Shown piece by piece: positions 1-64,000 of a DNA stretch of 64,000 bases. Position 1 is the first letter of the stretch, and every line of letters begins with the position of its first letter. Source of the DNA: Sipunculus nudus (taxonomy: Eukaryota > Annelida > Sipuncula > Golfingiida > Sipunculidae); assembly GCA_026874595.1 (NCBI GenBank), contig CM049309.1, forward strand, positions 29,639,033-29,703,032. The letters run 5' to 3'. The notes beneath the pieces are model-generated. The model searched no databases, was not told where the DNA came from, and worked only from the letters and a program-made list of their open reading frames with translations. Position numbers and translations under genes: made by a program.

Positions 1-1870
1 TAATATATCTAAAATTTTAACAAATGGAGATAAAGGTATTTTATAGTCAATATATTGCACTTGTAGACAGAGTAGAAATTTCCAGAGAATGTTTTAGTAA
101 AGAGCTAAAATGTAAAGTGAAGATATCTTTTATTACAAAATGTTCAAGTCACTACTTCTGAGAGGAGAAGGTTATTTAGGTTTTGGTTGGTTGATTTTAT
201 TGGTATCAATTGATAAATTTGGAATTGTTGCACATAATATTTTGTGATCTGACTGTGTTTACCAATGTTGAAACATGTGCATTTGAGCTGTTTGTACACA
301 TAAGATCTAAATTATTATGATGATCATTCTTCCGCTCTTTGATAAGTTGTTTAATTTAGGAGTTTACAAAATTGTGATAATTGGTAATATACATTTACAT
401 TATTATATATGTTAAAAATGAAATCTTACAAATTAACTAAAGGGGGATATTGGTGTCAATTTTAGATGCACATATTTGGTTAAGAGTCCGGTGGCGTGGA
501 ACAAAGAAAATCAGTTTCAGGTTCAAAGGAATTAGTGGTTGGGGGGAGGGTGAAGTGCCTTACAACATCTCTGCAGTTAAATGGTCTTCTAAATTACTGA
601 ATAACAGCTCTTGATTTTCATTAACTGCTTTTCAATTTTAGTCTTCAGTCGATATTTTAAGATACCTGGTAAATCGCATATATGGATGAGAGATGGCTTT
701 ATTTACAATTGTTAAACATCCATTTGAATATATTTTGGAGAGAAAAAGCTGATCACTTTATTTCCAATTATGGAAAATAATGAAAATATTTTTGCATTAG
801 ATCCTAATCTTTTTTATTTTATCATTTTTTTTAATTGTATACATTTGCAAGATAACAACCAGAATGTCACACTCCCCATCCCAAGGTTTGTGGGAAAGAA
901 AACGTTATGGTGAATCAAATTGAAGAAAAAAATATGCAATAGCTCAAAAAGTTATGGGAATCACACAAATTTTAGATTTCTGAAGATTTGACTTAGAAGA
1001 TGATGGTAAAGGTTACCAGTTTCTTTTACTCATTTTGGCAGAAATAATTTACCAGTTTTCCATCCTGTTTGAGCATTTTGTTGAAACAAATATTTATATT
1101 AAATATATGGGAAGAAAATGCAGAGCTTCAAAAGTGACCATATTGACAAGAAATCTGAGAAACAATTAGCAAAAGTTCCACTGATTTGACCTTGAAGATC
1201 CTAGTCAAGGTCACCAGTTTTCACACTCTTTCAAGAACTTGGTTGAAACAAATTTATCTAATTTGAGGAAAAAATAAGCAATATTTCTAAAGTTATGAGG
1301 TTCATAATTTGTTTTGTATTTAGCTTGTAACTTCACCTGAAGATTAAGGTCAAGGTCACCAGTTTTCAAACTCATCAAAGATATTGGTAGAAACAATTCA
1401 AATTTCATGATAAATTACCGAGTGGTTCAAAAGTTATGGCCATCACATGAAATTACATGGACGACGATAGACCAAACACAGTATGTCTCCTCCCTAGGAG
1501 GGAAGATTTAATCACGAAATATTGACCTTATATCTGGCATGTATGTAGAAAATATAAACAAAGCAACACAAGCAGTTTAATATTAGAGTGTGAAGGACCA
1601 CTAGACAGACAAAGGACCATTGCTATAGCTCATATGACTTATTGTCAACTGAGCTAAAATTTCATAAAAATCAAGAAATGAAGTCTGACAAACCTGATCA
1701 GGTAAGAGACCCACCCATAAGATACATCGATACTCTTATTAATATGAGTCGAATATGCGTAACTTTTTTAAGATATCTGTTGCACATGAATTGTTTAAGA
1801 TTAAAAATGATAACAAATTTGTGAAGTATTTTGTTATAATACCATATAATATTAGAAACTGAAACACTTG

Positions 1871-1873
<3 letters not shown>

Positions 1874-1946
<73 letters not shown>
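1874..1946. repeat. TA microsatellite
   Basis: Uninterrupted AT dinucleotides of about 73 bases directly precede the tRNA-like repeat. Confidence 0.98.
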
Positions 1947-1947
<1 letters not shown>

Positions 1948-1950
<3 letters not shown>

Positions 1951-2652
1951 ACGGGATGACATAAAAGCGGACCGAACTGTCTCACTGGTGAAGCTGGCTT
2001 TTCTAGCAAAGGGGTTGGTACGCCTGACTTGTACGCCACCAACCTGGGTTCGACTCCCAGATCAGCCCAGGATTTTCCCCTGAATTATTTGTCTTCGTAA
2101 CAAAATGGGGGCTTGTCTAACGTGACGGTTAACTTTGTGGCCCAGGGAATAAGCTCACCAAAGTGTGACTCCTGGGATATTTAGTCTTGTTCTGATAGCA
2201 GAACGCTCTTAAGAGGGGGTGTGTTACGGGGTGACATAAAACCGGACCGAACTGTATCGCTAGTGAAGCTTGCTTTGCTAGCGAAGCGGTGGGCTCGACG
2301 GACTCGTGCGCCACTGACCTTGGTTCGACTCACGGATCGGCCCAGGAGTTTTCCCCTCAACAATTAGTCTTCGTAGCAAAATGGGGGCTCGTCTAACGTG
2401 ACGATTAACTTTGGGGCCCAGGGAATAAGCTCACCAAAGTTTGACTCCTGGAATAATTAGGTTTGTTCTGATAGCAGAACGCTCTTAAGAAGGGGTGTGT
2501 TACGGGGTGACATAAAACCGGACCTAACTGTCTCCCTAATGGAGCTTGCTTTGCTAGCGAAGCGGTTGGTTTGCCGGACTTGTGCGCCACCGACCTGGGT
2601 TTGAAACCGGGATCGGCCCAGGATTTTTCCCATCAACAATTTGCCTTTGTAG

Positions 2653-2654
<2 letters not shown>
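1948..2654 (+). repeat. tRNA-like SINE sequence in three tandem copies
   Basis: Units start GTTACGGG at 1948, 2223 and 2499 (275 and 276 bp); the third is cut by a TA microsatellite. Each has an A-box-like TAGCGAAGCGGTTGG and a B-box-like GGGTTCGACTCCC, in the spacing of a tRNA-derived pol III promoter. A full cloverleaf could not be confirmed, so it is called SINE-like and not a tRNA gene. Confidence 0.6.

Positions 2655-2692
<38 letters not shown>
2655..2692. repeat. TA microsatellite
   Basis: About 38 bases of AT repeat terminate the third tRNA-like unit. Confidence 0.97.
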
Positions 2693-2696
<4 letters not shown>

Positions 2697-2754
2697 GTCA
2701 TAATAAGGTTTGAAAGACAAACATGCAACAATGAGACAAGTATTTCTGTCATAC

Positions 2755-2888
2755 CTGAAAGTGACCAAGTGATCTGTTATGACTTGAGAACTGCTAGAAA
2801 TTTCTGCTGAGGAAACTTGAGGTTCAAGGTCTTCAAAGTGCACAACAGTCCCACGGGCTTCTTCTAACTCCTTAAGGAGCATTCTCAC
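2755..2888 (-). CDS. TPR: TPR exon e14 (phase 0 in, phase 2 out), best landmark exon
   Basis: The 134-nt exon has acceptor TTTGTTAG and donor TTTCAG before GTATGA. It encodes VRMLLKELEEARGTVVHFED, then a segment with SSAEISSSSQVITDHLV. Human TPR reads RVLLMELEEARG and SSADISSSSEVISQHLV here, so this exon fixes the identity of the gene. The exon opens GTGAGA right after the acceptor AG. The remaining three quarters of the protein would be encoded below position 1. Confidence 0.95.
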
Positions 2889-4570
2889 CTAACAAATAAG
2901 AATTTTCAAATCATATATGGTGCAACTGTTTTACTGTGCAAGTGAAGCTGACAACATTAAAACTAATTTTTTGGGGGGGGGGATATATATCACATTTTTT
3001 TCCCATATGCATCAGTCACCAAGGACTAGACACAGCCAGGCTGACAGTCCACCGGTGAAGTGTGACATATCAGAGGTACTGGTCAGGAGAACTTCATAAT
3101 TGTCTTAGTTAACATCTTAAATTCATGAATTATGAAGTTTATTATGTACATGACTTAAAATACACAATGAATAGAGCTTAAAGGAAATAAGGGACCCCAT
3201 AGGTCACAGTGCTCAGCTGAATTTGCCTATGACAGAAAATATAAAACCCTGTAAGTTTTAGAATAATGGACACGAGTTTAAGCATTATAATATGCATTTA
3301 ACTTATTAACTGAAAAAAATGCTGTAAAAAATTAAAATTTTCCATTTTCATATGAGCATAAACTAAATTTGATAAGCAATTTAAAACAAGCCAATAAGAC
3401 AAACATTGCATCTGCACTGTGTAAAATATGAAACTTATATCCTGAAACCATTTGACGATTCAATAAGGAAAAAATAATAATTTAATCAAGCATATCAATT
3501 TTTTATACTAAATTCAATTTTTTTTCATTAAAAATTTTCATAAATTTTCAAAAAAAAATTCAGAATTAATTCAGAATTGCAAGTTGCATCATTATTTATT
3601 CTGAGTTTGGCTCACATCAAGTCAAAAATGCATACATATATATTTTGTTATTTTCTAAATCACAAATTGTTTAAACTGAATTTAAGATTTTTAAAAAAGA
3701 AAATATCACTTAAAAACATAATGCCACAACATGGCATCTTCAAGATTATTCCTTGAATCACTATTCCAAAAAAGGTTTTGTACATGCTTAATTTTATTCA
3801 CCGAAGTAAAAGAATAAAAAAAATTTATAAAATCAAAAATAACATCTTTTTAAATAAAATATACACATTGTTAGTTGAATGAGGGACAAACAACATCATT
3901 ATGCTAATTACTATCTCAGCTATAATTTATTACTGGAATTAATATTTAATTTTACACCAGGTGAAGTCTTTACTTTTCTGAAGAAAAAATTCCTTATCTG
4001 ATCAACATCCACACTTTCATAGCAATACACCACTTTGTGGACACAATTAAATGTGTACTTTATTCACTGTGCCCCTGGTGGTACAATACAAAATCTTAAT
4101 TGAAAGTTTGTACAACAACAGAAAAGTGGTTTTGATATTTAGTAGTTCATGTCACAATAGGTTGCAATTGAAAATTGAGGTTTTTCCTTAATTTCTCTAA
4201 GGAATGAAGTCGAGTGGCCAAGTTTTGGGTTTGGTAGTAGAACTTAGGAACAACTAACTGTATGAAAATTTTTTGAATCGTAGGTTCAAGGTTCCATAAT
4301 GTGCCTTGTTAATGGACATCCAGCCACTAGTACCCTTGCTATAGCTGACTTATAGTTTCCTGGGTGATATCCAAACCTTTCATGTTACCCTAACCCTCAG
4401 CAAAATGTTATCAACATCTTATTAGAACTGTTTGTACCAAGTTTCCAACAGACAAACCAAACATCCAAGGGCAGAACTTCTCACCACCTGATGGAGATAC
4501 AGTAAGCAAAATACACAAACCATCACCACTCAGTGCATTTCTACAGAAGTCAAGAGGTCGCATCATTTAC
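2889..4570 (-). other. TPR intron e13-e14
   Basis: The 1.7-kb AT-rich intron has a conserved-ends start (3188-3220) and a fragment near 3720-3790 related to the 38.25-kb block. No other feature is seen. Confidence 0.6.
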
Positions 4571-4678
4571 CTGCTGACTCAGATCAATACTTTGCCGGTT
4601 GAGTCTATGATTTTCTCGCTCGTATTCTCTCTGTTTCCTGAGAGCCTCATCTGCCCCCACTCGCAAATTTTCAACCTC
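4571..4678 (-). CDS. TPR: TPR exon e13
   Basis: The 108-nt, 36-codon exon has acceptor TTTTCTCAG and donor CAG before GTAAAT. It reads EVENLRVGADEALRKQREYE then RENHRLNRQSIDLSQQ, matching human [34 protein letters not shown]. Confidence 0.92.
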
Positions 4679-6861
4679 CTGAGAAAAAAATGTCAACCCA
4701 TGGATTAAAACACAGGACAAATACAATACAAAACTACCATTTCTTCATCACTGCATTTATACTAAATGTTGGCATATACTGATAAATCACTAGTTGATAA
4801 ATTGATAAATTATCAAATAATTGTCTACACCATAGTGACATGGAAGAGAACGGACTCTCAGTTGCTAGGAACAATGGGAGTTACTAGGCGAGGAACCCCC
4901 TGGTGGCAGATTCAAATGGTACCATTTCATTGTGAAAATGTCAGTTAAAAACTGGAGGTAAAGGTAAAGCACTGGTCAGTAGAGACCAACATTGGAAACT
5001 AAGACCATGTGTAGTTTGCAGATTATTGCTTGCCGGAGTTTAAAGATTTCTGCAAGCATGCTGGTCAATTGCGTAGGTCTGTTAGTCACGATGAGTGTGT
5101 TTTATTCAACTCTACAGGCCACATTTTTCAGCAATCGCTTTCAAATTTACACAGTTGATTGACAATCAATAGTCCTGAAGCCTTTCCTTTTTGGTCAATA
5201 TAGGTCAAAGGTCAAGGTAATCGAAATAATTCGAATTTTTATTTTTGTCATAACTTCATCAAAAAGAGGCCTATCCATATAAACTATAGCTCATTTTGTT
5301 CCTCTATACCTTTGCCCAAAGACTATTTAGTCATCTCTTTTCTCAGATGTGTCTGTGTGTCAGTATGTCAGTCTGTTTGTCAATTGTCTTAAATTGTTTT
5401 TTATTCATATTTTCATCAAAATTAATTGTAGCCGCATAAACAATAGCTCATTTTATTTGAAATTCCATGGCCTTCCTTCTGATGGCTAGCTGCATCAATC
5501 TGCTGTTCCCACGGTTATTTTTTGTTTTAATTCATGATATTCCAAAATATGGGGTCTCATTTTTCTAACTTTGTCACTTTTTAAGTTAGAGAGGTCTATT
5601 TACTTGCTTCAGGCAGCATTGGGTCAGTTTAAATCTACTTTTTATCAAATCTCGCAAAATCTTGTACTGTTTCTTGTCAAACAAGATATTACGAGATTTC
5701 ATTTTTTTTCGCTATACAGAGCCCCTAATTCTCAAGCAATTGCTCCAGAAATTATAGAGTTAAAACTGGTTTTGGGTCAATATAGGTTCAAGGTCATGGT
5801 CATAAAAAACTTATTTTATTGCTTGCCGTAAACCTTCAATTTCGGCAATCATGTTGGTCAGTTCTGTATGTCTGTTTGTGTCTGTCTCCTCTTAATAGGC
5901 CATATTTGGCAGCAATTGCTTTCATACTTACAGTTGACTGACAATCAAAAGTCCTGGAAGTCTACTGTTTTTGGTTAATAAAGGTCAAAGGTCAAGGTCA
6001 TAAAATCTTCTAAAAACAATTTTTTCTTCATATCTTTGTCAAGAATCATCATAGCCGCAAAAACTATAGCTCATTTTCTGTGTCATTTCAAGGCCTTTCT
6101 TCTGGTGTGTAGCTCCCTCAAATCTGTTGTAACCATGGTAACACATTTTTAGGGAAAATCATGATGCAGTATAGCGCTGATTTTCTGAAAGCATCAGGGG
6201 ACAAGCTTTTTGTTTAGAAAAACAAACTTTTCAGAAATATGGTCATGGGTCCAGTTAACTTCTGAGCACCATAGCTCAGTGGATATGGGTAACAGAGACC
6301 TAATTTCAGGTTTCCAAAGGGGTTTTATTATGGACATCCCTAGATGTCAAGCTGAAAGATTCTAGGTCTAGCAGTTATGATTTTTGCCCTATTAATGGAT
6401 GGATGGTCGAACAATTGACAAAGAGTGATCGCTATGGCTCAGATGACTTTCAGTCAGCTGAGCTATTAAAACCAGGAAATATGTTCTGTCTGTTCATCGT
6501 GGCTTTTCAATATCAGCATTAATAGATAAAATTGCTATTGTTTCTGCTCTCCCAGAACATTGCTCATTCAAATTACTGTTTTCACTTGTTCCCCTGTCTT
6601 CCTGTCTCTCTGTCTGTATGAAATATTTCAAATATTTTAAGCTGCCACAATCAGAGTCAATCTGTAGTGTATTTAAGCTACCACAATTAGAGTTAATTTG
6701 TAGTGTATTTAGGTTACCACAATCAGAGTTATTCTGTAGTGTATTTAAGCTGCCACAATCAGAGTCAATCTGTAGTGTATTTAAGCTACCACAATTAGAG
6801 TTAATTTGTAGTGTATTTAAGCTATTAGAATCAGAGATAATTTGTAACGTATTTAGCCTAC
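4679..6861 (-). other. TPR intron e12-e13
   Basis: The 2.2-kb intron starts with the 36-bp donor array. It also has two copies of a repeat with AGGTCAAAGGTCAAGGT (about 5028-5590 and 5820-6185) and a conserved-ends right end at 6470. The stretch 4680-5020 shows nothing. Confidence 0.7.
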
Positions 6862-6866
6862 CACCA
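6636..6866 (-). repeat. 36-bp array carrying copies of the e12 splice donor
   Basis: On the plus strand the motif GCTACC or a variant occurs at 6641, 6677, 6713, 6749, 6785, 6821 and 6857, an exact 36-bp step. The last is the real e12 donor. On the gene strand most units read TGTGGTAGCTTAAATAC, close to the authentic GGTGGTAGGCTAAATAC. Two units have GC in place of GT, and the 6821 unit has lost the donor. Confidence 0.9.
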
Positions 6867-6966
6867 TCATTTTGTCAAGCTGCCCACTAAGCTGTTTGTT
6901 GGTTTCCATAATTTGTTCAGCTTCCTCTCTTTGTTTCTTGATTAATGGAGCTTTGTCCTCGATCTC
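6862..6966 (-). CDS. TPR: TPR exon e12, whose donor is tandemly reiterated
   Basis: The 105-nt, 35-codon exon has acceptor TATAAAAG and donor GTG before GTAGGC. It encodes EIEDKAPLIKKQREEAEQIM then ETNKQLSGQLDKMMV, matching human [20 protein letters not shown]. The GTG/GTAGGC donor was chosen because it makes LDKMMVEVENL align without a gap to human LEQAMKEIQRL. A 36-bp repeat starts at this donor. Confidence 0.9.
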
Positions 6967-8846
6967 CTTTTATACAAAATAAAAAATAAATAATGTATGT
7001 ACATATCATTATATCAAATCATAAACAAGGGACCCATGGGTCACGTGGCTCCGCTGAATTATGGAAAATTTTAGCAATTGCAAAATAAACTTAATTTTTT
7101 TTAATATATATATTAGAATTTGACAAGCTAAGAGGAAACGGCCCTGCTAACTGGTGATAATCAAATATTACATATATATTTGCAAAACTAATACTGTGAA
7201 TCAATTGAATCTTGATTAAACAAGGGCACTGCAAAGCGGAGCATCCCCTTGCACAGGACATAATTAGAATGGTTGTATTACACATTGTGAAAATTAGGAG
7301 GGCAGCTCTCTGGCCTTGACCTTTGCTCCTGACCTCAAACTAAATAGGGTTCTTCATCCATAGGTGGATGAGCTATATTTGCAAGATGGAAAGTTTTGGG
7401 TCAAATGGTTTGGCCTAAAATGGGTCCACAAGCTTTTCCAAGAGTGGGCCCAATGGCCGTGACCTTTGACCCTTGACCTGAAAATCAAAAAGGTTCTTCA
7501 TCCATGGTAGGGTAAGCGATATGCGGAAGATGAAAAGGGTTTGGTGGAAGGGTTTGGCTTAACAGGAGCCCACAAGCTTTTTCAAGAAGTTGGCCCTGTA
7601 GCCTTGACCTTTGACCCCGTGACCTCAAAATCAATAGGGGTCTTCATCAATGGGTGGGTGAGCCATATGTGCAAGATGAAACGGTTTGGCTTTAAATTGG
7701 TCCACAAGCTTTTTCAAGAAGTGGACCCAGTGGCTGTGCCTCCCACCCCATCACCTAAATTGATAGGGGTTATCATCCATGTTTTGGTGAGCCATATGTG
7801 TAAGATGAAAAGGTTTTGGTCAAATGGTTTTGCTTTAAATGGGTCTACAAGCTTTTTCAAGAAGTGGGCCCTGTAGCCTTGACCTTTGACCCTGTGACCT
7901 CAAAATCAATAGGGGTGGTGAGCCATATGTGCAAGATGAAACAGTTTGGCTTAAAATGGGTCCACAAGCTTTTTCAAGAAGTTGGCCCTGTGACCATGAC
8001 CTTTGACCCTGTGACCTCAAAATAGATAGGGTTCTTCCCCTAAGGGTGGGTGAGTCATATATGCAAGATGAAAGGTTTTGGTCCAATGGTTTGGCTTGAA
8101 ATCGATCCACAAGCCAATTCCAGTTGGACAGACGCATAAACAGAGGCTTTACTATATTTTCTAGCAATGAGGGGATAATAAAGCTATATCCCTGAAAAAG
8201 TCGCTAAACAGACAACGGACAAAGACTAACATTAGCTCAGATGACTTTCAGTCAGCTAAGCTGAAAACCCCATATTCCTGTAATCTGACATTGATTAAAG
8301 TCAAGGTCACCAATCTTCAAATTCCTTAAAGAACTATGCTGAAGCAATATGTGTGTAAAATATGAAGAAATACAAGTAATCCCTCCTAACAGGGTGGGGG
8401 GGGGGGGGGGTAAAAATATGGTGTGCATCCAAAGTGATAGGGTTCACAATTATCCTGTATATCTGCAGTCAAGAATGTTCCAATTCCTCTGAGAAATTGG
8501 TTAAAACAAGTCTGAAAAAAATATGCAGTACTTCACAAGGTTCACAATAATCCTTCATTTATGCACAATATGAAAGAAATTTGTTCTTTTTTTCAATTAT
8601 ATTGCTGACACTTATGTCTAATAAAGACTAGTATTAGTGATTATGGCATTAAAGGGTGGAAAAACAGCAAAGCTATTACTGCAGGTAGCACCACCAGTCT
8701 CTTATGCAAGACAAACCTATTCAAGATCTGCAAGGAACCCAATTTTCAGCACTATCCATCGAGCCTCACAAATATCATGGGGTTTACAGAAACCCAGCAG
8801 GGATCTAGAATCTGCTCTGGGTTTCAGCCCACTGTGACACACATAC
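6967..8846 (-). other. TPR intron e11-e12
   Basis: The 1.9-kb intron is mostly a conserved-ends repeat with a six-unit internal array (7024-8266). A 15-base G run is at 8396-8410. The rest is non-coding. Confidence 0.7.
7024..8266 (+). repeat. Conserved-ends repeat with internal 130-145-bp array
   Basis: The left end is AACAAGGGACCCATGGGTCA; the right end is TTAGCTCAGATGACTTTCAG then TCAGCTAAGCTGAAA. The internal anchor GCAAGATGAAA recurs near 7382, 7525, 7670, 7799, 7930 and 8061. Units contain GCCTTGACCTTTGACCC and AAGCTTTTTCAAGAAGTGG. Open frames across it are repeat translations. Confidence 0.75.
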
Positions 8847-8939
8847 CCTGAGGATCCGGTCCAGGTTCTGACTCAGTCTCTCATTCTCCTCCTGTTCAAG
8901 CTTGAGATTCTGTGATGCTGTTACATACTCATGGTATAT
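8847..8939 (-). CDS. TPR: TPR exon e11
   Basis: The 93-nt, 31-codon exon has acceptor CATTTACAG and donor AGG before GTATGT. It reads IYHEYVTASQNLKLEQEENE then RLSQNLDRILR, matching human [31 protein letters not shown]. Confidence 0.92.
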
Positions 8940-10939
8940 CTGTAAATGTGATCAACACTTAACAAACTACTACAAACAAGACACAACAGGATTTAATGAT
9001 TAATTATCTCAGCTTCCCATAAGTCAATCACACAATAGGCATGATCCATGTCTGTCCTTTCTTATTTGGAACCTGATGGATCTATGGATTCAAAATTCTA
9101 TATGTTGTTAGATTTATGCAAGATTTCTTACCAAACCTGAAAACAAGTCACTGTGGCCATTTCAATTTAAGGCATTAAGCTACCAATAATCCCTTCATTT
9201 TTCAATGAAAACATTATGTGACACTTCATGACTGTCCCATTTTATAACTATAGAGTATTTTTCCCCTTTCAATTTTGCATAAAGGTTTTAGAGTGTATTG
9301 TTGATGCCCATGTAGGTAATTTGGGGAGTACTGCATAATACACAGAAGTAAAAGTTTAGAACATCTATTAGTTCAAAACACGTGAAAGATATGTCAAACT
9401 TAATACTCTAACTGTTGAGGTTTTTATATATGCTGATTTCAATCAATTCTAGACAATGGGTGACTTGTTTATCTTAGGATTATTCTGAATTTCTTTGCAT
9501 GTGCAGTGGAGATCTATGTAGTGTATTGTAGTGATATCAGAGACACAAGGGTATATCCTGATGGATTTATCTCCAGCACACTGAAATCTGAAAGCTGAGT
9601 TTTCCTGTCAAACTGTCCAGGAATGTTCCATTAGTTTATATCTGATCTAAGCTACCTGGGATTGTTTCAATTTGTCTTCAGAAAGATTCCAGCATCATAA
9701 TTTTTGTCACTGGTTTAATCATTGTCTCTCAGTAACAGGCTCATTTTGACACTTTGTGTTTAATTCCTTGGCAAGAATCAGATAATTTTAGTATTGCAGG
9801 TAGCTGCATTAATGTGAGTCTGATTACAGCCCACTTTCCGTATTACATGTTTTTTGTATTCACAGCTGGTAAGTTACATATTGTAATTTATGCAGTCAGT
9901 CATTTGATGATTAGAATTAATTAGATTACATTATTTAGAGGGCCCTAAGGTCAGGTGAAGTTAACATTTTCCATGATATTATACCTTATCCAGAACTCTC
10001 TGCAAACTGACCACAGGCCTGCATGCAGGTGTTACAAACACTGTCTAGTGGCTAGACTATCACTTAGATTTATCTGTAAATGACCATGGGTAATTAGAAT
10101 GAAATGCTACCAGATGGATAATATTTAGGCAACTACTGAAGCCACACACAAAAGCTCTGAGATTAAATAAAATCCCAAATTAAGATCACAGGAGAAATAG
10201 ATTAGACTGGATACTTACATGTTCCAATCACCTCATGAATGTAAACAGAACAAAGACAGTGTTTATATCATGCCTAATTGTTAACTAGATCTTTTTATAT
10301 CTAGTAATTAGGGTATTGAAAAATATCAATTATATCCTATAAATATAATGACTTTTGAAGATTAATTGCCTAGCACCTGTTGAGCTTTAAACAGCTGGAT
10401 CCTGAGCCACTTTTGTAAAAGTATTGCAAACAATCAATAGATTAAGAGAATAACATATGCCATAAGCATAAATTAAGATAAAAAAATAATAGTCAACATA
10501 ATAAAGTTATATTAATAAATTGTTGCACTAAGTCATAGTGAAAAATAAATTTAACATTTACTGAAGATTTTAACACTTAAGAAACAGCAAAGTTCCATTT
10601 TCTACCGATTGACATTGACCAAAAAATTAATAAGGATTATACACCGATCATTACGGCACCAAATGGACACAACCGACTTTTCAAATGTATTATATATTTA
10701 TTTGTATAATATTTAAATGTAACTCAATCTCTGATTGGGTGGTTCTTAATGTGTTGGCTCCTCTCTCCCTGAGGTAGAAGACCTCACCTTGAGGTTGAAG
10801 AAATATCTGGTTTAAATCAACCTGATTGGCAGATTTAAAATATAAATTGTAATTTTAAAGAGATTACAACATGGTTTAGACAAGTTTTTGTAGCTTAAGG
10901 TACATTAGCTTTAAAACATGAGTCACAGGCCTTTTTTAA

Positions 10940-12165
10940 CTAGGATACGGGTAGTCGACAAGCGACTGTGTATCCGCCGAAATCAGAGTGGAACGGGTGA
11001 AGTGAGGCATGGATTGAGTGGCAAGGGAAAATAGAGTGAGGTGTGTTGCATATTAGCATGGATGTCTGCAGCCGAAATGTATATGTAGGTTGCACCACCT
11101 ACCACAAATGCAGGAAGCTGTCACATAAATGTAGATGGCACCACCTGCCAAAAAAATCGAGAAAGCAATCCAAGATGTATAAACACGCAAAATCCTTAGG
11201 CAGATAAGTCAAACCACTACAGAGATATGAGTGATTTTAGCCCATGGAAGACAAACAGACAGACGCTGTGCAAAAATGGTTGCAGGTGGCCCCTCCAGTT
11301 TTGTGTATGATAAAGAGCTATGTGATATCTATACACATGCAAAACTTTGGCCCAATCGGTCAAACGGTTCCTGAGAAATGAGCTTGGATGTCTGCAGTGT
11401 AAACATGAATGTAGGTGGCACCACCTTCACAAAATCGAGAAAGGTATCCAGGATGTATAAACCTGCAAAATTTTAGGTGGATATGTCAACCCACTGCTGA
11501 GATATGAGTGATTTTATCCCACGGCAGACAAACAGACGGACACTGTGCAAAAATAGTTGCAGGTGGCGCCACCATTTTTAGTGTATGTTATAAAGCTATC
11601 CGAGGGCTACATTTGTGTAAAATTTTTAGACTGATTGGTCAAACGGTTCCCGAGATATGAGCTAGGATGACTGCAGCGTAAACGTGAATGTAGGTGGCGC
11701 CACCTGTCACAAAATCGAGAAAGATATCCAGGATGTATACACATGCCAAATTTTAGGTGGATATGTCCAACTAATGCAGATATGAGTGATTTTATCTCAA
11801 TGCAGATGAACAGATGGACACAGTTCAAAAATGGTTGCAGGTGGCGCCACCATTTTTAGTGTATGTTATAAAGCTATCCATGGGCTACATTTGTGTAAAA
11901 TTTTTAGCCTGATAGTTCAAACGGTTCCCGAGATATGTGGGTTTATGTGTGGAAACAGACCCACAAATGGACGCAGAGTACAGAGGAAAGGTCAGAGGTC
12001 AAAACAAAATCGGGGCGCAGAAGTTCACATGTGACCCGAACATAATCCCGGGTTTCGTAAAATTCTGTTAAGCGGTTACGGAGGAGTTCTCCGGACACCC
12101 ACGCGGCGGCGGCAGCATCCGGCTGAAAACATAGTATCTGCAAAACTCTGTTTTGGCGGATACAA
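10940..12165 (-). mobile_element. Non-autonomous Helitron-like element, copy H1
   Basis: In plus-strand view it runs from CTAGGATACGGGTAGTCGAC, with hairpin AGTCGACAAGCGACT, to TTTTGGCGGATACAA, before T. The interior alternates two related half units of about 130-148 bp with GGTGGCGCCACC near 11565, 11693 and 11841. It is oriented like H2 and opposite to H3. Confidence 0.85.
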
Positions 12166-12863
12166 TAACAGGCTGTTTTTCCAACAGAGGCAATCCATCT
12201 GCTAACAGGTAACCCAGGAATTCCTTCCCTCAATCCTTCTGTTGAAAATAGTGTAAAAGAGGTGATTACACAGAAAGTAGCTGACTTTTATAAACAGGGT
12301 GAATGCTATATAATATGACCAGGGTGTGCTGGAGCAGGCACTGTTTGTACCACCAGCAGGCTTGACCTGCCAGATTGCCCTCATTAGTGGAATGTTCCAG
12401 TGTACATCTATTTTTAAAATAGGTGTAGTACACAGAAAGCAAGGTTGCAGGTGTGCAATATGTGTAATATTTATAATACAAGTTGCAGGTGTATAATAGA
12501 CCTGTAAAACTTTATAGATTAGTAATAATTTTTGTTCAGTTGAAACGTGTATGGATTTTTTCATACATCAGATACATCTTAAGGTTGGGCATTGAGCCCT
12601 GTTATGTTAGATTATACTCAATCTCTTCCAGATATACATATCTGGTACTTTGCTGAGCCTTTGACCGATGTACTCAGGATTCCATGGGGTGTATATCTGA
12701 TACAGAAGCATGCAAAGTTCACATTGCACCTGTGCCTGATGTGTATCAGGTCCTGATCTGCATATATTGCAAGTGTGAATTATTATAAAGTGATTCATTG
12801 TTTTATATTTGTTTACAATCGTTTCTATGCCTGTATCATTTAAATTTATTAAAAAAAACAAAC

Positions 12864-13438
12864 AAACAAGTGACCCATGGGTCATGACGCTCAGCTGACT
12901 AAGAAGATTTTCACAAAACAAATTTTATCATCTGAATGCCAAATTTTGTAGCTGGTAGATTCTAGGTGCAATCGTTACAAATTTGTGCCATGTTACTTGA
13001 CAACCACATCTTTGAAGGTCTCAAAAATAGAGAAAAAAATGTGTAAAATTTGAAAAAAAAAAAACAGGTGGTGCCACCAGTCTGCAGCAACTCATGAAAC
13101 ACTCCATGATAAATATACATGCAAAGAATAATGGTGATCAATGAATTAATTGTTCAGGAACTGGCGCTTTTATATCAATTATATATTTTCAATTATTCTG
13201 GGAGGGGGGGGTACTTCTGAACCCCATAGCTCAGAGGATACTGGTAACAGAGACCTAATTTCTGGTTTCCACAGAGATTTTCATGGATCCCCTTGGATGT
13301 CAATTTGGAATATTCTAGGTCAAGTGGTTACGATTTGTGCCCTGTTAACGGATGGACAGACAGACAGATAGACGGACCATGGACAAAGAGTGATCGCTAT
13401 AGCTCAGATGACCTTCAGTCAGCTGAGCTATAAAAAAA
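12864..13438 (+). repeat. Conserved-ends repeat, best complete copy
   Basis: The start is ACAAGTGACCCATGGGTCAT then GACGCTCAGCTGA; the end is CTATAGCTCAGATGACCTTC then AGTCAGCTGAGCTATAAAA, 575 bp in all. Internally it has GGTGGTGCCACC, CCCATAGCTCAGAGGATACT and a run of GACAGACAG-type repeats. The inner sequences GCTCAGCTGA and TCAGCTGAGC at the two ends form an inverted repeat. No coding potential. Confidence 0.8.
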
Positions 13439-13796
13439 TTCCATTTCATGTTCAGCTCCACTTTAAAGTCAAATATGTGTTTGATAGTGTTGATCCTTCA
13501 CCATGATCTTTGTCATACTTGTAAAAAATGTAAAGTACAGCATCCAGCCCACTGTTGATGTCACACTTGGAAGAAAGATGGTGTGGCATATAATGGCTGC
13601 CAAATAACACGATAAACACACATTATATAATATATACATACACACACATAAATATATATACATACAAACATATATATTACATAATATATAATTAACTGTG
13701 GCACTAAATAACTGTCATGCAACTCATGGTGGCCACACATTGGAAACACCCTTGCTGTTTTGAATTGTGCCTTGTTAATGGACAAGACAGACAATG

Positions 13797-13850
13797 AGTG
13801 ATCCCTATAGCTTGCATGAATATAAGCCACTGAGTCAGCTGAGCTAAAAA
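13797..13850 (+). repeat. Conserved-ends family, isolated right end
   Basis: It reads ATCCCTATAGCTTGCATGAA, then GAGTCAGCTGAGCTAAAA. Its left end is not identified. Confidence 0.6.
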
Positions 13851-14042
13851 CCCAATTTCAAATCCATTCATTCAATCATGTATAAAGTATATATGGTCTC
13901 CAATCAAGGATTTTTGCATTTTTAAAATTTAGATGTATAATTCTTTCAGTCAAACTATATGACTTACTAAGTTACTGTCACTGTCGTTAAATGTTTGACA
14001 AAAAAAGATGATTAACCTGGAGGTGACAGTGGCAGAACTGAC

Positions 14043-14137
14043 CTGGGTGATAGACAGCCCTGACTTGATGAGACGGCCAGCAGCAGATGCTGATATTGAC
14101 ATATCTGTCATGGGATCCTCTTGTAGTGACACAGGTC
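14043..14137 (-). CDS. TPR: TPR exon e10 (phase 1 in, phase 0 out)
   Basis: The 95-nt exon has acceptor TATTTTCAG and donor CAG before GTCAGT. It encodes GPVSLQEDPMTDMSISASAA then GRLIKSGLSITQ. This is the non-coil loop corresponding to human [31 protein letters not shown], a conserved landmark of TPR. Confidence 0.9.
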
Positions 14138-14382
14138 CTGAAAATACAACAATGGTCAGACCTCACAGCTGCATTAACATCCCCAGGCCATTGGCTGGAA
14201 AGCCATGGAAAATCCCCCCCCCCCCCCCCCCACACACACACATGTGGAAAAGCCTTCAGCAAGCATTAGCAACAAACTCAGCACCCTCTCAGTAAAACCA
14301 GGGGTATCTTTTTTCTGGTTATACATATATTGTCATGCATGTTGGTGTGACAAAACCAACTTTAAAATAATTAGAAGTGTTA

Positions 14383-15733
14383 AACAAGGGACCTGTGGGT
14401 CACAGCGCTCAGCTGAAATTGATTCCAAGAATATCTGCAGCTGACCTGCCACTGGTTCATTAACATATTTAAATGAGCTTTGGTGTTTGGAATACATGCA
14501 AGCCATCTGCTGGTTGACACATGCGACTGTTAATTATTATTTACATTCCCATTGTTCCACCAAATAAAGCAACTTAAATGCCAGTTACATGAATTATAAA
14601 TCATATTTCAATAATATATTAACAAATAATCTGTGAATTCCGAACGAAAAGTGGACTAAGTAAGGAAACTGAAAATTTCTCGACTATCACTTGACTTGAC
14701 AGATGATTATTGGGCCCATTTCAGATGTGATGCAAAAGTTTGCTGTGGAAGACAGATTGATATTCTTTTAATCAAGAAAGACAAACATGTGAAGTTTTAT
14801 TTCTCTCATAATGGTCAGTGCCAAAAGAGTAAATCCTATTGTTCTAATGCTATTTCTGTGCATATTCAAGTGAGCCCGACTCGCAGCTTCCGACGCCTGT
14901 TTACCTGGGTGCGCTTGTTCTAAATGATATCACACCACTTGGATACCGCCAGTCCCAAGCCACAATCTAAGCTGATCACTTACAAAATGTGATACAAAAT
15001 GTTGCCAGAAATCCAAAATAACTGAAAAATCTCACCTCTACATTATTTGTTTGTGCCCTATCATTCCGCTATGGTCTCATTTGTGCAGATGGTTAAACAA
15101 ACAAGTTTATCACATTTTCATCAAACACAAAGTGGCCCTTAATCTGCTATCTGCAATGTTCCTGTCAAGTTGATTTGCAGGAAGTCATCTGACAAGTAAT
15201 ATGGGTAACATAGACCTAATTTCAGGTTTCCAAGGATATTTTTCATGGACTTCCCTGGATGTAAAGTTAGAAGATACTAGGACCAACGGTTAAGATTATT
15301 TCCTGTTAACAGATGACCGCATCTTAACAGGTCTCAAAAAGAAGAAAAAAATGTGTTAAAATTTGAAAAAAAATCCAGGTTGTACAACCAGTCTGCATGA
15401 ACTGATAAAATACTCCTTGATCAATATGCATGCAAAGAATCATGGTGATCAATGCATTAGTTGTTAAGATACTGGAGCTTTTGTATCAAATTTTTAATTA
15501 ATCTGAGGGGGTATTTCTGAGCCCCATAGCTCAGAGGTTATGGTTAACAGAGGCCTAATTTCAGGTTTCCAAAGAGATTTTTCATGGACCTCCCTAGTTA
15601 TGAAGCTAGAAGTTTCCAGTGGTTACAATTTGTGCCTGGTTAACGGACGGACAGACATACAGAACAACAGATGGACAGATGGATAGACAGACGTATGGAC
15701 AGACACCGAACTTTTACTCAGCTGACCTAAAAA
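14383..15733 (+). repeat. Conserved-ends repeat copy or composite
   Basis: The left end is CAAGGGACCTGTGGGTCACA then GCGCTCAGCTGA; the right end is ACTCAGCTGACCTAAAA. The right 550 bases match 12980-13438; the middle is unlike other copies. Confidence 0.5.
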
Positions 15734-16743
15734 TTACAGCAGGTGGCAACACCTGTCTGGTCTATAACAAAGCTATCCAAGATGGATAAACATGAAAATT
15801 TCAGGCTGATACATACATCAGATTCCACAACTGAGATATGAGCAATTTTTACCCAAAGCAAACAAACTAATGGACACCATGTGAAAACAATTGCAGATAG
15901 GGCAACCAGTCTTGAACATGAGATGGAGGTATCCAAGATCTATTGACATGCACAATTTCAGACCAATACTTTGAACCACTCGTGAGATATGAGCAATTTT
16001 CACCAAAAGCAACCACATGGATGGCCCAAACGCAAAAGCGATTACAGATGGCACCATCAGTCTTGAGTACGAGATGGAGATATGCAAGATCTATGTACAT
16101 GCATAATTTCAGGCCAATACAGCAAACTACTCCTGAGAAATAGGCATCAATATATTCTATGAAAATGGGAAGGAAGGTGGTGCCAACTGCCTTGTCTCTG
16201 AGAAATCTCTCCAAAATGAATTGAAGTCCTATTTCAGACCAATACATTAAACCACTTCTGAGACATGAGCAATTTTCAACCAAAGCAGACGCATGGCTGG
16301 ACACCACACAAAATTACAGATGGAACAACCAGTTTTGAGTACTGATGGAGGTATGCAAATCTATGGAAATGCACAATTTCAGCCCAATGCATAGAACATA
16401 TCACCAAGATGAACAGATGGCAAACATATGAATGGATGCCGTGCGTAAATTATTGTAGGTGGTGTCACTAGTCTCGAGTACCAGATGGAGAGATACAAGA
16501 TCTAATGACATGCAAAATGTCAGCTCAATACATTGAACCACTCTTGAGATATGGGCTGTTATCACTAAGACATCCAGATTCATACTGCTGAAGAAGGATT
16601 GCAGGTGGCACTACCTGTTTTGGTTACACACAACTACAAAGGTGAGTGAATAACTATGCTGGGTTTCGGAGAGATCAGTCCAAGGGTCTCAGAGGAGTTC
16701 TCTGGTAACAACTGCATCCGCAAAACTGTTTTGCCAGATACAA
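15734..16743 (-). mobile_element. Decayed Helitron-like element, copy H4
   Basis: The right edge TTGCCAGATACAA, before T, corresponds to the 5' end of H1-H3. The interior has about six 145-bp units with AGATATGAGCAATTTT and degenerate GGTGGC..CACC palindromes. The hairpin/CTAG end is missing. Confidence 0.6.
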
Positions 16744-16878
16744 TTATCATGTTAAGTGAGTACACATTTCCTGAATTCTGACAAAGAGCATTATGTTTTG
16801 GCCCATAACTTCAAAGATTTACCCAATATTGACCTTATTTCTGGCAGATACATAGGAAATCTAACAGGAATGGTTATA

Positions 16879-18236
16879 CTGTAGATTCAGAAATATTAGT
16901 TGAGATTTTATTTTCGTTGTTTTTGTGGATCAAGAGATCCACAAATTCATGATTCCAACTATCAAAAAATCACACTGTCAGAGGATATACTGTATCTTAA
17001 CGGCAGCTGGTGGTCGACTTTATATATATAATTGTTACCGCTGAGTGAATTTTCAATAAAGATACAAAAATTGTTTATTACTATTTTATGATTGTTTTTA
17101 ATATATTTATTAAATGCACTGAATTGCTTTTCGTAAATTACTACGGGTTTAATGAATATTCTTTTGTCAATTAAATTATTTCCCCATATATCGTACAAAC
17201 ACACCCCCCCCCCCCCCCCCCCCCCCGATATCTTTACAACAAAACAATATCAAAGTATAATTTAAACTGAAAACGTATCCCCGCATTTCCTCTTATCAAC
17301 ATTTCAGGTAAAAAATTCAAAAACAATGCCACATTTCTGACGCACAAAGCGGTAGTTCTGACACGCCAAGAACGGTACACAAGTTCCAATGTTCGTAGCC
17401 ACAGGCATGGCTTTTTCGGAACCGGCCTTTTCAACCTTTTTTCAATAGAGATTAAACGAGACTTACGCTGCCTGTTGGCCTAAAAGACGAGGGCAGTGTT
17501 AAATCATTTGCATTACCGCGATTTCCGCGGGATGCGAAAGAGCACTTATTCCAAATATTGCGACAACAGTTGCGTGCATAACAATTAGCCATTAATAATA
17601 CATGCAGGTGGTACTTCTTCCGAATATTGCCGATAGTTGTACATATATGTTAGCGTAAGTAAGCGCCACATAATACTATTAGGCAAATTATTTCTTTATA
17701 ATCTCCAAATATAGCTGACATGATGAATGACGAACGAACCTTGTCTTGTCTCACCGCCCCGTCAGGGATTTACAGGCACCACATGTGACTACCACGTAGA
17801 TTAAAAAAAAGATTAAAACCTTCATGTGGACGGTCCCGTTTCATTTTTCCTCTGGTCAAGTGATGGTTGACATTTTCTGTGAATGTGGTGTGATAACTGA
17901 TAGCCGATGTATCGGGTGTTACAATTAACAGCCGATGTATCACCCGGCGCGTGTCGGTCACGGCTGATTAATTCTTTGTTAGGCTCGAGTCGGGCGGAGC
18001 GTCTTTGTTTAACACTGACTCGATTGACCGCAGTACATGTGCAACGTACGTGTGATAAGCATCAAAGCCGAACCACCTGTGTACATCGGGCTCGTCTTCC
18101 TTGCGCACATGCAGGTATTAATAAACATAATTTCCTAAAGTTTTCTTTGTCTTTCCACAAATTCAAATACCCCACGATCTGCGTTTTGTACAAAAACCAT
18201 GAAATTTTAAGCCCACAATATTATCTGAATCTACAG
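16879..18236. mobile_element. Inverted-repeat DNA element with CpG-rich core
   Basis: The left end, ATACTGTAGATTCAGAAATATT at 16876, recurs inverted at the right as AATATTATCTGAATCTACAG then TAT, ending 18239. TA dinucleotides at 16877 and 18237 would be the target duplication. It has a 23-base C run (17204-17226), a CpG-rich core (about 17270-18110) and the direct repeat AGCCGATGTATC at about 17902 and 17931. No transposase is recognised. Confidence 0.65.
17204..17226. repeat. Poly-C run
   Basis: Twenty-three consecutive C lie at the left edge of the CpG-rich core; its length may be unreliable. Confidence 0.95.
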
Positions 18237-18488
18237 TATCTAATCAAATATGAATAGATTACCCACAGCGGTTTTCATTGTGGGCAGTTTTGAAGTGTAT
18301 TGGAAAATGAAGGTTTTCCCTTAAATACTTAGAGGAATGAAGTTGCAATGTCCAAGTTTCAGGTATGGCAGGAGAACTGAAGGACATCTAACATGTCAAA
18401 TTTTTTATTCGCAGGTCTGTTTCAAAACATGCCCTGTTAAGGGACATCCACCTGAACGCTTAGACATATGGACAGACGGAGGACGGAC

Positions 18489-18539
18489 AAAGGACCATGA
18501 CTATAGCTCAGATGACTTACAGTCTGCTGAGCTAAAAAC
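18489..18539 (+). repeat. Conserved-ends family, isolated right end
   Basis: It reads CTATAGCTCAGATGACTTAC, then AGTCTGCTGAGCTAAAA, ending 100 bases from e9. The preceding 200 bases match the 700-bp repeat at 38.6 kb. Confidence 0.7.
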
Positions 18540-18639
18540 ATAACAGATAATATTACAAAATAACTACAAGTACAAAAGAACAAGTATTTGTTTAAATGAA
18601 CATACATTTTTAAAAAATCTATATTGCAGTTTTTCTTAC

Positions 18640-18711
18640 CTTTTTTCTTGGCCAACTCTAGTAATTCATTTGCATGTTTCAGTGCTTCTTTCATCTCCTG
18701 TATACACTCAT
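18640..18711 (-). CDS. TPR: TPR exon e9 (phase 1 in and out)
   Basis: The 72-nt exon is taken from acceptor TATATATACAG before ATGAGTG, with donor AAAAAAG before GTAAGA. It reads DECIQEMKEALKHANELLEL then AKKK, matching human [21 protein letters not shown]. A second AG 14 nt downstream would break the frame, so the upstream one was chosen. Confidence 0.88.
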
Positions 18712-19555
18712 CTGTATATATAACAAGTACAAAGTCACATACGTATATAAATTATACAACCAGAGGGTCAAATACCATGTACACTTACTTTTATATACCA
18801 TATGCAAAGTCACATAAGATTTTATGTCAACATAATCTGTATACACTAGAGCTAGGAATCGGTTCCAAAGTTTGTAATCGATTAATCGGAACTTGTGGCA
18901 ACCGATTATCGATTAATAATCGATTATTTTACATGACAGTTGGACAGTATGTACATTGTAGATACTTACCTTGGAAGTAAAGAGTGAACTACAATTGAAA
19001 TTTTTTACCTTGTGAATTGTAGATTTTGCATTCCAGATCATCTTACAGCAAGACTGAGATACTAAGAGACTGACTTTCCATATAATTTTCATGTGGAAAT
19101 GTCCTTGAATTTTCCAGTTACAGGGGTGGACACACTTGCAAAGTGGCAGGTTATATAGCTCATACATACAGAGTACAGACACACAAACCTAACTGCAAAC
19201 CTCCCTTACGTGTGCAAGATTGATAAAAATTTCAGCAACATTTAGAAAATTTTATTCTTAAAAATCTTAAAAGGCCTTCTGGTTCATTGTACATGCAATT
19301 TCAGTGGTATCAGATTAACAAATTTCCGATATAGGGGCCCCTGATGTTAACCTTGTAACAAACTTTGGTTGACTGGGAAAACATATTGAAGGTTTATAAT
19401 CCCAAAAATTGACACAATGCACTCTACACAGAAAACTTAAATCTCATACAAATTGACTCAGCCTTGTAACAAAGTTTAGCTTCCCACAACTTGGTAAAAA
19501 TGCCTGTTGAGTGCTATAAAAAGTAACTAGCTTACAAAGTTCTGTGTTTCAGTGT

Positions 19556-21363
19556 TCAATGGAATTTAGAATTTTTCTTCAAAAATATCAGCATATTTAC
19601 ATTCTCTGGTGTGAGACAGGAGCGTTTCTTTGATACAATGTTGCCTGCAAGTGAAAATATTCGTTCAGATGGGACACTGGAGGCTGGTATGGCCAGATAT
19701 TTCTTTGCCGCCTTGCTTAAATGAGGAAACAATTTTTCATGAGTTGCCCACCAGGCCAAACTGTCACCGTCCTTGTTTTTGTCATATGAACATGATACAT
19801 AGAGTTCAATTTCCTGTTTGATGTCATCAGTTGTTGTCTGCACAAAGTTGGTAGTTTTTCCCAGCAGAACATCATCCAACCAACTGTCACCAGTTTTGAG
19901 TTTTTTCCTTGCAACAATATCATCTGGCTCAAGATTCCTCCCAACTGATTCAGGCCCACTGGTTGACTCACTAGTCACACTGGGAGTTTCACAAAAGGAC
20001 CTAGCCAAAACTTTCAGTTTTTCTACCATATATACCTTTCCTTTTGTGCTGCTCATCATAAGTTTGCTTCGAGGGTCTAGCATTGATGCAATCTCATATG
20101 TCTCTTTAGCAAGTTCACTGTTGAAGAACCGCCTATCAACCTCAGCCCTCATGGTTTTCTTCATGGACTCAATTACTGTTTTTGCACGTTTAATGTCACC
20201 GCTATCAGTGTCATCTTCTTCGGATTCATCAGTAGTAGTAGTGACACTGGCCTCCTCAGAACCTAAAGCAGACCTGAGCATGTGAATGGTGGGGAGAATC
20301 ATAGAAATAGTTGGTGTTGCTTCTGCTGAGAGGAGTGTGGTTGCATTTTTGAAAGGAAGGAGAACTTCAATCATTCCTTCAACAATAGCTTGCTCACAGA
20401 ACGTGAACAGTAGTGGTCTCAAATCTTTCACATTTTTCATGGGGTCCTGGGCAAGAGCATGTATTGGTGCTGTCAGCAAAACAAGCCTTTCCAGCATATC
20501 CAGTGTGCTATTCCACCTAGTGGGCACATCATTCACTAACTTATACTTTCTCGCAGGATCATTTTCTTTCATCAGGGCGTCCTGTTTCTCTTGTAGATAG
20601 CCAGTAGCCTGCGGACTTCTGTGAAAATAACTGACAAGATGACGCCCCTTATGTACAATTTTGTTCAGAGTTTTGTGTTTTAAGGCATCCCTGACAATTA
20701 AATTAATGCCATGTCCTGCACAACCAAGTCTAGGCCATCCAAGGTCCTTGAAAGTTTTAACCTCAACACTTGCATTGTCCGTAACAGCAAAAATGTTTGG
20801 TGGGCCTGGCAGCCCCCAGTCTGCTTTGGTCTCCATTAGGAATTTTGCAATATTTGCAGCATCATGAGAGCCTTCAATCTTACTAGTGCAAAGCACATAA
20901 TTTGTCATGGTCCAGCTCTTTGTGATAAAGTGACTTGTCACTGTTTCATAATTCTCATTTGCAATGCTTGTCCAGGAATCATGAGTAATAGCCAATGCAG
21001 GGACTTCAGTAATTTCAACCTTGATTTTCTTAACAAGGTTATTGTAGTCAGCTTTCAGTCTGGAATGGAGAGTTTTTGATGAAGGAGGCTCATATCTTGG
21101 CTCTAGTGAAGAAACAAATTCTTTGAATGCAATTTGGTCTACCAAAGATAGGGGCAACAAATGTGAAACTACAAGTTTTTTCAAGTGAAAGTCATTTTTA
21201 TGCACCCTGGCAGCAGGCAGTGGAATGTTAGATTTGTTGGCTGAACTTGCTGTTCCCGTCCCATAATATGACGTTACTGTGGTCTGTTGGCTGCTGCATT
21301 TGCTGCTAGAAAATGTCTCAGCATGAGCTGCTTTGAGATGAACCAAGAAGTTTGTTGTGTTTC
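19556..21363 (-). CDS. hAT-A transposase exon 2, catalytic and dimerisation domains
   Basis: After the acceptor TTCATTGCAG the frame reads GNTTNFLVHLKAAHAE, completing the BED finger, and continues for 602 codons to a TGA at 19556. With exon 1 the protein is 664 residues, normal for ZBED-like hAT transposases. Putative catalytic residues are D near 191 (ITHDSWTS), D near 258 (AVTDNASVE) and E near 629 (SSVPSERIFSLAG), the last within the C-terminal hAT dimerisation region that ends ENVNMLIFLKKN. There is no stop or frameshift, so the protein could be functional. Relation to TPR is positional only. Confidence 0.93.
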
Positions 21364-22847
21364 CTGCAATGAAAATAAAAACACTGTTGCACTTGTACAT
21401 TGATTCTATGCCTAATTTTATGAATTAATTGTTAATTTTTGCAAACAAGGATTGATTAACAAGTCAAACTTTAATTCCCCTCCAAGTGGTAACATTAAAT
21501 ATTTAATTTACTGAATGATGAACATCAATAATTTGTGGCACTGTATAATTGAATTTTGGAATGTTAACGAGAAGAATACTAATTCATAAAAATAACAGGT
21601 AGATTTTAATATTTTTGTTTGTACTTAAACAAGTATAGAAGGCTAGGAAGTAAATCAATATTAACAGTGGGGCAGGTGACTTTAAAGAAATAGGTGAAAT
21701 GGATAAATAAGCAATAATTTCATTACAGAAAATATATCAGTCATTTCAATCAATATAATTTAATTTTTATTTCTGATATTTTAAAAATATATTGGCGTAA
21801 AAAATTTAGAGCCGGTTGTCGCATCCTGTTTTACCTGGCCACTAGTACCAGTGCCACTATTCGAAAGCTAGGGTCTCTTGCAAAAGCCACGGTCTGTCAG
21901 TGTCAATAGTCAAACTAATTAGGAACCAAGTTACAATAAACGTAAAAGAAGGGGCTCCGTATATTAAACTATTTGCGCAAGGACATTAAATGTTTTCCTT
22001 GAACCTTCATCAACTTGAAATTTAGGGGCGAAAGGATATGTGCACATAAGCTAAGTGGTGTAAATTAGCAGAGGGAGGAATCATGACAGATACAAGTTGA
22101 ATCCCGCAAAGAAAGGATAAATTATAGTTTATACAATATACATTATGACGGGCTAAGATATAAGTGAAAGGCTATAGGATACAATTAACATGTATCCGTT
22201 GTGGATAAAAGAGTCCTGAACTGCACTACTTCTACAGTCGCACAAAGTCGTTTCATGTGTAGGCAAGGATTCTATAGTCAGACCGAAATTTAACCTTAAG
22301 TTATAGGAAAAGGTTATGGGTACGATTTCATTTGTATAAAAGTTTAAAAGAGGCCCATGATTCTAACCTTGCAGCTAATTTCGGTTGATTAGATAAACAT
22401 GAAGGTTTCTTACTTTCTAATCACAGAAGCAGCCACCACAGAGTCTATAAATCTGTAAATGTAGTTTAATCGGTTCTGGGATATTAGATCGGTCACTGGA
22501 GACTTGCTCAGAAGCCCAAGAACGGAGTTCATATCAATATTCATAAGTTAAGGTCAGCAAGGTTACGGGCCGAAAAGCTTGTATATTCATGAAGCTATGC
22601 CTATTCAAATTAAAACATGATAAAGTTGCCAAACAGCAGAGTACTACTACTAGTTTACCGTAAACCACTGCCGCATTAAAAACTTAAATTAGAAGACTAC
22701 AAAATCAAAATTATTTCAGTATCTCTTATAAATTACTTCTGTTATCCTCGCAAACTCAGAAAGCCATGGCGGGGAAGGTATTTCAATATATGACCTTGAA
22801 CCGAAAAAAACACCGACCATAAATTATTATAATTGAACCTGGCTTAC
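21364..22847 (-). other. Intron of the hAT-A transposase
   Basis: The 1.48-kb interval begins GTAAGC and ends TTGCAG. It interrupts the BED finger between its cysteine and histidine pairs, and splicing restores one frame. No other feature is seen in it. Confidence 0.8.
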
Positions 22848-23034
22848 CGTTGTTTGCGTACTGTTTCCGACAAAGTTTACATACGACCTTTGTTCTGTCA
22901 ATACTGTTGTCGTCATTTAGAAAAAATCCAAAGTAATTCCAAACAACTGACTTCGCCTTTCCCTTGTAATCAACAATTTTCTTAATATTCTTATGCGCGT
23001 CGTCTGCTTGGCCGGCCCCGGAGTTTGTCGCCAT
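22848..23034 (-). CDS. hAT-A transposase exon 1, first half of BED zinc finger
   Basis: The start is the ATG at 23034 (MATNSGAGQADD). The exon runs 187 nt to a donor ACG before GTAAGC, phase 1. It encodes SVVWNYFGFFLNDD and the cysteine pair VVCKLCRKQYANN of a BED-type DNA-binding finger. The histidine pair is supplied by exon 2. The first in-frame methionine after GC-rich sequence was chosen; more upstream methionines exist in the open frame. Confidence 0.85.
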
Positions 23035-23294
23035 TTTGGTTACGTTAATGTCCTCACATGAACAAAGGTGGCAGCACATGACGTCGGTGGATGTCGGTCC
23101 ACCAAAATTTGGTGGACCGATTCTCGAGAATAAAAACAGATAATCGAGAATCGAAGATTTTCTGAACATCGATTCGATTAATCGATTATCGTCGATAATC
23201 GCCGAGCTCTAGTATACACTGACCTGTAAACACTATACAAATAAATACAATAACCACTAAACTTTACTTATATCCATCCTTGTAGCACCTGTAA

Positions 23295-23690
23295 AACAAG
23301 GGAGCCATGGGTCACTGTGCTCAGCTAAAGTTGACCTTGAAGGTAGAAATCTAAAATAATATCAAATAAATAAATTGTAAGAGGAAGAGGTCATATAGGC
23401 CATGGTTGGTTTATATGATTGGTTTGCATTGATTAGCAAGAAATTGTTGCAAATAATATTTTGTGACCTGACCATGTGTTTCCTAATGTTGAAACTGAAG
23501 CAGGTAAGCAGTTTGTGAACAAATGATCTGTACTATTACCATGATCATTCGTTGGCTTTTTGATTAATTGTTGAAATTTCAGTAGTTTACACATTTGTTC
23601 AATTGAATCTATTTATTTTGTATATTTTATTATTAAATATATGTTTTTTTTTATTTTATGAAATGTATACAGATTGATTCCTTTACAAAT
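23295..23690 (+). repeat. Conserved-ends repeat, left part
   Basis: It starts ACAAGGGAGCCATGGGTCAC and continues with GTTGACCTTGAAGGTAGAAA, parallel to 37399-37790. The right end of the family is not present nearby. Confidence 0.6.
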
Positions 23691-25195
23691 GCTACATTAA
23701 CACAACATGGCATCTTCTGGATTACACCTTGAATTACTTTTTCAAGGAAAGTTTTTGTATATACAGGAGTGGAAACAGCCTTACAATTAAGGAGATACAG
23801 TGAAAACAATAACAACTAGAATACGGGTAGTCGACAAGCGACAACGTGTATCTGCCAGAATCAGAGTGGGACGGGTGAAGTGAGGCATGGATTGAGTGGC
23901 GAGGGGAAATAGAGAGAGTTGTGTTGCATATAAGCATAGACGTCTGCAGAAGAAATGTGTATGTAGGTGGCGCCACCTGCCACAAAATCCAGAAAGTTAT
24001 CCAAGTTGTATACAATTGCAAAATTTAGGGCAGATAAGTCAAACCACTGCCCAGATTTGAGTGATTTTATCCCATGGCAGACAAACAGACAGACGCAGTG
24101 CAAAAATGGTTGCAGGTGGCGCCACCAGTTTTGCGTATGATAAAGAGCTATGTGAGATCTATACAAATGCAAAATTTCAGGAGGATACATCAAACCAGTC
24201 CTGAGATAGAAGCCTGGATGTCTGCAGCCTGAACCTGAAAGTAGGTGGCGCCACCTGCCACAAAATTGAGAGCTATCCAAGATGTATATACATGCAAAAT
24301 TTTAGGCAGATAAGTCAAACCACTGCCAAGATATGAGTGATTTTGTCCCACTGCAGACAAACATACAGACACTGTGCAAAAATGGTTGCAGGTGGAGCCA
24401 CCAGTTTTGCGTATGATAGAGCTATGCGAGATCTATATGCATGCAAAATTTTGGCCCAATAGGTCCAACGGTTCCTGAGATATGAGCTTGGATGTCTGCA
24501 GCGTAAACGTGAGTGTAGGTGGCGCCACCTGTCAAAACAAAGCTATCCAGGATGAATACACAAACAAAATTTCAGGTGGATAAGTCCATTCACTGCAGAG
24601 ATATGAGTGATTTTATCCCAAGACAGATGAACAGATGGATGCTGCGCAAAAATGGTTGCAGGTGGCGCCACCATTTTTTATGTATGTTATAAAGCTATCC
24701 AAGAGCTACATTTGTGCAAAATTTTTTTCCTGATTGGTCAAACAAGTCTGAAGATATGTGGATTAATGTGTCAAAACACACGCACAGATGGAAGCACTGG
24801 AGAGAGGGGAGGTCAGAGGTCAACGCAAAATATTTTAGCACCAGTTGTTTTTGTGACCTGATAATCGTGTAAAGTTTCGGAAAAATCTGTCCAGTGGTCT
24901 CAGAGTTCTATTTCGGAAACAAACTTGGCGGCGGCGGCAGAACCCGGTCAAAAAAAAAGTATCCCCAAAACTTCGTTTTGGCGGATACAATTACAACATA
25001 ACATGTGGTGGGTTGGGTTTTGGGGCGGGGGGGATTGGGGTAGTGATATGAGAATAATTGTACACCAATCACTGCAAGGGATCTCCCCAGTGACTGTAAC
25101 AAATCAGAAACCCTGGCATAGCTGACTTCCAGTGACCTGGAGTGGGACCCTGCATCTGTAATCTGTAATCAAAGCAAATGACTACAATAGAGCCT
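23690..25195 (+). repeat. Interspersed repeat block split by Helitron-like copy H2
   Basis: The flanks 23690-23815 and 24991-25195 together match the uninterrupted block at about 38250-38580 (CATCTTCTGGATTACACCTT, then GGAGATACAGTGAAAACAAT, then AACAAATCAGAAACCCTGGC). The match continues across the insertion, which makes 38370 an empty site for H2. Confidence 0.8.
23816..24990 (-). mobile_element. Non-autonomous Helitron-like element, copy H2
   Basis: In plus-strand view it runs from CTAGAATACGGGTAGTCGAC to GGCGGATACAA, so it is inverted relative to H3. It has the same hairpin, CTAG terminus, A/T target and tandem palindromic interior. The paralogous block at about 38370 reads AATAACAATTACTG without it. 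Confidence 0.85.
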
Positions 25196-25201
25196 CAAGA
25201 A

Positions 25202-26184
25202 AACAAGGGACCCATGGGTCACGGCGCTCAGCTGTTATATATGATAAAAAATATGATTTGGGAAAGAGGCACATGCTTGTTTTGTGTGGTAATAAATATA
25301 AGCTTTATTATGAGTTGTTGGTGTTTAGCTTATGTATGATTTTGATAGTATCTTTGAAGACAGGGAAGAGGATTGATTTCATTTATTTTATTAATAAATG
25401 GAGTGCTATTGTCACACAGATTTTAACTTGGCCATATAACTTATAAGCAGCACATATAATAAAAGAGTTTAACTATTTATTAAAATTTAATAACAAATAT
25501 TGTGCCAATATAATTCTTATTAAAAAAAATAATAAGAAAATCAGATGATTTTTTAAAATAAAATATAACTGAAATGATTATTGAAATAATATTATAGAAT
25601 ATATTCATGAATGCATTCATGAATACATTTTGAAAGTATCGGCACTGGTATTCAAATACTTTCATTTTTACCTGAATTCCCATTCTTATGCAATAAAATT
25701 TTTTAATGCAGTACATATTCATATTCGTATTCAAATACATTTGCAAAGCATTCACACCATGTCTAGTATTTATTCAGTTTTAGCCAAACAAAGATGTTGA
25801 GAATCCAGAATATACAAAATTCACAAATTTAAATTATGATCATAAGTACCCGGTTTTATGGCTTTTATTTATATTAAAAAAAATAAATGTAATATATTCA
25901 CTTTGGACTACTTTCACATCAATCTACACACTAGACACAGTAGGAATCTAGATTAATATTATCAACTGCATCTTTGTCTATCATTAATTTCCTTCATATG
26001 ATCCCTAATGATTAGTAATGAATAATATGATTTATTTTTTTATCATTAAAATTTCACTGAAAAATACCATAGGTGACTGCATGGTGTTATTTTGAATAAC
26101 ATTGACATTGACATTCTATCCATCCATACAAGATTCTTACATCATCAGAAACTGCAAGTTAATTTTCTGTTACTCATCAACTAA
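25202..26184. other. Unassigned intron stretch
   Basis: It begins with a conserved-ends start (AAACAAGGGACCCATGGGTC, then ACGGCGCTCAGCTG) and then becomes AT-rich sequence. Small open frames here have no recognisable domain. The last 13 bases before the LINE are its left target duplication. Confidence 0.6.
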
Positions 26185-26197
26185 CAAATTCCTTTTC

Positions 26198-27598
26198 ATA
26201 ATAGGTAAGTTGTATGAAAATGACAAAACTCCTCCACCATCCGAAAATACCTTACATATAATAGCATGGAACGTACATGGTTTGAAATCTATTTATCAGA
26301 ATCAAGAATTTCAAGAACTTAATTTAAATTATGATATAATAACTTTAACTGAAACTTGGGCAAAAAATGATGATGAATTTTTAAATGAATTTCCAGATTA
26401 TCATGGCTATGCAAATGTTCGTTCTCATATGAAATGTGGAGGAGTGCTTGTCTATATAAGAAAATCATTATTAAAATATGTCAAACATGTGATTACTACT
26501 TATATAGATATGATTGTTGTTATTTTTGATGGTCCAAAACTAGGTTTTGATAGAGATATTTTAATGGTTGCAGTATATATTGCCCCAGAAAACTCTACAT
26601 TTTATAAGTATGTTGAAGTTAAAAATGGTATAACATTTTTAGAAGATATATTAGTAGAACTTTTGACAAGATATGATGATGTGAACTTTATAATATTGGG
26701 GGATCTTAATGCTAGAATGGGTAACTTGAACGACTACTTGGAAGATGATTACTTGGACTGTGTTCAAATAGATGCATACAATAGTGACTCTTTTAATTTA
26801 CCTAGAAAATCAAAGGATGATACAATAAATAAATGGGGATATTCACTACAGCAACTATGCATAAGTTTAAATGTATATGTTTTAAATGGCAGAGTGCAAC
26901 CTGACTATGAAGGAGAACTAACTTACATGTCAACACAAGGTAAATCATTAATAGATTATATTATCACTAGCTCTGATATTTTTGATAACTTTAAAACATT
27001 TGAGGTCTTAAATGAAGACTTTTCAGACCATTTTCCAATAACAACTAAATTTAAAATTGAAAATAGAATAAATTTGGGTGAAAATAAGGATAGATATGAA
27101 GACTGGATTCAGTACCGGAGAAAAAATGATAATATATATGATGTCTTCAATGACAATGAGGTAACTCACAAAATCACAAATTTGGAATTTATTTTAATGA
27201 CAGACACAGAAAGTGGAGCAGTTCACTTGAAAAACTTAATTCTTTACATAGCTCAAAAAACATTTGTAAAAATGGAAAAGATGAATAATAAGAAAAAATC
27301 TCAACCAGAATGGTGGAATATTACTTGCTCAAGGCTAAAAAGGAGAAAATATGAAGCTTTAAATAAATTTAGATGTACAAATAATAATTTAGATTTCATT
27401 ATATATAAACAAATAAAAGCCAAATTTAAAGCAGAATGTACCAGACTTCAAAAGGAAATAGCCAAAAGAAAGTTTGAACAATTAACTTCTTGCTCTACAG
27501 CCAATGAAATCTTTAGAAAAATGAAAACTCGCAAAAGAAAGAAGGTAAACAATAATATAACTGGAGAAGAATGGATAACATTTTTTTTAAAATTATAA
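26198..27598 (+). pseudogene. LINE ORF, APE endonuclease part
   Basis: The frame enters from the 5' truncation point; the open frame upstream of 26198 is host intron. It shows AWNVHGLKS, the TETW motif (ITLTETWAKN), GDLNARMG and SDHFPITTKF, the standard apurinic-endonuclease signatures, then a basic linker. The frame is lost at a T-run near 27580. Confidence 0.92.
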
Positions 27599-27631
27599 AC
27601 AGATAATGTAAGTAATATAAATATTAGTTAT

Positions 27632-27961
27632 ATGACTGAGATGAATAAATATGAATATTATGAACAGGTAGATGATAATATTTTTGACATGGAAGTAAAT
27701 TATAATATAAATCAAACTGAAATATCAAGACAAGTATCTGTACTACAAAATGGTAAAACACCTGGACCTGATGGTATCTCTGTAGAATTATTAAAAGAAA
27801 ATAAGGTTATTTTAGTACCACTATTAGAAAAATTATTTAATCAAGTCTTCTCATGTGGGCAATTTCCCGACGAATGGTCTAAAGCAATTTTATTTCCTTT
27901 GCATAAGAATGGAAATATAAATGACCCAAATAACTACAGAGGCATAGCTTTTTTACAGTAG
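27632..27961 (+). pseudogene. LINE ORF, start of reverse transcriptase
   Basis: It contains LQNGKTPGPDGISVELLKEN and DEWSKAILFPLHKNG then NNYRGIAFL, the first conserved reverse-transcriptase blocks. It ends in a frameshift at a T-run near 27950. Confidence 0.9.
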
Positions 27962-28239
27962 GTAAATTATTTACCAAAATTTTGAACGAAAGATTAATGT
28001 TATGGGCTGAAAATCACAATAGATTTCTGGAAGAACAAGCTGGTTACAGAAGAAATTATAGTACAATAGATAATATGTTTACTTTAATGGCTTTAACCGA
28101 ATCATATTTGTCAAAGAAAAAAGGTAGATTTTATGCTATATTTATAGATTTTTCTAAAGCTTTTGACTCGATACAACATCAATTACTATTTCATGTTTTG
28201 CATAAAATTGGAATAGAGGGAAAACATACAACATCTTGA
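27962..28239 (+). pseudogene. LINE ORF, reverse transcriptase middle
   Basis: It reads EEQAGYRRNYSTIDNMF and FYAIFIDFSKAFDSIQHQLL, including the first catalytic aspartate block. The frame is lost near 28225. Confidence 0.9.
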
Positions 28240-28936
28240 AATCTATGTATTCAAAGTTAAAATCTTGTGTACTGACTGAAAATGGTTTAACAGATTATTT
28301 TTCATGCACCACAGGAACTAGGCAGGGCTGCATGATCAGCCCTCTATTGTTTACATTCTTTATGAATGAATTGTATTTTATATTGCATTCTGAAGAAGAA
28401 GGTATATTTATTAGTTCAGAAACCAGATCACTTTCAATGCTTTTGTTTGCAGACGATGTTGTATGTTTCACGGATACAGTTGGCCGGTTACAAATGCAAA
28501 TTAATAAATTAGAAACTTTCTGTGACTTATATGGAATGAAAGTTAATATGAACAAAACAAAAATTCTTGTGTTTAGAAATGGTGGTGTTTTGAGAAGATC
28601 TGAAAAATGGTATTATAAAGGAAAGCCAATTGATGTAGTTAGTAGTTATAAATATTTAGGAGGACTTTTCACAAGTTTTCTAAAATGGTCAAAAATGAAA
28701 GAACACTTAGGAATTTAAGCAAATAAAGCTGTTATTATGATTAAACAATTTATAAGTAGGTATAAACATTAAACAATTGATCAATCTCTCTTTCTTTTTG
28801 ATCGGATGGTGCTACCAATTTTATGCTATGGTAGTGAACTATGGGGCCATGAAAGTTGTGATAATATTGAATCAGTACAAAATTAATTTTGCAAGTATAT
28901 TCTAAAGATTAATTATTCATCACCAACAGCTGCGGC
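28230..28936 (+). pseudogene. LINE ORF, reverse transcriptase active site
   Basis: It contains TTGTRQGCMISPLLFTFFMN, the FADDVVCF form of the YADD active-site box, and YKYLGGLF. In-frame stops follow at about 28718, 28770 and 28883 before the hAT insertion. Confidence 0.9.
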
Positions 28937-28941
28937 ACTTG

Positions 28942-29673
28942 CTGGGCTCGCGCTAGCCGCTCGCCACGTCGCCAAATGCGAGTAATTTGTTTAAAATGCG
29001 AGGAAACTTTTTGCAGAAATCGCCACGGTGGCGATTAAAAAATAATACACAAATCCCCATGAAAATCTGGTTGAAATACTCTCTTAAATATACCATCGAT
29101 TAATCCGTGATCGTGTTTGTTTAAAACTGTCAAAAAGTCGGAGAATCCGCAAAAAATTTAAGGAGAATATTTGGAGTTGTTCAACATTGCGTGAACAACC
29201 ATAAAAATTCTCCGGCTCTCCGAGAATTCTCTGGCAGATGCCCTTTATTCTTATAAAACAAAAACTAACTCTGCTCTGATTGGTCGATAGTTGAGCATGG
29301 AACTTAACGCTCATTGGACAGAAGGTAAATTTCGCTGATCATCTGTGAGTTGTGACACGGTTTACGTATCAATATATAACAATATTACAGCGATTGATTT
29401 CACACACCGTAATAAATAAAGCGTACTGGGTAATGTGTTTTCTTTATTAAAGTGTAATTAGCCGGCATCTATCAAATATTTTCGTCAGTGGTTAATATAT
29501 ACGGCCTTATAGTCTTGTAACACCCACGGCTATGGTCGGCGAAATATATGCTATCCTTGAACGGACATGTTCTTAAACTTTTAAAGATCGTTTCGCATGT
29601 TCCCGCGCGCGTACGTCTGACAGCATGATGTATCATTGTATGGACATATAACTTGAAACGTGAGGAAGTAGTT
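28942..29673 (+). other. hAT-B left non-coding region
   Basis: It holds the left inverted repeat and subterminal dyads. The region 29340-29660 is a plausible promoter area for the transposase, but no certain TATA box was assigned. Confidence 0.5.
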
Positions 29674-29987
29674 ATGTCGGTAAAAATAACAAAATTCTTA
29701 ACACGTGCTGACACAGGACGGCCGTCGTCTGAACACGTGAATGATGCCACAGATCAGACCGATCAAACTGAAATGGTCCCCAAAAAGAAATGTCGGTACG
29801 ACCGAAATAAAAATAGATCTATTGTTCAAACATGGTTTATGACGTTTAGGTGGCTGGACTGTCGGGAAGGGATGTTTTTTTGCAAAAACTGTATTGCCAA
29901 CAAAAAGCAGAATACATTCACCAAAGGAAAGCAAGGCATTCCAAAGAAAGATGACTTCCGAAAACACGAAAAAACACTGGATCACAA
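29674..29987 (+). CDS. hAT-B transposase exon 1, N-terminal zinc finger
   Basis: The ATG at 29674 (MSVKITKFLTRADTGRP) was taken as the start. The exon ends CACAA before GTAAGA, phase 2. It contains WLDCREGMFFCKNCIANKKQ and DFRKHEKTLDHK, a TTF-type zinc-finger pattern as in KIAA1586/ZNF862-like hAT-derived proteins. Confidence 0.82.
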
Positions 29988-30429
29988 GTAAGAATTTAGA
30001 TCGCACCTTTAGATCAAAGTCGCAGATGTATTCCCGTATATAAACTTATAGAAGAAATCTACTCTATACTCTAGTTTGTTCCACTGTCATTAGGATAAAT
30101 ACGTTTTTAAATACTGTCTTCTCAGATACCAAATGAAATTTATTGCTTAAAATCTTAACAATATAGCAAGGTATGTGCTTGGTTCTCCTTTGCCTTTGCC
30201 AGGCTTTGGGTAATGGTGTAGAATAGCAGGTTCACCCTTCAGTGGGACAGACTAGTCTAACATTCAGTATAGACTTGTCTAATTTATAATTATTTTACCT
30301 TTTCAAAAGAGCACAAAAAATTGAAATTATTTATCATTTGTTCATTCAGTTTTTGTAAGATAGATTATGATCTGATAAATTATGAATATGAGACAATAAC
30401 TAATAGACCTTGATTTCTCAACTCAGTGT

Positions 30430-30432
<3 letters not shown>

Positions 30433-30468
<36 letters not shown>
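30433..30468. repeat. TA microsatellite in hAT-B intron 1
   Basis: About 36 bases of AT repeat lie inside the first transposase intron. Confidence 0.97.
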
Positions 30469-30470
<2 letters not shown>

Positions 30471-30522
30471 TAGTTAATAGCTTTTTATTGAATTTTATAA
30501 AAAAAAATTCTTTCCCCACCAG

Positions 30523-30694
30523 GATGGCCACTAATGCGGCTTCACTGCGAAGGGACATGCAGTTTTCCACCAAGAAAGCTTACACAACTGCACATGACAC
30601 TATTCTGTGTCAGACGAGGACAGTGTTAACAATGGCCAAGTGTGCGATCCCAACATCCCTAAATTCGAACCTCATTGAGATGCAGGTTGAGAAT
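30523..30694 (+). CDS. hAT-B transposase exon 2
   Basis: The acceptor is CCCCACCAG and the donor GAGAAT before GTAAGT. The 172-nt exon completes the codon from exon 1 and reads MATNAASLRRDMQFSTKKAY, then a helical segment ending IEMQVEN. No domain is recognised, but phase and position fit. Confidence 0.75.
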
Positions 30695-31295
30695 GTAAGT
30701 AGCAATACTCTGTATAATTAGCATAATCTTTTAAGTTCACTGGGCAGATCAACTGTCCATTGAATATACCTGACCAGGAACATATACTTTCATTTTTTTT
30801 TCTTTATGTGTTCATGCTCATTCATGGAACATTCAAACAACAATCAAAGGTAAATCTTGTTAAAAGAGGTTTTACTCATTTTCAACTTTTTAAATTATCA
30901 AGTATGTACAAATTATTGAGGTCGAGTTAATTGCCTATCAGCATTCATGAACAATTGTGGAAATGCTCAGTTATTAGTCAGTATATTTAGCGTATCAGAA
31001 TACCATATTTGATTTTGTTTTTAAATTAATGATGAACTGAATGTACCAGTTTCTATGAGGTTTTTATTCAGTTGAATCATCAAGTTTATACTGTCAAGAT
31101 ATTTATGTAGTCTTTTTTAAAATGAAATGATCATTCATATTCCATTCACAGACTAAACCAAGAAAAATTTCATTTTCATTTGGTGTAAAAGATGTATGTA
31201 AGGACATATGTTGGAATCTGGAATTTATTATCATGTTTAAATTATGTAATACTGATGCGTAATCATTGAATCTGTTGCTTGTATACAATTTTCAG

Positions 31296-31735
31296 GGCTG
31301 CACATCTTTGAAACTTCTGCAGAATGAGAAGACTGATGATGGCCCAGATTCTCAGGACAAGACCTGCAACAGCATGTACAGTCACCATACCAGCATTGAT
31401 GAAATCTACAAATGTTTATCACAAGTGGTTAAGAATGAAAAGGCCCTTGAGTTTCAAGATTCTCCCTGCAAGTACTATTCCCTAGAGGCTGATGAGGGGA
31501 CTGACATATCAAACAAATCTATTCTGATAGTTTTTAAACGCTATGTAAACAACAGAGGGGATTTAACCACAGAGTTTCTATCTGTGAAAGAACTGCAAGC
31601 TACAAATTCTGAGACAATTTTTATTGCTCTAGAGCAAGTCATTTGTGAAGGTGGTTTAGACGAAACCAACATGGTTGGACTAGCTACAGATGGTGCAGCT
31701 GTCATGACGGGCATACACAGTGGTGTTGCAACAAG
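31296..31735 (+). CDS. hAT-B transposase exon 3, start of catalytic domain
   Basis: The acceptor is ACAATTTTCAG and the donor ACAAG before GTATTG, 440 nt. It contains YYSLEADEGTDISNKSI with the first putative catalytic aspartate and GLATDGAAVMTGIHSGVATR with the second. Confidence 0.88.
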
Positions 31736-32585
31736 GTATTGCACTGATTAAAAATTTTAAATGGCTTTTCTAACTTGAGGAAATAAGTTTTAGCTCAGCT
31801 GACTCCTGAATTATAGAGTATCCTCCATAATACCTCACATTGGTATTTAGGTCAACATGACCAAATCTGCAGAATATACCGGCTAAAATACAGTATTCCA
31901 AGTTCATGATTTACAAATTTATCATCAAGAACTATCAGTGTGAACTTGGGTAATTTCGAACATGGCACATGCCATATTCATATACTGGGGCTGTTGAAAT
32001 CTAATTGCATATGCAGCCACCACATGCAGCCATATATATTACCAAGTTGTCAGCTGAGCATCATTACCAATTGGTCAGTTGTTTTATTTGGAATGTATTT
32101 TAACTTTTATTTCAGTTTCAGATTTTCCTCCCATAACCTGCAGTCGCCAACTTTAAGAGTTTGTTTAGATTTGACAGCTTGTGTAATCATACCTAAGTAT
32201 TTATTTAACCTAAATACATATGGTGCACAGAATAAACAAATCACACAGATTCTTAAGATTTATTAAGAATGGATTATAAATTGAAAAAATATAATTGCAT
32301 TCCATGTTTTACATGTTCTCTTATAAGACTTGGTGACTTAAGTGACAAGTAACCTGACACATTTTCCCTCTTCTTTGAATCAAGTTATTTCTGTAGCAGC
32401 AACAAAGCTCTTGGTTATGACAAAATCTTACCTTCCATTTGATGACATCATTCCTGCAATCTACAGGCCACAAATCATTGACAGGAACTAAGTTTATTTG
32501 ACATTCCTTACCTATGTCAGAATCAGTTGAAAAAAATGGCCAAAGGGCTACTTGAATAATGACTCCAGTATTTATTTTTTAATAG

Positions 32586-33834
32586 GTTCAAGGAGAAAAT
32601 TGGACACCTCCTGACTAGTCACTGCATGGCTCACCGTTTACAACTTGCAAGTGAAAAGGCAGCAAAATGTGTGCCCTTGATACAGAAGTACATAAACACA
32701 CTAAATAGCCTAGCAAAAGCACTAAAGTTCTCCCCCAAACTGTGCAGGGCATTGGAAGATGCAAAAGATATTATTGGTGAGGCAGCCACCAAGATCTACC
32801 AAGTATTTTTCACCAGGTGGCTGTCATTCTCAGATTCAGTGCAAGCCTTGAGTGGATGTATACCTTCAGTTCTCGCTTGTCTCCAGGTTTGTGCTGTCGA
32901 TCGTAATGTCCAGGGTAGAGCAGTCCTCAATGGTGTTCTTAAACAAATGGCCACATATTCATTTGTTGCAATGACCCACTTCTTAGCAGATGCTGTAGGA
33001 CTCCTAGCCATACTTAGTAAACAGATGCAGCTTGATTCTACCAACTTTCTGTACCTGTCCAAACATGTGAAGAACACAAAGATAGCAATCTCAGTGCTGC
33101 TTACCACTGACGGGCCTTACACATCAGAAATTATGAAACAACTGCCCAAAGTTCCAGATGGCAGTGGATGGTCAAATTTCAAAGGAAATGACAAAAAAGA
33201 CACTGAAAAGGAAAGGCAAAAATATACTGAAGCATAGAATCCTTTCATGAAAAGATCACCACCAGGCTTGACATTGCTTTTCCAGAGCATGATATGATGG
33301 CCCATTTCAGATGTTTTGATCTCCATGACACATTAGATGATAACTTAAGGAAGGATCATTTAGAACAACTGTTATCATTTTATAGGGATAGACATAACAT
33401 GGTAGACCCAACCCAGTCTAGAATGGAGTGGCTTTCTCTACAGCCATATGTACATTCAAGCAAGGCAACTATGGAGGAATAAATTGTTGCCCGAGAAGGA
33501 AGTCTTTCCAAATATGTTCAAACTGGCTAGTCTTGGCCTCACTTTGCCTGTCACATCTGTGAGCTGTGAAAGAGGGATAAGCACATACAACCATATCAAG
33601 AATGACAACAGGAACTGCCTGAGTATTGGTTCCATGAATGACTTGATGACTCTTAATTTGGACTCAAAGCCTCTAAAAGAGTTTAACTTTGAAAGTGCAT
33701 TCAATGCCTGGATCACTATGAAGGACAGGAGAGGCTTTGTAGATTTGAATAAGAGGGCTCTAAAACAGTCTCAGGCCAACACTTCTACCAAGGATATGGG
33801 AGAACCTCTTGACCTTTCAGTATCAGATCCTTAA
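32586..33834 (+). pseudogene. hAT-B transposase exon 4, with two compensating frameshifts
   Basis: The acceptor is TTTTTAATAG. The frame runs from FKEKIGHLLTSHCMAHRLQL to a stop at 33235. Similarity continues in another frame from about 33238 to 33450, then returns to the first frame. That frame carries TLPVTSVSCERGISTYNHIK, with the putative catalytic glutamate, and ends at 33834. The total exon length is a multiple of three in the original frame, so the two indels compensate. They are either decay or local base errors in the assembly. Confidence 0.82.
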
Positions 33835-35071
33835 TAAGTCAGTGTGACATCACTTCCCAGAGGGGACAGTGTGATTCTCAGGTGTTGGACTGAGGCTGTT
33901 TTATATATGTGCACTAATCTTATGACATTATTGCTTCAAAGTCATTTAATCACACATAGGGCTTATTATGGCTTCCAGTACTGTAACAGAATGTATTACT
34001 ATAAGAATTACTACTGATTTCCTATTACTACTAACCATTATTATAATGGTGTCATGAAAAGCTTTAAATGCCATGGCTATTGTTAGTTTAAATTTCCTCC
34101 TATTTTGGTATTACTGACTACACAAAGATTAAAATACTATAAGAAGAACAAACTTTATTATAGGAGTATGTTTTTCATGTTAGCTCGAATGAATACTGCC
34201 AAAGACCTGTAGTTTGACTGCAGGGCTTCTTTATTTAAACAGGATATATATTGTTGTATAATAACCTGTGTTACCACTAGTGTCCACATCTTTGGATAAC
34301 TGCTGGGCAATTATACATACTTCAGTCAATAAACATGGTTATCCAGTATGCTTTATTCATTACAGTGGGTGAAATGTGTAATGGGTAATGTACCTTGTCC
34401 AATGAGCAACTGGCTAAATTCCTATGCCAAACCTTTGACCAATCATAGCAGAGTTCGTTTTTGTTCACTAGAATCAATGTTGGTCCTTTTGAGTTAAATC
34501 TTTTACCAGACCTAGGTGAGTTGAATTACAAATGTTACAATCCATGGTAGGTTAATTTCACAAGAACAAAATAAGAACCTGCGAATGTTTTCAGACATGA
34601 CTTCCTTAAATACTGATAAGCTATGTGCACGGATGGCAACAGGCCGTCCACCTTTAATTATCAGGTTTGATGGGCCATCTTATTAATTTAGTGGCTATGC
34701 TATAGATACCCCTATTGGAGTAAAGCAGTCGGTGACTAAATTAAGACCTCATCAGTATTGCTGCTAGTTTTCACACCATAGTAAACCCATGGGCTAGTAA
34801 TAGTAATTAATAGTAATAACAATTTATTATCCTCTTACTACTACTATTGTTCATAATTTATCATTTTTTTTTCTGTTACTGCCTACTACTCTTTAAATGT
34901 TTTGGAATGACTGCCTATTGCTATGATCTATAATATGTAATGTATTAATCAGCTTAGAAGATTAATTCATTAAACGTTTCCTGTGGCTAACCAAAGTGAG
35001 CTGTGGCTAATGATTTTCCAACCTAATTAGCCACAGTGGCTAACAAGTTTCTATGGCCAGCGCTAGCCCAG
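33835..35071 (+). other. hAT-B right non-coding region
   Basis: It is AT-rich, with repeated GTGGCTAA motifs in the last 120 bases, including the dyad TTAGCCACAGTGGCTAA, then the right inverted repeat. No coding sequence is seen. Confidence 0.65.
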
Positions 35072-35765
35072 ACTTGGTGAATGTGGAAGACTGCCTTTGA
35101 AAATTCATTATGTATTTAGATGTATTAAGTATTGGACAAAAATATTAAAAATGACACCAAACAGATATCCCAAACAATTATATTATAAGCTATATCGTCT
35201 AGACGAACTTGGAAGGAAAACTTGGGCAACAAAAATTAAAAATCTACTTTTTTCACTTGGCTTCGGTTATATTTGGATATTTCATGACTTAGGGGATACA
35301 CAACTGTTTCTGTTACAGTTGCATCAAAGGTTAAAGGATATTTATTCCCAAGATTGGTCAAACAATATCTCAAGAAACAAACGTTTAGAAACATATTCAG
35401 TGTTTAAATCATTATTAACCATGGAAATGTATTTGAAAGTTGTTATGAATATTAACTACAAGACCAGTTTAGCCAAATTAAGATGTTCCTCTCATAATCT
35501 GCAAATTGAAAAAGGAAGACATGATAAGATACACTGGACAGAGAGAAATTGTCCCTTCTGTTTAAATCATGGTGAAGCTTTAGTTGAAACAGAATATCAT
35601 TTTATGATGAAGTGTCCACTATATAATGATTTGAGAATTAAATACCTTTTTAAGCATGGGAAAATATCTTTTGTATCACTTATGACAAATAAAAACCCAG
35701 CAGTCATTAATAATTTAGCAGCTTTTGTATATCATGCTTTTAAAAGAAGAAATGATCAAATATAA
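35072..35765 (+). pseudogene. LINE ORF, C-terminal part
   Basis: This is the continuation on the far side of the hAT element. It is open for about 225 codons and ends with a Cys/His motif (NCPFCLNHGEALVE, then YHFMMKCPLYNDLR) typical of the C-terminus of such LINE proteins. The stop is at 35763. Confidence 0.9.
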
Positions 35766-36274
35766 GCCAGTATTTAATTTCTTTATTTATTATTTATTTA
35801 TTTATTGTTGAAGTATTAAAGTAGCTTTCATAAAGTATACTTGTAAAATGTACTATAAAGTATTTTGGACAGATATCCTAACCTGTTAAATATTTGCGTA
35901 TTTATAGATGTAAAGATATCTCTAAATGTGGATATATATGTGCATGTGTATGTATGTGTATATATATTTGTGCATGTATATATATATTTATACGTGTATT
36001 TGTATGTGAGCATTGTTTAATTTGAAATATGGTATTCTTAAATATTAATGAATACAAATATCTTATTTCTATTTATTGTACACTGCAGTAATGACCTCTT
36101 AAACTATATTATTATATTCATTGATACTTCTGAATGCATGTATTAAGAAATTGTTTGTTTAATCAATTGTTTATTTATTACCATCATATTGTATTCGGAT
36201 GGTATTATGTAATTACTTATGGAATTATGGGCCTGAGGCCTTATATTTTCAGAATAAACATTCATTCATTCATT
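35766..36274 (+). other. LINE 3' untranslated region and tail
   Basis: It is AT-rich with TATATA-rich sequence near 35930-36000, then a GGCCTGAGGCC hairpin, AATAAA and an ATTC-repeat tail, ending at the right target duplication. Confidence 0.8.
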
Positions 36275-36287
36275 CAAATTCCTTTTC

Positions 36288-38590
36288 TATTAATTTTTCT
36301 TTAATTTGTTATAAGAAACCAATACAAAATTATTAATTTATTGTTTATTGTTATGTTGTTTTTAAAAAAAACTACTAGATGAGTTGGGTTGGACATCTGG
36401 ATCAACTGTGGCTGGGCATTAGCTGCCTGGCTGCCCCAGTGTATGCTTCGCTCAAGCATGCATAATCTGATGAAAGGTCAACAAGGTCAACATACAGGTG
36501 ACTGAAGAGGGGCTGGATTAAGCCTGGGTCTGACATGGTCTCATAAAAACATTAATAAAAGCTACAACATTTGGCCAATTTCTTTCAGCTTTCTAAACTA
36601 CAAAGATGAAATCCTTATGTGTGCATAATATGAAAATTATATCAACAGTGCTCTCAGGAAACAAACGTGCCATTGTCAAAGTAGGGCAAAATATAAGGTA
36701 CTAATTTTATATTTATACTAATAACTTAAAAAATTTGAAAAATTCAGAACTAATTTTTGGTATTCAATTGAATCTTGATTAAATAATGTTACATCCCTGA
36801 CAAAAAATCTCTAGCTTCATCAATCCTCTTGTTAAGGGAGTAAATATATTTCTTGATTTTTTAAAAAGTGCATTATGTTTATGCCCATAACTTAAAACAA
36901 TTATGCAATACTGACATCATTTCTGGCATGTGCATAGCGAATGTATAGAAAAATATGTATATTATATATGATCAAAGTCAGATCAGTGGTTTTGATATTA
37001 GGCAGTCTTACAGTGTAACAATGGGTTTTTAAGGGAAAAATGAAGTTTTTCATTAATATTTCGAAGGAATTAAGTCCTAGTGATCAAATTCTTGGCATGG
37101 TAGGGGATTTGAGACATCTAACTGTATGCTAAATTTAAGGAACTTAAGCTGGGGAGCTGAGCTCTAGCAAACTGCATAACACTAGCTTGATGTAAACTTG
37201 ATGTGACATGGTGCTTGAAAACTTGAATAAAATCTACAGTTTTTGATCAACTGGTTTAAATTTTTGGTGTTAACAGACAAAATGCAAACAAAAAATGCTG
37301 TGAAAATTAAATTCACAGTACTTACAGGGAAAAAAACGTGCCATGGTCAAACTTGGGCAAAATTTAAGGTACCAATTTTATATTTTTGCCAATATTTAAA
37401 ACAAGGGACCTATGGGTCACTGTGCTCAGCTGACGTTAACCTTGAAGGTAAAAATCTAAAATAATATCTAATGGAGATAAAGGTGTAAGAGGAAGAGGTA
37501 ATAAAGGCCATGGTTGGTTTATATGATTGGTTTGTATTGATGAGCAAGAAATTGTTGCAAAAAATATTTTGTGACCTGACCATGTGTTTCCTAATGTTGA
37601 AACTAAAGCATGTGAGCAGTTTGTGAACAAATGATCTGTACTATTACCATGATCATTAATTGGTTTTTCGATTAACTGTTGACATTTCAGTAGTTTACAC
37701 ATTTGTTCAATTGAATCTATTTTTTTGTATAATATATATTATTAAATATATATGTATTTTTTTTATGAAATGTATACAGTTGTAGTATAGCTAATTAACA
37801 ACATAAAACAGGGCAAACAAAGCCTGATCTCAAATTCTGCTGAGGCAGGAAAATAATGAACAAATGTTTGTATTAAATCCTGATTTTTTTATCACATCAA
37901 TTATTTTCTAATTTAAGTTTATATTTCTATACATTTCAAATTTAACATATATATCTGAATATAAAAGTTGATTCATAATTCTCAATTGCATCATCATAAA
38001 TCTCAATCTTGTCAGATAACACCACATCATGCATACAAATGTTTATTTATTTTTTACCACAAAAATATATCTTTTAAATCTACAAAACAATAAATATCTA
38101 AAAATAATACTTGATTTAGATTTCACAATTTTTAATTGTGTCTTTATTTATCCATAATGTGCTTCATATTTTATAATAATTTAAGCATACTGATGGGTTC
38201 ATTTATATTTGTTAAAATCATTTAAAAGAAAATTGATTTCTGTAAAAAATCCTTCATTACACAGCATTGCATCTTCTGGATTACACCTTGAATTATTTTT
38301 TCAAGGAAAGTTTTTGCATATCGGAGTGGAAACAGCATTACAATTAAGGAGATACAGTGAAAACAATAACAATTACTGCATAACACTTGGTGGGTTGGGT
38401 TTGCAGGGGGGGGGGGGGGGGGGGAGTGATGATTGGGGTGGTGATATGAGAATAACTGGACACCTGTCACAGCAGGGGATCGCCCCCCAGTGACTGTAAC
38501 AAATCAGAAACCCTGGCATAGCTGACTTCCAGTGACCTGGAGTGGGACCCTGTATCTGTAATCAAAGCAATTGACTGCAGAAAAAAAAAT
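36288..38590 (+). repeat. Interspersed repeat block between LINE and tandem trio
   Basis: It contains a diverged part of the 700-bp repeat (about 36560-37140), a conserved-ends start (37399-37433) and interior, and the block at 38250-38580 that is the uninterrupted counterpart of 23690-25195. A 19-base G run is at 38406-38424. There is no coding sequence. Confidence 0.6.
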
Positions 38591-40561
38591 CAATAACTAG
38601 CTTAATTTTCAAGCTTTTATTTTCAAATTTCAGATTTAGACAAACTTAATATTTATGTTTACATGCTGTGAAAATTAAATCAATGGTGCTTACAGGAAAA
38701 AAAAGTGCCATGGTCAATTTGGGCAAAATTTAAGGTACTGTTTTTTTTATATGCTAATAACTTTAAAAATTTACAAAATTCAGATCTAATTTTGGGTAAA
38801 CAAATGAATCTTAATTAAACATAGTTATATACTTGAGAAAATAGACTCTAGTTTCAAAATTTTTCATGTTAAGTGAGTTATTATTTTTCCTGATTTTTTA
38901 CAAAGTCCATTATGTTTGGGCCCATAACTTAAAGAATTTATACTTTACAGACTTAATTTCTGGCATGTACATAGGAACTATATAGAGGAATATTTATGGT
39001 AAATATGAAGAAAAACAGATGAGTGGTTTTGATATAAGCCAGTCCTGAAGTGTGAAAATAGGATTTTAATAAAAAATTGAGGTTTTTCCTTAATTTCTCA
39101 AAGGAACGAAGTCGCAAAGACCCAGTTTTCGGCTTGGTAGGAGATCTTGGGGACATCTAACATTATGCTGAATTTTGGATTCCTAGGTCTTACGGTTTCA
39201 AAACGTGCCACATCTACGGACGGACGGACAGACGGACGGACAGACGGACGGACGACGGACAATGGACCACGACTATAGCTCAGATGGCTTATAGTCAGCT
39301 GAGCTAAAAATTTAACAGAATTTTTATCTAATTTTTTGGTATACAATTAAATTTTGATCAATTAAAGTTGTATTACTGAAAAAAAAAGTCCCTACCTTTA
39401 ACACTTTTGGTCTTAAGTGACCAAATATCTTTCCTAATTTTTTTACAAAGTCCATTATGTTTGGGCCCGTAACTTTTTTAAAAATGAATAATACTGACTT
39501 AATTTCTGGAATATACATAGGAACTGTATATTTACGGTAAATATGAAGAAAACCAGATGAGTGGTTTTGATATTAGACAGTCCTAAAGTGTGAAAATAGA
39601 TTTCTAATAAAAAATTGAGGTTTTTCCTTAATATCTCGAAGGAACAAAGTCCTATTGACCCAATTTTCGGCATGGTAGGATATTTTTGGGACATCTAACT
39701 GTATGGCGAATTTCAGATATATAGGTCCAATAGTGTTGAAACGTGCCAGTCTTACGGACGGACAGACGGACAGACGGACGGACAACGGACAATGGACCAC
39801 GACTATGTCTCAGATGACTTATAGTCAGCTGAGCTAAAAATCAATAACTAGCCTCATTTTCAAGCTTTTATTTTCAAAGTTCAGATTTAAACAAATTAAA
39901 ATACTTATGTTTACATGTATTAAATTAAATCAATGGTACTTACAGGATAAAAACTTGCCATGGTCAAAGTTGGGCAAAATTTTAGGTACTGATTTTATTT
40001 TTATGCTAATAACAAAAAAAAAAATTACAAAATTCAGATCTAATTTTGGGCAAACAATTGAATCTTAAATAAACATAGTTATATACTTGGGAAAATACTC
40101 TAGTTTCAAAATTTTTCATGTAAAATGAGTAAATAATTTTCCTGATATTTTACAAATTCCATTATGTTTGGGCCCAAAACTTAAAGAAATTATTCTTAAC
40201 AGACTTAATTTCTGTCATGTACATAGGAACTATATAGAGGAATATATGAGGTAAATAGGACGATAACAGATGAGTGGTTTTGATAATAGGCAGTCCTGAA
40301 GTGTGAAAATAGGTTTTTAATAAAAAATTGAGGTTTTTCCTTAATTTCTCAAAGGAACGAAGTCGCAAATGCCCAGTTTTCAGATTGGTAAGAGATGTTG
40401 GGGACATCTAACATTATGCCGAATTATGGATTCCCAGGTCCTACGGTTTCAAAACGTGCCACATCTACGGACGGAAAGACAAACAGACAAACAGACAAAC
40501 GGAAGACGGACAATGGATAAGGACTATAGCTCAGATGACTTATAGTCAGCTGAGCTAAAAA
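38590..40561 (+). repeat. Three tandem copies of a 0.5-0.7-kb repeat
   Basis: The copies are 38590-39310, 39311-39840 (lacking the first part) and 39840-40561. Each passes through a TTACAAAGTCCATTATGTTT-like block, a GAGGTTTTTCCTTAATTTCT block and a run of ACGGACGGACAG, and ends CTCAGATGACTTATAGTCAG followed by CTGAGCTAAAA. A fourth copy is at 49596-50293. Confidence 0.85.
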
Positions 40562-40760
40562 CACAAAGTTAACAGTATGAGAGAATCACAAATCTGAGAG
40601 AAACTTAGTAAACTGATCTCACATTAAACATATGACCAGACAAAGTCAGCTGTTAACTGTCATGACTAAAACATTCTGAATAGAAATACCATTTTTCCCA
40701 ATTTAGTTTTAAAAACATTTCAGATTTTTCCTTTCTTTAAATTGCCTAGAAGACACCTAC

Positions 40761-40829
40761 CTTTTTCTGTCAAGCTGACTTGGTACATTTTCTGTCTCTC
40801 TTCAGCAAATTTCTCTTGTTCAACCATAG
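40761..40829 (-). CDS. TPR: TPR exon e8 (phase 1 in and out)
   Basis: The 69-nt exon has acceptor GTCATTTAG and donor AAAAG before GTAGGT. It encodes AMVEQEKFAEERQKMYQV then SLTEK, in the place of human [21 protein letters not shown]. It precedes the 22-kb intron that holds the large transposons. Confidence 0.85.
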
Positions 40830-43825
40830 CTAAATGACCAATTATCAGGCACTATAGAAACATTAAGCATCAACAGATGACTGGTCAAAATGTTTACTCC
40901 TATTCAGATTTCCCTCTTTAGATTTCCAAATATTTCAAAATTTAAATAACAAAGTTCCACAATTTTACAGGATCAAAATAGAGTATAAAACCATATTATA
41001 TTTCAGGCCATAGAAATCAATAAATTTAACTTGGTTATAATCTAAATTAATTTTCAGGGGCTTAAGACTCCACCTCCATCATACTTTGTTGTTTATCTTT
41101 TGATATGTACTAAGCTCAACTGTCATATGTATTTATGACACAAATACCATATTTCCTTGATCGTACGCCGGGCCTTAAATTGTCGCCTGCCTTATTTAGT
41201 AGCTGAGGCAAAGCAATGTCTCAGAAAATCAAAGGCCGGCCTTAAATAGACGCCAGTATAGTTCAGAAGCCCAGTTTCATAGTAGTGTTCCATGTTTGCC
41301 ACCAGATGTCTTTTCCCATCATTGTATCCGCCAAAACAGAGTTTTGCGGATACTATGTTTTCAGCTGCACGCCGCCTAGGTGTCCGGAGAACTCCTCCGT
41401 AACCTCTGGGCGGAATTTACGAAACCCTGGACTATGTTCAGGTCACATGTGAACTGCTGCGCCCCGATTTTGTTTTGACCTCTGACCTTTCCTCTGCGCT
41501 CTGCGTCCGTTTGTGCGTCTGTTTCCACACATAAACCCACATATCTCGGGAACCGTTTGACGGATCAGGAAAATATTTTTGCACAAATGTAGCCCTTGGA
41601 GAGCTTTATAACATACACAATGTTTGCACAGTGTTCATCTGTTCGTCAGCCTTAAAATCACTCATATCTCTGCAGTGATTTGACTAATTCACCTGAAATT
41701 CGGCATGCGTATACATCCTGGATAGCTTTTCTGATTTTATGACAGGTGGCGCCACCTACATTCATGTTTACGCTGCAGACATCCAAGCTCATATCTCGGG
41801 AACCGTTTGACCCATTGGGCCAAAATTTTGCATGTGTATAGATCTCACATAGCTCTTTATCATACGCAAAACTGGTGGAGCCACCTGCAGCCATTTTTGC
41901 ACAGCTCCCGTCTGTTAGTTTGCGATGGGATAAAATCACTCATATCTCTGCAGTGATTTGACTAATTCACCTGAAATTCGGCATGCGTATACATCCTGGA
42001 TAGCTTTTCTGATTTTATGACAGGTGGCGCCACCTACATTCACGTTTACGCTGCAGACATCCAAGCTCATATCTTGGGAACCGTTTGACCCATTGGGCCA
42101 TAATTTTGCATGTGTATAGATCTCACATAGCTCTTTATCATACGCAAAACTGGTGGCGCCACCTGCAGCCATTTCTGCACAGCTCCCGTCTGTTTGTCTG
42201 CCATGGGATAAAATCACTCATATCTCGGCAGTGGTTTGACATATCTGCCTAAAATTTTGCAGGTTTATACATCCCCGACAGCTCTCTTGATTTTATGACA
42301 GGTGGCGCCACCTGCATTCTTGTTTATGCAGCAGACATCCAAGCTCATATCTTGGGAACCGTTTGACCGATTGGGCCAAAATTTTGCATGTGTATAGTTC
42401 TCACATAGCTCTTTATCATATACAAAACTGGTGGCGCCACCTTCAACCATTTTTGCACAGCGTCCATCTGTTTGTCTGCCACGGGCTAAAATCACTCATA
42501 AACATATAGTGGTTTGACTTATCTGCCTCAAATTTTGCATATGTATACAACTTGGATGGCTTTCTGGATTTTGTGGTAGGTGGCGCAACCTACATACACC
42601 ATTTGGCTGCAGACATCCATGCTAATATGCAACACTTCACTCTATTTCCCCTTGCCACTCAATCCATGCCTCACTTCACCCGTTCCACTCTGATTTAGGC
42701 GGATACACGTAGTCGCTTGTCGACTGCCCGTATTCTAGTTATAATTGGTGCATTTACTGGTCAAATTGACAGGAGACTGTTGCATGTTGGTTTGTGCATG
42801 TTGATAATATGTTTAATTCCTCTATAAATCCTTCTTTTTTTTTCTAACGTGCATGCCTGTTTCCACTGGGGAGACCAATTCCTTATTCGTCCATTATGAT
42901 TAAAGTCAATCACCTATCCCAGTAAATCACTGCTGTCAAGCTGGATAAAAATAGTACCACTTGACACAGGCGGTATCATTTGTTATGGTGACTATCTACC
43001 TCACGGATGGTTGAACAGAACTGTTCAAATATGTTTGGGCATATATTTCTTGTGTAGCATGAAGACACCAAATGATGGTGTCAAGCAGTTCAATTTTTAT
43101 CACCTGTAAAGCCAATTTACAACCCTTGATTTTATTTTGAAGCGCCCCCAGTGTAAAATAAATGCAACTGCCACATGAAACACCAACGTACCTGGTTTCG
43201 AGAGGCACGCGCAGACAGATTATTGTGGAGAGGTGAAAATCTCTCCGTGTGATTCCCTGTAAATTATTATAATGGTGCGTGATGATGGAGATTTTGCATG
43301 TCCCATATCCCTATGGCATCTACGGATATTTCATAAACACAATCCATGTACCAGCGATGTTTTCAATTGTGTCCCCAAGTGATTGCCGGCAGGTTTATTG
43401 TTTCAAGGTGATTTTTTTTTGTTTGTCTGTTGAGCCTGATAATGTATTTTGTTAAATAAACATCCGTCTTTAATAGGAGCCCGCCTTGTTTTGATGAAAG
43501 CTCAAAGCAAGGACTAAAAAAAAATGCCCTGGCGTCTGATCAAGGAAATATGGTATTCTAGGAATTTTCATAACTTCTGTGACTATTTCTACAGAGCTAG
43601 GTTTCATTTAAAATTGTGATTGTTTAGTTTCTACTTAGGATAATTTAAACCTTACTAGCCACAGTAGAAACATTCCTTTCAAACTGGCAATAAACAAGTT
43701 ATTAATATGGCTTTACAGTGCACTATACAACACCCCAGCAAATCAAAATGTAGATAGACCACTACTAGAAGAGGCAGATATGTTGGGATTCTGTAACAGA
43801 TACTGACAGTTCCTGAGAGCCTCAC
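40830..43825 (-). other. TPR intron e7-e8
   Basis: The 3.0-kb intron is half occupied by a Helitron-like element (41320-42738). The flanks 40830-41319 and 42739-43825 are non-coding. Phrases near 41160-41240 and 43480-43540 repeat each other in inverse sense (ATTTCCTTGATCGTACGCC against GCGTCTGATCAAGGAAAT), so the Helitron-like element may sit inside an older inverted-repeat element. Confidence 0.6.
41320..42738 (+). mobile_element. Non-autonomous Helitron-like element, copy H3
   Basis: The 5' end is TTGTATCCGCCAAAACAGAG after a flanking A. The 3' end has GGCGGATACACGTAGTCGC, the hairpin AGTCGCTTGTCGACT, then CCCGTATTCTAG before a flanking T. A hairpin a few bases before CTRR and an A/T target are Helitron hallmarks; the 5' TT instead of TC is atypical. 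The body is a tandem array of about 140-bp half units, each with the palindrome GGTGGCGCCACC or a variant. No Rep/helicase is encoded. Confidence 0.8.
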
Positions 43826-43913
43826 CATCTTTGGCCTCCTGTAACAGCTTCTGTAGTTGTGCCATTCCCACCTCCAGCTCACTCACTTTCTTCTCATTCT
43901 CATCAGCAGATTC
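43826..43913 (-). CDS. TPR: TPR exon e7 (phase 0 in, phase 1 out)
   Basis: The 88-nt exon has acceptor ACATGTAG and donor GATG before GTGAGG. It reads ESADENEKKVSELEVGMAQL then QKLLQEAKD, matching human [27 protein letters not shown]. Confidence 0.9.
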
Positions 43914-46576
43914 CTACATGAGCAAATAATGGCAAACATTTATTTCTGTGAGAACTATAGGGTCGGTGTTTTGTGTGGGATGAAGGACCTGTGAACCAGT
44001 ACATGTGTAGCCTGGAATATTATGTGAAGTGGGCCTGCATGCATCTTCTTGAGGTTTGAATGTTATCTTTAATTCTCAATTAGAGGCTTAAGGGGCTTAT
44101 GTCTTTGAAGTGCCTAAATGTAATGATGAGTTTAAGCAAAGGACCCATGTGTCACAGTGCTCAGCTGAAGTTGATCTTGAAGATAAAAATTTGAAATAAC
44201 AACAAATGGAGATAATGTCGGAGAGGAAAAAGTAATATAGGCCATGATTGGTTGGTATGATTGGTTTGTTTTGATGAGTGAGTTAGTTGCAAATAATATT
44301 TTAAAATTGAAGCATTGTGAACATAAGATGTAAATTATTAACATGATCACTGGCTGGCTTTTTGAATAATTGTTGGCAGTTCAATAGTTTACACATTTGT
44401 TAAATTGGATCATTTTTTTTTATAATATATATATTATAAAATCTATGTATTTTTTTTTATAAAATGTATACAACTGAAATATAACTAATGTCCCCAGTCC
44501 ACAGATGCAAGGACTTGGTGGTGGTGAGTGTGCAACATGCAAGTATAACACACAGACAGACAGATGGACGGATGAGGGAAGCTGACTAATCACTATAGCT
44601 CAGTTGACTTACAGTCAGCTGAACTAAAATGAGGTTAATTTGATATAAATTTGTTTGGAATACTTTATGAACATTTGAAAATTTGGAAGATGTACTACAG
44701 CTGTTTGGTGAACCAAAGAAAAATACATGACTGCAGAGCCAAAACTGTGGCATGACTGGTACCTGTTGGTCTCAAAATAACCATTCTATCTTCACAAAAC
44801 TGATATCACATGATAATTCTGAAAACCAATGTTTATCTTATTTCTAAATGAGTTTATACATAGATATATCTTCAAACTTAGCGAAAATTCCATAACTAGT
44901 ACCATCTAATTCAGTTCTCATCATATTCTTCAGGAAAGTGATTAGATTTCAAAAGCATTTCATATACAAATAATTTGCATTAATACAAATGTGAACAGCC
45001 AGTGAAAAATTGATTCGAAAGGTAATGCTGTATTTTTAATAATTTGAGTGGGGGAGGGTTGTGAAGTTTTGATGATGCCCATGTGCTAATTTTATAAGCT
45101 AGAAAGGGTTCTGATTTTGTCTTGACAGTTAGTACACATGATTTTATTTGATTTCAGTTAATATGAACAAACATTACTACTGATTACTAAAACCATCTTG
45201 CAGTGCACAGACTAAGGTTTCAAGCTAATTGTTGAGATAATTCTTATCATTATTATTTTCACTGACCTACTGGTCTCCTGCATTCAATTGCATTCAGAAA
45301 TAGGTGCAAGGTATATCAATGAGCTGAAATTTTGATTCGGTTTCCATGTGCTGAACCATAACTGATTAAATGTCATGCTTTGCATGTGCTGTTACGCAGT
45401 AGGCCCATCCTGAAAGGTCTTCCTAGCATACTTTGAATCATACATGGAAACATGAATGGGCGTGATATTTGTATAAATATATGCAATATATGCATAACCC
45501 AAGAGTGTGGCTATGCATAAGTCAAAACACAGAGAAACAAATCATCTGATGATAGGGAAAGTTGCCACGACTGGAACCGATCAACCCTTTAATATCATCA
45601 AGAGCGAAAGTCTCTTTATTTTTCATGGCATGCAATGAAATTTTAACAACTTAAAACCCCATATGGTGAATTTCTTATTAATATAGTGCTAATGACCAAC
45701 ACATTGCCACAACTGTGAAAAATCCCTGATCCCAATCGGTCCAGACAAAGATCATCATTACTTGTTTTCTACACAGTCTGAAGCTCATTTTTAAAATTCA
45801 GAATTTTCTCTCTCGCTATTTGATACATTTGTCACGTCCTAATTTGAATAGGAATTCATTTATGAATTTTTGCATGTGCCACCCACAATAGCCCAGTGAC
45901 CTTGGGAATGTTCATGCAGGATGACCAAATTGTCAGATTAAGCGGCCAACAATGTCTGCAGGTATCTGAAACAAAATCTCGCAATTTGACTGCAAGGTGA
46001 AATGCAAATAAGACTCACTATAAACAAGTCTCTGCTCTTGATACGTATGTCCTTTTCCCTTTTCCTTTTTCCCTTTTGTCCTTTCACCATAAGACATCAG
46101 TTGACATCCTATCATGATCATATGTATATCCACATGGCTTTCTGATTAGTTTTGTTAAAATTAATTGACAGGAAACAGTGAATTCACTCATAAGCCATTC
46201 AAATTTTATCTTGAATATTGACTTGAGTCATAGGTTACCAGGGTTGCTGCGTTTACCGTGATGTATGTATGATTACTGGTAAGTAAAACTATCAGCAACA
46301 AACATGAAGTTGAACAACAGCAGTTTGATGTTTATTAATCCTGAACATTGATTCAAATGAACATCCATTCATAACTAAATAAACTTGGGAATAATCTGGG
46401 TAAACAAACTATATTTCTCCACAGTTCTAGAATGCGATTATTCTCTCCCCGATTTCATTACCAGGGGTGCAAAGGGGCACTAAAACTCCTCTCATCCGAA
46501 CGTCTGCTAATTCAAAAGAAATACCTTTCAACTACAATTTAAGCCAAGAAATGCTGCTTCCATAAGCACAGCTTAC
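43914..46576 (-). other. TPR intron e6-e7
   Basis: The 2.7-kb intron has one conserved-ends repeat (44133-44629). The rest, about 44640-46570, is AT-rich without repeats, coding frames or RNA genes that I can support. Confidence 0.65.
44133..44629 (+). repeat. Conserved-ends repeat, short complete copy
   Basis: It begins GCAAAGGACCCATGTGTCACA then GTGCTCAGCTGAAGTTGA and ends CTATAGCTCAGTTGACTTAC then AGTCAGCTGAACTAAAA, about 0.5 kb apart. The interior has the AT-rich TATATATATTA tract shared with 23295 and 37399. Confidence 0.7.
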
Positions 46577-46657
46577 CTTATAGAGATCAAGGAGTTTACA
46601 CTGAGCACTTATTTTCCCATTCAGTTTCTCTTCCATGTGGGCATACATATGCGCTGC
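46577..46657 (-). CDS. TPR: TPR exon e6
   Basis: The 81-nt, 27-codon exon has acceptor ATATTGCAG and donor AAG before GTAAGC. It encodes AAHMYAHMEEKLNGKI and AQCKLLDLYK, matching human [24 protein letters not shown]. Confidence 0.92.
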
Positions 46658-47775
46658 CTGCAATATGAAAAGACAAGATCAACAAATGAAGAAAATGAAT
46701 GGAGCTTACATCCCCATCTTCAGCCTCTATAAGTAAAATATCTGTACAAGTATAACACAGAAATAGAATCAGAGCAAAGGGATCACAAAGTGCGTCTGAT
46801 GTTACTTGCGATCTTGATAAGAAACTTGGCACCTAGGTCTAGACACCAGACAAGAGCCAGGTCAGTTGCCATGGTGATGTCTGGACCTCACGTGGTTGAA
46901 CTGAGTGACCTCTTGACTTGGCATGTTGAAACTTGGCATGTTGTCAAATCTGTTTTCAAACACTGAAAGCCTTTTTAAATTGGCTACACTGCTTTTTTAA
47001 AGCTGCATTGACATAATCTATTCTTATAAAACTGGCAGAACCCTACCATAGAATAATCTTGTAAAGTTTAAACCAATAAGCTAAACAATTTCATCATAAA
47101 ACAGTGAATAAGCTAGAAGAGTCTAAAATTACTTTTTTGTAGGTGTAGATCAATGTAGATCATAAATACCTCAATTTCAGATATGATTTATGTGACAAAC
47201 ATTGGCATAATTTGGTGATGATAGCTCCAGCCGTTTGTGAGATTTTAATATAAGTGTAAAAAACAGATCAATGCAGGTGGGGCCACCAATACCTCAATTT
47301 CAGATATGACCTACGTGACAAACACTGGCATAAAATTTGTGATGATAGCTCCAGTTTTTTCTGAGATTTTTATATTAAAGTGCTTTTTTGGACAGATGAC
47401 TAAGTTCAACCTCCTGTAACTCGGCAAAAAATCACATAACTGGAATCATTCAAACAAACTTGAGAGAGATTGTTCCAGGGATCATTTCTGTGAAATGTGT
47501 TTTTCAGATGACTGATTATTTGCAAAAAATTGATGATGCTAGCTCCTGCCATTTCTGAGATAACTATGGTAAACATACAGATGACGCACAATGCCCGACA
47601 AACAACGACGCACCATCGCATAAGCTGACAGGTACAATAATATTAATGTAAATTGTCCTCCAAAGCAAGGCTTGCCCTCAGCTGCCAAAAGCAGCATACG
47701 ACCCTACAAATGCACTGTCTGACTTTTTCGACAGACCACAAGTATGATGGACCTCCCTATATGTACAAATGGCAG

Positions 47776-48075
47776 CAACAAGGGACCCATGGGTCACTGT
47801 GCTCAGCTGAAGTTGACCTTGAAGGTAAAAAATCTAAAATAGTATCAAATGAAGATAAAGTCTCAGATGCACAGGTAATACAGACCATGGATAGTTGACA
47901 TGATTGAAGATATTGTTGCAAATAATTTTTTGTGATCTGACTATGTCAATCAAAACTGGAGTTATCATCAGGAGACATATTTGACCGACATACAGAAAGA
48001 TGAACAGACAGACGGACAGGGTGATTACTATAAGGCACCTGCTTATTCAAGCAGGCTCTAATAAACACACAAGTT
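47776..48075 (+). repeat. Conserved-ends repeat, start and partial interior
   Basis: It begins CAAGGGACCCATGGGTCACTG followed by TGCTCAGCTGAAGTTGACCT, nearly identical to the starts at 23295, 37399 and 44133. It runs into a different right end, GGTGATTACTATAAGGCACCT, also seen near 59715. Confidence 0.6.
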
Positions 48076-48146
48076 TTCAGGACACAGATTTAACCACAGT
48101 TGTGAATCTGAGAGTATCAATATAATTTGGCAGTCTCAAAGTAAAG

Positions 48147-49408
48147 GAACAAGGGTCTCATGGGCCAAAATGCTCAGCTGAATTCAAGGAACCTTGAACA
48201 ATGGGTAACATGACTCCTAGAGAGCTCAAAATCTTGTATTTTGCCAATAGATCTTAGATATAGGTCACAGTGACCATATTCTACATCCAGTTTATACCAA
48301 CTGTGCCAATCTGATTTATAGAGTGTTAAATCATGTTCTTTCACACAGTTTGAAGAATAAGCATCACAGTGACATTATCGCAGGTTTTCAAGAAATACTA
48401 TGGAAGTAGGTAATTTGGTGTGTCTGAATTTTCACACATTTTTCATTTTATAGCATAAGCGCAGTTTGAATTTTTGTATTGTTGAATTGTGTATCATTTC
48501 ATTAAAATATTTATAAAGGAAAGGCTTGTAACGTAACCTACACCCTACCTAATAACCTGTGGGTGACTGCTTACATGCAACAGGCAACTGGTCGAGTGCT
48601 GTGACCGCAAGGTGTGAACAATATGTAATTCATCAGGAAAAATCACATTTGATGATGCAATGGTACTGCTACCAGCTACGTTGTTTGACATCTGAGTAAG
48701 TTGTAGAATTTCTCTACAACAACAACTGTGATTATACTAACCAGATGTCCAAACAACAAACAGAACTGACAACAGTCGCTGGTCGCTCTCAGCCTAGTCA
48801 AACTTCAAAGCTATGAGAAGGGCTAGGGGTGTCTTTAAAGGCTACTTATTGTTTATTATTTCACAGTTGTTTCTACTAATCACTATAAATGAAAGGGGTC
48901 TTGTGAAATCACTTGCTACAAACTCTTATGACAACATGACTACTCTAACATTCTGGTTGTTGAAGCCTCAACTCAAGCGACCATGCAAGGAGGGATTACC
49001 AGGCCCACATGACTTGTGTCAGGTGAGAACGCTGTAATCTTCCCAATGATCACATCAAATTTACGCGATTCGTATTTTAGCGTAAATATAGTTCCCGCTA
49101 AAAGCGCAAAAAATTAAAACCCCACTAACAAAACCATTCCTACAGTAATTTACAGTGACCATTGGGTTTTGAATGGAAAATAGAGGTTTTCCTTAATATC
49201 TCAGACTTACTAGAGTCCTAGTGACCCAATTTTCAGTATGATAGGAGGTTTTTTGGGACATCTAATTGTATGCCAATTCTGGATTCCTAGGTCTAGCGGT
49301 TTCAAAACGTGCCCTGCTAAAGGACTGACGCCTGGACAGCCTGATAGACATAACAACAAAGGACTATGACTAGAGCTCAGATGACTTATTGTCAGCTGAG
49401 CTAAAAAA
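48147..49408 (+). repeat. Conserved-ends repeat copy
   Basis: The left end is CAAGGGTCTCATGGGCCAAAA then TGCTCAGCTGA; the right end is GAGCTCAGATGACTTATTG then TCAGCTGAGCTAAAA. The interior differs from other copies and may combine two insertions. Confidence 0.45.
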
Positions 49409-49595
49409 ATGCTGCTTTACCACAACACTCCTTGAATTACTTTTTCAAGTAAAGTTTTGTACATTGGAGTGGAAACAGCTTTACAATTAATGAAATACAC
49501 CCATCACAAATCAGGTGCCCTGACACAGCTGACCTCCAGTGACCAGAAGTGAGCTGCCTGGACAATGCATGTGAATACAATAAAGCCTGCAAAAA

Positions 49596-50293
49596 AAATT
49601 CAAGAACTAGCCTAATTCTTTAGCTTTTATTTTCAAATTTCTGATTTTTTTCTTTATGTGTTCATGCTGTGAAAATTATATCAAAAGTACTAACAGGAAA
49701 AAAATGTGCCATAGTCTCAACAGAGCAAAATTTAAGGTACTGATTTTATATTAATGCTAATAACTAAAAATATTTACAAGATTCTGATCCAATTTCAGAT
49801 ATACAATTGAATTTTTATTAAATTGAGAAGTATACTTGGAAAGATGTCTCTTGCTTTAACATTTATTGTGGTGAGTAAATATATAAGTGCATTATGTTTA
49901 GGCCAATAACTTTTGTGATTTAAGTAAAACTGACCATATTTCTGGCTTGTACATAGGAAGGAAGTATACATGAAATATTTATGTTAAATATGAAGGAAAA
50001 CAAACAAGTGGTTATGATATTAGGCAGTCCTGAAGTGTGATAAAAGATTTTAAATGGAAAATTGAGGTTTTTCTTTTATTTCTCCGAGGAACAAAGTCAC
50101 AGTGACCAAATTTTGGTTTGGTGGGAGATTTTTAGGACATCTAAGTTGCTAACAGTATGAATAATCTTGGATTTGTAAGTCTCACAGTTTCAAAACATGC
50201 CAGTCTACTGGACTGACAGACAGAAGGACAGACAGAAGACAGACCATGTACCATAACTATAGTTCCGATGACTTACAGTCATATGGGCTAAAA
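49596..50293 (+). repeat. Copy of the 700-bp repeat of 38.6-40.6 kb
   Basis: It starts TCAAGAACTAGCCTAATTC, passes AAAAATGTGCCATAGTC and CTTAATTTCTC-like blocks, and ends GACTTACAGTCATATGGGCTAAAA. The order of blocks is the same as in the copies at 38590, 39311 and 39840. Confidence 0.7.
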
Positions 50294-50768
50294 TTGTGTT
50301 AAAAAAATACAGGTGGCACCACCAGTCTCCAAGAATTGATAAAACACTTCATTATCAATATGCATGCAAGGAATCATGGCGCTCAATGGACAAGTTATCC
50401 AGATACTGGATAAGGATTTACAAGGATATGGGTAACAGAGAGCTAATTTCAGGTTTCCAAGGAGATTTTTCATGGACCTCCCAGGATGTCAAGTAAGGAG
50501 ATTCTAGTTCAAACAGTTAGGAATTGTGTCAAACTGCCGGACAACGGACAAAGAGTGATCGCTAAAGCTCAGATGAGTAATAGAATGTCATTGCTATCCT
50601 GTATATATGATTTCAACAGAAATCTGTCAATTATATTTATATTTATCTCAATGAGGGAAGTTTATCTGCATGTTAGCAGGAATGATCCGGCTGTACTCAT
50701 GGTCTGTGGATAAAACTATTTCATTTCAATAATAATTTGGAATTAACTGTAATATCAAATATGTTTAC

Positions 50769-50861
50769 CTCTTTAAGCTTCTGTATTTGTGATTCCAGTT
50801 TTTCATTAAGATCTTCATTTGTTTCTTTCAAACCAGTACTGGCTTCTTCAAGATGCTTTAC
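50769..50861 (-). CDS. TPR: TPR exon e5
   Basis: The 93-nt, 31-codon exon has acceptor TTCCTACAG and donor GAG before GTAAAC. It reads VKHLEEASTGLKETNEDL..., matching human VSRLEEQMNGLKTSNEHL. The exon opens with GTAAAG directly after the acceptor AG, so the junction resembles a recursive splice site. Confidence 0.92.
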
Positions 50862-53783
50862 CTGTAGGAAATAAAAACACCTATCAATGTCAAGCAACAG
50901 CTTAACTGTTAAAATACAGGTTAAATAAATATGCTCTGCTTTCTGTAAATAAATCTGGTCTGGCAAAAAACTAAAATCCTCATCAGCTGGTTTCAAGACT
51001 GCAAATTGCTCTGGCCACAACTCAAATCCTCATCAGCTTCCTTAAAGACAGAAATCTGGTCTGGCCACAACTAAAATCCTCATCAGCTGGTTTCAAGATT
51101 GCAAATTGCTCTGGCCACAACTCAAATCCTCATCAGCTTCCTTAAAGACAGGAATCTGGTCTGGCCACAACTAAAATCCTCATCAGCTGGTTTCAAGATT
51201 GCAATATGCTCTGGCCACAAATCAAATCTTCATCAGCTTACTTAAAGGCTGGAATCTGGTCTGGCCACAACTAAAATCCTCATCAGCTGGTTTCAAGATT
51301 GCAAATTGCTCTGGCCACAACTCAAATCCTCATCAGCTTCCTTAAAGACAGGAATCTGGTCTGGCCACAACTAAAATCCTCATCAGCTGGTTTCAAGATT
51401 GCAATATGCTCTGGCCACAAATCAAATCTTCATCAGCTTACTTAAAGGCTGGAATCTGGCCTGGCCACAACTAATATCCTTATCAACAGGCTAAAAGATT
51501 GCAAATTGCTCTGGCCACAACTCAAATCCTCATCAGCTTACTTAAAGACTGGAATCTGGTCTGGCCACAACTTAAATCCTCATCAGCTGGCTTCAAGACT
51601 GCAAATTGCTCTGGCCACAACTCAAATCCTCATCAGCTTCCTTAAAGACTGGAATCTGGTCTGGCCACAACTAAAATCCTCATCAGCTGGCTTCAAGACT
51701 GCAAATTGCTCTGGCCACAACTCAAATCCTCATCAGCTTCCTTAAAGACAGGAATCTGGTCTGGCCACAACTAAAATCCTCATCAGCTGGCTGCAAAATT
51801 GCAATATGGTCTGGCCACAACTCAAAGCTTCATCAGCTTACTTAAAGACTGGAATCTGGTCTGGCCAAAACTTAAATCCTCATCAGCTGGCTAAAAGATT
51901 GCAAATTGCTCTGGCCACAACTCAAATCCTCATCATCTTCCTTAAAGACTGGAATCTGGTCTGGCCACAACTAAAATCCTCATCAGCTGGCTAAAAGATT
52001 GCAAATTGCTCTGGCCACAACTCAAATCCTCATCAGCTTACTTAAAGACTGGAATCTGGTCTGGCCACAACTAAAATCCTCATCAGCTGGCTTCAAGACT
52101 GCAAATTGCTCTGGCCACAACTCAAATCCTCATCAGCTTCCTTAAAGACAGGAATCTGGTCTGGCCACAACTAAAATCCTCATCAGCTGGCTTCAAGATT
52201 GCAATATGCTCTGGCCACAAATCAAATCTTCATCAGCTTACTTAAAGACTGGAATCTGGTCTGGCCACAACTAAAATCCTCATCAGCTGGCTTCAAGACT
52301 GCAAATTGCTCTGGCCACAACTCAAATCCTCATCAGCTTCCTTAAAGACTGGAATCTGGTCTGGCCACAACTAAAATCCTCATCAGCTGGCTTCAAGACT
52401 GCAAATTGCTCTGGCCACAACTCAAATCCTCATCAGCTTCCTTAAAGACAGGAATCTGGTCTGGCCACAACTAAAATCCTCATCAGCTGGCTTCAAGATT
52501 GCAATATGCTCTGGCCACAAATCAAATCTTCATCAGCTTACTTAAAGACAGGAATCTGGTCTGGCCACAACTAAAATCCTCATCAGCTGGCTTCAAGATT
52601 GCAATATGCTCTGACCACAACTCAAATCCTCATCAGCTGGTTTCAAGACTGCAAATTGCTCTGGCCACAACTCAAATCCTCATCAGCTGGTTTCAAGACT
52701 GCAAATTGCTCTGGCCACAACTCAAATCCGCATCAGCTGGTTTCAAGACTGCAAATTGCTCTGGCCACAACTCAAATCCTCATCAGCTTCCTTAAAGACA
52801 GGAATCTGGTCTGGCCACAACTAAAATCCTCATCAGCTGGCTGCAAAATTGCAATATGGTCTGGCCACAACTCAAATCTTCATCAGCTTACTTAAAGACT
52901 GGAATCTGGTCTGGCCACAACTAAAATCCTCATCAGCTGGCTAAAAGATTGCAATATGCTAAAGCCCAAACTCAAATCCTCATCAGCTGGCTTAAAGATT
53001 GCAATATGCTCAGGCCCAAACTCAAATCCTCATCAGCTGGCTTAAAGATTGCAATAAGCTCATGGCCCAAACTCAAATCCTGTCCAGTTGGCTCTAGGGC
53101 TGCAATCTGATTAGCCCAGATTAGAACTGACAATCTTCCCAGTTTAAGTTAGTGGGGCTAGTTGGGGCATAAAATTTACATGACCCAAAAGGATTTTACT
53201 GGACCATGCACTTTTGTAAATGAAAACCCTTATTTACATAAATAAAATTTTGCACTTACAAGGGTTTATATGAATTTTACTATTGCTTATAATTCATTGA
53301 AAAGGTCTATTCTGACATGTTATCAGAACTAACACATTAAGCCATTGACTTTCCTGCATTAGTCTTTCAGAGCAGCAGACAGCAGATGACAGATAAATTG
53401 CATCACAACACAACACATTAGTGTGATGCCTTGGCAGCAAGCTTGCCTAATAATATCTTTTCAATCATCTCAGTAAGGCAGTATATATGAGCTTTCATCT
53501 TTTATTAAACATCCCACAAAACATCATTATAAACCACAGCCATTTGTTCAAAACATTAATTTACAACAACCCTGTGACTTCTCTATTTACCACAATATAA
53601 AGTTGTGATGTCAAAGAAGAAACCAGGCTTTATTATACTTGTAAAAGTAAATATTTCTAAAAAAATTCATTTAAGACATGAGAATGAATACAGTCATTAG
53701 AAAAAACTCAGTAAAACAGTTCTACTGTAACTAGAAGTACTTACCTCTTGAAAAACAGTTTAACTGTAACTAGAAGAACTTAC
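50862..53783 (-). other. TPR intron e4-e5
   Basis: Most of the 2.9-kb intron is the 50-bp array described separately. The e4 donor duplication is at 53745-53784. The stretch 53110-53700 is unremarkable AT-rich intron. Confidence 0.75.
50950..53110. repeat. 50-bp tandem array with 100-bp higher order, about 43 units
   Basis: Units alternate CTGGCCACAACTAAAATCCT..CAGCTGGTTTCAAGATTGC and CTGGCCACAACTCAAATCCT..CAGCTTCCTTAAAGAC. Both begin with CTGGCCACAA at an almost strict 50-bp step, and A and B units alternate to give a 100-bp dimer. Near 52600-52760 several A-type units follow one another. The last few units have diverged. Its distal edge is about 90 bp upstream of the e5 acceptor. The protein-like frames inside are repeat artefacts. 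Confidence 0.95.
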
Positions 53784-53788
53784 CTCTT
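53741..53788 (-). repeat. Duplicated e4 splice donor, 39-bp step
   Basis: On the plus strand a block of the form AACTGTAACTAGAAGAACTTACCTCTT occurs twice in succession, so GAG before GTAAGT is present at 53784 and again at 53745. Using the downstream donor would add 13 codons but meets an in-frame TAA at once. Confidence 0.85.
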
Positions 53789-53834
53789 CTGTCCTGAGAG
53801 CGAGTTCAGACTGAAGCTGGAACACCTGTCTGGC
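53784..53834 (-). CDS. TPR: TPR exon e4, 17 codons
   Basis: This 51-nt exon lies between acceptor AATTTCAG and donor GAG before GTAAGT and reads ARQVFQLQSELALRTEE, matching human [20 protein letters not shown] in position. Identification rests on frame, splice sites and position between e3 and e5, because the exon is too short for similarity alone. Its donor region is duplicated 39 bp downstream. Confidence 0.82.
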
Positions 53835-54599
53835 CTGAAATTTAAAATAAACAAGTCATCCCAGGCTCATAACACTAAGCTATCAAGCAGAACATTATGG
53901 CCTGTCACATGTTGAAGAATCTGATTGCCAATCTATGTAAAATCAACATTCAAATCAGACTATATAATACTACAGGTGTCAAACTCTCAACCTGAACACC
54001 GGAAGGTGGGGCCAGCCAATGATCATGACATTGGGGGATTCCCCATTGAAATGCATTATGGTTATGCATTATTAGAACAAGATCCGAGATTGTTTAATAA
54101 AGAAATACAAAAGAAATTATATAATCTTTGTTGATATTTCTTATTTAAATTTATTCGCAAAAGAAGTATAATAAAAGCTGGTTTAAAAATTGATTTCTGC
54201 CAATTGGCCACGATAGCAGCCATGTTTAATCTAGCCAAACGGTCATGAAGCAGGAAAATGGGTAAAATCTGCAAATAATTTCTCTTTGTGGGAGAGAACA
54301 TTACACATGAATTCTATCACTAACAAGTGACCCATCGATCATGAAGCTCAGCTGACTTAGAATACATTCACAAAAAGAATTTTTTCATCTGAATGCCAAA
54401 TTTTGTAGGTGGTATCCCAATTCAACTGAAGCTTAGCTTGGAGGATATGGATAACAGAGACCTAATTTAAGGTTTCTGAGGAGATTCCATGGACCTCCCT
54501 GGAAGTCATGTTAGAAAATTCTACAAATCTTTGAAAGTCTCAAAAACAGAAAAAAAAATTAATAAAAATTGGGGAAACTAGATGTGTTGGAACAACAGA

Positions 54600-55810
54600 A
54601 ATGTCCCCGCCTGGATCAAATTAGAAATATTTTTTTAAAGTTTGTCATATTTTCTATGTTCAGGAGCTGTCATACGGTCAAAAGTAGGTGAACCAGGACA
54701 AAATGCAATCTTGATCTGTAATTGGTCATTATGCAACCATACACCAAAAAATCAGGCCAATATCTGCAAGCATTGCAAAATAAAGGCTGTACATGTGCAT
54801 TTCTCATGAAAATGTCAATTTTCATGAAATTTCTATGTTCAGGAGCTGTCATATGGTCAAAAGTACGACAACTGTAATGAAATGCAAACTCAATCAGTAA
54901 CTGGTCATGATCTGGTGAGGTACAATAAATCAGGTTAATATCTGCAAGCACTGTGAAAAAAAGTCCATATATGTGAATTCATCATGAAAATTTCAAGTTG
55001 CATGAAATTTTCTTTTCTTTGGCCGTCATAAGGGACAAAATGCAAACTGAATCTGTAATTGGTCATAATCCAGCCACATACCAAAAATCAGGCTAATATC
55101 TGCAGGCTTTGCAGAAAAAATTTGTACATGTTTAATTATCATGAAAATTTCAATTTTTCATGAAATTTTCCATGTTCATGAGCAGTCACACAGTCAAAAG
55201 TAGGTCAACTGGGACAAAATGTGAACTCAATCTGAAATTGGGCATTTTGCTGCCACGCACCAAAAATCAGGCCAATATCTGCAGGCATTGCAAAAAAAAA
55301 GTCTGTACATGTGCATTTATCATGAAAATTTCAATTTTCATGAAATTTTCTTTGTTCAGGAGCACTCATACGGTCAAACGTAGGTCAACCGGGACAAAAT
55401 GCATACTCGATCTGTAAGTGGTCATTTCGCCACATACCAAAAATTAGGCCAATAACTGCGGGCATTGCGGAAAAGTCTGCACATGTGCATTTGTTTGGAA
55501 AATTTCTATTTTTTCATAAAATTTTCTTTGTTCAGGAGCCGTCATACAGTCAAAAGTAGGTCAACCAGGAAGAAACGCAAACTTTATCTGTAACTTATCA
55601 TAATTTCCCCACACACCAAAATTCAGACTAATACCTCCAAGCATTGCGAAAAAAACACATCACATGTGCATTTCTCATGAAATTTCTATTTTTCATGAAA
55701 TTTCTATGTTCAGGAGCCATCATACGGTCAAAAGTAGGTGAACCAGGACAAAACGCAAACTTGATCTGTAAGTGGTTATTTTGCTGCCACACATCAAATT
55801 TTAGGCTCAG
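54600..55810 (+). repeat. Seven-unit tandem array of about 177 bp
   Basis: The anchor GGTCAAAAGTAGG, or a variant, occurs near 54677, 54856, 55193, 55372, 55548 and 55724, with a shortened unit near 55028. Spacing is 176-179 bp. Each unit also has a TTTTCATGAAATTTTC dyad and AATATCTGCAAGCATTGC. The array is non-coding; short open frames here are repeat translations. Confidence 0.85.
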
Positions 55811-56923
55811 GTAAAAATTACTCAACTATCATTCGAAGGGAAATTGACCGACAAGGAAGTCATAGATTTTATTTTTTTGTTGCTATCAAGCATGCCACTA
55901 GATAACCATGAGATACTTCACCAATAAAGGTGACACATGGATGGTGCCTGAGAAACATATCATTAATTTTTTTTTGGCCTAATAGGCCCCTATCTTCAGA
56001 AGCATATACTGACACTTGGCAAGCCACTTTGATTTCTTCTATCCATCAACTTGTGAAATAAGGGGGTATTAAAAGGCGGATTAAAAAAAAGACAAAAGGT
56101 GGTGCCACCTGTCCCCCAAGGAAGAAAATGTATCCTAGATCATCAGTCAATTTGTCTTTTGGACCAATCCATGCATCCTTGCATATTTAAGATTATGTGT
56201 GATTTTCACCAAATATGGAATATATTTAAGGTCAAGGCCACTCTCAAAGGAAAGGGCATGACACCAATTTATATATACCTCATCCCATAACCCATATCTA
56301 AGTATATATGTATAATATGAAAGAATCTGTCCGTTAGTTTTTGAGCTGTAATGCTCACAGTACTGTGAAATGGCAACAAAGGGGTTATTAAAATGCACTA
56401 AAACAAAAAAAGGATAACAGGTGGTGTCACCATTTTCAGGTACATGACAACACTATCCATGATCTTTGGTCAACTTGATTTTTGGATCGATCAATGCTAT
56501 ATTTCATGAGATATTTCAGAATTTGTATGATTTCCCCAAAACGGACCTATTCAAGGTCAAGGTCACTCTCTTAGTAAAGGTCATGACCCCATTTTAAAAA
56601 GGGTTTGTCCTGTCACACTTATCTATGCACATGTCAAGTTTGGTATAGATCCATGAAATTTTTTTTAGGTTATCACGCAGACAAGATTTATCTGCAGCGT
56701 TGGCAGGGGCACCGACATAAAACAATAGTATCATCTGACTTTGTCTGAAGATACAATAATCCACATTAAGTAAATTAATTGAAAAAAAAACTAAATTTTC
56801 CATTTTCAAATCAGAATATACTAAATAAGGATTTTAAGCATTTTAAAATAGAGATTCAGGCACACATTTCACTATTAAAAAATAAAATTTTTTGTCTGAA
56901 ACCAATTAATTAAGCAATATGGA

Positions 56924-57627
56924 AAAAAAGGGGCCCATCAGTCATTGCACTCTGCTGAATTTGCCTATGGCAGAAAATTATCAAATAGTGGCAGACAGTT
57001 TTTGTTATATTGTTGCACTTAAAAAATTGCAATTCCTAATATTACAGCCATTTGGAAGTAAGTCAGTGCTCCATGTATACCATATTTGTGCTAGTATAAG
57101 GCAAGATATTTTATAATTTACACTAATAAATATTTGGCCAGGAAAGGCCCCATCTTATACAGGGTACAATTTTTTTCAGCAACTTCAGGCCACTAGGAAT
57201 AATTTACAGTAATTAGCATAACTACGTTGGTCCCAGCTGTAAATATCAGTTATGTCCTTATGTTGGTTATACACACTCAATGAAGAATATTAAAATGCTT
57301 TGTGTTCATCTGAATTTGTTTTTTGTATATCAGATTATATGTGCACATCATCACATAATTGATAAGAAAAGGTTTGCCTATCAAATTGTTTATTATTCTG
57401 GGGTGCACTGACAGGCCCCATACATTCAGATACAGATAGGTCGCAGTTATCTAATTTCAGGGGTCCAGGGAGATTTCTTTATGGACCTCCATGGACACCA
57501 TTTAGAAGTTTCTAGCTCCAGCAGTTATGATTTGCACCCTGTTCATGGATGACAAGAAGAAGGGACAGATAACTGACAATGAGTGATGGTTAAAGCTCAG
57601 GTGACTTTCAGTCCGAAGAGCTAAAAA
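56924..57627 (+). repeat. Conserved-ends repeat copy
   Basis: The left end GGGGCCCATCAGTCATTGCA is diverged; the right end is AAAGCTCAGGTGACTTTCAG followed by TCCGAAGAGCTAAAAA. The interior contains the shared segment about a grey-zone phrase ATTTCAGGGGTCCAGGGAGA seen in other copies. Confidence 0.5.
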
Positions 57628-57770
57628 TTGACCAAGGAGGAATAAAATCATAATCAGATAAGGAGACTCACAAACTCCGATAACCCTTTAACCTATAGTG
57701 AAACTGACTGATGGTTTTTGAGATACTGTATCGTAGTTTGTAAATGGACATACTTATTTACATTACATTT

Positions 57771-58395
57771 CCTCACCTGATCTGTATCCTAGTTTGTGAA
57801 TGGACATACTTATTTACATTACATTTCCTCACCTGTTCTGTATCATAGTTTGTGAATGGACATTATTATTTACATTACATTTCCTCACCTGATCTGTATC
57901 CTAGTTTGTGAATGCACATACTTATTTACATTACATTTCCTCACCTGTTCTGTATCATAGTTTGTGAATGGACATTATTATTTACATAACATTTCCTCAC
58001 CTGACCTGTATCCTAGTTTGTGAATGGACATACTTATTTACATTACATTTCCTCACCTGATCTGTATCATAGTTTGTGAATAGACATTATTATTTACATT
58101 ACATTTCCTCACCTGATCTGTATCCTAGTTTGTGAATGGACATTATTATTTACATTACATTTCCTCACCTGATCTGTATCCTAGTTTGTGAATGGACATA
58201 CTTATTTACATTACATTTCCTCACCTGTTCTGTATTGTAGTTTGTGAATGGACATTATTATTTACATTACATTTCCTCACCTGATCTGTATCCAAGTTTG
58301 TGAATGGACATACTTATTTAAATTATGTTACCTCACCCGTTCTGTATCAAAATTTGTGAATGGACTTACTTATTTACATTACATTTCCTCACCTG
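57771..58395 (-). repeat. Twelve-copy 56-bp array carrying copies of the e3 splice donor
   Basis: On the plus strand CCTCACCTG (or CCTCACCCG once) occurs at 57771, 57827, 57883, 57939, 57995, 58051, 58107, 58163, 58219, 58275, 58331 and 58387, a constant step of 56. Read on the gene strand each unit contains the exon-like CAGAACAG or CAGATCAG followed by GTGAGG. The 58387 copy is the real e3 donor. Units alternate two variants (CATACTTATTTA and CATTATTATTTA), suggesting growth by 112-bp dimers. Confidence 0.95.
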
Positions 58396-58506
58396 TTCTG
58401 TTCCCATGCTGAGACTCTCTTCCATCTTTTTACGTAATTCTTCATTTAACCAATCAACCTGCTGTTGCAGATTCTCTTTTTCTTGATCAAAGCGCTGTTC
58501 TCTAAG
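58393..58506 (-). CDS. TPR: TPR exon e3, whose donor is tandemly reiterated
   Basis: The 114-nt, 38-codon exon has acceptor TTTCACAG and donor CAG before GTGAGG. It encodes LREQRFDQEKENLQQQVDWL and NEELRKK, matching human [22 protein letters not shown]. Its last bases plus the first part of the intron are repeated eleven more times downstream at an exact 56-bp period. Confidence 0.9.
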
Positions 58507-60691
58507 CTGTGAAAAGAGCATTCAAGTATTTGTTCTCAATCTGGCAAGTCTATTTAAAATGAATTTACAAGATAAAATAAAATAACAATACAAGTAATAT
58601 GTAAATAACACATGATAGGACAGTTAGTTGTAAACAATCATGTAAAAATTGGGCTATATGAAAAAAATATAGTTATAGTCTAGTTATTGATAGGACAGTA
58701 ATATAAGCAGCATAGTTACTGAATCTCCTATGATAATCCATCATAACTTCTCATCCTTTGTCAGTTCATGATTATAATTTGATATTCTATTTAATTTAAT
58801 TTTAATACAATACCTGTGGGTCAAGGCGCTCAGCTGAAACTGATTATGAGAATATTTTTATAACATCCAGACCAAATCCCAATCAGGATTCAGACCAGTC
58901 CAAACCTTGATCAGAATCTGGTTCAGCCAAAATCCTGATTCAGACTGTGATTTGACATAATACTAAATAATGTCTTCTGCCCTGTGGCCTTGACCTGTTG
59001 CCTCATGACCCCAAAATAAAAAAGATCTTACTTTATTGGTGGGCCTTAAATAAATCAAGTTTGAAACTAATATGTTAATCCGAACCTGTGTTATCTTTCA
59101 GAAACAAATATGTGGACAGATGGCCACTGTGACCTTGACCTTTGACCCCAAAAATACAACAGGTTCATCTCTTATCAGCAGGTCACCTATATGTGTTACA
59201 TGGAAGGTTGGGGATGAAAAGTTTGCCCAACAATGCATTAATCTTTCTAAATAAGTGGGTCCTGTGATCTTGACATTTGACTTGAAGACCCCAAAATCAA
59301 ACATGTTCTTACATTATTTGTGGGTCATACAGAAGTCAAGTTTGTTACCAATATGTCAATTCAAACTTTAGTTATCATCAGGAAACAAATATGCCGACAG
59401 ATGGCCCTTGTGACCTTGACCTTTGACCTTGCAACCCCAATATCAATCAGGTTCTTCCCCTATTGGCAGGTCAGCTATATGTGCCAGATGGAAGGTTTGG
59501 GATGAAAAGTTTAGTTTAAAATGCATACATAATCATTCTGAATAATGGGTCCTAGCTGTGACCTTGACCTATGATCTCATGACCCCAAAATCAAAAGTTC
59601 TTGCATTAGAGATGGGCCATTTATAACTTAAATTTGAAATCCATGTCTATCCAAACTGGAGTTATCATCACAAAACAAATTTTACAGACATACAGAAAGA
59701 CAAACAGACAGACACACAGGGTGATTACTTTAGGGCATCCGCTTATTTAATCAGGGCTCTAATAACACTCAAGGGATCAGGACACTAGATGAAACCACAG
59801 TTGCAAATCTAATAGTATCATGTCATGGTCATTAAATCAAGGCAAGATTTAGGGAAATCCATGCATTAATTATCAAGATATTGGAGGTTTTGTACTTACG
59901 AGCCCCTTAGGATAAGTGACCAAATTTCAGGTTTTCAAGGAGATTTTTTATTGACAATTCTGGATATTCAGTGACAGGTTTTTAGGTCCAACAGTGTCAA
60001 AACGTGATAGTCGAACAGGCAGACAGACAAACAATGGATGCTGACCTATCACTATAGCTCAGTTGACTTGCAGTCACCTAAGCTAAAAAAAAATTTAATG
60101 TCCCTAAGGGTCATAATTTTATCTTACCCATCAAATTTACAAACTGGAAAAAGGTGCTTCTGTGTACATTAACAAATGAAGGTCTCCCCTCCCAATTACA
60201 GAGTGTACATGCTAATCAGGACGCATTCATGAAAAGTGTTATTGACAGTAAAAATGAACAGAACACAGGTGTTAATCAGTTGTAAAGAAAATGAGAATAA
60301 ATTAGCCAAATTTGTACTCATGGAATTTCCCTTGCTCAAGACACTTTCTCCATGACATGAAATACAATGTTGCTGGTGGAATTCAAACTAAAGCCATAAT
60401 TTAGAGATACTGGGAACAGGTTTTTTTTATAAAATCAATGGAAGAAAAAGTTTGTTGTTCCCTTTTATTTAATTTAAGATTAATTTCCCATCCAATATTT
60501 TGAGCCTATGGGCAGATTTTAAAATACAAATACATGTAGCCCTTTTTTTATCAATACATATGAATTAAATCTGAAAATGAACTTTGCCTGCATCCTGGGT
60601 TCTGTATTTGCTTGTGACACTTTATTTTTAATTAAATTCATACATGATCATACATCACAAAGCATTCTGAAGCATTCTTGGGGTCACTCAC
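58507..60691 (-). other. TPR intron e2-e3
   Basis: The 2.2-kb intron is dominated by a conserved-ends repeat whose interior is a five-unit tandem array of about 140 bp. No coding sequence is recognised. Confidence 0.7.
58808..60092 (+). repeat. Conserved-ends repeat with internal 140-bp array
   Basis: The left end contains GTGGGTCAAGGCGCTCAGCTGA and the right end CTATAGCTCAGTTGACTTGCAGTCACCTAAGCTAAAA. Inside, near 58990, 59131, 59270, 59410 and 59559, a unit with GTGACCTTGACCTTTGACC recurs every 139-149 bp. Confidence 0.6.
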
Positions 60692-60795
60692 CTCTGCTGT
60701 CACCCATCTGGCCTGTAACTCCTTCAGGTTGGCTTCACTATCAAACTTTGCTGCATTGCTCTCAGACAGTTTTTCTGAGAGAATCTGGCATTCCT
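60692..60795 (-). CDS. TPR: TPR exon e2 (phase 1 in, phase 0 out)
   Basis: The 104-nt exon has acceptor ACTTACAG and donor GAG before GTGAGT. It completes the split codon from e1 and reads EECQILSEKLSESNAAKF..., matching the human TPR pattern LTEDVKRLNEKLKESN. It ends LQARWVTAE. Confidence 0.9.
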
Positions 60796-60839
60796 CTGTA
60801 AGTCATACTTGACAGTTCAGCTTTTACATTCATATTACA

Positions 60840-61652
60840 TACTGTGGTTGGCTTTTTGTTCGCAAGGGTTTCAAATTTGCAATATTTGTGAAAGGGAAAT
60901 TATAGCAAAAATGAAATCTTAAAGTTAGACACCTTATTGGCAGTTTGTGTATCTTATCCATGCAACTACGCCTACAAAAAACAAAAGTTTGACATTATGA
61001 ACAGTAAATTATATTTTAAGTTATATTAAAATATGTGAATTACTTCAAAAGTTATGGGCATCCCGATAATTTTTTATTTTTGGAAGATCTGACCTTGTCG
61101 ATGAAGGTTAAGGTCACCAGGTTTTGAATTAGTCTTAGATTTCCAAAGGAACAATCAGTGTTTTAAATTTTGGATGAAAATATGCAGGCCTTAAAAAGTT
61201 ATCACGTTCACAAGATATCCTACCAAAATTTAACATTTCCGCAGATTTGACCTTGAAAAGGAAGGTCAAAGTCATCCAGTTTTGAACTTGTTCAAGCTTT
61301 CAGTCGGAACAATCATTGTTTTAAATTTCAGAGGGAAATATATGCAGCCCTTGAAAATTTATTGCGTTCACAATATATCCTGACGATGACGCAACTGACA
61401 GACAATGGCACTGAAAACGTCTCCCCTGGGGGGGGGGGGGGTTGGATATAATTAAATGCCTTTAGGGGATAAGAAGTTCTTCTCCATTTTGTGAGTCTAA
61501 TTTAGCTCAGATATCAACTAATCAATGTGAAACTGGATATACTATGGTTAGGTTATTGCATGGTAAGATTGCGAAAATAGAACCAACCCATAGGAACGAA
61601 AATGTTAAAATCATGAAAAATTAGCAGGGAAAATATGAAGCTAATCACAGTA
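60840..61652. mobile_element. Putative short DNA transposon with TACTGTG ends
   Basis: The left edge reads TACTGTGGTTGGC and the right edge, reversed, reads TACTGTGATTAGC. The flanking bases include TA. The interior has two tandem copies of a segment with AAGGTCAAAGTCA-type sequence and no coding frame. The inverted repeat is short and imperfect, so the call is tentative. Confidence 0.35.
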
Positions 61653-61660
61653 GATGATTG

Positions 61661-63558
61661 CACCAACAGGTGACCCAAGGGTCATGATGCTCAACTCCTG
61701 AGATATCTAAGGCTTGTGTGATTTTCAAAAAATATTAGGAAAATTCAAGTACAGTTCATGGCCCCAAACTAAAGAGACCTTATTATGTGAAACATATCTG
61801 AGAACAAGCAGAATTTGAAAGAAAATTGGCAAGTAGTTTATGTGGTAAAAAGGTTACAGTGTTGCTAACAACCAGTGATTATTCATCACTGATTATGATT
61901 CATCCAGGGCCTATGGCAAATATTTTCACTCTTTATTTTACAGAAATTTTGAGTTAATATTATCATATTATCTCTCAATAATCTCTCCACAGAGGAGTAC
62001 TAATTCCCTTTCTTAATCATCTTGCAGCATGAAATGGAATATTTTGTTTAGTAACAGTAAGCTGCATTATTAGAAAGCAAGAGGGGGTATGTAAATGTTG
62101 ACAAAATCCTGAGAACCCATCCTTTCCAATGGAATAAGTTCATGGCATGCTCCAGTTTGAAGCTAAGTTGGGTCTGAGTACCTTGGGAGTACTAGAGTAC
62201 AAGTACTTCAAAGGTTCCAATTCACCTACCTTTTGACAAATAATTTATGTGATTTCTGGCTTCCTGTGTATATATTAATGATCAAAGGGTAAGATTGTTG
62301 TGAAAAGTTCTCATAATGCCTTAGTGAAGGATGCATGAACTTGTTTATCAACAACATGTTTGTAAACACAGCAATGTTGACAAATGGGAAAATATGTAAC
62401 CTAGGGTGTGAGGTTGCATATATGCAGAGGTAGAAAGATCATTTGATGCAAAATGCCATTTGCAAAGCTCTGGCTTATCTGACTTGCAGTTGATGCCCTT
62501 GTTGAATTTGTTTCGATTATTTTGGTGGGCCCCCACATATTATAAACACATTTTTATTAATAAAACAAAAAGCCCCTGTGGGGTGATATCCGCATTTTCG
62601 GGCCTATTTTTTATAAAAGCTCTGAGGGATTACCTTTAGTTATGTAAAGTCAGATAGGTGATTGGGCCCCCTTAAGACAATGCAAATATAAGTATTTTAG
62701 CCCTTTATATAACAATACTCTAGTGCATGTACTCCAAATGTACTCATGAGTATTGTAATGAGTATTTTAGTTAACCTATGTTGAGAAATAATGCAAGAAC
62801 ACACTTCGTTATAAAAAAATATTAATAACTACAGTAAACATTTATGACAATCTGTACAATAATGTATTGATAGTCATTTGCCTCCATAGAATGGAAGGCA
62901 AAATATTGATATCATACTATATAAAATATTGATATACTATATAATATATTGATATCATACTATATAAAAGATCTTTGTTACCAATAAATTAACAACTGAT
63001 ATTATATATAATATGAGATCATTTATATATAATTTGCCAACAATTAATAATTTTTAGCTTGATGTTCTCTGATTCCCATCAAATCATTAGCATATTTAAT
63101 TGTTATCACAGTAAACTGGGCCAAAATTCACATAACTGGAACAATTCAAACAAATAGATATTGTTTTATAGATTATTTCTGTGAAATATTGAACAATTTG
63201 GCTGGACAGTTTCAGAGAATAATATTTTAAAGTTTTTTTTAGCCTTATCCCAATGAAATTAAGTTAATGTAGATAGCAAAAAAATATGCAAAATCTATTA
63301 GAATTTTAAGATGACTGATTATTTCCAAAAAAAAATCTGTGAAGCTAGCTCCTGCCGTTTTTAGATATTATGGGTAATGTATGAATGATGGATGATGCCA
63401 CACCATCGTATAAGCTCACAGGTTTGCTAAAACTTTCACCAGGACCTCACTGGGTGTTGATGATTTTTGTAACTCCTTGGTTACCCCTCAGTATTTATTC
63501 CAATCTTTTTGGTAATCCCAATAGCCAAGAGGACACACAGTCAGCTGAGCTAAAAAAA
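61661..63558 (+). repeat. Conserved-ends repeat, long copy
   Basis: It starts CAGGTGACCCAAGGGTCATGATGCTCAACT, a diverged form of the family start, and ends CAGTCAGCTGAGCTAAAA. Start and end may belong to separate copies, because the interior is heterogeneous. Confidence 0.4.
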
Positions 63559-63659
63559 ACTTAATATAATCCATAAATAACTAGTCAATGACATCAACCT
63601 GCATTCATTAGCAAAGACAATGACAGCTGAAAACATGCAGGACTAACATGTAATTATAC

Positions 63660-63756
63660 CTGATAATCTATCAATCTCTTTGTCTCTTCTCTCCAACAAC
63701 ATACAAAGATTATCCTTCTCCATCTGGAGTTGGCCCTTCTCCCTCTTCAGTTCCAG
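63660..63756 (-). CDS. TPR: TPR exon e1 (phase 0 in, phase 1 out)
   Basis: The 97-nt exon follows a T-rich acceptor (TTTTTTTTAG) and ends CAG before GTATAA. It encodes a charged coil (LELKREKGQLQMEKDN... ending EIDRLS) that aligns with the human TPR segment around residue 115-145. It is the most 5' exon in the window, so the initiator methionine lies beyond 64000. Confidence 0.85.
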
Positions 63757-64000
63757 CTAAAAAAAAGATAAAAATGAAGATGTTTACATCAACTGCTTCA
63801 AAGAAAATTTAAACATTTTTACTCAATGGAACTATAACTCACTAAGATTAACTAGAATATCAGCAGAAGCTGACAAAAGCCCTCAGCCAAATCTGTACAT
63901 GTCTCAGTTATAAATTCAAACTGGAGAGGTATGTAGTACCTTTGCAAGTATGGTAAGACCCATCTCATGCAGGAATAAGAGATCATCAAGGCATATTATA
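63757..64000 (-). other. TPR intron upstream of e1, partial
   Basis: This AT-rich intron sequence enters from outside the window. Apart from the T-rich acceptor tract next to e1 I see no feature. Confidence 0.6.

Follow-up and report, generated by a model that had tools for sequence, protein, structure and literature searches.

Mirage-like minisatellites across exon-intron boundaries in the sipunculan Sipunculus nudus

Lancelet mirages have been described in the Adh3, TnC and PGBD5 genes and in the globin genes BflGb6 and BflGb9 as tandem duplications whose unit lies across a 5' or a 3' exon-intron boundary, with AG or GT present in many, but not all, of the units (PMC3087553, PMC3902484). 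According to the passages on BflGb6, the inner units of its mirage are homogenised and the edges are not, which corresponds to concerted evolution with excluded edges, and splicing of the Adh3, globin, TnC and PGBD5 genes is reportedly undisturbed (PMC3087553, PMC3902484). In humans, intron 7 of F7 contains repeated 37-bp donor units of which the most upstream alone is normally used; when this first donor is weakened, the exon is skipped and downstream cryptic sites are used. Human CBS carries a 31-bp VNTR across the boundary of exon 13 and intron 13, also with repeated donors, which in people has been associated with the activity of the enzyme and with alternative splicing. Intron gain via AGGT-type sites has been described as the tandem duplication of a segment with splice signals (PMC4974935, PMC2812944). 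Our search of the mostly open-access literature returned junction-spanning repeats in lancelet and human and, among the matches listed for annelids, in which Sipuncula have been placed (PMC10212961), only a paper on earthworm metallothionein genes. These genes contain intronic minisatellites and exon-4 duplications that are missing from transcripts (PMC12783039). They may be a related case, and the passages on them describe no repeats across a splice junction.

We analysed a window of 64,000 nucleotides of S. nudus DNA (assembly GCA_026874595.1, contig CM049309.1, positions 29,639,033 to 29,703,032), whose numbering is used below. A first-pass annotation had claimed that a 5' splice site of TPR exon e3 is reiterated twelve times in this window at an exact 56-bp step. 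The predicted protein identifies the gene that carries the array as TPR: four exon translations, when joined, matched PF25481 (Nucleoprot-TPR) with an E-value of 1.4e-11, above the family cut-off, and e3 matched human TPR (E 8e-6). A tblastn search with human TPR as the query located 15 exons in TPR order over 124 kb, with three further rows set aside (20227; 67193, which has stops; and an alternative reading at -137). By reading ORFs, we added e4 at 53834 and an exon at 63756. Donors were placed for 16 of the 17 exons, and tandem arrays open at three of these 16, namely those of e3, of e4 and of the exon ending at 6862. The features of the gene referred to below are:

58393 to 58506, minus strand: TPR exon e3, 114 nt, 3' end in phase 0, LREQRFDQEKENLQQQVDWLNEELRKKMEESLSMGTEQ
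58391 to 58392, minus strand: authentic GT donor of e3, CAG/GTGAGG
57775 to 58336, minus strand: eleven extra GT donors at 56-bp steps (58336, 58280, 58224, 58168, 58112, 58056, 58000, 57944, 57888, 57832 and 57776)
57726 to 58401, minus strand: minisatellite of 56 bp in 12.1 copies over the e3 donor, from TRF, with the last 9 exon bases in its first unit
58366 to 58368, minus strand: first in-frame stop reached via any extra e3 donor, after VRKCNVNK
53784 to 53834, minus strand: TPR exon e4, ARQVFQLQSELALRTEE, from ORF reading and absent from the tblastn list
53713 to 53788, minus strand: second junction-spanning array, 39 bp in 1.9 copies, from TRF, duplicating the e4 donor GAG/GTAAGT
6862 to 6966, minus strand: downstream TPR exon, EIEDKAPLIKKQREEAEQIMETNKQLSGQLDKMMV, donor inferred as GTG/GTAGGC, with an alternative, ATG/GTGGTA, three bases upstream
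6636 to 6869, minus strand: third junction-spanning array, 36 bp in 6.5 copies, opening at the inferred donor of the 6862 exon

The reiteration of the e3 donor was borne out. Twelve GTGAG donors follow one another on the minus strand from 58392 to 57776 at an exact spacing of 56 bp, and TRF recovered the array with a period of 56, 12.1 copies, 90% matches and a score of 1100. The array had been annotated at 57771-58395; its limits call for a small correction, as TRF extended it about 45 bp further into the intron and about six bases further into the exon. Each unit had also been said to carry the last exon bases and GTGAGG, giving eleven extra donors, and we found GT in 11 of 11 and the authentic 9-mer in 10 of 11, the odd copy being the donor at 58336 (CGG/GTGAGG). 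The repeat takes in nine exon bases, ACAGAACAG. ACAG is common to both ends of the array, and the distal stop comes after another ACAG, which suggests that the founding duplication probably occurred between two ACAG motifs. As anticipated by the annotation, use of an extra donor would lead to an early stop. In fact, all eleven give the identical reading, VRKCNVNK (8 codons) followed by the same stop, so they would yield one truncated product rather than eleven proteins.

The units of the e3 array are not equally alike. Over the 47 bases of the intronic part, units 3-11 differ among themselves by a mean of 2.64, whereas edge units 1, 2 and 12 have 5.22 mismatches to units 3-11, so that the internal units are homogenised and the edge units excluded, as in a mirage. 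There are two unit types, which partly alternate. Alike inner units, divergent edges and partly alternating types are what repeated exchange within the array would leave. With up to 3 mismatches allowed, a 26-base core of the unit had at least 11 genome matches, and all of those listed lie in the e3 array; an 801-base query from the locus found, among the genome matches listed, itself alone.

Each mirage feature that we tested was present, and by its anatomy the e3 array can be classed as a mirage: like those of lancelets, it is a tandem minisatellite whose unit lies over an exon-intron boundary, with homogenised inner units and divergent edges. Unlike the lancelet mirages, the S. nudus arrays lie in sipunculan TPR, kinesin and myosin genes, reach up to 15 copies and are known here from genome sequence alone, which also separates them from F7, where a donor mutation has been studied in a human gene. 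The e3 repeat resembles the CBS VNTR in crossing an exon-intron boundary with repeated donors. It differs from intron gain by duplication in that its copies lie inside an intron, with no new intron or exon evident.

At the third TPR array, GT is present in three of six extra copies at the inferred donor and in five of six at the alternative. Because the apparent loss of GT hinges on which of the two donors is real, we gave it little weight. The intron between e4 and e5 contains a further array with a 50/100-bp period (50952-53081, 21.3 copies of 100), which stops about 90 bp short of the e5 acceptor and does not span the junction. Elsewhere in the window, two pure (AT)n runs flank a 276-bp unit present in 2.6 copies (1875-2693). 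The unit contains GGTTCGACTCC, which we take to resemble a tRNA B box; ARAGORN reported no tRNA in the window. Two arrays share a 278-bp period (11123-11937 and 41653-42628). Judged unaligned, the two consensus units resemble each other in reverse complement and may belong to a single family, perhaps of a mobile element or a dispersed satellite.

Beyond TPR, we surveyed kinesin and myosin genes. The kinesin and myosin models gave 201 exon matches (126 and 75, respectively), of which 160 loci were sampled (109 kinesin and 51 myosin) with about 450 bp of flank on each side, overlapping or odd matches being among those left out. We counted TRF array clusters with a score of at least 100 and a period of 15-300, limits that were set after the array list had been seen. 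There were 25 such clusters, and 12 of them span a splice junction, with junctions assigned by eye. Six cover donors and six cover acceptors, so that 5' and 3' exon boundaries are both affected in this genome:

Donor-spanning arrays: L084, L149, L157, L159, L172 and L173
Acceptor-spanning arrays: L053, L058, L062, L076, L089 and L118

At L149, the GTCAGT donor occurs 13 times (11 of 13 as CAG/GTCAGT), and at L076, the acceptor occurs 15 times. The donors of L157 and L159 were inferred, the Pfam match giving no boundary for them, and L172 has two candidate donors, both contained in its array. L084 and L118 are 53 kb apart and perhaps belong to one gene. At L084 and L159, about 50 bp of exon is copied together with the donor, which comes near to partial exon duplication. 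Separately, four adjoining myosin-head matches at G000:C2:44849337-44852248 cover nearly the same stretch of the model (~109-153), which suggests mutually exclusive exons of a muscle myosin gene.

Given how common minisatellites are in this genome, some might cover exon edges without having been seeded at junctions. Around TPR, 18 array clusters occupy 12.4 of 124 kb. At this density, in which arrays of long period and those of TPR itself (three) are counted as well, 5.3 of 320 junctions would be expected to carry an array, against 12 observed (P 0.008). Chance coverage fares worse when the 25 arrays are placed at random in their own loci with at most one unit in the exon, since this predicts 2.6 spanning arrays rather than 12 (P 2e-6); with L157 and L159 removed, 10 of 25 span, and the random-placement probability of 10 or more is 1e-4. 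In TPR itself, 3 of 16 donors have arrays where 0.26 are expected at the density around TPR (P 0.0025), though the pattern was first noticed there. A count of first occurrences that did not use TRF gave 18 in five near-junction bins (donor -80 to 40, acceptor -40 to 40) versus 17 in 14 farther bins, a 2.96-fold excess (P 0.0013) obtained with near bins that were chosen once the counts were known, with first occurrences picked by hand and with loci unable to score again farther out after a near array. The 18 near loci include 11 of the 12 arrays read as spanning (L157 fell in a far bin). The others, not counted as spanning, were L030, at which the large array falls about 50 bases short of the acceptor and just a weak piece reaches it; L022, L038 and L087, whose arrays stop short of the junction by eye; and L057, L113 and L138, which were not inspected by eye. 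We also applied a stricter window test to 111 donors and 104 acceptors, placed automatically with a consensus. Donors scored in 3 of 111 cases compared with 0-1 of 103-107 at six offsets, a small excess that argues against chance coverage, and acceptors showed no excess (1 of 103, compared with 0-3 of 96-101 at offset points), as chance coverage would have it. This test missed the by-eye junctions of L172, L159, L058 and L062 and misplaced those of L173, L053 and L076, and its 28-base window penalises arrays that hold little exon sequence. By the first three measures (array density, random placement and the binned count), the excess at junctions is about 2.3- to 4.6-fold, in a sample of modest size whose junctions were assigned by eye. 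As selection against exon damage should only reduce such counts, the excess points either to mutational bias at junctions or to longer survival there. Coverage by chance is unlikely without being negligible; it concerns the origin of the arrays and is compatible with a mirage, with which its odds overlap.

We also counted CAGGTRAG sites across the genome in threes, spaced by gaps of 20-50 bases, which gave 1675 forward and 1316 reverse, versus 1649 and 448 for a backward control. Because overlapping windows on a few satellites of a single contig made up the rows listed, nothing was drawn from this count. Long arrays whose units contain CAGGTRAG lie at G000:C1:62836, C1:2740396 and C1:2779815, with periods of about 24/48, 42 and 33 bp, respectively.

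The first-pass annotation had offered three readings of the e3 array: a donor decoy, a modulator of e3 splicing, and a record of slippage seeded at the exon border. Slippage fits best, given ACAG at both array ends, a core found among the matches listed at the e3 locus only, inner units more alike than the edges and comparable arrays on other exon edges. A decoy or modulatory role found no clear support. As a decoy or poison switch, the extra donors would be in competition for U1 and the spliceosome, sending some transcripts to the premature stop and thereby lowering or tuning TPR output. With the authentic 9-mer in nearly all of them, that stretch gives no preference among donors, and the stop reached is identical whichever extra donor is used. 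Moreover, few windows of the unit are as invariant as that of the e3 donor, only 5 of 56 circular 9-base windows equalling it (6 of 56 in copies 2-12). However, the four other arrays tested show no special conservation of the splice window, as the windows as good or better numbered 17 of 36 (L149), 34 of 72 (L062), 44 of 61 (L053) and 36 of 36 (the 6862 array, at its inferred donor). Splice cores were kept in 37 of 47 donor copies and 30 of 34 acceptor copies, compared with 636 of 940 and 511 of 680 for other dinucleotides, but we did not use this retention as evidence of selection because the units are related and some copies are off register (four of L157 and one of L084, each by one base). 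Furthermore, acceptors carry comparable arrays as often as donors in our sample, which the decoy idea does not predict, and use of the authentic or first site is what has been reported for F7 and for lancelet mirages. We consider a decoy improbable.

Even less probable is that a row of strong U1 sites aids the definition of e3 or shields the 4.6-kb intron from early polyadenylation. Twelve donor-like sites within 0.6 kb would suit such a platform, but it leaves the acceptor arrays unexplained, and 13 of the 16 located TPR donors have no array. Tandem repeats are error-prone in assemblies, and the copies could in principle be absent from the real worm. An artefact is nevertheless highly improbable, as the e3 units differ from one another, similar arrays occur at unrelated loci and the 676-bp e3 array is far below HiFi read length. 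HiFi reads were used to build this assembly (PMC10212961).

We favor the reading that the e3 array is a mirage, that is, a captured-boundary minisatellite that expanded on the intron side, has no dedicated function and is tolerated, and we assign it a probability of roughly 0.78. Under the mirage reading, a short tandem duplication between two ACAG motifs would have caught the last 9 exon bases together with 47 intron bases, and the captured unit would then have grown toward the intron via slippage or unequal exchange. The authentic donor, being the most upstream and still attached to the real exon, would go on being used, which would allow the array to persist; by analogy, e3 would splice at 58393. 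We infer that the downstream copies are either ignored or yield a transcript with one early stop that is then degraded. Two observations count against this reading. GT in all extra e3 donors, together with so few windows as invariant as that of the donor, leaves room for weak upkeep of the donors. Skipping and cryptic-site use at F7 with a weakened first donor imply that such copies need not be inert.

More tentatively, at somewhat short of even odds, splice junctions of S. nudus may be birth sites of minisatellites, with donors and acceptors giving rise to junction-spanning arrays at several times the rate of nearby intronic positions; about 1 exon in 13 (12 of 160 sampled) would then carry one, and the genome would by extrapolation offer thousands of natural tests of spliceosome choice among identical sites. 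What is new here is possibly that mirages occur outside lancelets, that they are frequent and that they are perhaps seeded at junctions. This would extend the lancelet phenomenon to another phylum and would provide material on which models of intron gain through duplicated boundaries could draw. Identical donors or acceptors beside an authentic exon amount to a natural experiment in which the sequence of the site is constant while its position and exon context vary. If such arrays are as common as our sample suggests, RNA-seq of a single worm would reveal if splicing always goes to the first site, and counting arrays genome-wide would reveal if junctions are mutational hot spots.
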